Positions 1 through 64,000 of a stretch of 64,000 bases of DNA are shown here, one piece after another. Under the pieces are notes generated by a model that worked only from the letters and a program-made list of their open reading frames with translations, was not told where the DNA came from and ran no database searches. This DNA is from Diphasiastrum complanatum (lineage: Eukaryota > Streptophyta > Lycopodiopsida > Lycopodiales > Lycopodiaceae). Within the stretch, counting starts at the first letter, position 1. Every line of letters starts with the position of its first letter. A program made the position numbers and the translations under genes. Where the stretch lies: positions 13,766,796-13,830,795 of the forward strand of contig CM055110.1 in assembly GCA_029204225.1 (NCBI GenBank), read 5' to 3'.

Positions 1-2
1 AG

Positions 3-86
3 GAGATTTAGGTCCAATTCATAAAATCAGAAAGTATGACTGCAGATCTCCTCACAAAACCGCTCGACAAGCCTCTCTTTACCTAG
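3..86 (+). pseudogene. Ty1/copia RNase H C-terminal fragment
   Basis: The frame reads VQFIKSESMTADLLTKPL and ends at a TAG at 84-86, the typical C-terminus of copia polyproteins. An in-frame TAG at 9-11 breaks it, so it is a relic whose body lies outside the window. It is followed 50 bp downstream by a polypurine tract and an LTR start, as expected for the 3' end of a plus-strand element. Confidence 0.75.
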
Positions 87-124
87 CAAAGAGAGGCAAT
101 TGGATTGAACAAACAAAGATGCAA

Positions 125-692
<568 letters not shown>

Positions 693-734
693 TGAAGATT
701 TCTTCAGCCAATGCCCATATTCTTCTTGCATTTT

Positions 735-1876
735 TTAAACAATTGTTGTCCTGAGGGCATTTGTGAGATCATCAACTGTCATTTATGTAGTCTTCATGTA
801 TTCAAGCCGAATCTCCTGTTTTTGCACAAGATCTCTAACATGATGATATTTGAGTGGTATGTGTTTTGGTCCTGGAATGGAAGAACCGAATCTTGAGTCA
901 TGGAGATTGCACTGGTGTTGTCCACGTACATGACAGTAGGTTCTAATTGTTGTTCTTTGAGCTCACTTAACAATTGCCTCAGCCACACAACCTCGTTTGC
1001 ATTCTTTGAAGCTACTACATACTCAGCTTCATGCAGTCTTCTTTAGAAAGTTTTACTCTTAGTACCATAGGAGTCTCTTTCCCCTTGCATTCAAGCATTG
1101 CATGGTCTGCCAAAATTTCACAGGCATAACCATACTAAGAAAGTTTTATGTCTCCAGTTGTTTTATCTTTGGTTATTAATTCCTAAAAATTTCTTAGCCT
1201 CTCCAAGGTCTGTAATTTCAAACTCTTGTCCTATAAGATCCTTGTTTTCTTGTATCAACTCTCTAAGTCATTACCAAACATTAGAGTATAATGTACAAAT
1301 ACAACTAAGATTAAGGAACTATCACCCTCAGTTTTAATGAAGACATAAGTGTCTGAAACTAATCTTCTAAAACCAATAGAGATCAGAACATTATTCTATG
1401 CCAAGCCCTTGCGGCTTGTTTTAACCCAAAAATGCACTTTTTAAGTTTGCAGCATAAATTAAGAAACTATGGGTTGAGGAAAACTTCAAGCTGCCTCATA
1501 TAAATTTCTTCATCAATAAACTCATAAAGGAATGCAGTCTTGATATCGATATGATAGACAAATAAGGAACATGTAACATCCAAAGCAAATAAGAGACGAA
1601 TGATTAACTGTTTTACCATAGAGAAAAATGTTTTCTGATAGTCTATTCCATACTTCTTTGAATATCCCTTGGCTACTAGTCTAGCCTTGTATCTCTCAGC
1701 ACTCCCATCTAGTCTCAGCTTTATCCTGTAGACCCATTTAGAGTCTATGACTTTCTCTCCTTTTGGCAGGTTCTCTAGTGTCCATGTTTAATTTTTGTGC
1801 ATTGAATCAATTTTTTCCTACATCGCCTTCTTCCATTGTTTAGATTAATGACTCGCCATTGCTTCTAAATGTGGGC
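735..1876 (-). pseudogene. Ty1/copia reverse transcriptase-RNase H relic
   Basis: The minus strand starts with SKQWKKAM, followed by TWTLENLPKGEK and DSKWVYRIKLRLDG, the usual entry to the copia reverse transcriptase (RVT_2). It continues through YKARLVAKGYSKKYGIDY, HIDIKTAFLYEFIDEEIYM, CKLKKCIFGLKQA and EFEITDLGEAKKFLGI. The catalytic YVDD is replaced by FVHY near 1290, which removes both aspartates. After KLSKEDC about 100 residues are missing, and the frame resumes in RNase H (EAEYVVASKNANEVVWLRQL, YVDNTSAI, TVDDLTNALR). Several stops and frameshifts are present. It is clearly a dead copia pol. Confidence 0.9.
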
Positions 1877-1980
1877 TCTGTTGTTATTAGGCATCGATTG
1901 CTTCCCTGCCATTCTGGAGCTGCCTGCTATTGTTGCTACTACTTGTGGCATTGTTGGGCCTGGTGAAGTAAGGCCACCTG

Positions 1981-2892
1981 CTACTCTAGGACCTCCTTTG
2001 GGACCTGATATGGTTTAAGGCTCCCTCCGGATTCAACATATTCCACCCCCGATGTTGCTGGATAGAATGTCATGTGGGACATCGGCTTATGTGCTGATTG
2101 CCTTCCCTTTCTGCTTCTTAGTAGGTGGGACTGGTGAGACCAGGTTTGCTGTCGGTTGGGGGGTGGCTCGCTTTTTTGTGCTTGGATAAACATCATCCAA
2201 CTCCTTGATGGCAGCAGCCGCCCTAGATTCCAATTGTTTGGTGACCAACATGTGGAGGAGATACCCACATTTGGTAGTTGGTTTGCGGACTTTTAGAGCT
2301 CCGCACAGCTTCTTTGCTACCTTCTGAGCGCACTTGTAATTTTGAGTGAGATCGTCCATGGTGAGGATCAGAGAAAAGAGGTCGCTCGGTGGGATGTGAT
2401 CCATCTTGGTGGTATGCACTGCAACCATGGTGACGAGGATCTCTGAGGCGGCCCGTAGTTGGGGATCCGTGATGAGGTGGATAGCGATCCGTCGTTGGTT
2501 TGGGCAATGGTTTTGCCGTCGTTTGACAGAAATTTTGTGAAGTACTTGGCATCATAGCTGGTGCCCTTTCCATGGATTGTCTCTCCAAGATTAGGAAATC
2601 CAATGCTCTGGAGATCCCCAGGAGAGACGTTGATAATAGAATAGCTGCCACTCTTGGATGTAATCCGGAAAGTTTGGAACTCATCCAAATAGGTGGAGCA
2701 GACTGCTCAGATGAGGCTCTCGCTCTGCTGGTCCCAGAAAAGTGTCAGATCAAAGCCAAGGTTGGTGAGAATATCCTTGGCCAGTGTGAGCTGCTCGGCG
2801 TAATTCTTAAGATATATCATGACTATATCCCCTGAATAAGGACGAGGGGGTTTACGGCGATGCAAGCTAAGCGAGGAATCGCGGGAAGTCAT
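1981..2892 (-). pseudogene. Unrecognised ORF downstream of gypsy integrase (ORF3-like, copy B)
   Basis: The frame opens at 2892 (MTSRDSSLSLHRRKPPRP), meets a TGA at 2704-2706, continues in frame with YLDEFQTFRITSKSGSYSII, and shifts frame near 2430-2500 to DLFSLILTMDDLTQNYKCAQ. It ends in a basic, P/T/K-rich tail. I do not recognise the family. The segment YKCAQKVAKKL...GYLLHMLVTKQ resembles matching parts of the ORFs at 10553-11909 and 57500-58690. It follows the gypsy integrase on the same strand, the place where Athila-type elements carry an extra ORF. A copia relic lies immediately beyond it and no 3' LTR remains. Confidence 0.5.
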
Positions 2893-3002
2893 GATAGCAG
2901 TGATTTTAGATTGCTCTGAGAATTTTGAAAATTTTGAAAAAAATTTGGCATGAACTCAAGAGCAGCAATTCAAAAATGAACTCGTGGAGAGAAAGTGGAG
3001 GA

Positions 3003-3012
3003 CTATATATAG
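3003..3012 (-). promoter_or_regulatory. TATA-like box upstream of ORF B
   Basis: CTATATATAG, palindromic, lies about 110 nt upstream of the ATG at 2892 on the minus strand. That leaves room for a start site and a short 5' UTR. It could be a subgenomic promoter for the extra ORF. Chance occurrence in AT-rich DNA is possible. Confidence 0.3.
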
Positions 3013-3374
3013 ACTTTTTTTGGCAGGAATTCAAAACTTCACCCAAAAATCGTCCTCAGTGTCCACGATTTGGTAAGGATGGTCACGAATTTCGAGGCAA
3101 CGTTCTGAGGGCCCGCAAATTCTTGTAAGGGATTTTTTTAAGCCAAAAGAAAAAAAATGTCTGACAGTGCAAAAATGTGTCTGATCAGAATTCACAGAAT
3201 AGCAGAGAAATCGTGAAGATCAATTTGAGCTCCAGCGAATTGTCTACGAATTTTGATAGTGGATATCTGATGAAAAAAAACTATTTTTTTTATTTTTAGA
3301 CTTTTTTTATTTGAGACAAAATTTGTGGAGGCAAAAAATGAACCATGTTCTATCAAAAAGGGGTCAGGCGAATT

Positions 3375-4400
3375 CTATCTGAGATGTTGTGAAAAAATTT
3401 CTTCTGAAACTAACGACTTTTGTAGTTTTCTCAAAGAAAACTGTTGGTATACCAGATCTGATAGTATCTTGATGGTTTGAACAAGAGAGCACAACAAAAA
3501 TGTTGTCGCAATGGCAGGCAGGCAGACCACATTGTCGAGAATATCGCCTTGAACGGTTTGGAGTTGGACATATCCAGAGGCAAAGATTTTTTTAATGACG
3601 AAAGGTTCTTGGCCAAAAAAATTTAGTTTGCCTTTCAAGGTTTTGGCATGGTATAGCAGGACCTTATTTCAATCTGGAAATCTCTAAGTTACAATGATCG
3701 ATCATGCCATGTTTTTTGTCATCGTTTGTGGACTTGTTGAGCAATGGATGCTGATCCTTCGTGTTTCACAAAGTTGCTCTAGATGGAATAACCTATTTTC
3801 TAGATTATGAGGAGTATCGAGCTCAAGGTTATAGGCTACTCAAAGGGAGGGGATATGGAATTCCACAGGCATAACGGCTTCTTGGCCATATGTGAGCTAG
3901 AAAGGGGTTAAGCCTGTAGCTCGCTTCGGGGTGGTGCGATAAGCCCAGAGAGCAGCATGGAGTTTGAGTTCCCAATCAAATTGGCTGGATTCGACAGTTT
4001 TGGTGAGAATTCCACATAGGATTTTATTGGTGGATTCTGCCTGGCCATTGCAGCATGGATAGTATGGGGAACTTCTGCGACGTACCACAAAAAAATTTGG
4101 AAAGAAGATCTGCTATGACAAAGTTAAGAAAATGTGTACCCCTATCACTGATAAGCTCTAGAGGACATCCGAACCAAACTATAACCTGTTCATAGAGAAA
4201 TTTGGCGATAGAACGAGCATCAGCATTGCGAACAAATCATGCTTCAGCCCATTTGGTGCAATAGTCCGTAGCTACTATGATGTAACGAGATTGTGTGTGT
4301 CAAGCAGCAGGACAAATAGGTCCGACATAATCAATTTCCCATTTCTGGAAAGCTTGATCAGTGGTTACGGGGTGTAGAGGCATGTAGTTTGTGTTTTGAA
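3375..4400 (-). pseudogene. Ty3/gypsy integrase
   Basis: The first catalytic Asp is in WEIDYVGPI (near 4330), the second in LISDRGTHFLN (near 4137), and the Glu in GQAESTNK (near 4045), so the DDE triad can be read. A TGA at 4300-4302 and further shifts split the frame into pieces (3897-4088, 3375-3638). The C-terminal end reads GQEPFVIKKIFASGYVQLQ, the usual plant gypsy integrase tail. It would insert element cDNA into the host genome. The broken frame means it is inactive. Confidence 0.88.
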
Positions 4401-5350
4401 AGCGTTTGGTGCGTTGGCAGACATCACAAGCCTTAGTGTAATTATGCGTATCTTTGAAGAGTGATGGCCACCAGAAACTGGCTAAGAGGATTTTTTTAGC
4501 AGTTGTTTTGGAAGACAAATGGTCGGCACCAATACCTTCATGAGTGAGGGAAATTACAGAGGGTATTTCTCCTTCAGTAAGACATCGTTGGATAATTCCA
4601 TCTAACCCTTGCTTGTAGAGTTGTCCTACGATTAATGTATAAGGTTTAGTTTTGAGGACCAATGCACGTTGTTCATGTTTAGAAAAGGAAGGATCCATCT
4701 GCCCTGAAGTTAAATATTCGGTAATTTTCTTAGCCCATACAGGTGTAGAGTCAACTTGGAAAATGATTGCACCTGGTAAATCATCGTTGACGCCTTGATC
4801 AGGGGTAGGGTTAGGGATTCGGGATAGATGGTCTACTAAAAAATGTTGAACTCCCTTACGAAGCACGATCCAAAACTCAAATTCTCGCAATAATAGGATC
4901 CATCTAGTAATACGGCCTGAGGTGCACATCTTGTTGATGAGATACAACAGTGCTTGATGATCAGTGAAGAACTCAAGGACTTTTCCTAGAAGATAATGGC
5001 GAAACTTTTGAACTGCATATACCATTTCCAAGGCTTCGCGTTTGGTAGTGGTATAATTGACTTTAGCAGGTATCAATTGTCGACTAAGAAAACAAATTGG
5101 GTAGTCCTTTTTGAATTCTCCCGGTTGGGTGAGCACTGCTCCAATGGCATACTTGGATGCATCGGTATGCACATGGAATTCTTTAGAATAATTAGGAGCC
5201 TGGAGGATGGGTGCAGTGGTAAGGGCTTCTTTGAGTTGATTAAAGACGATGCATTGTTCATCCGTCCATTTGGGAACTACAACTACTTTGTAGATTAAGC
5301 GTGCTTTGTTAGCAAAATCGAAAATAAAGCACCGATAGTAGTTGGCGTGG
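4300..5350 (-). pseudogene. Ty3/gypsy RNase H and HHCC zinc-binding region
   Basis: An open stretch of 290 codons (5172-4300) carries the RNase H catalytic residues: D in HTDASKYAIG, E in KREALEM, D in FTDHQALL and D in VDHLSRIP. The integrase HHCC module follows (THEGIGADHLSS ... CDVCQRTK). Upstream the connection to RT reads FDFANKARLIYK and WTDEQCIVFNQLKEALTTAP. Unlike its neighbours this segment is nearly undamaged. It would degrade RNA in RNA/DNA hybrids during reverse transcription. Confidence 0.9.
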
Positions 5351-6260
5351 CCAAGAAAGGAGTAAACTTCACGTATCGTACATGGTTCCGATAGATTTTG
5401 AATGATACGGATCTTTTCAGGGTCAGTGGCAATGCCATTTCATGAAATAATATGTCCTAACACAATACCATGGGTTACCCAAATCTGGCATTTTTCAGGA
5501 TTGAGAGAGATGCCGAAGCGTTGGCATTAGATAAAAAAACTGTCGAGCACAAACAAATGGCATATTTCTTCGGAATGTGCACCTAAATCATCCAAGTAAA
5601 CTTCTAAGATATTGCCCATCTGCTGAGAAAAGGCCGCTTGCATAACACGTTGGAAGGTGCTAGGAGCATTGCAAAGACCAAAGGGCATGACTTTCCAGCA
5701 GAAGGTTTCCCATTCTGTGGAAAACGTAGTTTTGTGTTGATCTTCTTTAGCGATTTGGATCATATTGTATCCGCTAAAGCCATCTAAGGAGTAAGCCTCA
5801 TCTCCTGTTGGATTTTCTAAGATGGATTCTCCGAAAGGTAATGGAAAATGATCACGTTCAGTGACGGTGCTAGTTTCTTAAAATCGACACAGATGCTGAG
5901 TTTTCCATTTTTCTTGGGGACGATGACAATTGGGGAGACCCACTCAGTATGCTCAAAATTTCATAGATAAATCCCGCATCTAAGAGGCATCGCAATTCTT
6001 GTTTGATCTTGGCCTTATAGATGGGATTGCATCTGTATGGACGACTCGCAGTGGGTCTCGCACCCGATTTAAGCGAGATACGATGCACAACTACTTGGGA
6101 TGAGATGCCTTTCATGTCTTGATAGGTCCAGACAAAGATATGTCGATATTTTTGTAGGAGCTTTTCAAGCCGTCTGTATTGTTCGCGATTGAGAGGAGCT
6201 CCGACATGCACAAGATATTTGTTGGTTTCATTTGGCTCACTCAGGGAAAGAGTTATGGTT
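5350..6260 (-). pseudogene. Ty3/gypsy reverse transcriptase
   Basis: The N-terminal part (6211-5870) reads GAPLNREQYRRLEKLLQKYR and HIFVWTYQDMKGI, then RPYRCNPIYKAKIKQEL and LLDAGFIYEI. The palm continues at 5763-5527 with WKVMPFGLCNAPSTFQRVMQ and the catalytic YLDD in EVYLDDLGAH. Frameshifts and stops lie between the two parts (5763-5870) and after 5527. I see no clear protease DSG motif upstream of it. Confidence 0.88.
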
Positions 6261-7030
6261 TGTGCAGGGCCTTCGTAGGGTGAATTGCAAGTTGGCTGAC
6301 GTTTTAAGGTAATTTGATTGTGACATCCTCGATCATATAGTTCTTAAAGTATGCAGGAACATCATGGGCTAGAGATTCGAGGGGAGCCTTGCCTTTCTTT
6401 TGCCAGGATGGGGCTTGGAATTTATTGGGGATTGGTGTAGGACTAGAGGCAATGTCAAGAATTTTCTGAACAATGGTGAGGTCACCCTGGCGGTTGAATT
6501 TGAAGTGGTTTTTTCATATTCTCTTTCATAGTATGACACGTGGTTGAGGTTTTGGTGGTGGAGATGTGTGTGGATGAGGGACAGTTGGTATGTCATGGAG
6601 GATCTCGTCATCAATTTGAAAGATAGTCATCTCCTCACAGAGATCCCATGGATAATGTGGGCATTTGGGACGGTAGAATTTTGTCTCAGGTTTTTCAATT
6701 GCAACCTTGGCAACTGGTTCCACCTTGGAAGCATGTTGCGGATAGGTCCTAGGTGGGAGTGCATCCATATAGTTAAGGATCTGAAGATCAGAAATGTCCA
6801 TATCTTCTGGGCAATTCTGAATTTGTAAGACGTTCTCGTCATCAATGAATAAATCGTTTGATTCATTAGTAGGTAGCCATGCAACATTTAGCAGTTCATC
6901 ATGGTATGGAAGAATATCAATAAAATTGACATTGATGATAGGTGTATCTAGATCAGGTAATTGGTCATGATCGATCGGGAGTGGAGAGGTACAATTATCC
7001 TGATGTTGAGCACAATAATCGACATTCACA
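6261..7030 (-). pseudogene. gag-pol linker of gypsy element 1
   Basis: An acidic, proline-rich frame (7029-6526) starts MNVDYCAQHQDN and contains YMDALPPRTYPQHA and PHPHTSPPPKPQPR. It is followed by a shifted frame into the RT lead-in. No domain is recognised. A retropepsin would be expected near here but its D-(S/T)-G signature is not visible, so protease is either lost or too diverged to read. Confidence 0.45.
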
Positions 7031-8879
7031 CAATCAATGGTAGCTAGATTGTGACTCTAGTTTATGACATCAGTAGATTTAACATAATGACCTTTTTCGT
7101 GACTGAGATTTTGATGTTGCCTCGTTCGTTGAGTGGATTGGTTAGATGTAAGGGCATTTCAGGCAACTCGTCAATAGTGGTGGTGGTACTGGATTGGATC
7201 TGTTGTTTCCACTGGCCAGCATGTTTCTAGAGTACATGGAAGGGAAGAGTGACATTTGCTTGTAGTAGATCTCCCCAAACTTCGGTACCTTCAAGGGTTT
7301 TGCTTTCAAAGGGCTTGGGAGGTACTTTATGAAAAGAGGAAGATTGTTGGTCGGCATTGCGGATTTGCTGGCGATACTCATGATGCAGCCAAATTTCTTC
7401 AGACGGGTGAGGGTAAACTATCGGGGTTGAATCATCACTTGGAGGATCAGCCTGTGGTTGAGTTTTGTTGGGTGCAAGTGTAGGGGCTTGGCATTGGGTT
7501 TGTTCCTGAGTCAAGACCCAAGCAGGATGTGTTTCGATTGGTAAGGTTTCTACTTGCACTGAACAGATAGGAGCGGCTGGCTTAGATTGGGATGGGCAGT
7601 CCTTCACGTGATGTTCAATACCACAGTTTTCACAAGCTAGGGGAAAGCGGAGTTTATCTAGGCAACAAATACTAGGATGTATACCTACACAAATAAAGCA
7701 TCATCGTATTGTGGGCAGTTGATGTGCAGCAAAGACAGCTTGGTTTGGATTGTAAGCTTGGGCATTGGGATCCACTGGTTGAGCATTAGAATCATAGGTA
7801 TAAAAAACAACCATTTTAGTAGAGTATTGTGGTTGAGTATTGTCTTCCACATAGTAGTTGGCCGGATCGATGGCATTCGGATCAAGATAATGGACAGCGT
7901 TTTGTGGAGTAGGTTGGTTAACAACAAACTGTTGTCGTGGGGATTGGTATTGATTTGGTGCAAGTGGTCACGGTTGGTAAACCCCTGGTCGTGGCACAGG
8001 TTGTTGTGGCGGGTAAGGGTGGTAAGCTCGATAGATGGTGGGTCTGGTGGCTGTTGCGAAATGATTTTGCAATTGAGGGCATTTATTAGTAGTGTGATGC
8101 TATGAGCAGATTGGACACCAGACATTTTCCCTTGTTGGAAAGGATTTCTCAGCAATTTGTTTCATGGCAGTTTGGAAATCGGCAGTGAGTTTATCCATAT
8201 GAGATTGTTGAGCTTTTTGCCAAGTTTCCATTTGATGTAGAAGTTCAGAAGACTTAGCAATATTATCAGACTTCGGGTGATTAGGACGGTCTGAATTCCT
8301 AGATTTCTTTTCACGATGGTCAAAGTCATCGTCGGAACCTTTGTCTTCTTCATGGATAGCATCGGTCATCACATCTTTAAGTTGATCATAAAGGTCAATT
8401 GGTTTGAGTTCACAGTGGATGTCTTTTGGCAATCCAACTAAGAATAGTTTTATGGCCATTCGTTCGGTGATATTTTCATCAACGCATTCTACTTTGAGAT
8501 GTTTAAAATGCTCAATGTAGTTTTGGATAGACCCTTCGCGATGCATCTTGATATGAGTAATTTGGACGAACGGGCTCTGAGTCAGTTTGGATGGTTTGAA
8601 ACGCTTGATGAGAGCGTCCTTGAGGGTGGTCCAAGAAGAAAGATCATGAGCTTCGAGATTCAAGTACCACTCCTTGGCGGTGCCATAGAGTACCATGGGA
8701 AATAGGCGAAACTTTTCAGTTTTAGAGGTATCTCCATAAAAACAGCATGCATTATCAAAGTCTTGGAGAAATCGGATTAGGTCAGATTCGCCATCGTACT
8801 TTGGTGCATCGATACGTGAAATTCTTCGTTCTAGTCATGGAGGAGTCAGATTAGAAGATTCAACATAGTCACGAGACAT
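7031..8879 (-). pseudogene. Ty3/gypsy gag with unusual zinc knuckles
   Basis: The start at 8879 reads MSRDYVESSNLTPP, then a TGA, then RISRIDAPKYDGESDLIRFL. The gag core (YGTAKEWYLNLEAHDLSSW, ALIKRFKPSK, NYIEHFKHLKVEC, LFLVGLPKDIH) is open from 8696 to 8100. The knuckle reads CPIC-(S,stop,H)-HTTNKC, spacing CX2CX3HX4C. It is followed by a Q/P/N-rich stretch and a second knuckle, CENCGIEHHVKDC (near 7625). A C-terminal Q/P-rich region runs to about 7230. Gag would form the capsid and bind RNA. The ending FPTRENVWC is shared with the gag at 60863-61746, so both belong to one lineage. Confidence 0.85.
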
Positions 8880-9720
8880 GATACAGAATATAGATGAGCA
8901 GGACAATACTGTACTTGGTAAAAGGGCAGTTTGCTTGTAGAATGAATATTGTAGGACAAAAACTGGTCTTTTTGATCATAATAGAATTTGCGAACAAGCT
9001 GAGAAATCGTGGAAAGGCAGAGAAATCTAATTGTAATACTCGCGAATTCTAAAAAGGAGTTTTGAATGTCAGAATAGTGATTTTTTTAGATCTTCTGGGA
9101 AAGAATTTGAGCTTCAGAATTCGTGGATAGGACAGGGAAATTGTGCTCTTTAAGAACAAATTCTTAGGCTAGATGGTTAATTCTAACAAAGAGGTTTGAC
9201 TGGCAGATAGGAAATATGAAAAAAAAATGTGATGTTCTGACAGTAACGGGTAAATCTCTGAGATAGAATTCACGGAGCTGCTGGAGTACTGATCTTAATA
9301 AGATCTAGCCTCAGTGAAGCCGTCAAATTCTAGGACAAAGATTTGGGTGAGAAATAAGGGATTTTGACAGTATATCAGGTTGTTTTCTCAAAATCTGGTC
9401 ATTGTCAGAATTCGTGGAGGTGATAGAATGAAAGATCAGGGTCTGTTAAGGCTGCAGACAGGCTGGCGAATTCTGATATACCTTTTTGGTTGTGAAAAAG
9501 GTCACTTGGGTCATTTCCTTTGAAGAAAATGCCCAAGTTGACTCTTTTGTTGCTTCCCCCCGGTTGAAGAAGTTGGTTGCTCCGCAGCTTGTGTAGGACC
9601 TGGAGAGACGACGCGTGCTGTTTGTTGGTAGATAGAGACAAGCACACAAGCAAACATACAACACGGAAGTAAAAAAACAAAAAGAAAAAGGAGAAGAAGC
9701 TAGGTAGAAAATACTTAAAA
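8880..9720 (-). other. Untranslated leader of gypsy element 1
   Basis: About 840 bp lie between primer site and gag. No credible coding frame is seen; the small ORFs at 9405-9736 have no recognisable content. Short motifs such as GAATTCGTGG (9114, 9410) and variants (9041, 9265, 9464) recur. The same motif type recurs in the UTR-like stretch after integrase. Confidence 0.55.
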
Positions 9721-9735
9721 GCGACAATGGCGCCA
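9721..9735 (-). promoter_or_regulatory. Primer-binding site, tRNA-Asp type
   Basis: Minus strand TGGCGCCATTGTCGC is complementary, with two changes, to the 3' end of plant tRNA-Asp (ideal site TGGCGCCGTTGCCGG). It begins one base after the LTR terminus at 9737. It fixes the element as minus-strand and identifies 9737-10558 as the 5' LTR. Confidence 0.8.
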
Positions 9736-9736
9736 A

Positions 9737-10558
9737 TGTTGGAAGTATTTCTAGTTTGTGTGGTGGCTAGATCTACTTACGAGTGTAGTATAGGGATGTA
9801 GAGATTCGTCCACTTTTTAAGTTTCTACAACAAGCTTCAACGGAAATACGAAAATAAAACAATGATGAAGCACTAAGGCTTACCCGACTAGTGCCCAAAA
9901 TAGAAATGAAATTAACTGAGATGACAAAGTACAAAAGCTTACTAAGGATTACCCAACTAGCAAGGTGATTAGACTAAATCCTAGATTAACACCCAAAGGG
10001 TAATAAAATGAGATTGCGACAAATACTAAGCAAATAAGCAATAATGAACATGCCACAATAAAACCGATGAAAAGGAGGCAAGAGGAGTCCCGAGCACCCT
10101 CCCTCAAGCTATGCACCTTTCCAAAGGAAACACAAATGAAATAGAATTATAATTCTCCAAAATAGAGAGCAAGATAGCTTAATCTCAAAAGTGTTGTTTA
10201 ATATGCAAATACCTCTCCTTTTATGGCAAGGAGGGTCTTCCATAGGTATCTACTAACTTATGGGACTAATCTGTTTCTAGCCTTTTGAGAACTTCTAACT
10301 TAGGATTTAGAACTTCAAATTTCTTAACTTAGGAAAACTTAAGATAAAATATTTCTAATCTTAAGTTTCCTAAGTCTAAGTTCTAACTCTAAGTTTAAGC
10401 TTTTTTATTATTATTTAAGCTTCTACTCATGGACTTACAAAACACATGCCATGGCTGAAGTTTATTGACAGATACTCATATGTGGTCTTACAAAACACAT
10501 GCCACAGAGTTTTATTTCTTTCTTTTTTATTTTCTCTGTGTTAGCACAGCTGCTAACA
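9737..10558 (-). repeat. 5' LTR of gypsy element 1, 822 bp
   Basis: The plus strand begins TGTTGGAAG and ends GCTAACA, so the LTR has TG...CA termini, and it directly abuts the primer site. The outer end forms the inverted repeat TGTTAGCACAGCTGCTAACA (10539-10558). A 17-bp direct repeat (ttacaaaacacatgcca) occurs twice near 10436 and 10490. No second copy of this LTR is in the window. Confidence 0.65.
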
Positions 10559-12080
10559 ATTCTGTTTCTCCAACCTAGTAATTACCTCGATGAATGGTTG
10601 GGTATATTCAGACTGTTGAGCTTCAAAATTTTGCAACGTCGTATGACAAGTATGAAGTTTGGCTAACAGCTCATTGTATATTTTTGCGGGGACCGGAGAG
10701 GAATTTGGTTGAGGTGGAACTAAAAGATATAAATGAATCGTTTGTTTTTGGTCATCACACATTTTTTTCCAGGTTTTGATGACCGTTTTTTTTTCGTGAG
10801 GTCCGCTGCCTTTCTGCCTGGAGTTGGGCGTCATGGTGTTTATGTGCCTATTGCAATGTTGAGGCTAGTTGTTGGTGTGATTGGATGCTAGAACACATTG
10901 CTTCCATTTCTTGTTGCATCATGGCCATCTGCTTTCTTGCGTGATCTGCTTCTTGTTGCAATTGTTGGTTGTGGAGATCAAGGTCATGTTTAGCTTTCAT
11001 TGCGGACTCCGCTCGGCGATGGTGGTGGACTCGATCTTACAACAACCAGTTGAGATCCTTGAGTAGACCGTGCGCATGAGAAAGTGCACTGGCCGCCAAG
11101 ACATCAACCTCCTCGGGTGGCTTGCCAAAATCTGGGATCGTGTGGATGGCTCTAGATGGGGCTGCTTGAGCTTCTACATTCTGAGGCAGATTTTTATCGT
11201 ACACATTGGGGGGGTTAGCTCCATCAGGGTATCTCGTATAGGTGTGCGTGGGCGACCCTTCTCCTTGATCAAGAATGATAATTTCTTCCCCTTGAGTGTC
11301 TGGAGCCTCTTTGGCGGTATCTGCTACCACGATATCTTTAGCCTGATCTTCGATAGTTGTGTGCCTTGGTGGTGAGTTGATCTCTGTTGGAATCTGGGGT
11401 AGAGGGGGAAGCTTAAAAGATGGCCTCCGCTTGAGTAGCTCCTGGAGTCGATTGCTCTGCCTTGAAGGGCTAGTTGGAATAGTCATTGCTGCTGGTGGTG
11501 ATGCTGCTTCATCCATTAGTACGGATTCCAATTGCATGGCAAAAGGATGTTTGGGCGAGTTGGGTGCGGCTTGGACTGCTGCTTGTGCCAAAAGGTGTTG
11601 GATTGCTTGCTGCCAATCCTTATCCTCTAGCATGGACTTCTTAGATTTTGTCATAGAAGACGTGGCCTCAATGGAAGATTCTGCTGGAAAGTCCGTTGAA
11701 GGGTCAATTAGGTCGCCCACTTGGTGTATTGCTAGTTGAGTGAGAAGTGGTCCCATCACAGTCTGCTTCTTTGGAGAGAGAAGGGCCTTAAAAATTTCTT
11801 CTTGGACTTTGTGAGCCCAACTGTAGTTGTATCCATCTGGCTCAGTAATAGCAGCTAGTAGGTACATAAAGAAGGTTATTGAAATGCGAGTCTTTCTTGA
11901 CCTTGCCACCTCAAAAAGTTCACTACGAAGGTAGTAGCTCCTTGAAGAACTTCATCAACGATGGCTTCAAGTAATAGACCATCATTCGTGTGGCATGCCT
12001 TTTTAGTAATGTCCAACCCTTTTAACTTTTATTTGACCATCAACCATTGTTATATCTGGTAAATCAACCTTGTACGATGG
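10553..12080 (-). pseudogene. Unrecognised ORF, ORF3-like copy A
   Basis: A 290-codon frame (11909-11037) begins MARSRKTRISITFFMYLLAA and includes YNYSWAHKVQEEIFKALL and MGPLLTQLAIHQVGDL. It continues as a low-complexity S/T/P/E-rich region with a basic island (RLQELLKRRPSFKLPPLP). A second frame (10834-10553, MTPNSRQKGSG...) ends LEKQNC with its stop codon inside the LTR at 10558. The frame extends upstream of 11909 (ELFEVARSRK). It is truncated near 12080, where another element begins. Family unknown. The YSWAHKV...GPLLTQL segment resembles the ORFs at 1981-2892 and 57500-58690. It may be the 3' ORF of a related gypsy copy whose 3' LTR is the LTR at 9737-10558. Confidence 0.5.
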
Positions 12081-12945
12081 TGTGAAATTTCAGAGAAATA
12101 AAGACCAAGAATGGATCTACATCAGATCCTCAAGAGGTTTTGGAAGCTAGATTACATGATCTACTAATCAACCAATGATTAGATCTAGAATTAGATCAAT
12201 TCCCCATCAAAAATCTAGCAAGAACAACAAGCAAATGATTAAACTTGAGACCTACTGCCTTCACACGTGTGAAGAACAGTACCTGTACGGAATTACAGCA
12301 GAGAGTGAAGTACACAAGTGTTAGAAAGCAATAGAACCATAAAATCACAACACAAATATGAGAATACTCAAGATATGCCTCCAAAACCAAGATCTTGCCT
12401 CATTGATTTCTCAAAGTGGATCCATCATGGATTAAATACAAAAATCATCATACTCTCTCTCTAAGACACTTCCAGCACGTGTGAGACAGGTCATAGTGCT
12501 TATCCATATCCACTTTGGCTAAGATTCCATTAATTTGCCACATCATCATTGGTGGCTAGTGTTGACCTTCTAGATTCCTACAAATTAGGAGATAGGTCCT
12601 ACAATCTAGGAGATTTGACTTTTGACATGTATGAAATCTATATACAATGGATCTGAACTTTCTATATGATATTTCACACGTGGGAGACCACTCCTACCCA
12701 TGTGATATAGCATTTTCTACCACTAGAATGGTGCCAAGTGTCATAATACTACTAAACTAGTTTTTGGCCAATTTAGCCACTAGTTTCCAATTTAAATGAT
12801 ATGTACAACATTTATGATCTATCTAAATGACTTAGGCATAGATTTCACACGTGGGAACAGGCTCCACACATGTCTAATGATGATAGGTACAAGTCATTAT
12901 GGTATTTACAAGATTTAACCAAGTTAGCTTTTGCCAATTTTAACA
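12081..12945 (-). repeat. 3' LTR of the 671-aa ORF element
   Basis: Begins TGTGAAATTTC and ends TTTTAACA on the plus strand. It carries a 16-bp perfect palindrome CTTCACACGTGTGAAG at 12259-12274 and further CACGTG-type sites near 12475, 12676 and 12848. The 64-aa ORF inside it is identical in both LTRs simply because the LTRs are. Confidence 0.95.
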
Positions 12946-12956
12946 CTCCTCCTCAA
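12946..12956 (-). promoter_or_regulatory. Polypurine tract
   Basis: Minus strand TTTTGAGGAGGAG immediately precedes the 3' LTR start TGTTAAAATTGG. This is the expected plus-strand primer for reverse transcription and confirms the orientation. Confidence 0.75.
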
Positions 12957-13062
12957 AACTAACTTGATACATCTATGGTACATCTATTTACAACACTTAA
13001 GGCTGATCATTGCAGGTTCATAGGTGTGAAGATCAGCCAATGAGTTTGATGAAGATCCAAGA

Positions 13063-15078
13063 TCACCATATCCATGATAGTGCCTCCTTGATGTTGACTT
13101 CTTTGATGAACTTGAGAGCTTTGCACCACTTGATCACTTTTTCCATTGATTTGTTCCATCCTTGAAACATATGGTTGATCCAAAAGCTCAAAAATAGCTG
13201 AAATTCCATGAGAAAATAAAGAGTCCTTCTTGACTCATAAGGATCACAAAGATCCAACATCATGTTACCAAGATCTCGAGAATTTGGCTCATCAACATTG
13301 GCAAGACTATGCATGCTATAATAACCAAGAGTTCGCATCATATCTTCATGCTTGATTTCCATTCTAATCTCAGATCTAATGAGGCTAAATACTTTATTAT
13401 GGAGATAAGTGTCCTTAGAGGATGATTCACTTACTCTCATAAAGAGTTTACAATTTGCCTCAATACATGAAAAAAGACAAATTTTCATACTATGAATGAG
13501 CAAATCACTCTTGCTCTTGCAAGATTCAAGAGCATACATTTGATGAAATAACCATTTGCTTTCTAATTGATCTAAAATCAATTTGAAATCATTAAGAACA
13601 TCAACTATGTTCTCAAGAGAGACACCATACTCAACTAGTATTGCTTTACTCCAACTTTGAGTTGCAAAAGTCTCACCAAAGCAAATTGATTCACCAAATG
13701 ACATATGAGAAGAAAGCATAAGATCTATACCACTTGAAATGTGCTCCTCTTTCCCTTGAAATGTGAGCCATATGAGCTCAACCATGTCTCTTGATATTCT
13801 TCTTGGAATCATAACTTGAGAAGGACTCTCCTCCTCAATCCTTGGCATACTTGAACCTTGAGATGACTCCTTAAGATCAACTTCTTGGTGCTCCTCCTTG
13901 ATGAAAATCCGAGACCTCCATGTCTCATAATGATCACAATAAACATGACCATACATTGTGCACTTTCTATGATCAACAATATTACTTATGCTAGAACCAT
14001 AAGTCCAAAAATCACCACAACTTGACATGATTTTTCTAATATTGAAATCAAGAACTATTTCCATCTCAATAAGGCTAACTACTTGCTTATGGATATAAGT
14101 GTCCACTTTGGATGCTTCACTTATTCTCATAAGAAGTTTACAACTTGCCTTTAAAATTGAAAATTTACAACTTTCAACATTATGAATGAACACATCATTC
14201 ATGATCTTATTGAAACCAAAAGAAAATACATCATGAAGACATTTCCATTTCCTTGTCTTTATACTCAATGTAAGTTTACAAGGAAAACATGCTTTGCTAT
14301 CTATTAAGGCATCACACTCAACTAGTATTGCCTTAATCCACATTTGAGATACAAAAATCTCTTCAAAGCAAAATAGTTCTTCAAAAGATGTCATGAGAGC
14401 ATAAATGGAACTATTTTCATTTTGTGATTGCTCCTCCTTAATTTTGCTTGGTTTCTCTTGGATCATAACAATAACTTTGAACTTATCCAAAGTTCCAAAC
14501 AAAATGCTTTCCAAGAACATGAAATAAATCCAAGTGACATTCATGAAAGAAACATCTTTCTTTGCATCTTGAACCAAACAATGCACTTCCAAATGAAAAA
14601 CTTCTAGAGGTTTGAAATGTGTGGTGATGGATTTTTGAAGACAACTCTTGTAAGTCCTTGTGAGACTCCAAGCCTCATGCATCTTTCCACAAAGGAAACA
14701 CATTTCCTTAGATTTGTCCTTCTTGCCTTTGCATTTTGCACTTGAATCTCCATCCTTCACCTCGGCCCCCTTGCTTTGGTTCTCCTTGGATGGATTGGTC
14801 TTCATTTTGTAGCATCTTGAGACAAAATGATCTCTCTTGCCACAAAGGTTGCATTTAGGATCCTTACTTGCCTCCAATAGGTTGCCACCTATTGATGCCA
14901 TGATGAGGAAGTAAAACTTTGTGATATGACTTTTCAAAATGTAATTTGTGACTCTCAAGAAACTAGATTTGAACACATTCAACAATCTAGAAGGATCTAC
15001 ACAAGACAAATTTTGAATCATATCTCTTTTCAACCTAGTCAATTGGAAACTAATTTTTGCTTTGATCACTAAGACCAA
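13063..15078 (-). CDS. 671-aa zinc-knuckle protein with tandem duplicated domain (novel)
   Basis: Single intact ORF, 671 codons. The more likely start is Met60 (14901, MASIGGNLLEASKDPKC), because the first 59 residues look like leader. A canonical retroviral-type knuckle CNLCGKRDHFVSRC (residues 76-89, CX2CX4HX4C) is followed by a Lys-rich stretch and a second degenerate Cys/His cluster (127-146, CX2CX3HX11C). The rest is a duplicated module: residues about 225-390 align with about 452-620. Matched pieces are SQMWIKAILVEC / TQSWSKAILVEY, SCKLLMRISEASKVDTYIHK / NCKLFMRVSESSSKDTYLHN and CDHYETWRSR / CDPYESRRTL. There is no RT, protease or integrase motif. By position it takes the place of gag, and the knuckle suggests nucleic-acid binding. 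The duplicated module is of no family I know. The lack of stops over 2 kb and the near-identical LTRs suggest recent activity. Confidence 0.85.
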   Translation of the reverse strand: MVLVIKAKISFQLTRLKRDMIQNLSCVDPSRLLNVFKSSFLRVTNYILKSHITKFYFLIMASIGGNLLEASKDPKCNLCGKRDHFVSRCYKMKTNPSKENQSKGAEVKDGDSSAKCKGKKDKSKEMCFLCGKMHEAWSLTRTYKSCLQKSITTHFKPLEVFHLEVHCLVQDAKKDVSFMNVTWIYFMFLESILFGTLDKFKVIVMIQEKPSKIKEEQSQNENSSIYALMTSFEELFCFEEIFVSQMWIKAILVECDALIDSKACFPCKLTLSIKTRKWKCLHDVFSFGFNKIMNDVFIHNVESCKFSILKASCKLLMRISEASKVDTYIHKQVVSLIEMEIVLDFNIRKIMSSCGDFWTYGSSISNIVDHRKCTMYGHVYCDHYETWRSRIFIKEEHQEVDLKESSQGSSMPRIEEESPSQVMIPRRISRDMVELIWLTFQGKEEHISSGIDLMLSSHMSFGESICFGETFATQSWSKAILVEYGVSLENIVDVLNDFKLILDQLESKWLFHQMYALESCKSKSDLLIHSMKICLFSCIEANCKLFMRVSESSSKDTYLHNKVFSLIRSEIRMEIKHEDMMRTLGYYSMHSLANVDEPNSRDLGNMMLDLCDPYESRRTLYFLMEFQLFLSFWINHMFQGWNKSMEKVIKWCKALKFIKEVNIKEALSWIW

Positions 15079-16916
15079 AGCACTCTATCAAATCACAAAA
15101 ATCAGATTCAAACACCCCTATTGGACTCAACAAACACCAATGACTCTTTCTTTTGAGAGTTGGAATGGATTTGAAAAGATTTGACTCCTAGATTTTTCTT
15201 TTCTCTTGACTAGTTCACTCAACTTTTGATATTCTTGAACAAAGGATGGGTTTTGTTTCAAATACTTGAAAATCAAACTCAATCACTTCTTTTGGACTCA
15301 CTCTTGACCCAAATAATCTCACTCTTAAGATTTTGATTGAATTTGATTTGATTTGACAACAAATTAAACCACTAACTTTCACAAAAAAAAAAAAAAAATG
15401 ATCTACACTAGATCACATAAACTTGACATGTATACTTGATTCAAACACACAAAGATCAGATCCAATCACGCCTTTTGGAATCCTCTTGACCCAAATAATC
15501 TCACTCTTGAGATTTGGAATGGACATGAAATGGTTTGATAACAATCTATGTCAATAATTTTTCACCAAGCTTAAAAATTAGACATCTAGAGATTCACAAA
15601 GATCCCAACCATGTATGAACACTCAAATATGGACTCCTCCTTGTTCTATACTCCCAATGGGATCACAACTTGACCCTCACCCTCTCACAAAGAAAGTTGA
15701 ATTAGAACTTATTTGAGTTTCATACATACAATGTCAAATTGTGCTCAAAAATTGAATTCATTCACCCCTATTGGACTCCACCAAGTACCAATGACTCTAC
15801 CTCTTTAGAGTTGGAATGAAATTCAAAAATGTGATACTTCTCTCTCACTAAGATATGTTCTTACAAAGAGCTAATGCCACTTAGCAAGATTTGATCACAA
15901 TGAAGGAGACAATTTTTCCACCAAAGTCAAGAAATGAGTTACTAGAACTTGCCCTCTACAAAGGAAGGAACTCTTAGGATTTTTGGATCAAACACTACAC
16001 ATGTGACTTACACACCTCTATGACTCTCTTTCAAGCCAAACAAAACTCAACTCTTTGAGTAGGAGTGGAACAATGTGACTTAGATCTCAAAAATCACTTC
16101 TAGAACTCTCCAACAATGCTTATCACTTGTATTGGTAGATTTTGCCTTTATGAGTGTTTGTGCTCTAGAAATTCACTTAAGATTTCACTTGGAGGACTTA
16201 TCCAAGGCTGACTTCTAGCACTTAGATGCTTCTAGTCTCAACCCTTTCACTCTTGAACACATCTAGAGTGAAGATACAATGGATTTCAATCTCTTCCCTT
16301 GCAAATCACTCCTTAATCTATGGTTTTTGGCAATCTTTCACTCTCAACTTTAATGCACACCCAAAGCATATGAAGATCAGCTTTAATGTACTGTAATAAA
16401 GATTCAAATCATCTATATGATTGATCTATACCAAGAACAAATCAAAGGAATAGAAACAATGCATTACAAAGCTTGAAAAATGCACTAGATTGACTAGTTT
16501 TGGGTGTATGAGGCATTAAATGCACCAAAACTGAATTTTATTGCTCATAACAGGTTATGTACGGCCTCACACGTGTGGTAAGTACACATGAAGCCCACAA
16601 AAATATTTGGTACAAATATAATGATTCTATCTATCTATTCAAACTCGCTACCTCAAGATTAGCTAGTTTCCAAAAAACCTGCTAGTTTGGGTGTATGAGT
16701 AAGATATAGCATCAAACTGAAAAATATAGCTCCAAAACTGGTACTGTACGTCCTCACACGTGTGAAGAGTAACCCTGCATCCCACAACCAAGTTTGATGC
16801 ACAAATATCAAGGCTAACTAACTCTTCAAACTCGCCCACTCAAGATTAGTGAGTTTTCTCAAAAAACTTGCCAATCTGGGTGTTGTTTAGATCAATGCTT
16901 TAATCTCTTGTACTTG
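15079..16916 (-). other. Long repetitive leader of the 671-aa ORF element
   Basis: About 1.84 kb between primer site and ORF. It contains at least four to five degenerate copies of a module built on 'cacccctattggactc...ccaatgactct...gagagttggaatgga' (near 15110-15180, 15285-15345, 15465-15535, 15765-15830, weaker near 16020-16075). Two more CACACGTGTG sites occur near 16567 and 16755. An A16 run lies at 15384-15399. No coding frame is credible. Confidence 0.6.
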
Positions 16917-16928
16917 GCTCTGATACCA
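16917..16928 (-). promoter_or_regulatory. Primer-binding site, tRNA-iMet
   Basis: Minus strand TGGTATCAGAGC, the standard plant site complementary to initiator tRNA-Met. It directly abuts the LTR start at 16929 with no spacer. Confidence 0.93.
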
Positions 16929-17793
16929 TGTGAAATTTCAGAGAAATAAAGACCAAGAATGGATCTAGATCAGATCCTCAAGAGGTGTTGGAAGCTAGAT
17001 TACATGATCTACTAATCAACCAATGATTAGATCTAGAATTAGATCAATTCCCCATCAAAAATCTAGCAAGAACAACAAGCAAATGATTAAACTTGAGACC
17101 TACTGCCTTCACACGTGTGAAGAACAGTACCTGTACGGAATTACAGCAGAGAGTGAAGTACACAAGTGTTAGAAAGCAATAGAACCATAAAATCACAACA
17201 CAAATATGAGAATACTCAAGATATGCCTCCAAAACCAAGATCTTGCCTCATTGATTTCTCAAAGTGGATCCATCATGGATTAAATACAAAAATCATCATA
17301 CTCTCTCTCTAAGACACTTCCAGCACGTGTGAGACAGGTCATAGTGCTTATCCATATCCACTTTGGCTAAGATTCCATTAATTTGCCACATCATCATTGG
17401 TGGCTAGTGTTGACCTTCTAGATTCCTACAAATTAGGAGATAGGTCCTACAATCTAGGAGATTTGACTTTTGACATGTATGAAATCTATATACAATGGAT
17501 CTGAACTTTCTATATGATATTTCACACGTGGGAGACCACTCCTACCCATGTGATATAGCATTTTCTACCACTAGAATGGTGCCAAGTGTCATAATACTAC
17601 TAAACTAGTTTTTGGCCAATTTAGCCACTAGTTTCCAATTTAAATGATATGTACAACATTTATGATCTATCTAAATGACTTAGGCATAGATTTCACACGT
17701 GGGAACAGGCTCCACACATGTCTAATGATGATAGGTACAAGTCATTATGGTATTTACAAGATTTAACCAAGTTAGCTTTTGCCAATTTTAACA
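16929..17793 (-). repeat. 5' LTR of the 671-aa ORF element
   Basis: 865 bp, almost identical to 12081-12945. It includes the palindrome CTTCACACGTGTGAAG at 17107-17122. It would hold the promoter driving minus-strand transcription. Confidence 0.95.
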
Positions 17794-19313
17794 ATAGGCA
17801 CATGCAGCTACTAGATCTGGATCTTTGTTAGCATACAAGTTGATGTGATTGTAGCACTTTGTGAGAGCACGTGGTCATGGCACTCAAGTAGAACATTTGG
17901 TGGAGCACTCGGTTGGAACATGTGGTCGAAGCACGTTGGACCAAATTTTTACAATTTCTTTGTAGTTGACTCAAAGACCAATGTCGAATCAACTTGCAAG
18001 TGACATGGATCTCACAAAAAACTTAGATATGCACAGATATCCTAAACTCTCTACAAGGCGATCTTGAGATGGATAGATAAATTAAAAAAATTCATGCTTG
18101 AGATACTCGACAATTAGGACTGTCTGTCAATAGCTATATCCTCATGTAAAAAATTAAATGAAAGCAAATATAGAAAAAAAGATGCAATTACAAGAAAACA
18201 ACATTTTAAGAACACACATATAAAATCGAACACATAAAAAATGATAAAAATAAACAAGGAAATATACCAATTTTATAAAGAGTTAGTGAAGATTTGGTTG
18301 AAGATTTTGGTTGAAGAGAGTCGGTGCAGAAATTCAAATGGAAGCCTTGGCTAAAAAATCTCAGTTTGGACGTTCGGTTAGTTTTGGTAGTGTACTAGTT
18401 GTCGGATATAACATCAGATGTAAGATAAGAAGATTATCATCGAATGTATTTCAATCAATATGAATTAGTCAAGCATTAGACATAAGATCAGATGTGATGA
18501 GGGATTGAGTAGTTGAATATAAAATAGGGTGACTCACCAATGTGCTTGTTGGATGCAACTATCGTAGTAGTTCATCACGAAAACATCGTCAAATGTAGAT
18601 TCATCGGATGTGAACGCGTTGGATGTGAATCTATTGGATGTAGGTCGGATGCAGATCGTCGGATGTAGGTGGAATGTAGTGTCGGATGCAAACTGAATGT
18701 AGTGTCGAATGCAAATGCAAATGGGCATCGAATGGAATTGTCGGATGGAAAGGGTGGATACAAATAGCAGATGCAATTTGGCAGATGCAAAGTTGTTGGA
18801 TTCAAAATAATATTAATTTCTGTCGGATGCAATCTATCAGATGCAAATCTGTCGGATGCAATCTGTCAAATGTAATTCTATCGGATGCAATTCTGTCGGA
18901 TGCAATTCTGTCGGAGGCAATCTGTCGGATGCAAATATGTTGGATGCTCTTTTGTCGGATGCAATCTTGTCGGATACAAATCTGTCAGATGCAAATATGT
19001 CGAATGCAAATCTGTTGGATGCAATCTGTCAGATGCAAATTTGTCGAATGCAATCTGTCGCAACTTTGTGCCTACCAAAATTGGAGTGTAGAAGATTGAT
19101 TTCAAGAAATTTTAGATAGGAGTGGGTCAGTGGTTTTCTTAAACATGTGTGGTAAAATTGCACAAATCTGGATTGATTTTTGAAAGGAATTCTGATGCAA
19201 TCGTTATCTCATAGAAAAGGTGGAATGCGTGCTTGTGAAAAATATGAATGTAGAAAGAGTGTAGGAAATCAAAATCAAGAAGAACTGCTCGATTCATGGT
19301 TATATACAAGTTC
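17794..19313. repeat. Duplicated segment, part R1, copy 1
   Basis: This matches 33926-35460 almost base for base, including the 15-bp minisatellite. The left edge is the LTR end at 17793. At 19313 the two copies part: this copy carries about 840 bp (19314-20155) absent from copy 2. No confident gene is seen. The minus strand at the left edge reads ANKDPDLAAACAYL, a short coding-like stretch present in both copies. Confidence 0.9.
18590..19065. repeat. 15-bp degenerate minisatellite (TCGGATGCAAATCTG type), copy 1
   Basis: More than 25 variants of a 14-16 bp unit (T)GTCGGATGCAA(T/A)CT stand head to tail, most regular from 18825 to 19065. Because 15 is a multiple of three, an open frame (18841-19119, +) reads as repeats such as NLSDANMLDALLSDAILSD. 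I treat this as a by-product of the repeat. The homologous array is at 34735-35210. Confidence 0.9.
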
Positions 19314-20155
19314 TTGGAATGGATTCAAAAAGATTGCCAACGATGCCAATGTTTGCTGATTCCTTCAACCTCGGGTTTCCAGATCTGTGTACTATCTTTT
19401 TGAACTCAATCTTCTTTTTGCAGTATAATGGTATGTGCCCCGCTTGTCAGTTTGGCACACCTACGACCTGAACTTGATCCTTGACTGGCAATGGAAGCTC
19501 AACTTGAATCTTGATCTATCAAGACTCATACATCTATAGTTCTACAGTTCTGCTTCAGATTTTTTCTTGTTTTATTATTGTCTTTAGACTATTACTAATC
19601 TAATCTAAACAAGAAATAGGGAATCAAATTGAATCTAATCCTACTGAAATCACCAAAACAACAGAACAACATCTAACTAAAGCAAATGTGAATCCTACAG
19701 AGTGCTTATTACAAATATCACTCAACTTTTGTGAGAAGAACTCCTTAGGGAGCTGAGCACAAAGTAGCATCATCTCTAACTGGAATGATGAATCAGCCAC
19801 TAAGCCCTATACATCTACTTGATGTTAATCACAAAACCAATCCAGAAAGAGAAAAAACAAACAAAAACATTCATACACAAGTACCCAAACTAAATGCATG
19901 AAGATCGAGCATAGAAAGAGATGCAAGATGAAGGATCTTCAATAAACATTTTTGGAGCATCTCAATACAAAACATATGTTGTGGAACTCGTGAAGGAGGC
20001 TCCTATTTGTGCACACAAAGAGTGAACCCCATTCTATATTTTGAGTTCCACCTCTTGACTAGTGGATGAACCCCATTCTATAATCTTTTGGGTTCCATCT
20101 CTTACATGATAATAGGAGGCCTCTTTATTAAAAGCATTACTCAAGTTGAGAGAGT
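19314..20155. other. Segment present only in copy 1 of the duplication
   Basis: About 840 bp lacking in copy 2, where the sequence jumps from the equivalent of 19313 to 20156 at a short shared TCT. The right part (from about 19965) also matches 32798-33000. The minus strand has a coding-like stretch near 19700-19800 (SSFQLEMMLLCAQLPKEFF), but stops surround it and no family is recognised. Confidence 0.6.
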
Positions 20156-20332
20156 CTAAATTACTAGCTCCCACATGAGATTTTCATCTTTCGGGAATTA
20201 CCATGGGGCTCACAGAATATACATTTAGTGTATCACTAGTAATCCTCATGCTCTCAGACTCGGCTCTCAACGTCATCTCCACTGGAAACCCTTTTTTGGT
20301 GATGAGGTACTGCATCGACACCTCAGGGCATG
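20156..20332 (-). pseudogene. Coding-like relic, left of the LTR insertion (part B)
   Basis: The minus frame reads CPEVSMQYLITKKGFPVEM then TLRAESESMRITSDTLNVYS and VSPMVIPER. The same frame is preserved at 35422-35640 and nearly so at 33020-33160, in three copies in all. The continuation upstream on this strand lies beyond the 9.2-kb insertion at 29541-29740. Unrecognised protein. Confidence 0.4.
20328..20332. other. Target-site duplication GCATG, left
   Basis: GCATG directly precedes the LTR element at 20333 and is repeated at 29536-29540. Uninterrupted sites with a single GCATG occur at 33159-33163 and 35632-35636. Confidence 0.92.
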
Positions 20333-20856
20333 TGTTGCGCTGGCGCCTCAAAGTGCGCTGGGACTTGAGCGGTTTTCCCAACACGCGCTTAAGTCTAACA
20401 TTCATCCCTCATGCACTTACGTAAAAGCCAACTCAGAAACGTATCAAGCTTAACCATTCAGACTTAAGAAAACTGGAATCCCAACCAACCCGAAAGCCAA
20501 CTCAGAATCCGTCCCCAAAAGGTAACCAAAGGCAAAGACAAGCCACACATGAAACCCAAGGCATAGTGGTCGCCAAACTAACCAATTGGCATAGCGGGAA
20601 GCCCCATGTCGATGACAGGGACCCTTAGGCGCCAGTGACGCAAAAAGGTTGTAGTAAGGGTCCTTCCACTTGGACCAGTCCCGGAGGCGAAACCGAAATG
20701 GTAATCATCCCCAAGGATCAACTTTATTAGATTTGGAAGAAGTTACATTCATACATAGACTGACCGGTCTCGGGGCCACCAACACGTGCTGGGCATTGTG
20801 CCTGGCTCGTGCTGGTAGAGGGAGCTGAGACCTGGCGACTGGATTCTTGGCGCTGG
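20333..20856 (-). repeat. 3' LTR of gag-protease element, outer part
   Basis: Matches 28619-29145 of the 5' LTR from TGTTG(C/T)GC(T/C)GGCGCC to CTTGGCGCTGG, where the nested element begins. GGCGCC hexamers are frequent. Confidence 0.92.
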
Positions 20857-22076
20857 TGTTGTAAAGCTACCTTTACAAGCTTTACTTTCGGCGCCAGCAG
20901 CGCCCCTGCTGCTCCCGGCGCCAATGGCGCCGGCACCGCTCTCGGCGCCACTGTGACCAGAATCCAGCCGGGGCCAAGTTCCTATGGCTGAAAATCTTTG
21001 ATCGGTTCTAGCGGAGTCCAGAGAGCTCAGATCGATGTGCAATCACCTCACACGATCTAGGCATGATTAAAGGAAGCCTGGGGATCAATAAAATCTAGAG
21101 AGAGAAAATGACTTTCTAGAAAGAGAAAATTCTAGAGAGAGAAAAATGTGCTTTACCAGCTTAGGTAGAGTGCTTGGTATGAGGGGGGGTGCCGAATCAC
21201 ACCAATACTATAGGGGGGTGCGGGTTGCGACTCAGGGCGAGCTCCAACCAACTCTCAGCCTCCCTTGCTGGAATGTTGTCATGGCTCTCGCCTTGGCATG
21301 CTAGGGCCCCGGAGACTAGGGTCGGTCACACACTTGAAATGTAACCTTCTCAGATTTATCAATAAAGTGGGATTTTTCTCAAATTGACTCTGATTACCTT
21401 CTGGGTTTCAGTGTTCGGTAAAAGCGCCAATTGTAAGGCCGCTTCCAAATTTTTAAGTTGACACATAGCTGAGGGTCGTATATCCCGGGACGCCAGCGGT
21501 ATGCCGTCAGGACCATTCGGTCTGTGGCGCCAACAGGGATGCTGTCGGGACCATTTGGTCCATGAACTGGTTGTTTCCATATCTGTCGCGGCTTGTGGTT
21601 CTGAGTGTTCCTTGCATGAACGTGAATGGGTTAAGCTCTTGGGGAACTGGCTCTAACCTGTCGGCTGAGTTGGATGGCTTGCTTGGGTGGATGTTACCTG
21701 TTTATGGCTGTCCAGTCTGGCGTGGCGCCAGGTTGGCTTCCAGCACTCGTGACGAAGCTTTCAGTTGGTTAAGTCTGATGTAAGTCAGACCGCTTGCTTG
21801 GAATGGATGTTACTCGTTTGTAATGAAGCTTCGAGTTGGTTAAGTTTGATGTATGTCGGGCGGCTTGCTTGGAGGGAAGTCACGCACATCGGGACCCCCG
21901 ATCTGGCATGGCGCCAGGTTGGATCTCAATGTTGGTTTTCGGAACTTCAAATTGGTTAAGTCTGATCGTTGTTGGCGAGTTGGCTGCTTGTATGTCAAGT
22001 GGGTTTGGATGGCAAGAGTTGAAGGCTGGGAAGCTAAGTCGTGGTTCCCGGCTCCCTTTGGAATGCCTGCGCTACA
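20857..22076 (+). repeat. 5' LTR of nested element, 1220 bp
   Basis: Runs from TGTTGTAAAGC to CGCTACA; a TG spacer and the primer site follow. It is rich in GGCGCC. Part of it (21150-21230, GTGCTTTACC ... CGAATCACA ... CTATAGGGG) is homologous to the host LTR read in reverse (24985-25060). Short direct repeats around 'GTTGGTTAAGTCTGATGT' occur near 21765, 21835 and 21953. Confidence 0.82.
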
Positions 22077-22078
22077 TG

Positions 22079-22090
22079 TGGTATCAGAGC
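22079..22090 (+). promoter_or_regulatory. Primer-binding site, tRNA-iMet (nested element)
   Basis: TGGTATCAGAGC followed by CGACTGGCC, two bases after the LTR end. The host element has the same site and the same 2-bp spacer on the other strand. Confidence 0.93.
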
Positions 22091-22166
22091 CGACTGGCCG
22101 GTCAGCTATGCGGATCTCACGGAAATGGCCACGGTTTGGGGTTCATCAAGACAACTGTTGTGCAAG

Positions 22167-22554
22167 ATGCTGCCCACAGTGTAAGCACGGGTGCGTCCAC
22201 GGTCGGGGTGGTCGGCAGAACGGGGGACTTGATGAGTCAAAGTGTTGCCCTTGAGGTGTAAGCACGGTCAGTTCTCGTGGTTCGGGCCTGGCGCTGTCTG
22301 CACGTAGGACATATGAGGCAGTGTGCTGCCATTAGGTTGGTGTAAGCACGGTCTGTGCCTTGTGGGGTGCGGGGCGACATATTCGAACTGTTCGGGTTAA
22401 CCATTGATACAGAGATGTTGCTCGAATTCGGGTGTAAAGCACGGGTGGTTAGCTGCCGGTGCGGGATAGCTGCCGATCGTTTAGCTATAAGGGCTATCGA
22501 CCAAAAAGTGGTGGGGCGTGACTGAGGCAATGTGCTGCTTAATGGTGAAAGCAC
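22167..22554 (+). ncRNA. Leader stem-loop array (nested element)
   Basis: Five short inverted repeats of the form GTGCT-(12-17 nt)-AGCAC stand in series: 22168-22189 (ATGCT arm), 22242-22265, 22323-22349, about 22425-22444 (degenerate) and 22532-22554. Each is followed by a conserved GG or GA. Equivalent hairpins occur in the host element leader. This is predicted RNA structure in the 5' leader, possibly for packaging or dimerisation; function is inferred. Confidence 0.5.
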
Positions 22555-22836
22555 GGATAGTTGGAGGGGTGTCCTATGTGGGCTGATTCCGTGATCGATT
22601 TGTATGGGCGCGGCCAGGCAAAGGTCCGTTGGCAGGACCATCTCAAAGGGGGACCTTGTCTTTGTTACTTGTTAGTAAACCTACCTGAGTGTCTTACTTG
22701 TATGTATTCGTGGTGAGCCTTAGTACTCGTGCTTTGCCTGGTTTGCATGATTGCTTGTGATACAAGGAGCTGATGGCTCGAGAAGGAACCTTTTCTTTTG
22801 AAGGCTGATACCATCAAACAAAGAGGACTACATAAT

Positions 22837-23342
22837 CTGTGGGGCGGATTTGCAATTCAAGTACTCACACGTGAACGACAACGAAACGACTCAATGTTTG
22901 CAAAGGATGGATGGCTGGCCTGTTTTTTTGGGTTAGTTTCATTTGCGACAACGCCCACCAGATGCAAGCAGGAAGTCAAAAGTTGGAAAGGGCAATTTCA
23001 GGGGAGATCTTCTATGGAGCAGTTGGTCTTCATTTTGGGACGGCCACCTTCAAAACTGAAACTCACTGAGCATGGGTGATATCTAGAATCTGTGGGGCGG
23101 ATTTGCAGTTCAAGTACTCGCACGTGAACGGCAACGAAACGACTCAATGTTTGCAAAGGATGGATGGCTAGCATGTTTCTTGGGTTAGTTTCATTTGCGA
23201 CAACGCCCACCAGACGCAAGCAGGAAGTCAAAAGTTGGAAAGGGCGATTCCAGGGGAGATCTTCTATGGAGCAGTTGGTCTTCATTTTGGGACGGCCACC
23301 TTCGGAACTGAAACTCACTGAGCATGGGTGATATCCAATATC
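22837..23342 (+). repeat. 253-bp tandem duplication
   Basis: Two units starting CTGTGGGGCGGATTTGCA at 22837 and 23090, each ending near ACTGAGCATGGGTGATATC, with only a handful of differences. Inside the nested element's interior; no recognised coding function. Confidence 0.9.
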
Positions 23343-23727
23343 AGTTGGGTTTTTCCTCAAAGGGGAAAGACTAGGATCCTCTTCAGAGATTGGCAACAAG
23401 TTAGATAAAGCCATAATCCTAGCAGATGGGAAGCAAAGTGTTGGAAAGGCTTTTTGTCCGAAGAACTCTACTCTAAATCCGATCAACTGATTTTATAAGT
23501 GGAGGGGAACTATCACACACACATCTCTCTTGGGGCAAATTTTGAATGAAAGTTGATCAAAATGGGGGCAAATTCAAGGTGACCTAGCCATACTCACATG
23601 AGGAGACTGGCGAACTTTGGACCTAATAAGTTGACAAGTTTTTGTTGTGGAAAGGAAAGTTTGTTATAGGCTTTCTCTGGACCAGCAATGATGAGGAAAC
23701 ATATGAGTACGCTGGTTTGTGTTACGT

Positions 23728-24200
23728 GTAAGGCAGCTGATCAATGAAGGAACTGTGAAAGTTGAGTCTTGCATGAGAGACTTGGTATTTCGAACGGACG
23801 CTAAGGGACAGTTTGCGTTGAGATCGGACTAGTGCAAACTCTGGGTGCATGTGTCTGATTCAAAGAGAGCTACTTGAAGCCAAGCTCGATGTACACTTCT
23901 TGTTTTGACTGTGAGGCAACTGACCAGTGATGGAATTGTGAAAGTCAAGTTTTGCGCGACGGACATGGTGCTTCAAACAAACGCGAAGAGATAGTTCGGA
24001 TGCGGATCAAACTGGTGCGACCCTTTGGCTTTCCACGAGGTCAATGGTTACATTTGGGCTGATTCAAAGAGCTACTTCAAGCTAAGTGAGAGGTGCATTG
24101 CGGAGTACTCAATCTTTGCCTACCTTAAAGAGCCAAGATGGAAAAGTATCAAGATCAGGCTGGGACAAGGAGAGAAATCAAGGTGCAGAAGCGACAAGGC
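23728..24200 (+). pseudogene. Imperfect tandem coding-like repeat, unrecognised
   Basis: Two units of about 183 bp (from 23728 and 23911) read VRQLINEGTVKVESCMRDLV and VRQLTSDGIVKVKFCATDMV with interspersed stops. The second continues as DPLAFHEVNGYIWADSKSYF and KLSERCIAEYSIFAYLKEP. This looks like a decayed gene fragment, duplicated inside the nested element. Family not recognised; it may be captured host sequence. Confidence 0.4.
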
Positions 24201-24656
24201 ACAGAGTGGACCATAAAGTGGGCAATCAAACGATAAATCCTTTGGCTCGGGGAGCCCTGATACCTGTGCGGAACTGAACAAATCCGGAGCTCAGGGAGCT
24301 CAACACAGAGTGCATCAAGGACAAATCAGGAGCTCAAAGGAGTTCCAAAGTCGAAAGTCAGAAGCGACAGGGGCGAACATTTCAAAGAAAGGCCTCTGTC
24401 ACCAGTTAATAAGGTTTTTGGGTTTTACGAAAGCGTTTTCAAATCTACGCTTTTCCCAGACAAAGATATATTTTCAAGTTATGTAATCTTTCAGTACAAA
24501 GAGTTGAGCCTCCGACTTGTGGTGTGCCAGCTTCAATGTTAATAAAAAGTGGCCAGTAAATTGAGTACTGTGCCAAGTAGCTTAAATGTATAGTCATTTT
24601 AATTGGGAGACACCTTTACTTTAATCTGACATCTGATGAGGACATCAGATTTTATA

Positions 24657-24669
24657 AAGGTGGGGTGGA
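24657..24669 (+). promoter_or_regulatory. Polypurine tract (nested element)
   Basis: AAAGGTGGGGTGGA directly precedes the 3' LTR start TGTTGTAAAGC at 24670. Confidence 0.8.
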
Positions 24670-24982
24670 TGTTGTAAAGCTACCTTTACAAGCTTTACTT
24701 CCGACGCCAACCATGTCCCCGGCGCCAGCAGCGCCCCTGCTGCTCCCGGAGCCAACGGCGCCGGCGTTGCTCTCAGCGCCACTGTGACCAGAATCCAGCC
24801 GGCGCCAAGTTCCTATGGCTGAAAATCTTTGATCGGTTCTAGCGGAGTCCAGAGAGCTCAGATCGATGTGCAATCACCTCACACGATCTAGGCATGATTA
24901 AAGGAAGCCTGGGGATCAATAAAATCTAGAGAGAGAAAATGACTTTCTAGAAAGAGAAAATCCTAGAGAGAGAAAAATGTGC
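24670..24982 (+). repeat. Truncated 3' LTR of nested element
   Basis: Matches the first 300 bp or so of 20857-22076, with a small indel near 24705. It stops at AAAAATGTGC and joins the remainder of the host LTR across a shared TGC. Confidence 0.88.
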
Positions 24983-25324
24983 CGGACTCCCCCTATAGTT
25001 CTGCTGTGATTCGGTGCACCCCCTCTGGTTTGAAACATAGTGCTTTCCGGTAAAGCACGCTTTTTAGGACTTAGTTTTTATTTTGCTGATTAAGCCTGGC
25101 AAGCCTGGCAGAATCAGTCTGGCTCCCGGACATGGGTCCCGGGAGCCGTCCCGGCGGCCAAATCAACTTGCTTTCCTGACTAGGCCATGACTCGAGCTCC
25201 AGAGCTAGCTCATGACTTGTGACTACTTGACTGGCTCACCACAGGTCGGAGGCTCAGTCCTTGACGTTCTAACCCTTTGAGTCTTACACGGCACGTTGGG
25301 TGCACCCGAGTCAGCTTTACAACA
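24980..25324 (-). repeat. 3' LTR of gag-protease element, inner part
   Basis: Matches the right part of 28619-29535, from TGCCGGACTCC to CAGCTTTACAACA. It lacks the roughly 30-bp insert seen at 29453-29483. Confidence 0.9.
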
Positions 25325-25340
25325 TCCTCCCCTCGTTTGA
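25325..25340 (-). promoter_or_regulatory. Polypurine tract (gag-protease element)
   Basis: Minus strand AAACGAGGGGAGGA lies directly before the LTR start TGTTGTAAAGC. Confidence 0.78.
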
Positions 25341-25710
25341 GAAAGCTGATGTCCTTATTAGGGCCAAACTAGAACCTAAGACTCATGGCACGGGCTTAAT
25401 TCATCGGCCAGACTTTAGTCACATATACAAGGGCACGGGCTTGATTCACCGACCAAAGGAAACCAACTGTAAAGAGAAGTAATGATATTGTTTTTTGCAC
25501 CCAGCATAGGAAAAGTGTGGATCTAGTTCACTTATGTAAAACCTGTGTAAAGCTGCTGCACTTAGACATTAGACTGAAGCTCACTCCTCGATGAGAAATG
25601 CGGCTTACTTTATTAACATGAAAGAAAAAGGTACTTACGGCTCCCTTAAGCCTCAGATATGTCGTTTTCGTCGCACGTCTGGATGAGTCCCCTAGGACTC
25701 TAGATATTTC

Positions 25711-26005
25711 GTTTGGTCGCCCAGGCTGAGCTCCCTGAGCTCTGCATCGGCACTTAGATTCACCTCTGATGTGGAAACTGCAGGCAATGTTGGCTCCATT
25801 TGACCTCGCGTCAGCTGGTTTGCCACTGTTAATGTCCTTCGTTAAAGAAGTGAGCTTTCGCTTGGTCACACAAGGTGAGCTCCCTGAGCTCTGCATCGAC
25901 ACTTAGATTCACCTTTGATGTAGAGACTATAGGCAATGTTGGCTCCATTTGTTCCCGTGTCAGCTGGTCTGTCACTGTTGGCTGTCCTTCGTTAAAGAGG
26001 TGAAT
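25711..26005 (-). repeat. 149-bp tandem duplication after the protease
   Basis: The block starting GAGCTCCCTGAGCTCTGCAT occurs at 25728 and 25877 with about 10 percent differences. It lies just past the protease stop, where pol would normally follow, so the 3' part of the polyprotein has been replaced by non-coding repeats. The ORF at 25528-25902 here is not a recognised protein. Confidence 0.8.
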
Positions 26006-26460
26006 GAGATTGGGAGGAATGGTTGGCTCAGGTCATTTGTGTCGTTCTTTTCTAGTTGGTCTCCTGGCACAGCTCTGACGACACAAGGTCTCCTGCCATT
26101 ATATAATAACACAAGGTTAACCCCTTTTGCCAAGAAGGCCACCACATGTTCGTTAAACCAGCTTAATCCCAAAATAGCGTCGAAGGCATCCATCTTCAAG
26201 ATTGTGAACGTTAGTCGATTATTCCAGGCTCCCAGAGAGATTGGTAAGTTGGTTGCCAATCTACAAGTGGTCATTGTACCTTTCGCGGTCTCCACACAAA
26301 TAGGAGTTACATTTTCTTCACATTGGATGTCCAATTCCCCTGTCAGTTTTTCTAACAAGTAGTTATGTGACGCCCCCAGGTCTACCATGAAGTAAATGAT
26401 CATGCCTTGAATACAGCCTTTCAGGTACAATAACTTGGATCCTCTCGCAAGAGTTGCCAT
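25972..26460 (-). pseudogene. Retropepsin-like aspartic protease with altered active site
   Basis: A 162-codon frame. The active site segment reads MVDLGASHNYL (residues 26-36), where the family has D-(S/T)-G, so Ser/Thr is replaced by Leu. The downstream flap and hydrophobic motif DAILGLSWF (near residue 92) is typical. In Ty3/gypsy elements this protease cleaves the Gag-Pol polyprotein. Here the active-site change and the missing pol argue that it is inactive. It lies directly downstream of gag on the same strand. Confidence 0.82.
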
Positions 26461-26493
26461 AAGATGTTCACGATACGCCGCAAGTGCCCCTAT

Positions 26494-27880
26494 CTATTGT
26501 AAGGCATTCAGGTCAGACTCCGTCAAATCCGTTTCTGGGTCCTCTTCGTCATCTTGTTCACCATCTTCTTGATCAAATGCCTCTCTCTCCATCCTATCAA
26601 ATCCTTCAATGGCAGCCATGATTTGCTTATTCAATGGTTTGGGGCATGACCTCCAAGAGTGACCTTGCTGATGACAATTGAAGCAACGCATGGAACTGTC
26701 CACTGTTGGTGAGCTGTTGCTGTGACTAGCTGAAGGTCCAACATTGTTTCTTCTCTGGAACATATTCCCTCCATTGTTGCCTTGGTTGCCAAACCCTGTT
26801 TTTGTTGGGAATTTGTTCACGCTACTCGAGGCTTGGTTGCCATTTGGAGCTGAGTCCCCCCTTGAAAAGAAGCTCAGACTCGGTCTGGATCCAGTAAATA
26901 CTCTTGTTGAGGTTGCGGGAGTAGCTGGTGCCAATGTGCTCTCATAATCACAAACCATTTCAGCCGCTCGAATAGTTGAATTGAAATCATGGGGCATGTA
27001 GTTGTCTATCGCACGCCGGGTCCAAGATTGCATTCCAGACAATAGGTAATGAGTTTTGTCTGCCTCGGACATATCTTCAATAACCCATACACTCTGTCTA
27101 AATTTATTGAGGTACTCTCGCAATGACCCTTTCTGTTTGAGCCCCGATAATTCTGTCCTCAATCTCATGTGTGAATCCTTTGGTATGAACTCCTCTCGTA
27201 ATGCGGCTTTGAATGCGTCCCATGTCTGAAAATGCATTCCTGCCATCCGGTACCAGTTTGTAGTGTAGCCCTCAAAATATGCTAATGCCAAGTCAGTTCT
27301 TTCTTCCTCAGGAGTGTTCATCAGACGGAAGTAATGGTCCATGTGAAACAACCAATCTTCCACAACTTGAATGTCATGCTTTCACTTTGGCAGTCTTCCT
27401 TGGGCCTTCCGTGTTTCGCACTCGTGGTTCTCTTGGTATCTGTGGAGGAGGCGCCACTGCATTCCCCCTAGTTGCTTCCAACTCTTCAAACCTGGCTTCG
27501 AGCTGTGTTAGCCCGTCTCTCATTTCTCTAGCAAGGTTAAATTGAGTAAGATTCATGGTTCGCAAGGATGTTTGCCATTCTTTCCTTTCTATTTCTCTGT
27601 CCTTCTTCACCTCGCTAAGCATAGCCGTCATTGCGCTTGATAAGTATTGCCGCATCTTCACTTCAAAGAGGTCCTGTTGCGCCTCTGGCAAGGGTTCGTC
27701 TCTTGGTGTAGGTTCAGAAGGGCCACCCATCTCTTCTTGGAGAGGCGCCACTGTGGAGTGCATACGCTCTTTCTTTCTCAACTTGGACCTGGTGCCATCT
27801 CGATGCATGCGAGAGCTGTATTCTCGAGCCAGCTCTTCTCCGTCCGTCAATGCTCGTAACTCTTCAAGATGGTCCTCCAT
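26494..27880 (-). pseudogene. gag of the gag-protease element
   Basis: The N-terminal part (27880-27374) starts MEDHLEELRALTDGEE and contains charged, coiled-coil-like sequence. A TGA with a frameshift near 27370 separates it from the gag core (27363-26494): VEDWLFHMDHYFRLMNTPEE, YFEGYTTNWYRMAG, ALREEFIPKDS and REYLNKFRQSV. The core has the retrotrans_gag pattern. The knuckle CFNCHQQGHSWRSC (residues 227-240, CX2CX4HX4C) follows an N/S/G-rich linker, and the C-terminus is acidic. It would form virus-like particles and bind RNA. One frameshift separates it from an intact gag. Confidence 0.9.
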
Positions 27881-28604
27881 TATTGTCAGAGGTGTACTTC
27901 CAACAAATTATCGCCTCAATCCTTTTTATATTTGAAACTCTCCCTTCTGTCGGCTGGGCCCCACAGCTCTTGTCTTCTTTATTAAATCAGCTTCAATGAA
28001 AATATCCCCTCCTCAAACTTAGCATGCCCACATCACCTGAGAGCCAAGTAGGAACCAGGTCATTTGTGTCCAAGCAAGCACACAACAAATGGAACATACC
28101 AACCAAAGCAAACACAGAGGATCCTTCTCAAGCCACAAACCCCCCTGAGACCGGACGTAGGACCTTTGCCTAGCCGCGCCCACACAAATCTATCACAAAA
28201 TTAGCCCACGGGGAAACATCCATCCAACCATCCGTGCTTTCACCATTAAGCAGCACATTGTCTCAGTCACGCCCCACCGCTTTTTGGTCGATAGCCCTTA
28301 TAGCTAAACGATCGGTAGCTATCCAACACCGGTAGCTAACCACCCGTGCTTTCACCAACCTAATGGCAGCACATTGCCTCATCTGTCCTAGGTGTAGAAG
28401 GCGCCAGGCCCGAACCGCGGAAACTGACCGTGCTTACACCTTAAGGGCAGCACTTTGACTCATCAAGTCCCCCGTTCGGCCGACCACCCCGACTGTGGAC
28501 GCACCCGTGCTTACACTGTGGGCAGCACCTTGCGCAACAGTTGTCCTGACAAATCCCAAAAGGTGGCCATCCCTGTGAGACTTGCGTAGCTGACCGGCTA
28601 GTCG
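27881..28604 (-). other. Leader of the gag-protease element
   Basis: About 720 bp between primer site and gag start. The half next to the primer site (28170-28600) is homologous to 22091-22640 of the nested element. Outside the stem-loops nothing is recognised. Confidence 0.7.
28234..28528 (-). ncRNA. Leader stem-loop array (gag-protease element)
   Basis: Four perfect 5-bp-arm inverted repeats GTGCT...AGCAC at 28234-28256, 28346-28372, 28430-28453 and 28507-28528, spaced 77-112 bp. On the element's strand each reads GTGCTGCC(n)G(T/A)AAGCACGG. The order matches that of the nested element. Predicted leader RNA structure; function unknown. Confidence 0.55.
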
Positions 28605-28616
28605 GCTCTGATACCA
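28605..28616 (-). promoter_or_regulatory. Primer-binding site, tRNA-iMet
   Basis: Minus strand TGGTATCAGAGC, continuing CGACTAGCC, two bases from the LTR at 28619. Confidence 0.93.
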
Positions 28617-28618
28617 CA

Positions 28619-29535
28619 TGTTGTGCCGGCGCCTCAAAGGGCGCTGGGACTTGAGCGGTTTTCCCAACACGCGCTTAAGTCTAACATTCATCCCTCATGC
28701 ACTTACGTAAAAGCCAACTCAGAAACGTAACAAGCTTAACCATTCAGACTTAAGAAAACTGGAATCCCAACCAACCCGAAAGCCAACTCAGAATCCGTCC
28801 CCAAAAGGTAACTAAAGGCAAAGACAAGCCACACATGAAACCCAAGGCATAGTGGTCGCCAAACTGACCAATTGGCATAGGGCAAGCCCCATGTCGATGA
28901 CAGGGACACTTAGGCGCCAGTGACGCAAAAAGGTTGTAGTAAGGGTCCTTCCACTTGGACTAGTCCCGGAGGCGAAACCGAAATGGTAATCATCCCCAAG
29001 GATCAGCTTTATTAGATTTGGAAGAGGTTACATTCATACATAGACTGACCGGTCTCGGGGACACCAACATGTGCTGGGCATTGTGCCTGGCTCGTGCTGG
29101 TAGAGGGAGCTGAGACCTGGCGACTAGATTCTTGGCGCTGGTTGAGCTGCCCAAGTTTCTGTCTGCCGGACTCCCCTATAGTTCTGCTGTGATTCGGCGC
29201 ACCCCCTCTCGTTTGAAACATAGTGCTTTCTGGTAAAGCACGCTTTTTAGGACTTAGTTCTTATTTTGCTGATTAAGCCTGGCAAGCCTGGCAGAGTCAG
29301 TCTGGCTCCCGGACATGGGTCCCGGGAGCCGTCTCGATGGCCGAATCAGCTTGCTTTCTTGACTAGGCCATGACTCAAGCTCCAGAGCTAGCTCATTACT
29401 TGTGACTACTTGACTGGCTCACCACAAGTCGGAGGCTCAGTCCTTGACGTTCTTACTTGCTCTGGGACCTTAAAGAGTGTCACCCCTTTGAGTCTTACAG
29501 GGCACGTTGGGTGCACCTGAGTCAGCTTTACAACA
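28619..29535 (-). repeat. 5' LTR of gag-protease element, 917 bp
   Basis: From TGTTGTGCCGGCGCC to CAGCTTTACAACA, followed by the TSD GCATG (29536-29540). It is uninterrupted, unlike the partner LTR. Confidence 0.93.
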
Positions 29536-29540
29536 GCATG

Positions 29541-30600
29541 GCATCAGCTAACATTGTTTTCATTTCCTTTTGGATGAATTTTGTGGTAGGATACATATTG
29601 GTAGGAATGTGTTATTGCTTGTTCCATACTTTTGTAGGTTTGTTCTTGTGGAAACGAATTAAAGTTTGCAATCTATATCTCTGTAGAAAGTTTACTGTAG
29701 TGGCCTCCAAGTACATGTCACGTGTAAGTTCACTCCCAAGGGAATAGTGCTTTCCCTAGTGCGGTTAGCTTGGTTGAATGGCTTTCCTATCTAACCACAC
29801 CTAGTTAACCACCTAACTAATCACAAGCATGAACAAGCAAGGAAGGTCTCTTACACCTTCCCCTCTCTCACCTCACTAAAAACACAAGAAGATAGCAAAA
29901 GCAATTAACTAGAAAGCATTCATAAATAGCAAAAAACAACAAAAGAGAGAGATGAGAGAGTGAGGTGCAAGGATGTTCAGATTATCAAATGGGCCTTATC
30001 TCCTCCATCTATATGAACATGAAAACTGAGTACAAGAGGTGCCTTTTTATTCTTGGGGAACGCCCTGCCTTGATCTTTGATTGGGTAAATCTAAATGGCA
30101 AGGATCCTAATCCAAGCCCTTCACATGAAATCTAATGGTTTCAAATTGAGAAGGGTGCCCCTCACATAAATCATGTGAGTTTCTTTTTGGAGCATGATTC
30201 ATGTGAGTTCTTCCAAACTTAGAACCATCTCAAACTTGACTTTGAGATTTTTATTTATTTTATGCCCCAAGTTGCTTCTTCCTAGTTCTACAAGTTTTAC
30301 AGAACATATTAGCATGCTCATTGAGTTGGGCTTATACACATAGGATGCCAGTGCCCTCGCACTTATTACTCCTAACTATAGAGTGTACTGTGGCAGGAAG
30401 ATAAGAGAGAGAAAGATAGTGTAAAAGAAATTGTTACAGATGCTTGCTTTAGCTTTCATTTTATTATTTCAAGATTTTTAAGCTATTTTTTGGATGAAGT
30501 AGAGTCTTAAGAGTGTGAAAAGGGAGACATAGTTTAAAAATAGGAAGTATTGTGGGTTTTTTTGTGTTTGAGTTTACTTTCAAGTCCCTGAAATAATCGA
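29541..30600. repeat. Duplicated segment, part C, copy 1
   Basis: Matches 35637-36690 closely. The minus strand at 29541-29740 has a coding-like stretch (SELTRDMYLEATTVNFLQRY, LQTLIRFHKNKP) conserved in both copies. It leads toward the part-B frame across the insertion site. The rest is AT-rich and non-coding. At 30600 it joins part D directly, whereas copy 2 has 730 bp more, including a (GA)n tract. Confidence 0.88.
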
Positions 30601-31020
30601 GACAAGAAAAATAAGTATTATCTTGGTGATTTTTAGCTCGTATCCTCTCTGCACTGCTTCAGCATTGCGTAGCTACGTGATCATTTGCCAAACCTCTAAA
30701 TTCACATTAGCCAGCCAATCTGGAGTATCTGGCTCTAGCGTATGATCTTTCTACTGATCGAGTATGTCTTCTGTGTCGGTGGCAGTAGCAGCAGCTATTA
30801 TAGTTGTTTCAACAGCATCATCAATGACATTATCCACAACCTCCTGGACCTACTCAATTCCAAAAGCTATAGAGTCCTAGTTGTCTACCTTTGTTTCTAC
30901 ATCTGCCACTGAAGTGTTGACCATAAAATCTGACACAACAGCATCCTTAGGTACTAAGTCATGTGTAGCTTGACTCTGGCCTGTGTCAACATCAACGATC
31001 TCAATGGAGCTAAGATCGAC
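30601..31020 (-). pseudogene. Acidic coding-like relic, copy 1
   Basis: The minus frame includes VDLSSIEIVDVDTGQSQATH, VQEVVDNVIDDAVETTII and LEPDTPDWLANVNLEVWQM, with three in-frame stops. The same frame with fewer stops is at 37343-37850. Rich in D/E/V/T. No family recognised. Confidence 0.4.
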
Positions 31021-31199
31021 TTGTTGTGGTTGTCTTTTGTCTTTTTTTTTTCGTTTTTCGGCCGTACGGTACGGCCGTACGGACGTACGTGTGGACCAGT
31101 TTTTTTTTCTTTCGGTTTTTTGCCATTTTATTTTTGCAAATTCTTTTACGTTTGTGGTGGAATGTGGATGTGGACAGCCAATGACGAGCTGCCACATTG

Positions 31200-32420
31200 C
31201 ACATGCACATTCCACCGGAGAGAGGAGAGAGAATGTGCATTCCACCAAAGATAGGAGAGAGAACGTGCATTCCACCGGAGAGAGGAGATAGAACGTGCAT
31301 TCACCGAAGAGAGGAGAGAGAATGACAGATTCCTAGGAGAGAGAAAATTGGATGGACGTTATGCTCCTGGAGGTGGTCCCAAAATACAAAGGACACCTGA
31401 GCACAAGGCATTACGAATTTGTAATCTCTAGGGGAGACAGGTTTTATTTGGAACACAACAGACCAATCACATAGTCACACACATTTTGCTATACGAAAAA
31501 TGGGATCATTGTATTTTGCACCATCAATGACTTGACCATCAAATGACAAGTCAATATTCATTCAGAAAGGTTTCCCGAACACTGCTCAAAAGTGGAGGGC
31601 CCAAGCCTCAACGGAATGAGAAAACTTGACTGACACAAAACTAGATTTAGACTTGGCTCTGTAACAACGCGTGTCACCTGTGCTATGTTGCCTTGTTTTG
31701 TTTTGACAACTTTATTATTTTGCATTGGTATATTAAAGACCTCATGAGCCTGCCCGAGCAAGAATGACGTGCTGCAGCGTAGCAAACTCTAGGGGTAGGG
31801 TAGAGCTGGAGGATTGCACTCCTTCAGCCCCTACCCTTGGGTGGGGCTCTCACAAGCATAAAGTCCTCACCCTCGAATTTGATTACTTACCTATTTTTTT
31901 AAATATATGTTTTACATCTACATTTTAGGCCAAACAAATATTTGGAGCCCCAGAGGAGAGAGAACGTGCATTCCATCGGAGAGACGAGATAGAACGTGCA
32001 TTCACCGAAGAGAGGAGAGAGAATGACATATTCCTAGGAGAGAGAAAATTGGATGGACATTATGCTCTTGGAGGTGGTCCCAAAATACAAAGGACACCTG
32101 AGCACAAGGCATTACGAATGAGTAATCTCCAGGGGAGACAGGCTTTATCTTGAACACAACAGACCAATCACATAGTCACACATGGGATCATTTTATTTTG
32201 AACCATCAATGACTTGACTATCAATGATTTGACCATCAAATGACAAGTCAATACACCTTTGTTCTATCTCGTTGCCCTTCCATCCTTGGATGAAATGCCC
32301 TTCTATCGTTAGACGAAAGGCTCCAACACTCGGTAAGGGTGCAAAATAGGTTGATCCCAAAATTAAGTGACACAAGCTCGAAAGTCAGTGTATAAGAATC
32401 ATATTTGACAAGAAGGCTCG
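31200..32420. repeat. Duplicated segment, part D tandem units, copy 1
   Basis: Two head-to-tail units (from about 31213 and 31957) begin with short repeats of GGAGAGAGAACGTGCATTCC (about 30-bp period) and continue to TTTGGAGCCCCAG. They correspond to the longer units at 38028-39104 and 39105-40190 but carry internal deletions. The MITE is reduced to its right end near 31565 and its left end near 32379. Confidence 0.85.
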
Positions 32421-32797
32421 CACAATCATTTCGTAATGCATTTCATTAGAAACTATGCTTCATCATTGCACAAGTTTTATGAAAGCACAACATTTTTCCA
32501 TGTGTTAAATTCACTTCTTTCGAGACCTAGAAGCATATTGTGAAGTACAAGTAGACCATGTTAAAAGATTTGTCCTTGGCCTCTTTGGAAACCAAATGCA
32601 ACACAAACCAAGAGATCATTTTGAGTCTAATTAATTTTGTGCTTCAGAGTGGCATTTTGCAAGAAATAAGTGTTTAAATTGTACTAATAATAATAAAAGA
32701 TAAATCTTAAGCCTCATATGAGGCAACAAACTTCCTAAAAGTTTATTTGATCCAAGGAAACAAGAGGCCCCATAAAAATTTGGCAGCTCATCAAAAG
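32421..32797. other. No recognised feature
   Basis: AT-rich spacer. No coding frame, repeat partner or element terminus was identified. Confidence 0.6.
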
Positions 32798-33180
32798 GAA
32801 TACAAAACATATGCTATGGAACTCGTGGAGGAGGCTCCTATTTGTGCACACAAAGAGTGAACCCCATTTTGTAACATTTTGAGTTCCACCTCTTGACTAG
32901 TAGGTGAACCCCATTCTATAATCTTTTGAATCCCACCTCTTACATGATAATAGGAGGCCTCTTTATTATAAACATTACTCAAGTTGAGAGAGTCTAAATT
33001 ACTAGCTCCCACATGGTTTTCCATCTTTCGGAAAGAGGCTCACAGAATATACATTTAGCGTATCACTAGTAGTCTTCATGCTCTCAGACTTGGCTCTCAA
33101 CATCATCTCCACTGGAAATTCTTTTTGAGTGATGAGGAACCGCATCGACACCTCAGGGGCATGGCATCAGCTAACATTAT
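32798..33180. repeat. Third copy of part B with empty insertion site
   Basis: Matches 19965-20332 plus the first bases after 29540. It includes the uninterrupted site CCTCAGGGGCATGGCATCAG (GCATG at 33159-33163). It contains an internal direct repeat of about 50 bp (GTGAACCCCATT near 32867 and 32905). Confidence 0.88.
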
Positions 33181-33344
33181 CCTCCTCCTATAGTGTTGTA
33201 GGACCCATTGCAATGCCTTTGACGCTTGGTTCTTGGAAAGGCATGGATGAACATTTGCCTGCGTAAATCCAAGAACTTATTTGTTGATATTGTCGCGCTT
33301 CTAGGCAACAACTTCAATATTTGCAACGGCTTGTCAAGATAGCC

Positions 33345-33925
33345 CTATGTAACTGAGTGTCTCTCGTTTGTCTTTCTCGACTCTTTTCTTTGGATTTCCC
33401 GAACAATTTCTTGTAGGTCTTGCAAATATTCATCAATTGCCTCGGCCCTCTTCGTATCCTCCTTTCTGCTTCTGGGTATTTCATCAATTCTTCCAGTTGT
33501 AGTCTCGGCCTTGGGGTGCTCCTCCTGGTTGAGTCCCTTTGGATTGCCCGTCTGTCTTTTCAGCATTTGTCTTTTGGAGTGGGATCAACTGCAAGTGTAT
33601 CTTCTGCTTGTGTGGTTGCAGCTAGCTCCCTTTCTCCCTCCCCTAAATCTGTTGCCTATGGTGGGTGTTGGAATGCTACCATAGAATCAACTACTTGTTG
33701 GATGTGAGGGGATGATGTCAGTAGTTGTAATGTCCCGGTTGGTGATTGGGACCTGGATCTTCTAGCAGCAGGTAATTGCACTTGTGGTGATTGTGGCTGT
33801 TGAGTTTCCATCAGTTGTAGCTGTTGTGAGGAAGTGGCAGTGATGTTCTTGTAGTCCTGGCGCATCTGGTCTGCAATCTACCTTCCTCATCATGAACATT
33901 GTCTCATTGTTGCACATTTGGTGAG
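33345..33925 (-). pseudogene. Q/P/S-rich unrecognised ORF relic
   Basis: Two frames, 33865-33656 (MRQDYKNITATSSQQLQLME, then P/Q/S-rich) and 33566-33345 (charged, RKEDTKRAEAIDEYLQDLQE), are separated by a shift. Upstream the minus strand reads ANKDPDLAAACAYLTKC into part R1. It looks like the end of a decayed gene or retroelement ORF. No family recognised. Confidence 0.4.
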
Positions 33926-35460
33926 ATAGGCACATGCAGCTGCTAGATCTGGATCTTTGTTAGCATACAAGTCGATGTGATTGTAGCACTTTGTGAGAGC
34001 ACGTGGTCGTGGCACTCAAGTAGAACATTTGGTGGAGCACTCGGTTCGAACATTTGGTCGAAGCACGTTGGACCAAATTTTTACAATTTCTCTGTAGTTG
34101 ACTCAAAGACCAATGTCTCAATTATATACAAGAATCAACTTGGAAGTGACATGGATCTCGCAAAAAACTTAGATATGCACAGATATCCTAAACTCTCTAC
34201 AAGGCGATCTGGAGATGGATAGATAAATAAAAAAATTCATGCTTGAGATACTCGACAATTAGGACTGTCTGTCAATAGCTATATCCTCATGTAAAAAATT
34301 AAATAAAAGCAAATATAGAAAAATAGATGCAATTACAAGAAAACAACATTCTAAGAACACACATATAAAATCAAACACATAAAAAAAATGATAAAAATAA
34401 ACAAGGAAATATACCAATTTTGTAAAGAGTTAGTGAAGATTTGGTTGAAGATTTTGGTGGAAGAGAGTCGGTTCAGAAATTCAAATGGAAGCCTCGGCTA
34501 AAAAATCTCAGTTTGGACGTTTGGTTAGTTCTGGTAGTGTACTAGCTGTCGGATATAACATCAGATGTAAGATAAGAAGATTATCATCGAATGTATTTCA
34601 ATCAATATGAATTAGTCAAGCATTAGACATAAGATCAGATGTGATGAGGGATTGAGTAGTTGAATATAAAATAGGGTGACTCACCAATGTGCTTGTCGGA
34701 TGCAACTATCATAGCAGTTCATCACGAAAACATCGTCGAATGTAGATTCATCGGATGTGAACGCGTTGGATGTCAATGTATCGGATGTAGGTCGGATGTA
34801 GATCGTCGAATGTAGGTGGAATGTAGTGTCGGATGCAAACTGAATGTAGTGTCGAATGCAAATGCAAATGGGCGTCGAATGGAACTATTGGTTGGAAAGG
34901 GTGGATGCAAATAGCAAATGCAATTTGGCAGATGCAAAGTTGTTGGATTCACAATAATAATAATTTCTGTCGGATGCAATCTGTCAGATGCAAATCTGTC
35001 AGATGCAATATGTCAAATGTAATTCTATCGGATGCAATTCTGTCGGATGCAATTTTGTCGGAGGCAATCTGTCGGATGCAAATCTGTTGGATGCTCTTTT
35101 GTCGGATGCAATCTTGTCGGATGCACATCTGTCAGATACAAATATGTCGAATGCAAATCTGTTGGATGCAATCTGTCAGATGCAAATTTGTCGAATGCAA
35201 TCTGTCGCAACTCTGTGCCTACCAAAATTGGAGTGTAGAGGATTGATTTCAAAAAAATTTAGATAGGAGTGGGTCAGTGGTTTTCTTAAACATGTATGGT
35301 AAAATTGCACAAATCTGGATTGATCTTTGAAAGGGGTTCTGATGCAATCATTATCTCATAGAAAAGGTGGAATGCGTGCTTGTGAAAATTATGAATGTAG
35401 AAAGAGTGTAGGCAATCAAAATCAAGAAGAACTGCTCGATTCATGGTTATATACAAGTTC
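33926..35460. repeat. Duplicated segment, part R1, copy 2
   Basis: Copy of 17794-19313. Unlike copy 1, its left flank continues into 33345-33925 and has no LTR element. The last bases join part B directly at 35460. Confidence 0.92.
34735..35210. repeat. 15-bp degenerate minisatellite, copy 2
   Basis: The same array as 18590-19065, with a few unit substitutions but equal length. The open 92-aa frame is kept (34988-35266, +). Confidence 0.9.
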
Positions 35461-35840
35461 TAAATTACTAGCTCCCACATGAGATTTCCATCTTTCGGGA
35501 ATTACCATGGGGCTCACAGAATATACATTTAGTGTATCACTAGTAATCCTCATGCTCTCAGACTCGGCTCTCAATGTCATCTCCACTGGAAGCCCTTTTT
35601 GGGTGATGAGGTACTGCATCGACACCTCAGGGCATGGCATCAGCTAACATTGTTCTCATTTCCTTTTGGATGAATTTTGTGGTAGGATACATATTGGTAG
35701 GAATGTGTTATTGCTTGTTCCATAATTTTGTAGGTTTGTTCTTGTGGAAACGAATTAAAGTTTGCAATCTATATCTCTGTAGAAAGTTGACTGTAGTGGC
35801 CTCCAAGTACATGTCACGTGTAAGTTCACTCCCAAGGGAT
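35422..35840 (-). pseudogene. Coding-like relic, uninterrupted copy (parts B and C)
   Basis: The minus frame from about 35830 reads SELTRDMYLEATTVNFLQRY, LQTLIRFHKNKPTKLWNKQ, a stop, and KEMRTMLADAMP. A shift near 35635 leads to CPEVSMQYLITQKGLPVEM, ESESMRITSDTLNVYSVSP and MVIPERWKSHVGASNLELVY. It is the pre-insertion form of the frame split at 20332/29541. Function unknown; the conserved frame across three copies suggests a once coding sequence. Confidence 0.42.
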
Positions 35841-36690
35841 TACTGCTTTCCCTAGTGCGGTTAGCTTGGTTGAATGGCTTTCCTATCTAACCACACCTAG
35901 TTAACCACCTAACTAATCACAAGCATGAACAAGCAAGGGAGGTCTCTTACACCTTCCCCTCTCTCACCTCACTAAAAACACAAGAAGATAGCAAAAGCAA
36001 TTAACTAGAAAGCATTCATAAATAGCAAAAAGCAACAAAAGAGAGAGATGAGAGAGTGAGGTGCAAGGATGTTCAGATTATCAAATGGGCATTATCTTCT
36101 CCTTCTATATGAACATGAAAACTGAGTACAAGAGGTGCCTTTTTATTCTTGGGGAACGCCCTACCTTGATCTTTGATTGGGTAAATCTAAATGGCAAGGA
36201 TCCTAATCCAAGCCCTTCACATAAAATCTAATGGTTTCGAATTGAGAAGGGTGCCCCTCACATAAATCATGTGAGTTTCTTTTTGGAGCATGATTCATGT
36301 GAGTTCTTCCAAACTTAGAACCATCTCAGACTTGACTTTGAGATTTTTATTTATTTTATGCCCCAAGTTGCTTCTTCCTGGTTCTACAAGTTTTACAGAA
36401 CATCTTAGCATGCTCATTGGGTTGGGCTTATACACATAGGATGCCAGTGCCCTCGCACTTATTACTCCTAACTATAGAGTGTACTGTGGCGGGAAGATAA
36501 GAGAGAGAATGATAGAGTAAAAGAAATTGTTACAGATGCTTGCTTTAGCTTTCATTTTATTATTTCAAGATTTTTAAGCTATTTTTTGGATGAAGTAGAG
36601 TCTTAAGAGTGTGAAAAGGGAGACATAGTAAAAAAATAGGAAGTATTGTGGGTTTTTTTGTGCTTGAGTTTACTTTGAAGTGCCTGAAAT
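35637..36690. repeat. Duplicated segment, part C, copy 2
   Basis: Copy of 29541-30600 with scattered substitutions. Single GCATG site at 35632-35636 just upstream. Apart from the relic at its left edge, nothing coding is seen. Confidence 0.9.
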
Positions 36691-37176
36691 AATCATTGAT
36701 TCTTTTTGTGATTATCCTTTGAGGGTTTTTCGAAAAATTCTTTACTTATGCAATAACAATTGGCAAAAGCCAATTACATATACATCAATGTAGTGTTCTC
36801 AAACACTTCTTGAAATTTGGTGATCCTTGAAAAGTGAAATAAATAGAATTAAAAATCTCAAAATTGGACATTCAAAACTACAAAAACTAAACACATAATC
36901 ATTAATAAAGGTAGAGGACTCCAAAATAATGTCATGCAAAAGGGATGGAATGCAGGTCATGTGCATACAGTGATTTTGCCATGGAAAATGATGACATGCA
37001 AAGTCTCAGAAGGTGGTATTGCACGCATGCAAGTAGTGTTATGATTCTTGATCCAAAAGTGGAAGTTCTTGGGCATACAAGCTTGAGAATGGATCATAAA
37101 TGATGGGAGATCCATTGCATCTTGAAGAGGCTAGTTGTGAGACTTTAGTTTTTGAAAATGAGTGGAAGGAAGGGGG

Positions 37177-37319
<143 letters not shown>

Positions 37320-37342
37320 GGATCATCATCCAAGATCTTCCA

Positions 37343-37850
37343 TCAATTTGGCATGATTTCCTTGTGCCAGAGCTCCAGAGACTCCTTCTCCAATTCACCT
37401 ACACACACAAGCAAACAAAAGACAAGAAAAATAAGCATTATCTTGGTGATTTTTAGCTCGTATCCTCTCTGCACCGCTTCAATGTTGCGTAGATACATGA
37501 TCATTTGCCAAACCTCTAAATTCACATTAGCCAGCCAATCTGGAGTATCTGGCTCTAGCGTATGATCTTTCTACTCATCGAGTATGTCTTCTGTGTCGGT
37601 GGCAGTAGCAGCAGCTATTATAGTTGTTTCAACAGCAACATCAATGACATTATCCACAACCTCTTGGACCTGCTCAATTCGAAAAGCTATAGAGTCCTAG
37701 TTGTCTTCCTTTGTTTCTACATTTGCCATTGAAGTGTTGACCACGAAATCTGACACAACAGCATCCTTAGGTACTAAGTCATGTGTAGCTTGACTCGGGC
37801 ATGTGTCAACATCAACGATCTCAATGGAGCTAAGATCGACTTGTTGTGGT
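37343..37850 (-). pseudogene. Acidic coding-like relic, copy 2
   Basis: The minus frame reads VDLSSIEIVDVDT, VVSDFVVNTSMANVETKEDN, stop, FRIEQVQEVVDNVIDVAVET, EDILDE, stop, LEPDTPDWLANVNLEVWQMI, YLRNIEAVQRGYELKITKI and ELWHKEIMPN. Two stops over about 170 codons. Less decayed than the copy at 30601-31020. No family recognised. Confidence 0.42.
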
Positions 37851-38024
37851 TTTTTAGTTTTTATTTTTTTTCATTTTTCGGCCGTATGGCTGTACGCGTG
37901 GACCAGATTTTTATTTTTTTTTCGATTTTTTGCCGTTTTTTTTTCGCAAATTTTTTTACGTTGTGGTGGAATGTGGATGTGGATAGCCAATGACGAGCTG
38001 CCACATAGCACATGCACATTCCAC

Positions 38025-39104
38025 CGGAGAGAGGAGAGAGAACATGCATTCCACCGGAGAGAACATGCATTCCACGGGAGAGAGGAGATAGAACGTGCAT
38101 TCACCGAAGAGAGGAGAGAGAATGACAGATTCCTAGGAGAGAGAAAATTAGATGGACATTATGCTCCTGGAGGTGGTCCCAAAATACAAAGGACACCTGA
38201 GCACAAGGCATTACGAATTTGTCATCTCTATTGGAGACAGGTTTTATCTGGAACACAACAGACCAATCTCATAGTCACACACGTTTTGTTATAAGAAAAA
38301 TGAGATCATTGTATTTTGCACCATCAATGACTTGACTATCAATGACTTGACCATCAAATGACACGTCAATAGTCATTGGTGGTGAATACACCATTGTTCT
38401 ATCTCGTTGCCCTTCCATCCTTGGATGAAATGCCCTTCTATCGATAGATGAAAGGCTCCAACTCTCGGTAAGGGTGCAAAATAGGTTGATCCCAAAATTA
38501 AGTGACACAAGCTCGAAAGTCAGTGTTCGGGAAAGCCGGCATAGTTCAAGAATGGAACCGGCATCTTTTCTCAAAAACCGGCATGGCAAAAATTGTACAT
38601 GATTTTTTATGTCATAAATCTTGGGTTTTATAAGGAAAAATCGGCAAATAAGAGCTTGTCACTCAATAGAGGCTGACGAACTTTTTCACATATCGGTTTT
38701 TGGAGGGAAACCTCAAAAAGGTTTCCCGAACACTGCTCTAAAGTAGAGGCCCCAAGCCTCAACAGAATGAGAAAACTTGACAGACACGAAACTAGATTTA
38801 GACTTGGCTTTGTAACAACGCGTGTCACCTGTGCTATGTTGCCTTGTTTTGTTTTGACAACTTTATTATTTTGCATTGGTATATTAAAGACCTCATGAGC
38901 CTGCCCGAGTAAGAATGACGTGTTGCAGCCTAGCAAACTCTAGGGGTAGGGTAGAGTTGGGGGATTGCACTCCTTCAGCCCCTACACTTGGGTGGGGGCT
39001 CTCACAAGCATAAAGTCCTCACCCTCAAATTTTATTACTTACTTAATTTTTTAAATATATGTTTTACATCTACATTTTAGGCCAAACAAATATTTGGAGC
39101 CCCA
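38025..39104. repeat. Part D tandem unit 1, copy 2
   Basis: About 1.08 kb from the GAGAGAGAACATGCATTCC short repeats to TATTTGGAGCCCCAG. Unit 2 follows head to tail. Contains a MITE. No coding frame is supported. Confidence 0.88.
38521..38735. mobile_element. MITE, 215 bp, 14-bp TIRs, 9-bp TSD
   Basis: Terminal inverted repeats CAGTGTTCGGGAAA and TTTCCCGAACACTG are perfect. Flanks are CTCGAAAGT (38512-38520) and CTCTAAAGT (38736-38744). A 9-bp duplication fits Mutator-like elements, while the CAGTG ends recall hAT. No coding capacity. Confidence 0.85.
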
Positions 39105-40190
39105 GAGGAGAGAGAACGTGCATTCCACGAGAGAGAGGAGAGAGAACGTGCATTCCACCGGAGAGAGAACGTGCATTCCACCGGAGAGAGGAGATAGAAC
39201 GTGCATTCACCGAAGAGAGGAGAGAGAAAATTGGATGGACATTATGCTCTTGGAGGTGGTCCCAAAATACAAAGGACACCTGAGCACAAGGCATTACGAA
39301 TGAGTAATCTCCAGGGGAGACAGGTTTTATCTGGAACACAACAGACCAATCACATAGTCACACACGTTTTGTTATAAGAAAAATGGGATCATTGTATTTT
39401 GCACCATCAATGACTTGACTGTCAATGACTTGACCATCAAATGACAAGTCAATAGTCATTATTGGTGAATACACCATTGTTCTATCTCATTGCCCTTCCA
39501 TCCTTGGATGAAATGCACTTCTATCGTTAGATGAAAGGCTCCAACACTCGATAAGGGTGCAAAATAGGTTGATCCCAAAATTAAGTGACACAAGCTCGAA
39601 AGTCAGTGTTCGGGAATGCCGGCACAGTTCAAGAATGGAACCGGCATCTTTTCTCAAAAACCGGCATGGCAAAAATTGTACAGGATTTTTTATGTCGTAA
39701 ATCTTGGGTTTTATAAGGAAAAACCGGCAAATAAGGGCTTGTCACTCAATAGAGGCTGACGAACATTTTCACATATCGGTTTTTGGAGGGAAACCTCAAA
39801 AAGGTTTCCCGAACACTGCTCGAAAGTGGAGGGCCCAAGTCTCAACGGAATGAGAAAACTTGACAGACACGAAACTAGATTTAGACTTGGCTCTGTAACA
39901 ACGCGTGTCACCTGTGCTATGTTGCCTTGTTTTGTTTTGACAACTTTATTATTTTGCGTTGGTATATTAAAGACCTCATGTGCCTGCCCGAGCAAGAATG
40001 ACGTGCTGCAGCCTAGCAAACTCTAGGGGTAGGGTAGAGCTGGGGGATTGCACTCCTTCAGCCCCTACCCTTGGGTGGGGCTCTCCCAAGCATAACGTCC
40101 TCACCCTCAAATTTTATTACTTACGTAATTATTTTAATATATGTTTTACATCTACATTTTAGGCCAAACAAATATTTGGAGCCCCAGGGA
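39105..40190. repeat. Part D tandem unit 2, copy 2
   Basis: Second unit with the same landmarks and MITE. Ends at TTTGGAGCCCCAG. The tandem arrangement predates the larger duplication because copy 1 also has two units. Confidence 0.88.
39604..39818. mobile_element. MITE, second copy, perfect 9-bp TSD
   Basis: Same ends; the flanks CTCGAAAGT at 39595-39603 and 39819-39827 are identical. It was copied with the tandem unit rather than inserted independently, since position and TSD are the same. Confidence 0.88.
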
Positions 40191-40935
40191 CCTATAAACT
40201 CCCTTTCATTCCCCAATAAACCAAGGTTTGACTAACATCTCCATTCTAGTCAATTATTTTATGACGGATAAATCGTGAGAAAAATGTTCTACCCCAAAAT
40301 TTGATACCAAAACCACTGCTCTCCATGTATGTCTTCTTTTTTTTAACACATCATTGTCCTCTCATTCTTTCTTTTTAGAAGACATCATTATAAACTTTAT
40401 AATTCAAGGATTAGTCAATAGATATATTTATTGGAATCCCATTAGTGATTGTAGATGGTTGGAATACATTTTATAAACATGGAATGGTTTCACTCTTGTA
40501 TGCTTTTGCATAGGCTATCATAGTATAATATAGTGTATAGTAACATCGTCTTATGAAAGTTTATGTATCAACATCATTATGTAGAAATTTTAATAGTATT
40601 TTGGTATGTTTCTATATAAGTCTATGTATAGAAATGAGTGCAAAATGACATGTTCTAGAAAGAAAAAATGGTCAGCCTGAGATGGAAGGTCCTGAACGGC
40701 CAAGGAAATGGACCTTCCTCGACGTAAAACATTTTCTACTTTTTTTAACCTTCTTTTGTTGTAGAGTTTTTAAGTAGAAGGTGCACGTAAAAAAATGTAC
40801 ACTTTTTACATGCAACTTCCAACATCTAAAAGATGCATGTAAAATTTAGAAATTTTTTTTGAGTCTCATAGATTCATGGTAGTGACACCTTCCTTCTCTT
40901 TGTAAAAAAAGAAAAACTAATTTTATGTATGTGAT
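40191..40935. other. No recognised feature
   Basis: AT-rich DNA with homopolymer runs. No coding frame, terminus or repeat partner was identified. Confidence 0.6.
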
Positions 40936-41090
40936 GAAGTTCTAGGGCAAGATTGTGTCATCCTTGCCCAAGGCTACGGGCTCAAGGAGTGTAATCGCCA
41001 AGCTCTACCCTACTCATAGTGTTTGCTAGGGGCAGTCTCATGAGGTGTCTAATATGTAGCAGTCCTGAGGAGTGATATTGGACACGTGGC
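40936..41090. repeat. Inverted diverged copy of part of unit D
   Basis: Read in reverse complement it carries CCTCATGAGACTGCCC, AGGGTAGAGCTTGG and ACACTCCTTGAGCCC. These match GACCTCATGAGCCTGCCC, AGGGTAGAGCTGGG and GCACTCCTTCAGCCC of the D units. About 150 bp, roughly 75-80 percent similar by eye. Confidence 0.65.
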
Positions 41091-41488
41091 ATTATGTCAT
41101 TGATTGAGAGAATGTTAATTATGTTCCATAGTGCAGGCCTGTAAACAGATTTAGATCTTGACCGTCTATGTCTCTCCTACTACTTCAAGTATCGTTAATC
41201 CAATGGTGGGCTACAACTTGAAGCAATATTAGTAGCTACTCCAGCTCAGCCTCCTACACACAATAGCCCACATGGGGACGAAGGATACATAGTCAACAAA
41301 ATAATGATGTCGTCAAGAATAAAATATATGTATCTGAAAATCCAAACAAAGACTAGTCCTGAAGGGAAGTCGTCGTTTGAAGAGGGAAAGACTAAATCTG
41401 GTTTAGGGTAGTAGTGCAGAAGAAAGTAGTGCGATCAGGATCGCTGGGTCTGGTTTTCAGGAAAGCGGTTGATCTGGTTTTGTTCCCG

Positions 41489-41881
41489 ATGGTCTTGCTG
41501 GTCCTTGTTGCTTCTGGTTTTTTCTCTCCATCTCGGGGGGCTCAAGGAGATCAGACAGCAGTCCAAAATGAAGAGCTGCGAGCCGCAGGTAAGCAATGGA
41601 AGAGATCAGATAGTGGTCGATTTCAAAACAGGCCGAATCTTTTGGAACCGAAAACAGACGGGAAAGATTTGAGCCTTTCTTTGGTTGAAAGGACTCGTGA
41701 TCAGAAGAAGCAACCAAATCTTACGGATCACATGACAAGCACCAAGGCCGTGCGCTCTCCTGTTGAACACAATAATGACCTGATAAATGGAGAATTAGAT
41801 GATTTGAACGAACAAATTGAGGCGTTTATAGCAAAAGTTAGAAGGCAGATGAAGCAACAGGAGCGGCAAGGCATAACCTAG
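41489..41881 (+). CDS. Small protein with N-terminal hydrophobic segment and DUF761-like tail
   Basis: First in-frame ATG at 41489 gives 130 aa. The frame is open upstream to 41396 without an ATG (it reads KKVVRSGSLGLVFRKAVDLV), so an upstream exon or a truncated 5' end is possible. Candidate acceptors TTTAG and TGCAG lie at 41400-41420. The N-terminus MVLLVLVASGFF is a signal or membrane segment. The middle is hydrophilic. The C-terminus DLNEQIEAFIAKVRRQMKQQ resembles the conserved tail of plant DUF761 proteins (a Phe-Ile followed by Arg/Gln-rich residues), which often pair it with an N-terminal membrane segment. Base composition and codon use look more genic than the surroundings. An A10 run follows at about 41915, so a retrocopy cannot be excluded. 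Confidence 0.5.
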   Translation: MVLLVLVASGFFSPSRGAQGDQTAVQNEELRAAGKQWKRSDSGRFQNRPNLLEPKTDGKDLSLSLVERTRDQKKQPNLTDHMTSTKAVRSPVEHNNDLINGELDDLNEQIEAFIAKVRRQMKQQERQGIT

Positions 41882-43600
41882 GCCTCATACAGCAGCGGGC
41901 AATGAATATTAGCAAAAAAAAAAGGACATATGATTTTCGCTACCAGGTAAGCTCAGGCACCTCACCGCACTTGTTTCCATCTCGGGTCTTCGCCACATAT
42001 CCAGAATAAGGCATCGTATCAAGACGGAAACCTGAAGTATTTTAAATTTCCCGTTTCCACTGACAGAGTCTGTGGAAGGTATCTAGTTGAAATTACTGGG
42101 GAAGCTTTTCTGCAAGACGGTGTCTTACGGTAGCGTCCTTGCCACTACAGATTGTTGTGATCTGGATTAGAATCAGTTTGGGTTACAAGAGAAGATTCAG
42201 TTTGGCATTCTTTTTCCCCTACCACAGTCTACAACTATCCGCTCTTACGAATCGAGCAAAACATTTTATCTAGATCACATCAGCTTAGGTCCTTAAATGA
42301 AGTCCTTAGTCTTTGACTTGCAGTGCTCATTGCTGCTTATTGTCATCCACTCTTTTCCTATCGATTCGCACATAGAAAAGAGATGCAACAAAAGAGCTAC
42401 GCTTGAAACAAGAAGGTTAGGATTGCCTTTGAAACTTGATAGGACACCATCTCTGAACTGACTGCACAACACTCTGGTAATGACAAGATTCATGGGAATA
42501 TGGTAGGAATAAGCTGGGTATCGATTAAAACGCTACAATACATCCCAAAGTACATTAATAACTCAAGAATGTACTTTGATTATGTAGTGCTCACTCATTG
42601 GAAGCCAAAAAAAAAGGCTCTAATTTAATTTTTAAATTTCAACCCAAATTTGAATTCACAATCAATCTAAACCATTCCTAACTCGAAAGAAAATTCTGTT
42701 GCAAAAATTGATAAACATTACAAACAATCGATTAAATGAACTGTTCAATACAATTGTTGCTAAAAAGTAATGATCTGCTGTGTACAACTGCACATAATGT
42801 TTCTATTGATGTCAATGACATCAGGCTGATCACAGAAGCCTAACATCTACTATTTATGAAATCCAGAAATTGTTCATCGATTCCAATGTGCATTATTTGA
42901 CACTCTCTCTCTCAAATTCATCTCGAATTGGCTCAATGTGTTTTCTAGCTTTCGAATTCCATGTCCGATTTGAATCTGATTTGGTGTTGCATTTCATTCA
43001 CGTAGAGTGGAATTGACCTAAATCTGGTTCCACCAAGCTCTAGTCCATGCCACAACTCAATCCACAATCAAACTGGCCTCACCATAATAAAAATTACAAG
43101 ATGAACTTGACAGAATACTGGTTTCAAATCTAGTTATATTTTAGAAATGTAGAATTCAAGCTCTATCTTGAAGGATAACTGTTTATCAGATTTTTATCTA
43201 AGGATATCTTTAGTTTTCCCTTCAATGTCTTAACAACCTCTTGGCATAGATTTTTATGCGATTTGTGCATGATTTTTGGATTTTTCAAAGTTTTAGTTGG
43301 AAACTCCTTTTGATGTCTCCACCAACAATAACTTTTGAAACAATTAGTCAGCAATGTATAGAAATATACCACAATACTTCCTTAGAAAATCTTGCTACAC
43401 GACAATTACATGAATTTAAAAAAAAGACCTTTCAACACTTGTGACTATAAACCCACTACAAATCTGCATGCATCCACTCAATGTCATCCTTAAACTACTT
43501 CAATTAAATCTACTCACTGAAGACACTATAACATGATAAAAATATATATCCTTATGCATATACGTCAGTCCATATGCTAACCATGTCATAATTGTCCATT
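41882..43600. other. No recognised feature
   Basis: Mixed-composition intergenic DNA, AT-rich from about 42600. Short ORFs at 42293-42493 and 43163-43444 show no motif. No repeat partner in the window was seen. Confidence 0.6.
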
Positions 43601-43604
43601 AATG

Positions 43605-43892
43605 TGTGGGTGATAAGCAATTTGTTGGATCCTATGTAGCACACAAAGAGTGTAAACCGCTTTTGCTAGAAATTATTCTTGAATATGGCACCTACATCGA
43701 TTGTGGCAAACCATAAAGCTTAAACAAATTCTTCGAGAATTGTGTTTCTATTGTATTAGTAAAAATCTCTTAGCAGGATGAAAATGTGCAATATTAGTAA
43801 GCATCCACCACCACAAAGACAATGTTTTGTCATTTTACTATACCAAGTAACCCATTGATAAAATCCATGATGATGTGCATAAGTTTCCCATT
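43605..43892 (-). pseudogene. Ty3/gypsy integrase core relic
   Basis: The minus strand reads MDFINGLLGIVK, stop, QNIVFVVVDAY, stop, then HF-like sequence, FSKNLFKLYGLPQSM, a stop, SSKSGLHSLCAT and PTNCLSPTH. This follows the chromovirus-type integrase pattern MDFI-GLP ... VVVD ... KLHGLP-SIVSDRD ... F-LCGT ... YHPQTDGQ. Many stops; no other domain is attached. Confidence 0.72.
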
Positions 43893-44560
43893 TGAAAAGA
43901 AAAAGCCTTGTAGCAAACTAAAAACCCACTAGATAATGATTCAATTCTTACGTGTAGGAATCATATTTCAGCACTACTCCACATGTCTCAACGGGAATGT
44001 CTGGATCCTCTCAAGGTCATTAGTTACAAACTAGCCTTGATACTGAATTAAATCGAGGCGTAACTAACAATCTCAATTGAATACCAAAGGGTTGGTCTAC
44101 CATATTAGGACTATTCTAAAGCCTTAGTTGAATGTGGTCGTAACACCATGCATGCACATCGTTCAATTCCTATAGATAACAAAAGTTACTATTGATTCTT
44201 TCTCCATGCATATAACTCTTGCATGCCATGCACTGCTCCACATGTCACGATGTGAATGCATGGGTCCTCTCAAGGTTATTCGTCATGAACTAGCCATGTA
44301 TTGGAATTTATTCTAGGTGGAACTAATAACCTCAAACACTGGAGTACCAAATATTTGCATAAGAATTATTTCAAATTTTGTGTACTAGATGTGGACATTT
44401 TTTTGTAAGGTGGGTGTCATTTCATAACTGCCCTTCATTTAATAGTCCTTCCTTTGAATTCATTCGATATATCGTTGAATAAGTTTATCGTTGTCGTGTC
44501 CAATAGATATTTTTTTATATTCGATATTGTCTTCATCATTTGAATGGGTTGATTAGGCTT
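43893..44560. repeat. Duplicated non-coding block
   Basis: Two related stretches of about 120 bp (near 43975-44100 and 44232-44350) share CTCCACATGTC(A/T)C, GGTCCTCTCAAGGT(C/T)AT and AACTAGCC(T/A)TG. About 75 percent alike. Nothing coding. Confidence 0.6.
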
Positions 44561-44769
44561 TAAAACCACAAAAATAATAATTCACAAAAAAGTACATTCA
44601 TTAGGGTATTACATATCCCCCTCCTCAAATGTGACGCGTCCTCGCAGACAATCAAAATCAGCAACAACTTCAGAAACTTCGAAAGATATTTCTTCATACA
44701 TTTCATAATGAATCTCGAACATTTATAAAACATAACAAAGTCTTTGAATTTAAGATATACAAAATATGT

Positions 44770-45565
44770 ACATTCACTCTGGAGCATTTTGAAGTCTCTC
44801 TGAGAACCTCTCATCAACTTCGATTTGTCTTTGGACCTTGGCCTCATGGTGTTGCCCGATAACTCGGTTGCCGAACTCAGCTATCCTGATCTGTAGAAAT
44901 GTTCCGTTGTAAACAACTGCTGCAATTATATTGTCTTCAGTCATATCTCTTATTAGTACTATGTTCATCAATAGCTCAGCATTAACCTTAAAAAATGAAC
45001 CATCAATGTAGAGGCTCTACATCGCTTCAAGTACTTTGGCAATAAGGTTGCTGAGTCCATTCACTGATTAAGTGACGAACTTCTTGTAATCTTTGTGAGC
45101 TCTTCTATCCTTGAGGCAGCATGCTACATTCTCATAATGAATGTGGTAGTTCTCCTCCCAGTCAACATATATGGTCCAAAGCTCTAGGTAGGAAACATCC
45201 ACATCCTTTAGTAGGTTCTCTCTATCAAACCTTGCAAAGTCTGCTTCTTCCTTGGGCTTGTAGAGATCAAATTGGCAATGATGCTGCCAATAATCAATTT
45301 TCCCCTCATAGTACTCAAAAAATTCCATTTCTTTCTGTTTTAAATAATCTAATGCATACATTAAAGTACATCTTATATATAATTCTACACTGCCGAAAGG
45401 AATGCCCAAAAATTTTCCCTGCAAAATTGCCCAGCAGAGGTACCCTTTCTGCTCAAGATCGAGATTATTCCAAAGAATTAAAAAATCACATTTCTCCCAG
45501 CGGGTTTTCCAGTCTGACCATGTATAACCCATTAAGCCTGGCAAAAAAAATAGTCCACATGCCAT
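44770..45565 (-). pseudogene. Unrecognised W/E-rich ORF
   Basis: A 165-codon open frame (45565-45068) includes YTWSDWKTRWEKCDFLILWN, YALDYLKQKEMEFFEYYEGK, IDYWQHHCQFDLYKPKEEAD and LELWTIYVDWEENYHIHYEN. After a stop and shift it continues at 44971-44774 with MNIVLIRDMTEDNIIAAVVY and IRIAEFGNRVIGQHHEAKVQ. Composition (Trp, Tyr, acidic) is strongly protein-like. The opposite 213-codon frame is its shadow. I do not recognise it. Gypsy relics lie on both sides, so it may be a retroelement ORF. Confidence 0.45.
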
Positions 45566-45787
45566 TGCAACTCAGCGTTAAATTGCAGCGACAGTCAAAT
45601 TCAAACTTTGGAGACAACATTTTTGAATTCTCTCGCAAGTACCTTATTTGTCTTCTTGGTCTTAGTCGAGCGAGTTCGATTGGCGGCTTTTTGGGTGTCA
45701 GCGGGATCCGCCTCTTCTTTGAGCTCCTTTGCGTGAATTGCATCATTCATTTGTATCTATAAGGCCTCGAGCTCCCTCTACAGCCTG

Positions 45788-46334
45788 TTGTTCTCAACCA
45801 CAGAGTTCGAAAATTTCTCGTGTGTCTCCACATTTGTGCGGTTGAGAATTGTTATGCCGCAGGGGATTACTAATTTGTTGGATTTAAATGACTGGCTGTT
45901 GAAGATGAATGTCAACTGCAAGAAGCAGTACAAGAGCTGTGAGCATTTGGAAAGATATCGGAAGCTCCGAGAGGACTTATTCAAAAATATTCAATAAAAT
46001 ATTTAGAGTGGCACATCACCTTTTGCCACCTATCTGAAAGTTGAATCTTATTTCAATAATCTTCTCGATAAACCCAAAAACGTACCTAAGACAATTTTTT
46101 TTGATATTGTTGATAATCCTGATACAGAGGTTCCAGATAAACCAGAAGTAGAACCTGAACTTGAACCAGATATGGAGCCTCCTACATCGAGATATGATGC
46201 CAATTCGAAGATTAAGTATGACTATTTCAAGGGCACTTCTTCGGATGATGTAGACAACTATGTCTCCCAATTCGAATCCATTGTTGTTTTCGATACTGTG
46301 GGCATAAATGACAAAGCATTGGGCATAAGCTGAA
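45788..46334 (+). pseudogene. Ty3/gypsy gag relic
   Basis: One frame runs throughout: LLDLNDWLLKMNVNCKKQYK, CEHLERYRKLREDLF, two stops near 45995-46005, then TYLKVESYFNNLLDKPKNVP, EPELEPDMEPPTSRYDANSK and YFKGTSSDDVDNYVSQFESI. The last part has the gag pattern (F-G ... DDVD-YVSQFE). It ends at a TGA (46332-46334). Acidic and coiled-coil-like; not a chromovirus I can place. Confidence 0.55.
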
Positions 46335-46749
46335 TTTATTTTGATTATTTAAATTAACAAACTTTGTCAATCTATGTGGCATTCCTTATATTGTCTTTTT
46401 TGGATTCAGAATTCCTCTAATGATCTGTAAAGTGGATAAAGTTGTTTTTCATAGTAAATCTCAAAATCTCTAAGACAAACCAAACTCAATATTTTTTATT
46501 CTCAATAATCGACAAATTTTTTATTCTTTTGCATAAGAGGTTTATGTTTACAAAATCTCGAGTGAACGTTCTACTCTCAACAATACTTTTTTCTTCACGT
46601 AGTAGAACTAAAAGTCAATATGATCAAACGTTGATGATTGAATTACTTTATATCTTCAAAACATTGAGATAAAATTATAAACTTTTTGAATAACATTCTT
46701 TGAAGCATTTTGACAAAAATAGTGGAAGCAAACATATCATATTGGGAGG

Positions 46750-47000
46750 AGAAGCCACATGCTACGGGCTCTCAGAACTACATACAAAGGTAGCAATGAC
46801 CAAATACCATTTCATCCGGTGTATGGTCAAGATGTAGTAATGTTGGTGGAATTTTTCATTTTATTCTTTCAGATTACCACAGTGTAATAGTTGGATGATA
46901 CAAGATTGCTTCACAAGTTGTTAGCAGTCCATACTCTTGCAACAGAAAAAGCATGCTAGAAAGCTTGGCATGATCATCATCTTCACAAGAAATATCTTGT
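46750..47000 (+). pseudogene. Ty3/gypsy integrase C-terminal relic
   Basis: The frame reads MLRALRTTYKGSNDQIPFHP then VYGQDVVMLVEF, matching the integrase end ALRTTYK-STG-TPF-LVYG-EAV-PIEF. It is followed in another frame by AWHDHHLHKKYLVV. Lies 420 bp after the gag relic on the same strand, so the element has lost most of pol. Confidence 0.65.
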
Positions 47001-47089
47001 AGTCCTACATGAACTTGTCCATCTACATTTTTGGTTTGATGATTTTTGTTATTAGTTATCTCTTCTCTTTAGTATTTACTTACCATGGC

Positions 47090-47206
47090 ATGGGAGTAAG
47101 GCTCTTGGAGTTTGATCTCAAACTTCTATTTGGTTGGGCGGTTTGGCTCCACTCCATGGTGTATTGTGAGTTGGATCTTGGTGTGATCTTCACAATGGTA
47201 TCATAG
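47090..47206 (+). mobile_element. LTR end with degenerate tRNA-iMet primer site
   Basis: TGGTATCATAGC at 47195-47206 differs by one base from the standard site and follows an LTR-like end CTTCACA. No interior or partner LTR is identified. The 400 bp up to 47616 hold nothing else recognisable. Confidence 0.5.
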
Positions 47207-47616
47207 CTTTGGCTTATGACCATTAGGAGGTGATTTTGGCGAACTCTCGACTCCAATTTTTTGCTTGCTTTTTGGGTAGGAGACTGGTGCTTTCTTCTTG
47301 GTAGTAGAATTAAAATTCAAGTAATGTGTTTTTCATTATTTTATGAGCTTTTTTGGGGTTTGGTGCTTTGGCCACCTAAAGCAATGAGTTTTGAGTTGTA
47401 TGATGGTCATTTTAAAAAAAATTAAGCTCCATATGAATCGCTTGTCCTCTCTCTATATTGCAATTTACAACACCTAGAACAGTGTAGGTATGACAAGGCT
47501 ATGAGTGTATGAATCTATGCATGTTAGAATAGGCATTGAAATTATCTAATAGGTTTATTGTACTGAGTGTTTAGAATCATGCATGGGTGAATTTCATTGA
47601 TTTTGAGTAGTCATGC

Positions 47617-47956
47617 TGTTAGAATAAGTAAGCCCGAGTTTCTCTTACAGTTCATGACTTTTCATGTTTAGTAGTGATTTTGAGCTTTTTACTGTTTTTG
47701 TAATAGTGTGCATGAGTGTCAGCTTAATGGCATGCGTAGTGTAAGTTGGGACACACGTCCCGTAACGGGGACCGAATTGCCATGCAGCGGTACCCCACAA
47801 GAAATAGACTATGTATATGTACCTTTCAGTCTCCTTTGTAAATACAGTTCAGAAGTGTTCTCTAGGGTTAGTGTGTGATCTCTCTTTACTGCTTATCTGA
47901 TTGATGTTAGTTTGCTTGCAAATTAGCTAACTATACTACCGGTAAGATCCGTGACA
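47617..47956 (+). repeat. 5' LTR of copia element, 340 bp
   Basis: TGTTAGAATAAGTAAGCCCG to CCGTGACA. It contains an inverted motif around GGGACACACGTCCCG (47751-47765). Confidence 0.93.
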
Positions 47957-47968
47957 TGGTATCAGAGC
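47957..47968 (+). promoter_or_regulatory. Primer-binding site, tRNA-iMet
   Basis: TGGTATCAGAGC directly abuts the LTR end CA. Confidence 0.95.
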
Positions 47969-49224
47969 CTGAGAGTGGAGCAGTTCGGGTTTAGCTAGAA
48001 GCCGAATTTTGGAAAATTCAAAGAACCGTTTACGGTTAGTCAAGCAAGCAATCGTTTGCAGGTGCAGTAGAATTCAAGCTTCAGCATAAAGCTTTTGGCT
48101 TAATCTGAGAGAAAAATCAAAATTTGCCAATTTTCGAGCCTGCTTTGGCGTTTGTGCTCAGTGTGCACTCATTTGGATGCCGTTTTCAAAGCGGTTTGAA
48201 GCAAAGGGCAACAAGTAGTAGGGCAACCACAGAGCGTGCTATTTGGTCAGCTATACATCTGAAAAACAGCTTTTTGAGATTTTTAAAGCCCAAGAAACCC
48301 CCGTCTAGGGTTTGTATGCTCAAAACCATGGATCTTTCTCCACACAGAGAGTTGGTTAGTGTTGTGAATGCATGGAGAGGGGCACCCTAGCATAATATAG
48401 GATCTGGTAAAGGGTCGTGAGGAGCCGCGGACAGCAAAGGGAGCTGTATCAGTTATTTGAAGAGCCCTACCATAGCCGAGGAGCCTGAAAGCTCCAAAAG
48501 AGGAGGAGGGAGCTCGCGAATAGCTCGCGCGCGTGGAGATGGGCCTATCACGTTGTGTATGGAAGGGTCCAGCGGCCAGGGGAGCATGGATCAATGCCCA
48601 AATAGCTTGCATACCATTGGATCATAGGTTTAGAAGATGGACGGCTGAGATTGACGTCTCAAAGAGTAGCGCGGGCCATAGGATCTTTTCTAACGGTAAA
48701 GATTGGCTTGAAGGGTGCCCTGAAAAAGCCTTAAGAAATTGAAGGGCTTTTTACCCTTCAACTTCTTTAAAATTTTCAATGTGAAATTGGAGTTGGATCC
48801 CCAAATTCATGAAGTCTGAAGTTGTTCCATTGTGAAGAAACAATGCATTTTCTATAAGGGCACATGTCTTTTGGGTCTTTTCTCCGTTTAAGACCGCCCA
48901 AAGGCCAAAATCCTCCAAATTAAGGGCAGGAAAAGGACTGTACCCTGCAAGTACGATACCTAAAAATAGAGAGATTGTCGCGGAGAAAGTGTTTGGAGTG
49001 CGCCAAAAGCCTTTTCACCATTCTAGTGGGCAAGTAGTTAGGAGCTGGTGATGAAGGGCATTTCGGAGGACGACACCGATTTGGCTTTCGATTTGGCTAA
49101 AAAGCGGCGGGAGGTCCTAAAAAATTTTTGGTTAGACCTTAAAGTTGACTTTTAGAAGTCTAAATTGCTCTATAACCTTGTCATTGGGCCTCATTAAGGT
49201 GTTATAAGAGCAATTTTTGGTAAA
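47969..49224 (+). other. Long leader of copia element
   Basis: About 1.25 kb before gag, long for copia. Small ORFs on both strands (48124-48742) show no domain. Text such as GGGCTTTTTACCCTTC and AAGGGTGCCCTG recurs. No function is assigned. Confidence 0.6.
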
Positions 49225-50038
49225 ATGGCAGGATTGGGGGAATCTGTGCTTGGAGAAGCCAATAAATTGGACACGGTATCCAATTATAGCATTTGGAAAC
49301 TCAAAATGAAAAGCATTTTCATGGAATAGGAGTTGTGGGACATCGTCACTGGGGTGGAACAATGACCAACTACAACTCTAGTCGATATTCCTGCATTTGA
49401 CAAAAGGGTGCAGAAGGCCTCATATTTGATAAATTTGTCAGTGAAGGATCATGTCATTGCCCACATTAGTGAAGCTGCATCAACAAAAGGTGCCTGGGAT
49501 GCACTCAAGATAGACAGCGAACCCCTCTCGAATGATGTTTTTGAGAACCAAACTCATAAGTGTTCGCATGGAGGAGAATGAGGGCGTAGGGTCCTATTTC
49601 ACATGAATAAAGGAGTTACGAGACTAGTTGACAGCTATTGGAGAGCCAATAAGTGATGTTGAGCTAGTTCACACAGCTATGAATGGCCTATCTGAAAATT
49701 TTCAAATGTTTGCAAGTGTCATTGCTTCGAGGGAGAGGCTACCAACATTTGAAAATCTTCATGGCATCATCCTATAGGAGGAACAAAGGCCTGAAGTGGT
49801 AAAAACTCGACTTCCCACATCAGAAGATCAAGAAATGCTAGCGAAAGGGAAGCATAAATACAAGAAGCAACCCAAGAAGTCAAATGTGGAAGATGACAAT
49901 CAAGGATCCACATCAGGCAAGAAGAAGAAAGGCAACTGTTTCTATTGCCAAAAGCTTGGACATTGGGCAAGAGATTGTCGCAAGAAGAAGGTGGGTATTA
50001 AGAAGGGCAAAGTGAAGCAGTTGACCAGTTTTGTCTAA
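49225..50038 (+). pseudogene. Ty1/copia gag
   Basis: Starts MAGLGESVLGEANKLDTVSN and continues YSIWKLKMKSIFME, stop, ELWDIVTGVEQ, the usual copia gag opening. Several stops and shifts follow (49370-49790). The C-terminal frame (49796-50038) is basic and holds the knuckle CFYCQKLGHWARDC (CX2CX4HX4C). It would package element RNA. Confidence 0.88.
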
Positions 50039-50690
50039 GAAGAGAATGATAGCGATAACGAAGATCAAGACACGACAATTGCGACAACATTAGCATCGCA
50101 ACATTCCATTGATCACACGCATTGGTATGTGGACTCAGGAGCAACGAGACATATGACTGGCAACAAATCATGGTTTAAAAACCTGGAGCTTACTGATGAT
50201 GGAGATAGAGTGGCGCAGGCGAACGGCGATATGGGAGTTACTGATTCTTTATGGGGTGAAGCTGTCAAAACTGCTGTGTTTTTGTAAAATAGAAGCCCTA
50301 TAGTTGCTGCACATAATCGCACACCCGAGGAGGCATTCACTAGTAAGAAGCCTAAGATGGATGGGTTGCGAGTATTTGGATGTCGAGTATATGCTCACAT
50401 GCCTAAGAGCGAGAGAGCCAAATTGATGCAGGTAAAGACCTTGAAGTGCATTTTTACAGATTATGATGAACAAACCAAGGGATATAGATGTTATGATCCA
50501 GATGGGCTACATGTGCACATAAACCGTGATGTCTTGTTTGATGAAATCCATAGATTTGGGGATAAAACAAAGGATAATGATGAGCTATGTAAACTTTTTA
50601 AAGAGGATGAAGTAGCTCTACCACCACAAGAAGATCATCATGATGACGATGAAGAACATGTACTCCTCCCACCATAGAGACGAGATGGAG
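50039..50690 (+). pseudogene. Ty1/copia protease and integrase tail (core deleted)
   Basis: The protease active site HWYVDSGATRHMTG is intact in sequence near 50120. After KNLELTDDGDRVAQANGD the frame jumps straight to SLWGEAVKTAVFL, stop, NRSPIVAAHNRTPEEAF and GLRVFGCRVYAHMPKSERAK. That is the region C-terminal to the integrase catalytic core. Roughly 250-300 residues including HHCC and DDE are missing. Ends in an acidic linker (EDHHDDDEEH). Confidence 0.88.
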
Positions 50691-51920
50691 AGTGAGAAAC
50701 AAATCTATTGGACCAAAAAAGACTGAAGTAGCAGGTGACAAAAGGAAGGAGCAAGATGCACCATGGGATTCTTATTCACCTTGTAGCGGATCACCTCAAC
50801 GTAAGTTACCTAAATGGTATACTAAACTCATGAGTGATAAGGAGGGGAAAATTGTCGAGCCTAGTAAGGAGGGAGAGTTGCGGCATTCCACAAGAGAGAG
50901 GAAAGAACCTGACAGGTTTCAGGTAAATCTTGCACTTATGAGTGATATTATTTCATCTACTGAACCCTCTTGCTTTGAGGAGGCCCAAAATCAGGAGATA
51001 TGGCCTTAAGCAATGCAGGAGGAGATTGATTCCATCAAACACCATGAGACTTGGGAGATAGTGGATCTTCCAAAGGGCAAAAGACCCATTGGCAACAAAT
51101 GGGTGTACAGGACAAAGTACAATGCCGATGGAACTATTGCAAAACACAAAGCAAGGCTTGTGCGCAAAGCAAGGGCATTGACTACGAAAAGACCTTCGCT
51201 CTTGTGGCTAAGTGGAATACACTTTGCATGGTGATTGCTTTGGCGGCGTTATTTGGATGGAATCTACACCAAATGGACGTAAAGTCCACGTTCCTGAATG
51301 GTAAGCTTGAATAAGAAGTGTACATGAAGCAACCTAGTGGCTTTGTGGTACATGGCATGGAAGACAAAGTATGCAAGCTGAAGAAAGCCTTATATGGATT
51401 GAAGCAAGCACCATGTGCTTGGTATAGCCAGCATCTTCTATCTAGAGGTTTGACATGCACTTCTTCTGATTTCAATCTTGACTACTTTGCTCATGACTCT
51501 ACTATCACACTGATTGTGCCGTACGTAGACGACCTCATAATCACAGGAAATGATGATGATTTGATTGGTGCAATCAAGAAGGACTTATCTTCTAGTTTTG
51601 ATATGACTGATCTTGGCTTGATGCACTACCATTTGGGAGTGGAAGTATGGCAAGATTGTAGTAGCATCGCACTAACACAAACAAAGTACGTGAATGAGAT
51701 TTTGAAGCATATCAAAATGTGCGATAGCAAGCCAGTATCCACACCTGTGGAGGTTGGTAAGAAACTATCTAACCAGGATGAGAGTGCACTAGTTGATGCC
51801 ACTTTATTTCGTCAATTAGTTGGTTCGCTGATTTATCTCACAACTACTCGTCCTGACATAAGCTATGTTGTAAGCGTTGTAAGTCAATTCATGGCTACTC
51901 CTAGAGAGATTCACTAGAAA
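50691..51920 (+). pseudogene. Ty1/copia reverse transcriptase
   Basis: A linker (50692-51009) is followed by MQEEIDSIKHHETWEIVDLP, KWVYRTKYNADGTIAKHKAR, a frameshift near 51150, DYEKTFALVAKWNTLCMVIA, MDVKSTFLNGKLE, stop, and VYMKQPSGFVVHGMEDKVCK. Further on are KKALYGLKQAPCAWY and the catalytic box VPYVDDLIITGND (YVDD, 51522-51533), then FDMTDLGLMHYHLGVEVWQD and KPVSTPVEVGKKLS. Apart from single stops and one frameshift it is well preserved. Confidence 0.93.
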
Positions 51921-52470
51921 GCAGCAAAGAGAATTCTTCATTATGTGAAGGCCACGTTAATTCATGGATTGTTGTATGAGAGGCAACATACTTTACCAGT
52001 TTTACAGGGCTTTGTTGATTCAGATTGGGCAGGTTGTATTGATGACAATAGATCTACCATAGGTTATGTATTTCATGTTGGTAAGGGTGTATTTTCTTGG
52101 TCAAGTAAGAAACAAGACAGTTGCTCTTTCTACTACAGAAGCAGAATACAAAGCACTATGTTCAGCTACGCAGGAAGCAGTTTGGCTAAGAAGAATATAA
52201 GAAGACATTGGAATTCCGTAGAATAAGCCTACTGTGATTAGATGTGACAACCAGAGCGCTATACAATTATCTAAAAATCCTGTATTTCATGCACGCACGA
52301 AGCATATAGAAATTAAGTATCATCTCATTAGAGAGAAGTTGTTATCTAATGAAATAGACGTAGTGCATTGTAAGACAGAGAATCAGTTAGCTGATATATT
52401 CACTAAAGCTTTAAGTACTGATAAATTTGAGTTTTTTAGAGAAAAGCTCTTTGTAAGAAAGATAAACTAG
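51921..52470 (+). pseudogene. Ty1/copia RNase H
   Basis: GFVDSDWAGCIDDNRSTIGY carries the first catalytic Asp. After a frameshift near 52115 TEAEYKAL supplies the Glu. IRCDNQSAIQLSKNPVFHAR and HIEIKYHLIREKL follow, and the end is QLADIFTKALSTDKFEFFRE. The TAG stop is at 52468-52470. Confidence 0.92.
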
Positions 52471-52484
52471 GGCTTAAGGGAGAG
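52471..52484 (+). promoter_or_regulatory. Polypurine tract (copia element)
   Basis: GGCTTAAGGGAGAG directly before the 3' LTR start TGTTAGAATAAG at 52485. Confidence 0.85.
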
Positions 52485-52756
52485 TGTTAGAATAAGTAAG
52501 CCCGAGTTTCTCTTACAGTTCATGACTTTCTGTGTTTAGCAGTGATTTCGAGCTTTTTACTATTTTGTAATAGTGTGCATGAATGTCAGCTTAACGGCAC
52601 ATGTAGTGTAAGTTGGGACACGCGTCCCGTAACGGGAACCAAACTGCCATGCAGCGGTACCCCACAAGAAATAGACTGTGTGTATGTACCTTTCAGTCTC
52701 CTTTGTAAATACAGTTCAGAAGTGTTCTCTTGGGTTAGTGTGTGATCTCTCTTTAC
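52485..52756 (+). repeat. 3' LTR of copia element, truncated
   Basis: Matches the first 270 bp or so of 47617-47956, with about 10 substitutions. It stops matching after CTCTCTTTAC; the last 70-80 bp, including the CA end, are lost. Confidence 0.9.
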
Positions 52757-55740
<2,984 letters not shown>

Positions 55741-56985
55741 GCCATTTGATGAGAAGACAACATTCCTACATGGAGAATTAGACGAAGAGGTCTACATGGA
55801 TCAGCCTCCAGGTTATACCTTCGAATCACTTCCTACCTATGATGCCGAATGCACAGGAGTATCTACGGTCTGAAACAATCAGCATGAAAATGGTATAAGA
55901 AGAAAGATCAAGCCTTGAGATCCTTAGGATTCGAGCCATTGATAGCCAATTCCAATTTTATGTGAGAATCACAAATGGGGAGATCATCATTGTTGCTGTG
56001 TATGTGGATAACACTTTGATACTATGCATAAGTGAAGGCCTGATTACAGGAGTGAAGAATGAGATCTCGAAACATTTCGAGATAACAGACCTAGGAGAAG
56101 CCAGATGTTATCTAGGCTTGCAGATTGACCATGACTATGATGAAGGGAATCTATACCTTCATCAGTCAAGGTACACCCAGAAAATCCTAGATGATTTCGG
56201 AATGATAGATTGCAAAGGGGCAAATACCCCAATGCTTGCAGGGACAGTCCTGACGAACAAAGATTGTTCGAAGATAGAAGAAGAGCAGAAGATAATGCAG
56301 CAGACATCTTACAGGAGGCTGATCGGATCTTTGATATAGCAGACAACACCCGCCCCGACATTGCTTAGGTCGTGTTCAGAATGAGTCAATTCAGCATGAA
56401 TGCAAGCTTAGCACACTAGAAGATCGCAAAGCGAATCTTACACCTTCAGCAGACCAAGGATTATGGGCTGTGTTATTCTCATGTTGCAGGTTTCCAGATG
56501 CACTCCTATAGTGATGCTAGCTGGGCATCTCTCAAGGACAACTGTAAAACTGTCTTAGGAGGGTGCACCATTGCAGCAGCCACAACAATTCTCTGGGTCA
56601 ACAAAAATTAGACCATTATAAGTCAATCTTCCTGTGAAGCAGAATACATTGCAGCCGCAAAGATGGCAAATGAAATGACATGGCTGAGACAGTTTGGACT
56701 GGGTGAAACCAACCAAGAACCACTAGTTCTATAGATGGACAATACTTCTGCAATTCACCTGACGAAAGATCTTGTGTTTCACTCAAGGACGAAACACATC
56801 ACAATCAAGTATTACTTGATAAGGGACCTGGTCACTAGAAGGGAATTGAAGACCAGCTTCATTGGCACGAAGCAAATGGTAGTGGACATCTTCACCAAGG
56901 CCCTAGACAAAGGTTTGTTCGATAGGTAGAGGAAGAGTCTGGGAGTTATAAAACTACCATGCTTTGAGAGAGAGTTGAAGAAACA
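55741..56985 (+). pseudogene. Ty1/copia RT-RNase H relic with altered YVDD
   Basis: Reads DEKTTFLHGELDEEVYMDQP and PGYTFESLPTYD, then a damaged YGLKQSA-KWYKK. The open stretch 55962-56339 has IIVAVYVDNTLILC, where YVDD has become YVDN, and FEITDLGEARCYLGLQIDHD. RNase H is in the following frames: YSDASWASLKDN, SCEAEYIAAAKMANEMTWLR, MDNTSAIHLTKDLVFHSRTK and MVVDIFTKALDKGLFDR. No LTR or primer site is attached. Confidence 0.9.
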
Positions 56986-57029
56986 AATTGTTTCTGGCCA
57001 CAAAGCTATGATAGCTTTAGAACTCAAGG

Positions 57030-57200
57030 CAGAAGAAAAACAAGAGAGCTGTGTGGTTGCGAACAGAAAAGCTTTGAGGACCAAAGACATGAACACACGA
57101 CGAACAGAAAAGGTTCGAGGATCGAAGATATGAAGGTAGAAAAGCTTTTAGGACCGAAGATGACAATCAAACGAACACGAACACGAATATGAACACGAAG
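57030..57200 (+). repeat. Short imperfect tandem repeat
   Basis: Three to four copies of a roughly 35-40 bp unit: GAACAGAAAAGCTTTGAGGA, GAACAGAAAAGGTTCGAGGA, GTAGAAAAGCTTTTAGGACC. A CGAACACGAA short repeat follows (57172-57200). Non-coding. Confidence 0.65.
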
Positions 57201-57346
57201 ATAAAAGGTTCGTGGACCCAAGGCGACCTAATGACAAAGCCAAAGGAACAAGAAGACATGAAGACCCAAGCGACGGTGGATCTCCACATTTGAAAGGACA
57301 GATGAAATCACGGAAGTACCAGGAGGACATCATCCTCTTAAGAATG

Positions 57347-57680
57347 TGTTGGAGGGTTTGCGGATCCCAAGGAAACCATAGCCCAGTGAGAGGGATTTGG
57401 CACCTTGCTTGTGTAAGTCCAACCCGATGATCACATAGTTATTTGATTAATTAGAAAGACAATAAAAGGACTTTAGGCCTTTTTGCGTGTCGCAGGGCCT
57501 AAATGTCAAGTTAGTGAATAAAGTTGGGTTTCCCTCCAATTTGGATGGTTCTCACTCTTTTTGAAATTTGAATAATTAGGGAGGCAGAAATGGACCAATA
57601 GGATTCAGAGGCCAGGGTCCTCCTCTCTACTATAAAAAGGGACCAACTCGAGTTGCTCCTCATGTTCATTGCGTCATCAG
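57347..57680 (+). repeat. LTR fragment of gypsy element 2 family, opposite orientation
   Basis: Starts TGTTGGAGGGTTTGCGGATC and matches the reverse complement of 63675-63340 and 60205-59860. It ends at GCTCCTCATGTTCATT near 57680 with the rest of the LTR missing. No interior is attached. Confidence 0.85.
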
Positions 57681-58690
57681 GCAACAGTTGGTTGCCCTCG
57701 GCAACCTTTGTTGGCGAAGTGGGTGGGACTTTAGAAGCAACTTTGAAACAGGGGTGAGGATGGTTTGTCCGAACGAGAGGATTGAAGGAATAGAAGGGAA
57801 CTGGAGGGTGGTGTGGAGTATGGAAGAAGGTGAGGATGGAGCAGAAAGTGTCTAGCGTGGGGGTGAAAAATTGATGACTTGCATCCACGCCAGAGTGTCG
57901 GGAGACAATTGAGAATGAGAAGGATTGAATGAAATGGAAGCAACGTTGGCGGCATGAGTGATGGAAGATGCGATGGTGATGGATGGAGTAGTGGATATTG
58001 GAAGAGAAATAGGAGTGGTATCAACAGGAAAAATGGGAATGGAGATAGAAACAGATGTGGATGAAACAAGAAGAGAGGTAGCGACAACAGAAATCGGAGT
58101 GGGGGGTTGCACGGAAGAAGAAGTGGCGGTGGTTGATGGATTGGTTAGTGCGGTAGTGGAGGTGTGTCTTTGGGTACCAGGTAGAGATGTGGATGTAGAG
58201 GCAGCGCCACGCATTCGTTTGCTGGTCGTTGTGTTAATAATTGCAGGTTGGGAGGAGGTGGATGCTTGAGATGGCGGATAAAGGTTAGTATGTGGCACGA
58301 GAGTAGACAAAAGGGATGAGCATTGGAAACCGCACACTTTCGCCTCAAGAAGTGTGCAGACAAAGTTACACAACAGGGGGCCTGCTGCGATACGCTCACG
58401 ATTGTTGGGTTTGATGGAGTTGGTTAGTTCACGAATAAGGAAGCTATGCCAGTCGTATGGCACAACGGAGGGGCTAGGGAATTTCAAAAAAGATTCCACT
58501 ATCTGACTCAGCAGCTTAGACTGGATTCTGTCCTTGCAAAATGTTGAAATAACCAGAAGTTATTTAACAGATGCGCAGCCACCTGAATGACGAATTCCGT
58601 GATAGCCTCTATTAGGTAACCACTGTTAGTCTGTATGGGAATTTCTGGTGCGGCTTGGGTGTCGAAAAAGGAAAAGGTCAAAACTATCAT
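57500..58690 (-). pseudogene. Unrecognised S/T-rich ORF, ORF3-like copy C
   Basis: Frame 58690-58508 (MIVLTFSFFDTQAAPEIPIQ ... EFVIQVAAHLLNNFWLFQHF) leads after a stop to 58499-57852 (MESFLKFPSPSVVPYDWHSF). The latter holds LIRELTNSIKPNNRERIAAG and PLLCNFVCTLLEAKV, then a long Ser/Thr/Pro/Ile-rich stretch. The segment YDWHSFLI...GPLLCNF parallels YSWAHKV...GPLLTQL (11.0-11.9 kb) and YKCAQKV...GYLLHML (2.1-2.4 kb). Family unknown. The low-complexity part tempers any homology claim. Confidence 0.42.
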
Positions 58691-59549
58691 TTCAATCTTA
58701 TTGGAAGGCCAAAATTTTGGATTTCAGAACTTCATCAGGAGGAAAATCTATTTATGAAATTCTAGTCCAACATGTATATATGCATTCAGAGATAAATGTG
58801 CAAGGATTCAACTGTCAGGATCACAAAAAAAGCAACTATGAGTATTGATATTTTTGATACTTTGATTTTTGTCATTCATAAATATCTAATAGTAAACTTG
58901 CCAATCTGATCATTTTTCTCTTGCAGATTTATATCCATCCAACATAAATGAATGGGAGCCGAGTGGATCTTTAGTAGGTGTGTTAGATGTTATTCACACT
59001 GATATTGGACAGTTGCAATATCGAGGTAGAACTGCAAAAGACCTAGCTGATAGTGGAATCTTTTTTTATGAATCAATGTACATTCCTGATACAAAAAAAT
59101 ATTTTGGACAAATAGTACCAATTCCATTACCTAGTTTTGAAAGTGATGAATGGATTGCACCAGCTGCTACAGTTTTAGAATCATTTCGTTGCAAGATATA
59201 TAATTATGTAAAAAATTCATTAAAAATGAGCACGAGATAAAAAACAGTCAGATTGAGTTGGTTTATTTCCTTGAATATATTTGTGGATTTCTTTTCAAGT
59301 GTCAATGTTCACAGAACCCCAACGATGTTTGTATGCAAAAATTTATCAGATAGTTTATTATCTGAACTTATGGATGAAGGCTGGGACAAAAGATCAGATG
59401 GAAAAATAGAATGCAGAATTAAAATGTCTTCCATGTGCTTCCGTTATCAAATTGAAAAACAAATGTTAAGCTTATGCTTCCATTATCAAATATGGAAAAA
59501 AAATAAAGGTAAATGGGTGCCACTCGATCCTACATGGCATTTCTTATAG
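58640..59549 (+). CDS. Unrecognised reading frame, possibly two exons
   Basis: 58648-58845 reads KRKRSKLSFQSYWKAKILDF, SIYEILVQHVYMHSEI and FNCQDHKKSNYE. About 80 AT-rich bp follow, ending in TTTTTCTCTTGCAG (58912-58925), a good splice acceptor. The frame then resumes as YPSNINEWEPSGSLVGVLDV, IHTDIGQLQYRGRTAKDLAD, YESMYIPDTKKYFGQIVPIP and DEWIAPAATVLESFRCKIYN to a TAA near 59240. A shifted frame (59253-59549, FVCKNLSDSLLSELMDEGWD) continues. Composition is protein-like and AT-rich, unlike nearby elements. I do not recognise the family; viral, transposon or host origin are all open. Confidence 0.42.
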
Positions 59550-59576
59550 AGCCCTCTTTGGGCCCATATTTTCTCT

Positions 59577-60206
59577 AATGTAACTCTACATCCATTAACC
59601 CTATTCATTAACACTACACATCCCTTAACACTACAATCCCTTAACACTACACATCCACAATAGAGATAGCTTACTCTTTCTCTCTCTCCCTTTCTCTCTC
59701 ATAAAAAGTAGAATAACATACAATCCCAATAACAATCAGATCCAGCAATTAGCAAAATCCAAATAAGCATGAGAGATGGAGGAAAAGTGATAGAGAGCAA
59801 GGACATTCATCAATCCATTTCTGAAGAGAACCAATCTACTTTATTCAAATGAGGAAATGAACATCAGGAGCAACTCGAGTTGGTCTCTTTTTATAGTAGA
59901 GAGGAGGACCCTGGCCTCTGAATCCAATTGGTCTAGTCTTGCCTCTCTTTTTATTCAAATTTAAAAAAGTGTGGGAACCATCAAAATTGGAGGGAAACCC
60001 AACTTTATTCACTAACTTGACATTTAGGCCCTGCAAAATTAAAAGTCCCGCAAAAAGGCCTAAAGTCCTTTTATTGTCTTTCTATTTAATCAAATAACTA
60101 TGTGATCATCGGGTTGGACTTACACACGCAGGGTACCAAATCCCTCTCACTTATTAATTAGGGTTAGGGTAGCCTTGGGATCCGCAAATCCTCCAATAGT
60201 ATCCTC
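59577..60206 (-). repeat. 3' LTR of gypsy element 2, truncated
   Basis: Matches 63063-63675 closely. It lacks the 147 bp equivalent to 62916-63062 at its far end. The start on the element strand is TATTGGAGG instead of TGTTGGAGG. Confidence 0.9.
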
Positions 60207-60862
60207 CACCAAAACTGGTGGCAGTCCCACGACACCTGCAATATGCAGTTATTAAGAACTTTTATTGGGTTCGCGTCAAATCTTGATTAAATGGTACTAC
60301 ACCTTCTCCATAAAGTTGAGGCGTGCAGTATTAAAATCCAAATTGTGTGGCAGGAAACAACGGTGGACTTCGGCAATCCACTTTGAGGTTGTCCATGAGG
60401 TGAAGCGTGATTCCCAGGAGCTTCCCATCATATTTGAAAGGCTTTGGTTGCAAGGAAAATTCGCAAGAGCTTCGCTAGCACAAGTGAGGAATGAATCGAA
60501 TTCAGCCAACTTATAGGTGAATTTGGTGGGTCCATTACACTGAATACTAGTTTGGCTAATAAGTTTTGAACAAAAATTCGTAGGCATGTACAGTACTGTA
60601 AACATAGGCTATAAAAATCTCGATGAAGGTTTCTGGGAATCTTAACCTATTAGGCGAATGTTTTCCAGGTCTAGCGAAGGATGAACCTTCGCCCAAGAGG
60701 GTCCTTTGCCTAGGTACTGTCATAAATGCATTTTTTCACAATCTGAACTTATGGACAACCTAACATTTTAAGATCATCTAGCAGGTCGGCGAAGGTTCAT
60801 AATGAGGTTAAGATGCTCGATGAAGGTTCCCAAAATGGCATATCAATGATACTTCGCCTAAC
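60207..60862 (-). other. 3' UTR-like stretch of gypsy element 2
   Basis: About 650 bp between gag stop and LTR. It carries several GCGAAGGTTC-type motifs in both orientations (near 60622, 60673-60693, 60787, 60816, 60850). The opposing 83- and 102-codon ORFs at 60265-60605 have no recognised domain. A purine-rich GGTGGAGGA (60200-60212) may be the polypurine tract. Confidence 0.5.
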
Positions 60863-61746
60863 TCAAAAATTGTTTTTCAATTGAGCACACTCGTTCACTG
60901 TGTGATTTCCTGTACAAATAGAACACCAAACATTTTCCCTGGTAGGAAAAGTCTTTGCAACCTTCTCAAGTTCCTTGTTCGCTTGTCCGTGAAAATTTTC
61001 CAATGCTTTGATCTTCTCATCAAATTGCGACTGCAACTTTTCCATCTGTTTCTGTTGGTTCTTCCCAAGTTTCTCGAACTCATTGAGCATCATTTCTGCA
61101 GTAGCATTAGCATTCGTTGATGCAATAGTGGTGGATGTCGTAGTAGTCTGCCCTACTGTATAAGGCAACATACTGACATCCGAGTCATCATTTGAATTTT
61201 CATCCTCCTCCCGAATTGCATCGTCCATAGCATTTTGCAAGAGTGCATAATCATTATGGCATTTCAGCTCACGTCTAATCCGTTTAGGTAGACCTGACAA
61301 AAATCACATAATCATGGCATTCTCATTAATCAACTCAGGTTCGCATTCCGATCTGAGACGTTTCACCCGTTCAATGTAATCTCGAACCATTTCCCGCTTT
61401 CCCATTTTAACTTTACTTAAAAGTAGGAAAGGGTCTTCCATAAACTTCCGCGGTTTGAACCGTGTGATAAGGGCTCGCTTAACAACCTCCCAATCTGTAC
61501 GCTCAGTTTCATCTTGATTATAGTACCAATCTTTGCTGCACCTATTAAGGCCATAGGAAAAAACTTAAGTTTATCTTGAGGATAAATCTCGCCATAGACT
61601 TCACAGGATTCAGCATAGATCAGAAGAAATCTAACTGGATCTGTTAATCCATTATATTTGGGTACATCCAATCGGGGTGCTCTTCTAACAATAATTGGAT
61701 TGACCTCCTATGGAGCACCTCCAGGAGCAGCTCCAGGGGCAGCCAT
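60863..61746 (-). pseudogene. Ty3/gypsy gag (element 2)
   Basis: Start at 61746 (MAAPGAAPGAAP, then a TAG). Then RRAPRLDVPKYNGLTDPVRF, YAESCEVYGEIYPQDKLKFF, a frameshift near 61530, ALITRFKPRKFMEDPFLLLS, DYIERVKRLRSEC, a stop near 61300, FLSGLPKRIRRELKCHNDYA and an S/T/N-rich and coiled-coil-like part. The knuckle is CSICTGNHTVNEC (CX2CX3HX4C), ending KNNF and TGA at 60863. Same plan as the gag at 7031-8879. Confidence 0.88.
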
Positions 61747-62893
61747 CTTTACAAATTTAGATCAAATAGATAATGAGATTGGATCTAGACTTTTCAAATT
61801 ACTATCTCAGATTAGATCTGCTAGATCTATTCCACTTTTCAAGAATCTGATTCTATATGATGAAAAACTTTTTGAAATTCGATCAATCGATACTTCTCAA
61901 AAATCATAAATCTCTCAGAATCCAATTCAAAATATATCAGATTTGATCCAAATTTTGACAGAGACTTGATCTGGATAATCAAAAACTAAAAATAGGACTG
62001 ACGAAGCTTCAATAGGCAAAGGTTGGCTCGGCGAAGGTTCAACAGTGCTATAACCTTTGCCAACCTCCCAGGTGAAGGATCTGACACAGATACAACTATG
62101 AAAAATTGGGCAAAGGTTTCTGACACAAGAAATTATAGTTTCTGTAGTCTAGCGAGGGTAAAATTCAAGAATTTTTGTGATATGATGAAGAAGAATCTTC
62201 ACCAAACTCAGAAATAGTATTCTATTATAAATAGCATGTTCTAGAATCTCGGCGAAGATTCTAGCGAAGTATCAAGAGTAATATTGGTATTTTTGCAAAA
62301 AAAGTGACTTTTTTTTATAAAATTATGGCAATATGTCAACTGATCCTCTGAAAATCTTTTTATTTTTGGTATTATTCTTTGCCGACCTAGCAGTATATCT
62401 GAATCACACCTAAGCACAGTGAATGGCTGAAAGTTCTTTTTCTGTATTTTTAGGGTTTTGGTGATTTTTTGGTGTTTTTTGATGGTTTTTCTGATGTTTC
62501 TGGAAATCTGCTAGGAATTAATCTTTGCCCTTCAAACTAAAGGTTTTGTAAACAAAATCGAAAGTGTCTGCAACTCAGCGAAGGTAACCTGAACGAGGGT
62601 AAAAAGTTATCAGCTCTGATGATGCTTTTTGTCTCTTTTTTGACCAAATATGGCAGATTTGACCGATTTTTGTTATTTTCTCTAATATCTCAGATCCAAA
62701 TGGATCTTAAGATTGGTGATCTAAATAGATTTTCCTATTTAACAATCAGATTAGATTTCAAACAAGCCAATCCACTCAAATCAAGCAAAATCAATCCCAA
62801 ACTAACCCTAAAATGCAGATCTAACACTATTCATGCCACCATAAGATGCCTCACATCCGACAATCATGCTGCAAACTGAAAAATTGGCGTAGC
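61747..62893 (-). other. Leader of gypsy element 2
   Basis: About 1.15 kb between primer site and gag. It contains about ten GCGAAGGTT/AACCTTTGC-type motifs (62017-62041, 62052-62080, 62130, 62150, 62200, 62250-62270, 62380, 62523, 62577-62600). No coding frame. Confidence 0.55.
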
Positions 62894-62911
62894 TCCCTGG
62901 CAACGGCGCCA
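62894..62911 (-). promoter_or_regulatory. Primer-binding site, tRNA-Asp
   Basis: Minus strand TGGCGCCGTTGCCAGGGA, 17 of 18 bases complementary to the 3' end of plant tRNA-Asp, four bases from the LTR at 62916. Confidence 0.92.
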
Positions 62912-62915
62912 AAAT

Positions 62916-63675
62916 TGTAGTGGGTTTCTTTTCTTGCCTAACCTGAATCCAAGATCTAGTCAATCTAGCATCAAAGAGACGGAGTTAGCTGTCACGCGTA
63001 GGTTCGTTCCCATGAGAGCGATAGTTTAGTTCAGATTTCAACATGAATGGAGGATTCACATCTAACTCTACATCCATTAACCCTATTTATTAACACTACA
63101 CATCCCTTAACACTACAATCCATTAACACCACACATCCACAACAGAGATAGCTTACTATTTCTCTCTCTCCCTTTCTCCCTCATAAAAAGTATAATAACA
63201 TACAATCCCAATAACAATAAGATCCAACAATTAGCAAAATCCAAATAAGCATGAGAGATGGAGAAAAAGTGATAGAAAGACATTCATCAATCCAGTTCTG
63301 AAGAGAACCAATTTGCTTTATTGAAATGAGAAAATGAACATCAAGAGCAACTTGAGTTGGTCCCTTTTTATAGTAGAGAGGAGGACCCTGGCCTCTGAAT
63401 CCTATTGGTCCAGTCTTGCCTATCTTTTTATTCAAATTTAAAAAAGTGTGAGAACCATCAAAATTGGAGGGAAACCCAACTTTATTCGCTAACTTGACAT
63501 TTAGGCCCTGCGACATTAAAAGTCCCTCAAAAAGGCCTAAAGTCCTTTTATTGTCTTTCTAATTAATCAAATAACTATGTGATCATCGGGTTGGACTTAC
63601 ACATGCAGGGTGCCAAATCTCTCTCACTTATTAACTAGGGTTAGGGTAGCCTTGGGATCCGCAAACCCTCCAACA
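62916..63675 (-). repeat. 5' LTR of gypsy element 2, 760 bp
   Basis: Plus strand from TGTAGTGGGTTTC to CCCTCCAACA. Contains a (TAACACTACACATCCAT)-like short repeat (63065-63140) and TTTTTATAG (63366) as a possible TATA element on the minus strand. Confidence 0.9.
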
Positions 63676-64000
63676 TTCAATGATATTGAAGACGTTTTCT
63701 ATTTGAGAGAAGATGAAATCTTCTCAATTTTTTCAAAAGAATTGTTAGAGTTTTCAGATATTATTGATTATGATTGTGATGTTTTAGAGGCCAAGATTGA
63801 TATTGTGAAGAATGGAAAATGGAAATTTAGCAAGGAGGCATTGGATGCCATGATGAAAAAAAAATAGAACGATTATTCTGAAACCTTGCTGAGTGAAGAA
63901 GATTTTTTGGAGTTTCAGAAAAGGTATCCACCAAGGATTCATCATGTGTTGACGGAGTTTACACAAAGAGTAGTAAAACAAAGACAATCGACAGTAAGAC
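63676..64000 (+). pseudogene. Unrecognised reading frame right of gypsy element 2
   Basis: The frame reads FNDIEDVFYLREDEIFSIFS, KELLEFSDIIDYDCDVLEAK, KFSKEALDAMM, a TAG after an A9 run at about 63865, and EEDFLEFQKRYPPRIHHVLT to the window edge. AT-rich and acidic, similar in composition to 58640-59549. It may be the continuation of that region, separated by the insertion. Family not recognised. Confidence 0.42.

What the first reader, a model, noticed from the sequence alone, without database searches (positions are those of the whole stretch)
12081..17793. Recently moved LTR element whose only protein is a novel 671-aa zinc-knuckle ORF
The 865-bp LTRs differ at about two positions, the primer site and polypurine tract are intact, and a 2-kb ORF is free of stops. 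Yet no RT, integrase or protease is present. The ORF has one canonical CX2CX4HX4C knuckle and otherwise no recognisable gag. This combines the features of a TR-GAG or LARD element with an unknown coding module, and it could be a previously undescribed retroelement class.
Basis: partly seen in the sequence, partly recalled or inferred. Interest (0 to 1): 0.86.

Follow-up and report, generated by a model that had tools for sequence, protein, structure and literature searches.

The report
Non-autonomous copia element with relic ORF
This is one of many almost identical recent copies of a plant jumping element that has lost its own copying enzymes and carries only a long, worn-down fusion of old copia gag-pol pieces, whose reading frame has stayed open although its amino acids have drifted almost freely.

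Summary
In detail: 865-bp LTRs with two differences, tRNA-iMet-type primer site, polypurine tract and a 673-codon open frame on the minus strand. Four searches of the host genome were answered. All 40 scored LTR hits are listed at 100% and all 66 scored ORF hits are intact; both lists are capped. Of 17 other full-length copies delimited, 16 have exact 5-bp target duplications.

The ORF is not an unknown module. About half of it aligns colinearly to copia gag-pol of the same genome: nucleocapsid knuckle, integrase piece, then a stretch leading into RT, present twice. Protease motif, integrase catalytic residues and RT active site are gone. Best reading: a non-autonomous Ty1-copia derivative mobilised by a relative's enzymes; no intact helper was shown.

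Unexpected: the frame stayed open over long divergence although pN/pS is 0.8-1.0 in four comparisons, and the ORF is almost emptied of CG and CAG/CTG sites, as are its relatives' ORFs. The window copy lacks a target duplication and looks recombinant.

The parts
12081..17793 (-). whole element, 5713 bp, TG...CA ends; no target-site duplication at this copy
16929..17793 (-). 5' LTR (865 bp); carries 4 CACGTG palindromes
12081..12945 (-). 3' LTR (865 bp), 2 differences from the 5' LTR (12120/16968, 12139/16987)
16907..16928 (-). primer binding site region TGGTATCAGAGCCAAGTACAAG; complementarity to the tRNA-iMet 3' end is recalled
15085..16928 (-). leader without a long frame, with degenerate repeats and two CACGTG; pieces of it are 67-84% identical to leaders of L038, L039, L041, L042
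13063..15084 (-). 673-codon open frame with its stop codon; likely start Met62 at 14901 (612 aa)
14812..14853 (-). CX2CX4HX4C zinc knuckle (residues 78-91), in the stretch aligned to the Gag knuckle of L038
14692..14808 (-). nucleocapsid-tail-like stretch (residues 93-131) aligned to Gag of L040
14377..14691 (-). integrase-derived stretch (residues 132-236), catalytic residues not kept
13894..14439 (-). internal repeat unit 1 (residues 216-397); residues 216-280 align to the copia stretch leading into RT
13204..13752 (-). internal repeat unit 2 (residues 445-627), same frame as unit 1, 37.5% aa identity over 176 aligned codons
12946..12958 (-). polypurine tract TTTTGAGGAGGAG abutting the 3' LTR

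Best explanation
A recently amplified non-autonomous Ty1-copia LTR retrotransposon family. SHOWN: structure, copy number at least in the tens, near-identity of the copies examined, target duplications in most of them, and derivation of about half of the ORF from copia nucleocapsid-integrase-pre-RT sequence. INFERRED: the full-length RNA is transcribed from the LTR, primed by tRNA-iMet, packaged, reverse-transcribed and integrated by Gag, RT and integrase supplied by a copia relative with similar leader, primer site and LTR ends. INFERRED: the ORF is kept open because being translated helps the RNA (for example by sparing it from decay or by bringing it to the assembly site), with the N-terminal knuckle perhaps still binding RNA; the rest of the protein is a nearly unconstrained relic.
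For: Copies: 40 of 40 scored LTR hits listed at 100%; 66 of 66 scored ORF hits about 100% with no stop; 16 of 17 delimited copies other than the window with exact 5-bp duplications; 17 of 18 aligned copies including the window with the 673-codon frame. Derivation: tblastn to L038 in order, knuckle 52% over 27 aa (E 1e-4), integrase 30% (E 7e-9), pre-RT stretch hit by both repeat units (E 7e-5 and 0.004); the same in L040 with E 2e-6 to 0.007. Of 16 ORF-part/copia-piece pairs aligned, 11 scored above shuffled mean + 4 SD (64-120 against means of 29-38); the other 5 did not. L040 pieces carry Retrotran_gag_2, zf-CCHC, gag_pre-integrs, rve, RVT_2; L038 pieces zf-CCHC, Pol_BBD, gag_pre-integrs, rve. 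Shared cis parts: L038 leader pieces 67-72% and LTR pieces about 75% identical. Repeat units: pN/pS 0.935, inside the range of stop-rejecting neutral simulations (0.63-1.08); never reached in 200 simulations each at omega 0.5, 0.3 or 0.15. Relatives: pN/pS 0.82-0.98, intervals include 1. Knuckle canonical in the 17 of 18 aligned copies that the script could read.
Against: No intact helper was shown: L038 and L040 are both interrupted as read, L040 shares with our element only the primer site with the first 22 internal bases and a short coding piece, and its LTR gave no match; the genome search with its pol did not complete. No expression or translation data. Residues 281-416 and 526-673 have no assigned origin. 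In simulations without realignment the repeat units are slightly more alike than neutral (aa identity 0.375 against an upper 97.5% bound of 0.36-0.37; mean BLOSUM 1.81 against 0.82-1.53); with realignment the excess disappears (0.353, range 0.289-0.42). Stops in relatives are 3 against about 15 for both branches, but only about 8 if the relative's own branch alone can show them (P 0.05). The relatives are seven hand-picked loci, 62 kb.
Confidence: 0.82

Rival explanations
1. The ORF encodes a working accessory protein, a derived nucleocapsid-like RNA-binding protein, whose body evolves fast but is under real selection.
For: The canonical knuckle is kept in 17 of 18 aligned young copies (the other not read by the script) and in L038, while four older relatives have lost the histidine: L039 and L042 to Y, L041b to Y across a frameshift, L041a to C with stops beside it. 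In simulations without realignment the repeat units are more alike than neutral.
Against: pN/pS 0.8-1.0 and flat codon-position counts in four comparisons; omega of 0.5 or lower not compatible with the repeat units, 0.7 reached the observed value in 1.5%; the excess likeness is gone after realignment; 24 nonsynonymous against 3 synonymous changes among young copies.
Confidence: 0.3
2. The ORF is a new or captured coding module unrelated to retroelements.
For: No Pfam domain above cut-off, no PDB match, no protein match at E up to 10.
Against: Colinear alignments to copia gag-pol of the same genome well above shuffled controls.
Confidence: 0.05
3. The frame is open only because the element decayed recently from a coding ancestor and mutations have not had time to close it.
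For: Young copies are nearly identical, mean pairwise internal difference 0.18%.
Against: The repeat units have diverged at 38% of bases without a stop, where a simple neutral model gives about 9; a neutral relic of that age would be closed.
Confidence: 0.13

Closest known systems
Ty1-copia elements of the same genome (L038, L040)
   Same: primer site and first internal bases; order of knuckle, integrase and pre-RT segments; in L038 also leader pieces (67-72%) and LTR pieces (about 75%)
   Different: the window element lacks capsid, protease motif, integrase catalytic residues and RT core; its coding remains are fused in one frame and partly duplicated; L040 shows no LTR match
TR-GAG elements (definition seen as passages in PMC9784723 and PMC6022998)
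   Same: two LTRs around a single ORF, non-autonomous, mobile
   Different: no capsid Gag domain; the ORF runs on into integrase and pre-RT remnants
TR-INT-RT and other single-ORF truncated elements of sunflower (passages of PMC9784723)
   Same: two LTRs around one ORF with remains of pol
   Different: there the protein parts were recognised by name; here they are below Pfam detection and include the nucleocapsid knuckle
LARD (classifier rule seen as a passage in PMC6022998)
   Same: over 2 kb and no domain found by Pfam, so a domain-rule classifier would probably call it LARD
   Different: long open frame kept in 17 of 18 aligned copies

Membership tests
LTR retrotransposon | paired LTRs with TG...CA ends, primer site, polypurine tract | tested here: met
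LTR retrotransposon | target-site duplication | tested here: met
   met for the family: 16 of 17 other delimited copies have 5 bp, L010 has 4 bp; not met at the window copy
Ty1-copia superfamily (derived member) | Gag, then integrase, then RT order of coding sequence | tested here: met
   relic segments knuckle, integrase, pre-RT stretch in copia order, aligned to copia pieces of the genome
Ty1-copia superfamily (derived member) | RT phylogeny | not testable with these tools
   no RT core is left in the element
TR-GAG | ORF with a Gag domain (copia capsid, PF14223) | tested here: not met
   no such match in the ORF or in eight short frames of leader and ORF region; only the knuckle remains
TR-GAG | no RT or integrase domain | tested here: met
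   no domain in Pfam, though relics below detection are present
LARD | element of 2 kb or more without recognised domains (PMC6022998 rule) | tested here: met
   5713 bp, no domain at cut-off
LARD | no coding capacity in the internal region (recalled) | tested here: not met
   673-codon frame, open in 17 of 18 aligned copies and in all 66 scored hits of a capped list
BARE-2 type | otherwise intact polyprotein with a defective gag start (recalled) | tested here: not met
   protease motif, integrase catalytic residues and RT core absent

The most novel reading that the evidence does not exclude
The family shows selection for translatability itself: a 2-kb frame must stay open for the RNA to be mobilised while its amino acids (perhaps except the knuckle) are free to drift, in a copia group whose coding sequences have been almost emptied of the two symmetric plant methylation contexts (CG and CAG/CTG), possibly as an escape from silencing.
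Probability: 0.3. Interest if true: 0.75.

Novelty: new variant of a known kind. Interest (0 to 1): 0.5.

Why it matters
A domain-rule classifier would probably file this as LARD or unknown, although it carries a long frame of recognisable descent that is open in nearly every copy seen. If the frame is selected for being open and not for what it encodes, that is a clean natural case for asking why non-autonomous retrotransposon RNAs need translation. The many near-identical copies, plus older relatives at 7-14% divergence, make the question testable by sequence alone. The near-total loss of CG and CAG/CTG sites from the coding part of a mobile lineage is also a direct handle on how such elements live with DNA methylation.

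Tried and rejected
Protein searches for the ORF: none at E up to 1 or up to 10 with residues 40-652. A control with the copia RT of the window found 2115 proteins, among the 120 listed Taxus and Diphasiastrum entries and entries whose prefixes I read from memory as Ginkgo and pine, so plants are in that collection, though transposon frames may be masked there. PDB by sequence: 0 matches. NCBIfam: 0. Viral contigs: no relative. AlphaFold without an alignment: mean pLDDT 33, unusable, so no fold search was made. A two-row alignment of the repeat units was made; the second fold job was not used. L044, picked by its polypurine tract, looks like another copia element by its frames but has no LTR match at E 1e-10. 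Eight short frames against Pfam: three families at E 0.05-0.09, taken as chance.

Considered and dropped: chance ORF; an ORF opened by base composition (the other five frames hold 30 to 72 stops); misassembly as sole cause of the missing target duplication (contig C1243 repeats the same junction with identical sequence, though it may come from the same reads).

Ten paper searches listed nothing that, by title and start of abstract, describes this element; that is the limit of what I can say about print. Seen as passages: PMC10552921, PMC9784723, PMC6022998, PMC12994199. All others only as search listings.

Dropped rows: L033 was full length by BLAST but my script did not delimit its 3' end, so it is left out; one search printed counts with its fragment included and then stopped with an error. 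Copies L009-L024 were chosen as pairs among the 40 best LTR hits, so they are biased to the youngest; L027 and L033 have LTRs up to 1.3% and 0.6% off the query.

Full report
WHAT IS THERE. The element occupies 12081-17793 on the minus strand. Its 865-bp LTRs differ at two positions; TGGTATCAGAGCC follows the 5' LTR directly and TTTTGAGGAGGAG precedes the 3' LTR. The only long frame is 673 codons, 13066-15084 minus. In 1500 Markov simulations of the internal region the longest frame was 208 codons. The other five frames of the ORF region hold 30 to 72 stops. The first Met gives 652 aa; Met62 at 14901 sits in a better start context. The 5-bp flanks do not match (GATGG, ATAGG); the right flank continues a repeat also found at 33926 in the window (95%), and the left flank does not match what lies before 33926. 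So the window copy probably joins halves of two insertions. A second contig, C1243, has the same junction with identical sequence; it may be the other haplotype or a duplicate of the same reads.

COPIES. The host assembly has 1.74 Gb in 5176 contigs. The LTR query gave 40 scored hits (3701 loose candidates), all listed at 100%. The ORF query gave 66 scored hits (34069 loose candidates), all about 100% identical, all with 673 open codons and no stop. Both lists are capped, so these are lower bounds and favour the youngest copies. Sixteen pairs of LTR hits were fetched: 15 of 16 have exact 5-bp duplications and L010 has 4 bp; LTR pairs differ at 0 to 2 positions; 15 of 16 have the full frame, L012 is cut to 560 codons (a 5-bp gap in the alignment lies there). 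L027 adds a seventeenth with a 5-bp duplication. Seven single LTR hits were looked at: three are solo LTRs (two of them with mirrored flanks; L029 holds 747 N), two are full-length (L027, L033; LTRs up to 1.3% and 0.6% off the query), one is the window duplicate and one is cut by a contig end. Eighteen aligned copies (window, L009-L024, L027) differ by 0.18% on average in the internal region, and 17 of 18 keep the frame.

WHAT THE ORF IS. Pfam, NCBIfam, PDB and the large protein collection gave nothing above threshold. The genome itself gave the answer. The LTR-end/primer-site pattern with a non-family base downstream occurs 8690 times; the 100 listed sites show many different downstream sequences, so many families share these ends. 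Three loci whose leader also begins like ours were read first. L040 encodes Retrotran_gag_2, zf-CCHC, gag_pre-integrs, rve and RVT_2; L038 encodes zf-CCHC, Pol_BBD, gag_pre-integrs and rve, while its pre-RT piece has no Pfam domain. Neither is shown intact. Our ORF hits L038 in order: residues 78-104 on the knuckle (E 1e-4), 132-236 on integrase (E 7e-9), 203-270 on the stretch leading into RT (E 7e-5), and 428-513 on that same stretch again (E 0.004); L040 gives the same pattern at E 2e-6 to 0.007. Of 16 pairs of ORF part and copia piece, 11 scored above shuffled mean + 4 SD (64 to 120 against means of 29 to 38); the other 5 did not. In L040 the stretch lies at pol residues 451-561, just before and into RVT_2, which starts at 528. 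Residues 122-131 fit the Gag knuckle of L040 and residues 132 onward fit integrase at a shared CGK, which suggests that a deletion joined the two. Against L038, integrase HLDVH reads HLEVH, and the second catalytic aspartate is lost; there is no D[ST]G protease motif and no RT [YF]xDD motif (which residues are catalytic is recalled). The internal duplication (protein score 245 against a mean of 36 and a maximum of 57 in 200 shuffles) is thus a duplicated pre-RT piece plus what follows. Residues 281-416 and 526-673 stay without an assigned origin.

RELATIVES. L038 shares leader pieces (67-72%) and LTR pieces (about 75%); L040 shares only the primer site with the first 22 internal bases and a short coding piece, and no LTR match. 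L039 and L042 share more of the leader (68-84%). L039 has a 202-aa frame 72% identical to residues 29-204. L041 holds two more relatives of the ORF, one 92% identical at the DNA level between LTRs that are 92% identical to each other and 78-80% to ours. L043 holds part of another.

SELECTION. The two repeat units differ at 38% of bases, with codon-position counts 74/65/64 and pN/pS 0.935. A simple neutral model gives about 9 stops and none is present. In neutral simulations that reject stops and are realigned, pN/pS lies at 0.63-1.08. Of 200 simulations each, omega 0.5, 0.3 and 0.15 never reached 0.935, and omega 0.7 did so in 1.5%. Against my reading: without realignment the units are slightly more alike than neutral (aa identity 0.375 against upper bounds of 0.36-0.37; mean BLOSUM 1.81 against 0.82-1.53); with realignment this is gone (0.353, range 0.289-0.42). 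Against L041a, L041b and L039, pN/pS is 0.89, 0.98 and 0.82, each interval including 1 (0.80 for L039 by another alignment). Among young copies there are 24 nonsynonymous, 3 synonymous and no stop changes, which does not differ from the neutral expectation of 0.75/0.20/0.05. The frame has therefore been held open while the amino acids drifted nearly freely. Caveats: the ORF was noticed because it is open; in the relatives, 3 stops were seen against about 15 expected for both branches, or about 8 if only their own branch counts (P 0.05), and two of the three show frame-breaking indels. The knuckle may be an exception: it is canonical in 17 of the 18 aligned copies (the script could not read the other) and in L038, but its histidine is lost in L039, L042, L041a and L041b.

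COMPOSITION. CpG observed/expected is 0.18 in the LTR, 0.13 in the leader and 0.07 in the ORF, against 0.41 or more in 107 sliding windows of the rest. CAG+CTG in the ORF number 2 against 38.7 expected; the mirror-image control GAC+GTC is 33 against 38.7; the rest of the window has 1442 against 1456. The relatives' ORFs are equally poor (L041a 2 of 35.0, L041b 1 of 24.0, L039 1 of 11.0). Of the coding copia copies, L040 pol is poor (CpG 0.05, CAG/CTG 0.17), L040 gag and L038 less so (CpG 0.06 and 0.18, CAG/CTG 0.60 and 0.28). Other stretches looked at are milder (CAG/CTG 0.50-1.02, CpG 0.23-0.54). Four of the five CpGs in the LTR lie in CACGTG palindromes, which occur 4 times against 0.02 expected. 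This fits either long exposure to methylation-driven mutation with key promoter sites kept, or selection against methylatable sites; my data do not separate these. That CHG mutation rates predict CHG depletion across plant genomes is reported in PMC12994199 (passages).

HOW IT LIKELY WORKS. RNA from the LTR is packaged and copied by proteins of a copia relative with similar ends. The ORF is translated, and translation itself, or the knuckle, helps the RNA. The partner, the transcription and the translation are inferred, not shown.

VERDICT. A new variant of a known kind: a very successful non-autonomous copia derivative. The 'unknown module' reading falls for about half of the ORF; the open-but-nearly-unconstrained frame and the emptied methylation contexts are the parts worth following.

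Noticed in passing
window 12081-12945 and 16929-17793; leader 16570, 16757: Cluster of CACGTG palindromes, mostly in extended CACACGTG context, 4 per LTR against 0.02 expected; they hold 4 of the 5 CpGs left in the LTR.
   Followed up: partly
window 12076-12080 and 17794-17798: No target duplication; flanks come from different contexts, so the copy looks recombinant; contig C1243 repeats the same junction.
   Followed up: partly
alignment of 18 copies: Distinct substitutions on the sense strand are G>A 15 against C>T 3 (P 0.03), suggesting changes made during RNA/cDNA copying more than in double-stranded DNA.
   Followed up: no
G000 C16:23769594 and C16:13923633 (L029-L032): Solo LTR with what looks by eye like copia RT coding sequence on either side (flank ends), present twice with mirrored flanks about 10 Mb apart on one contig.
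   Followed up: no
   Followed up: partly
window 11037-11951 minus: 304-codon open frame without a Pfam domain beside the element.
   Followed up: no
window 17794-41000: Mosaic of repeats copied several times (for example 17794-19314 with 33926-35461 at 95%, 29536-30598 with 35632-36694 at 98%).
   Followed up: no
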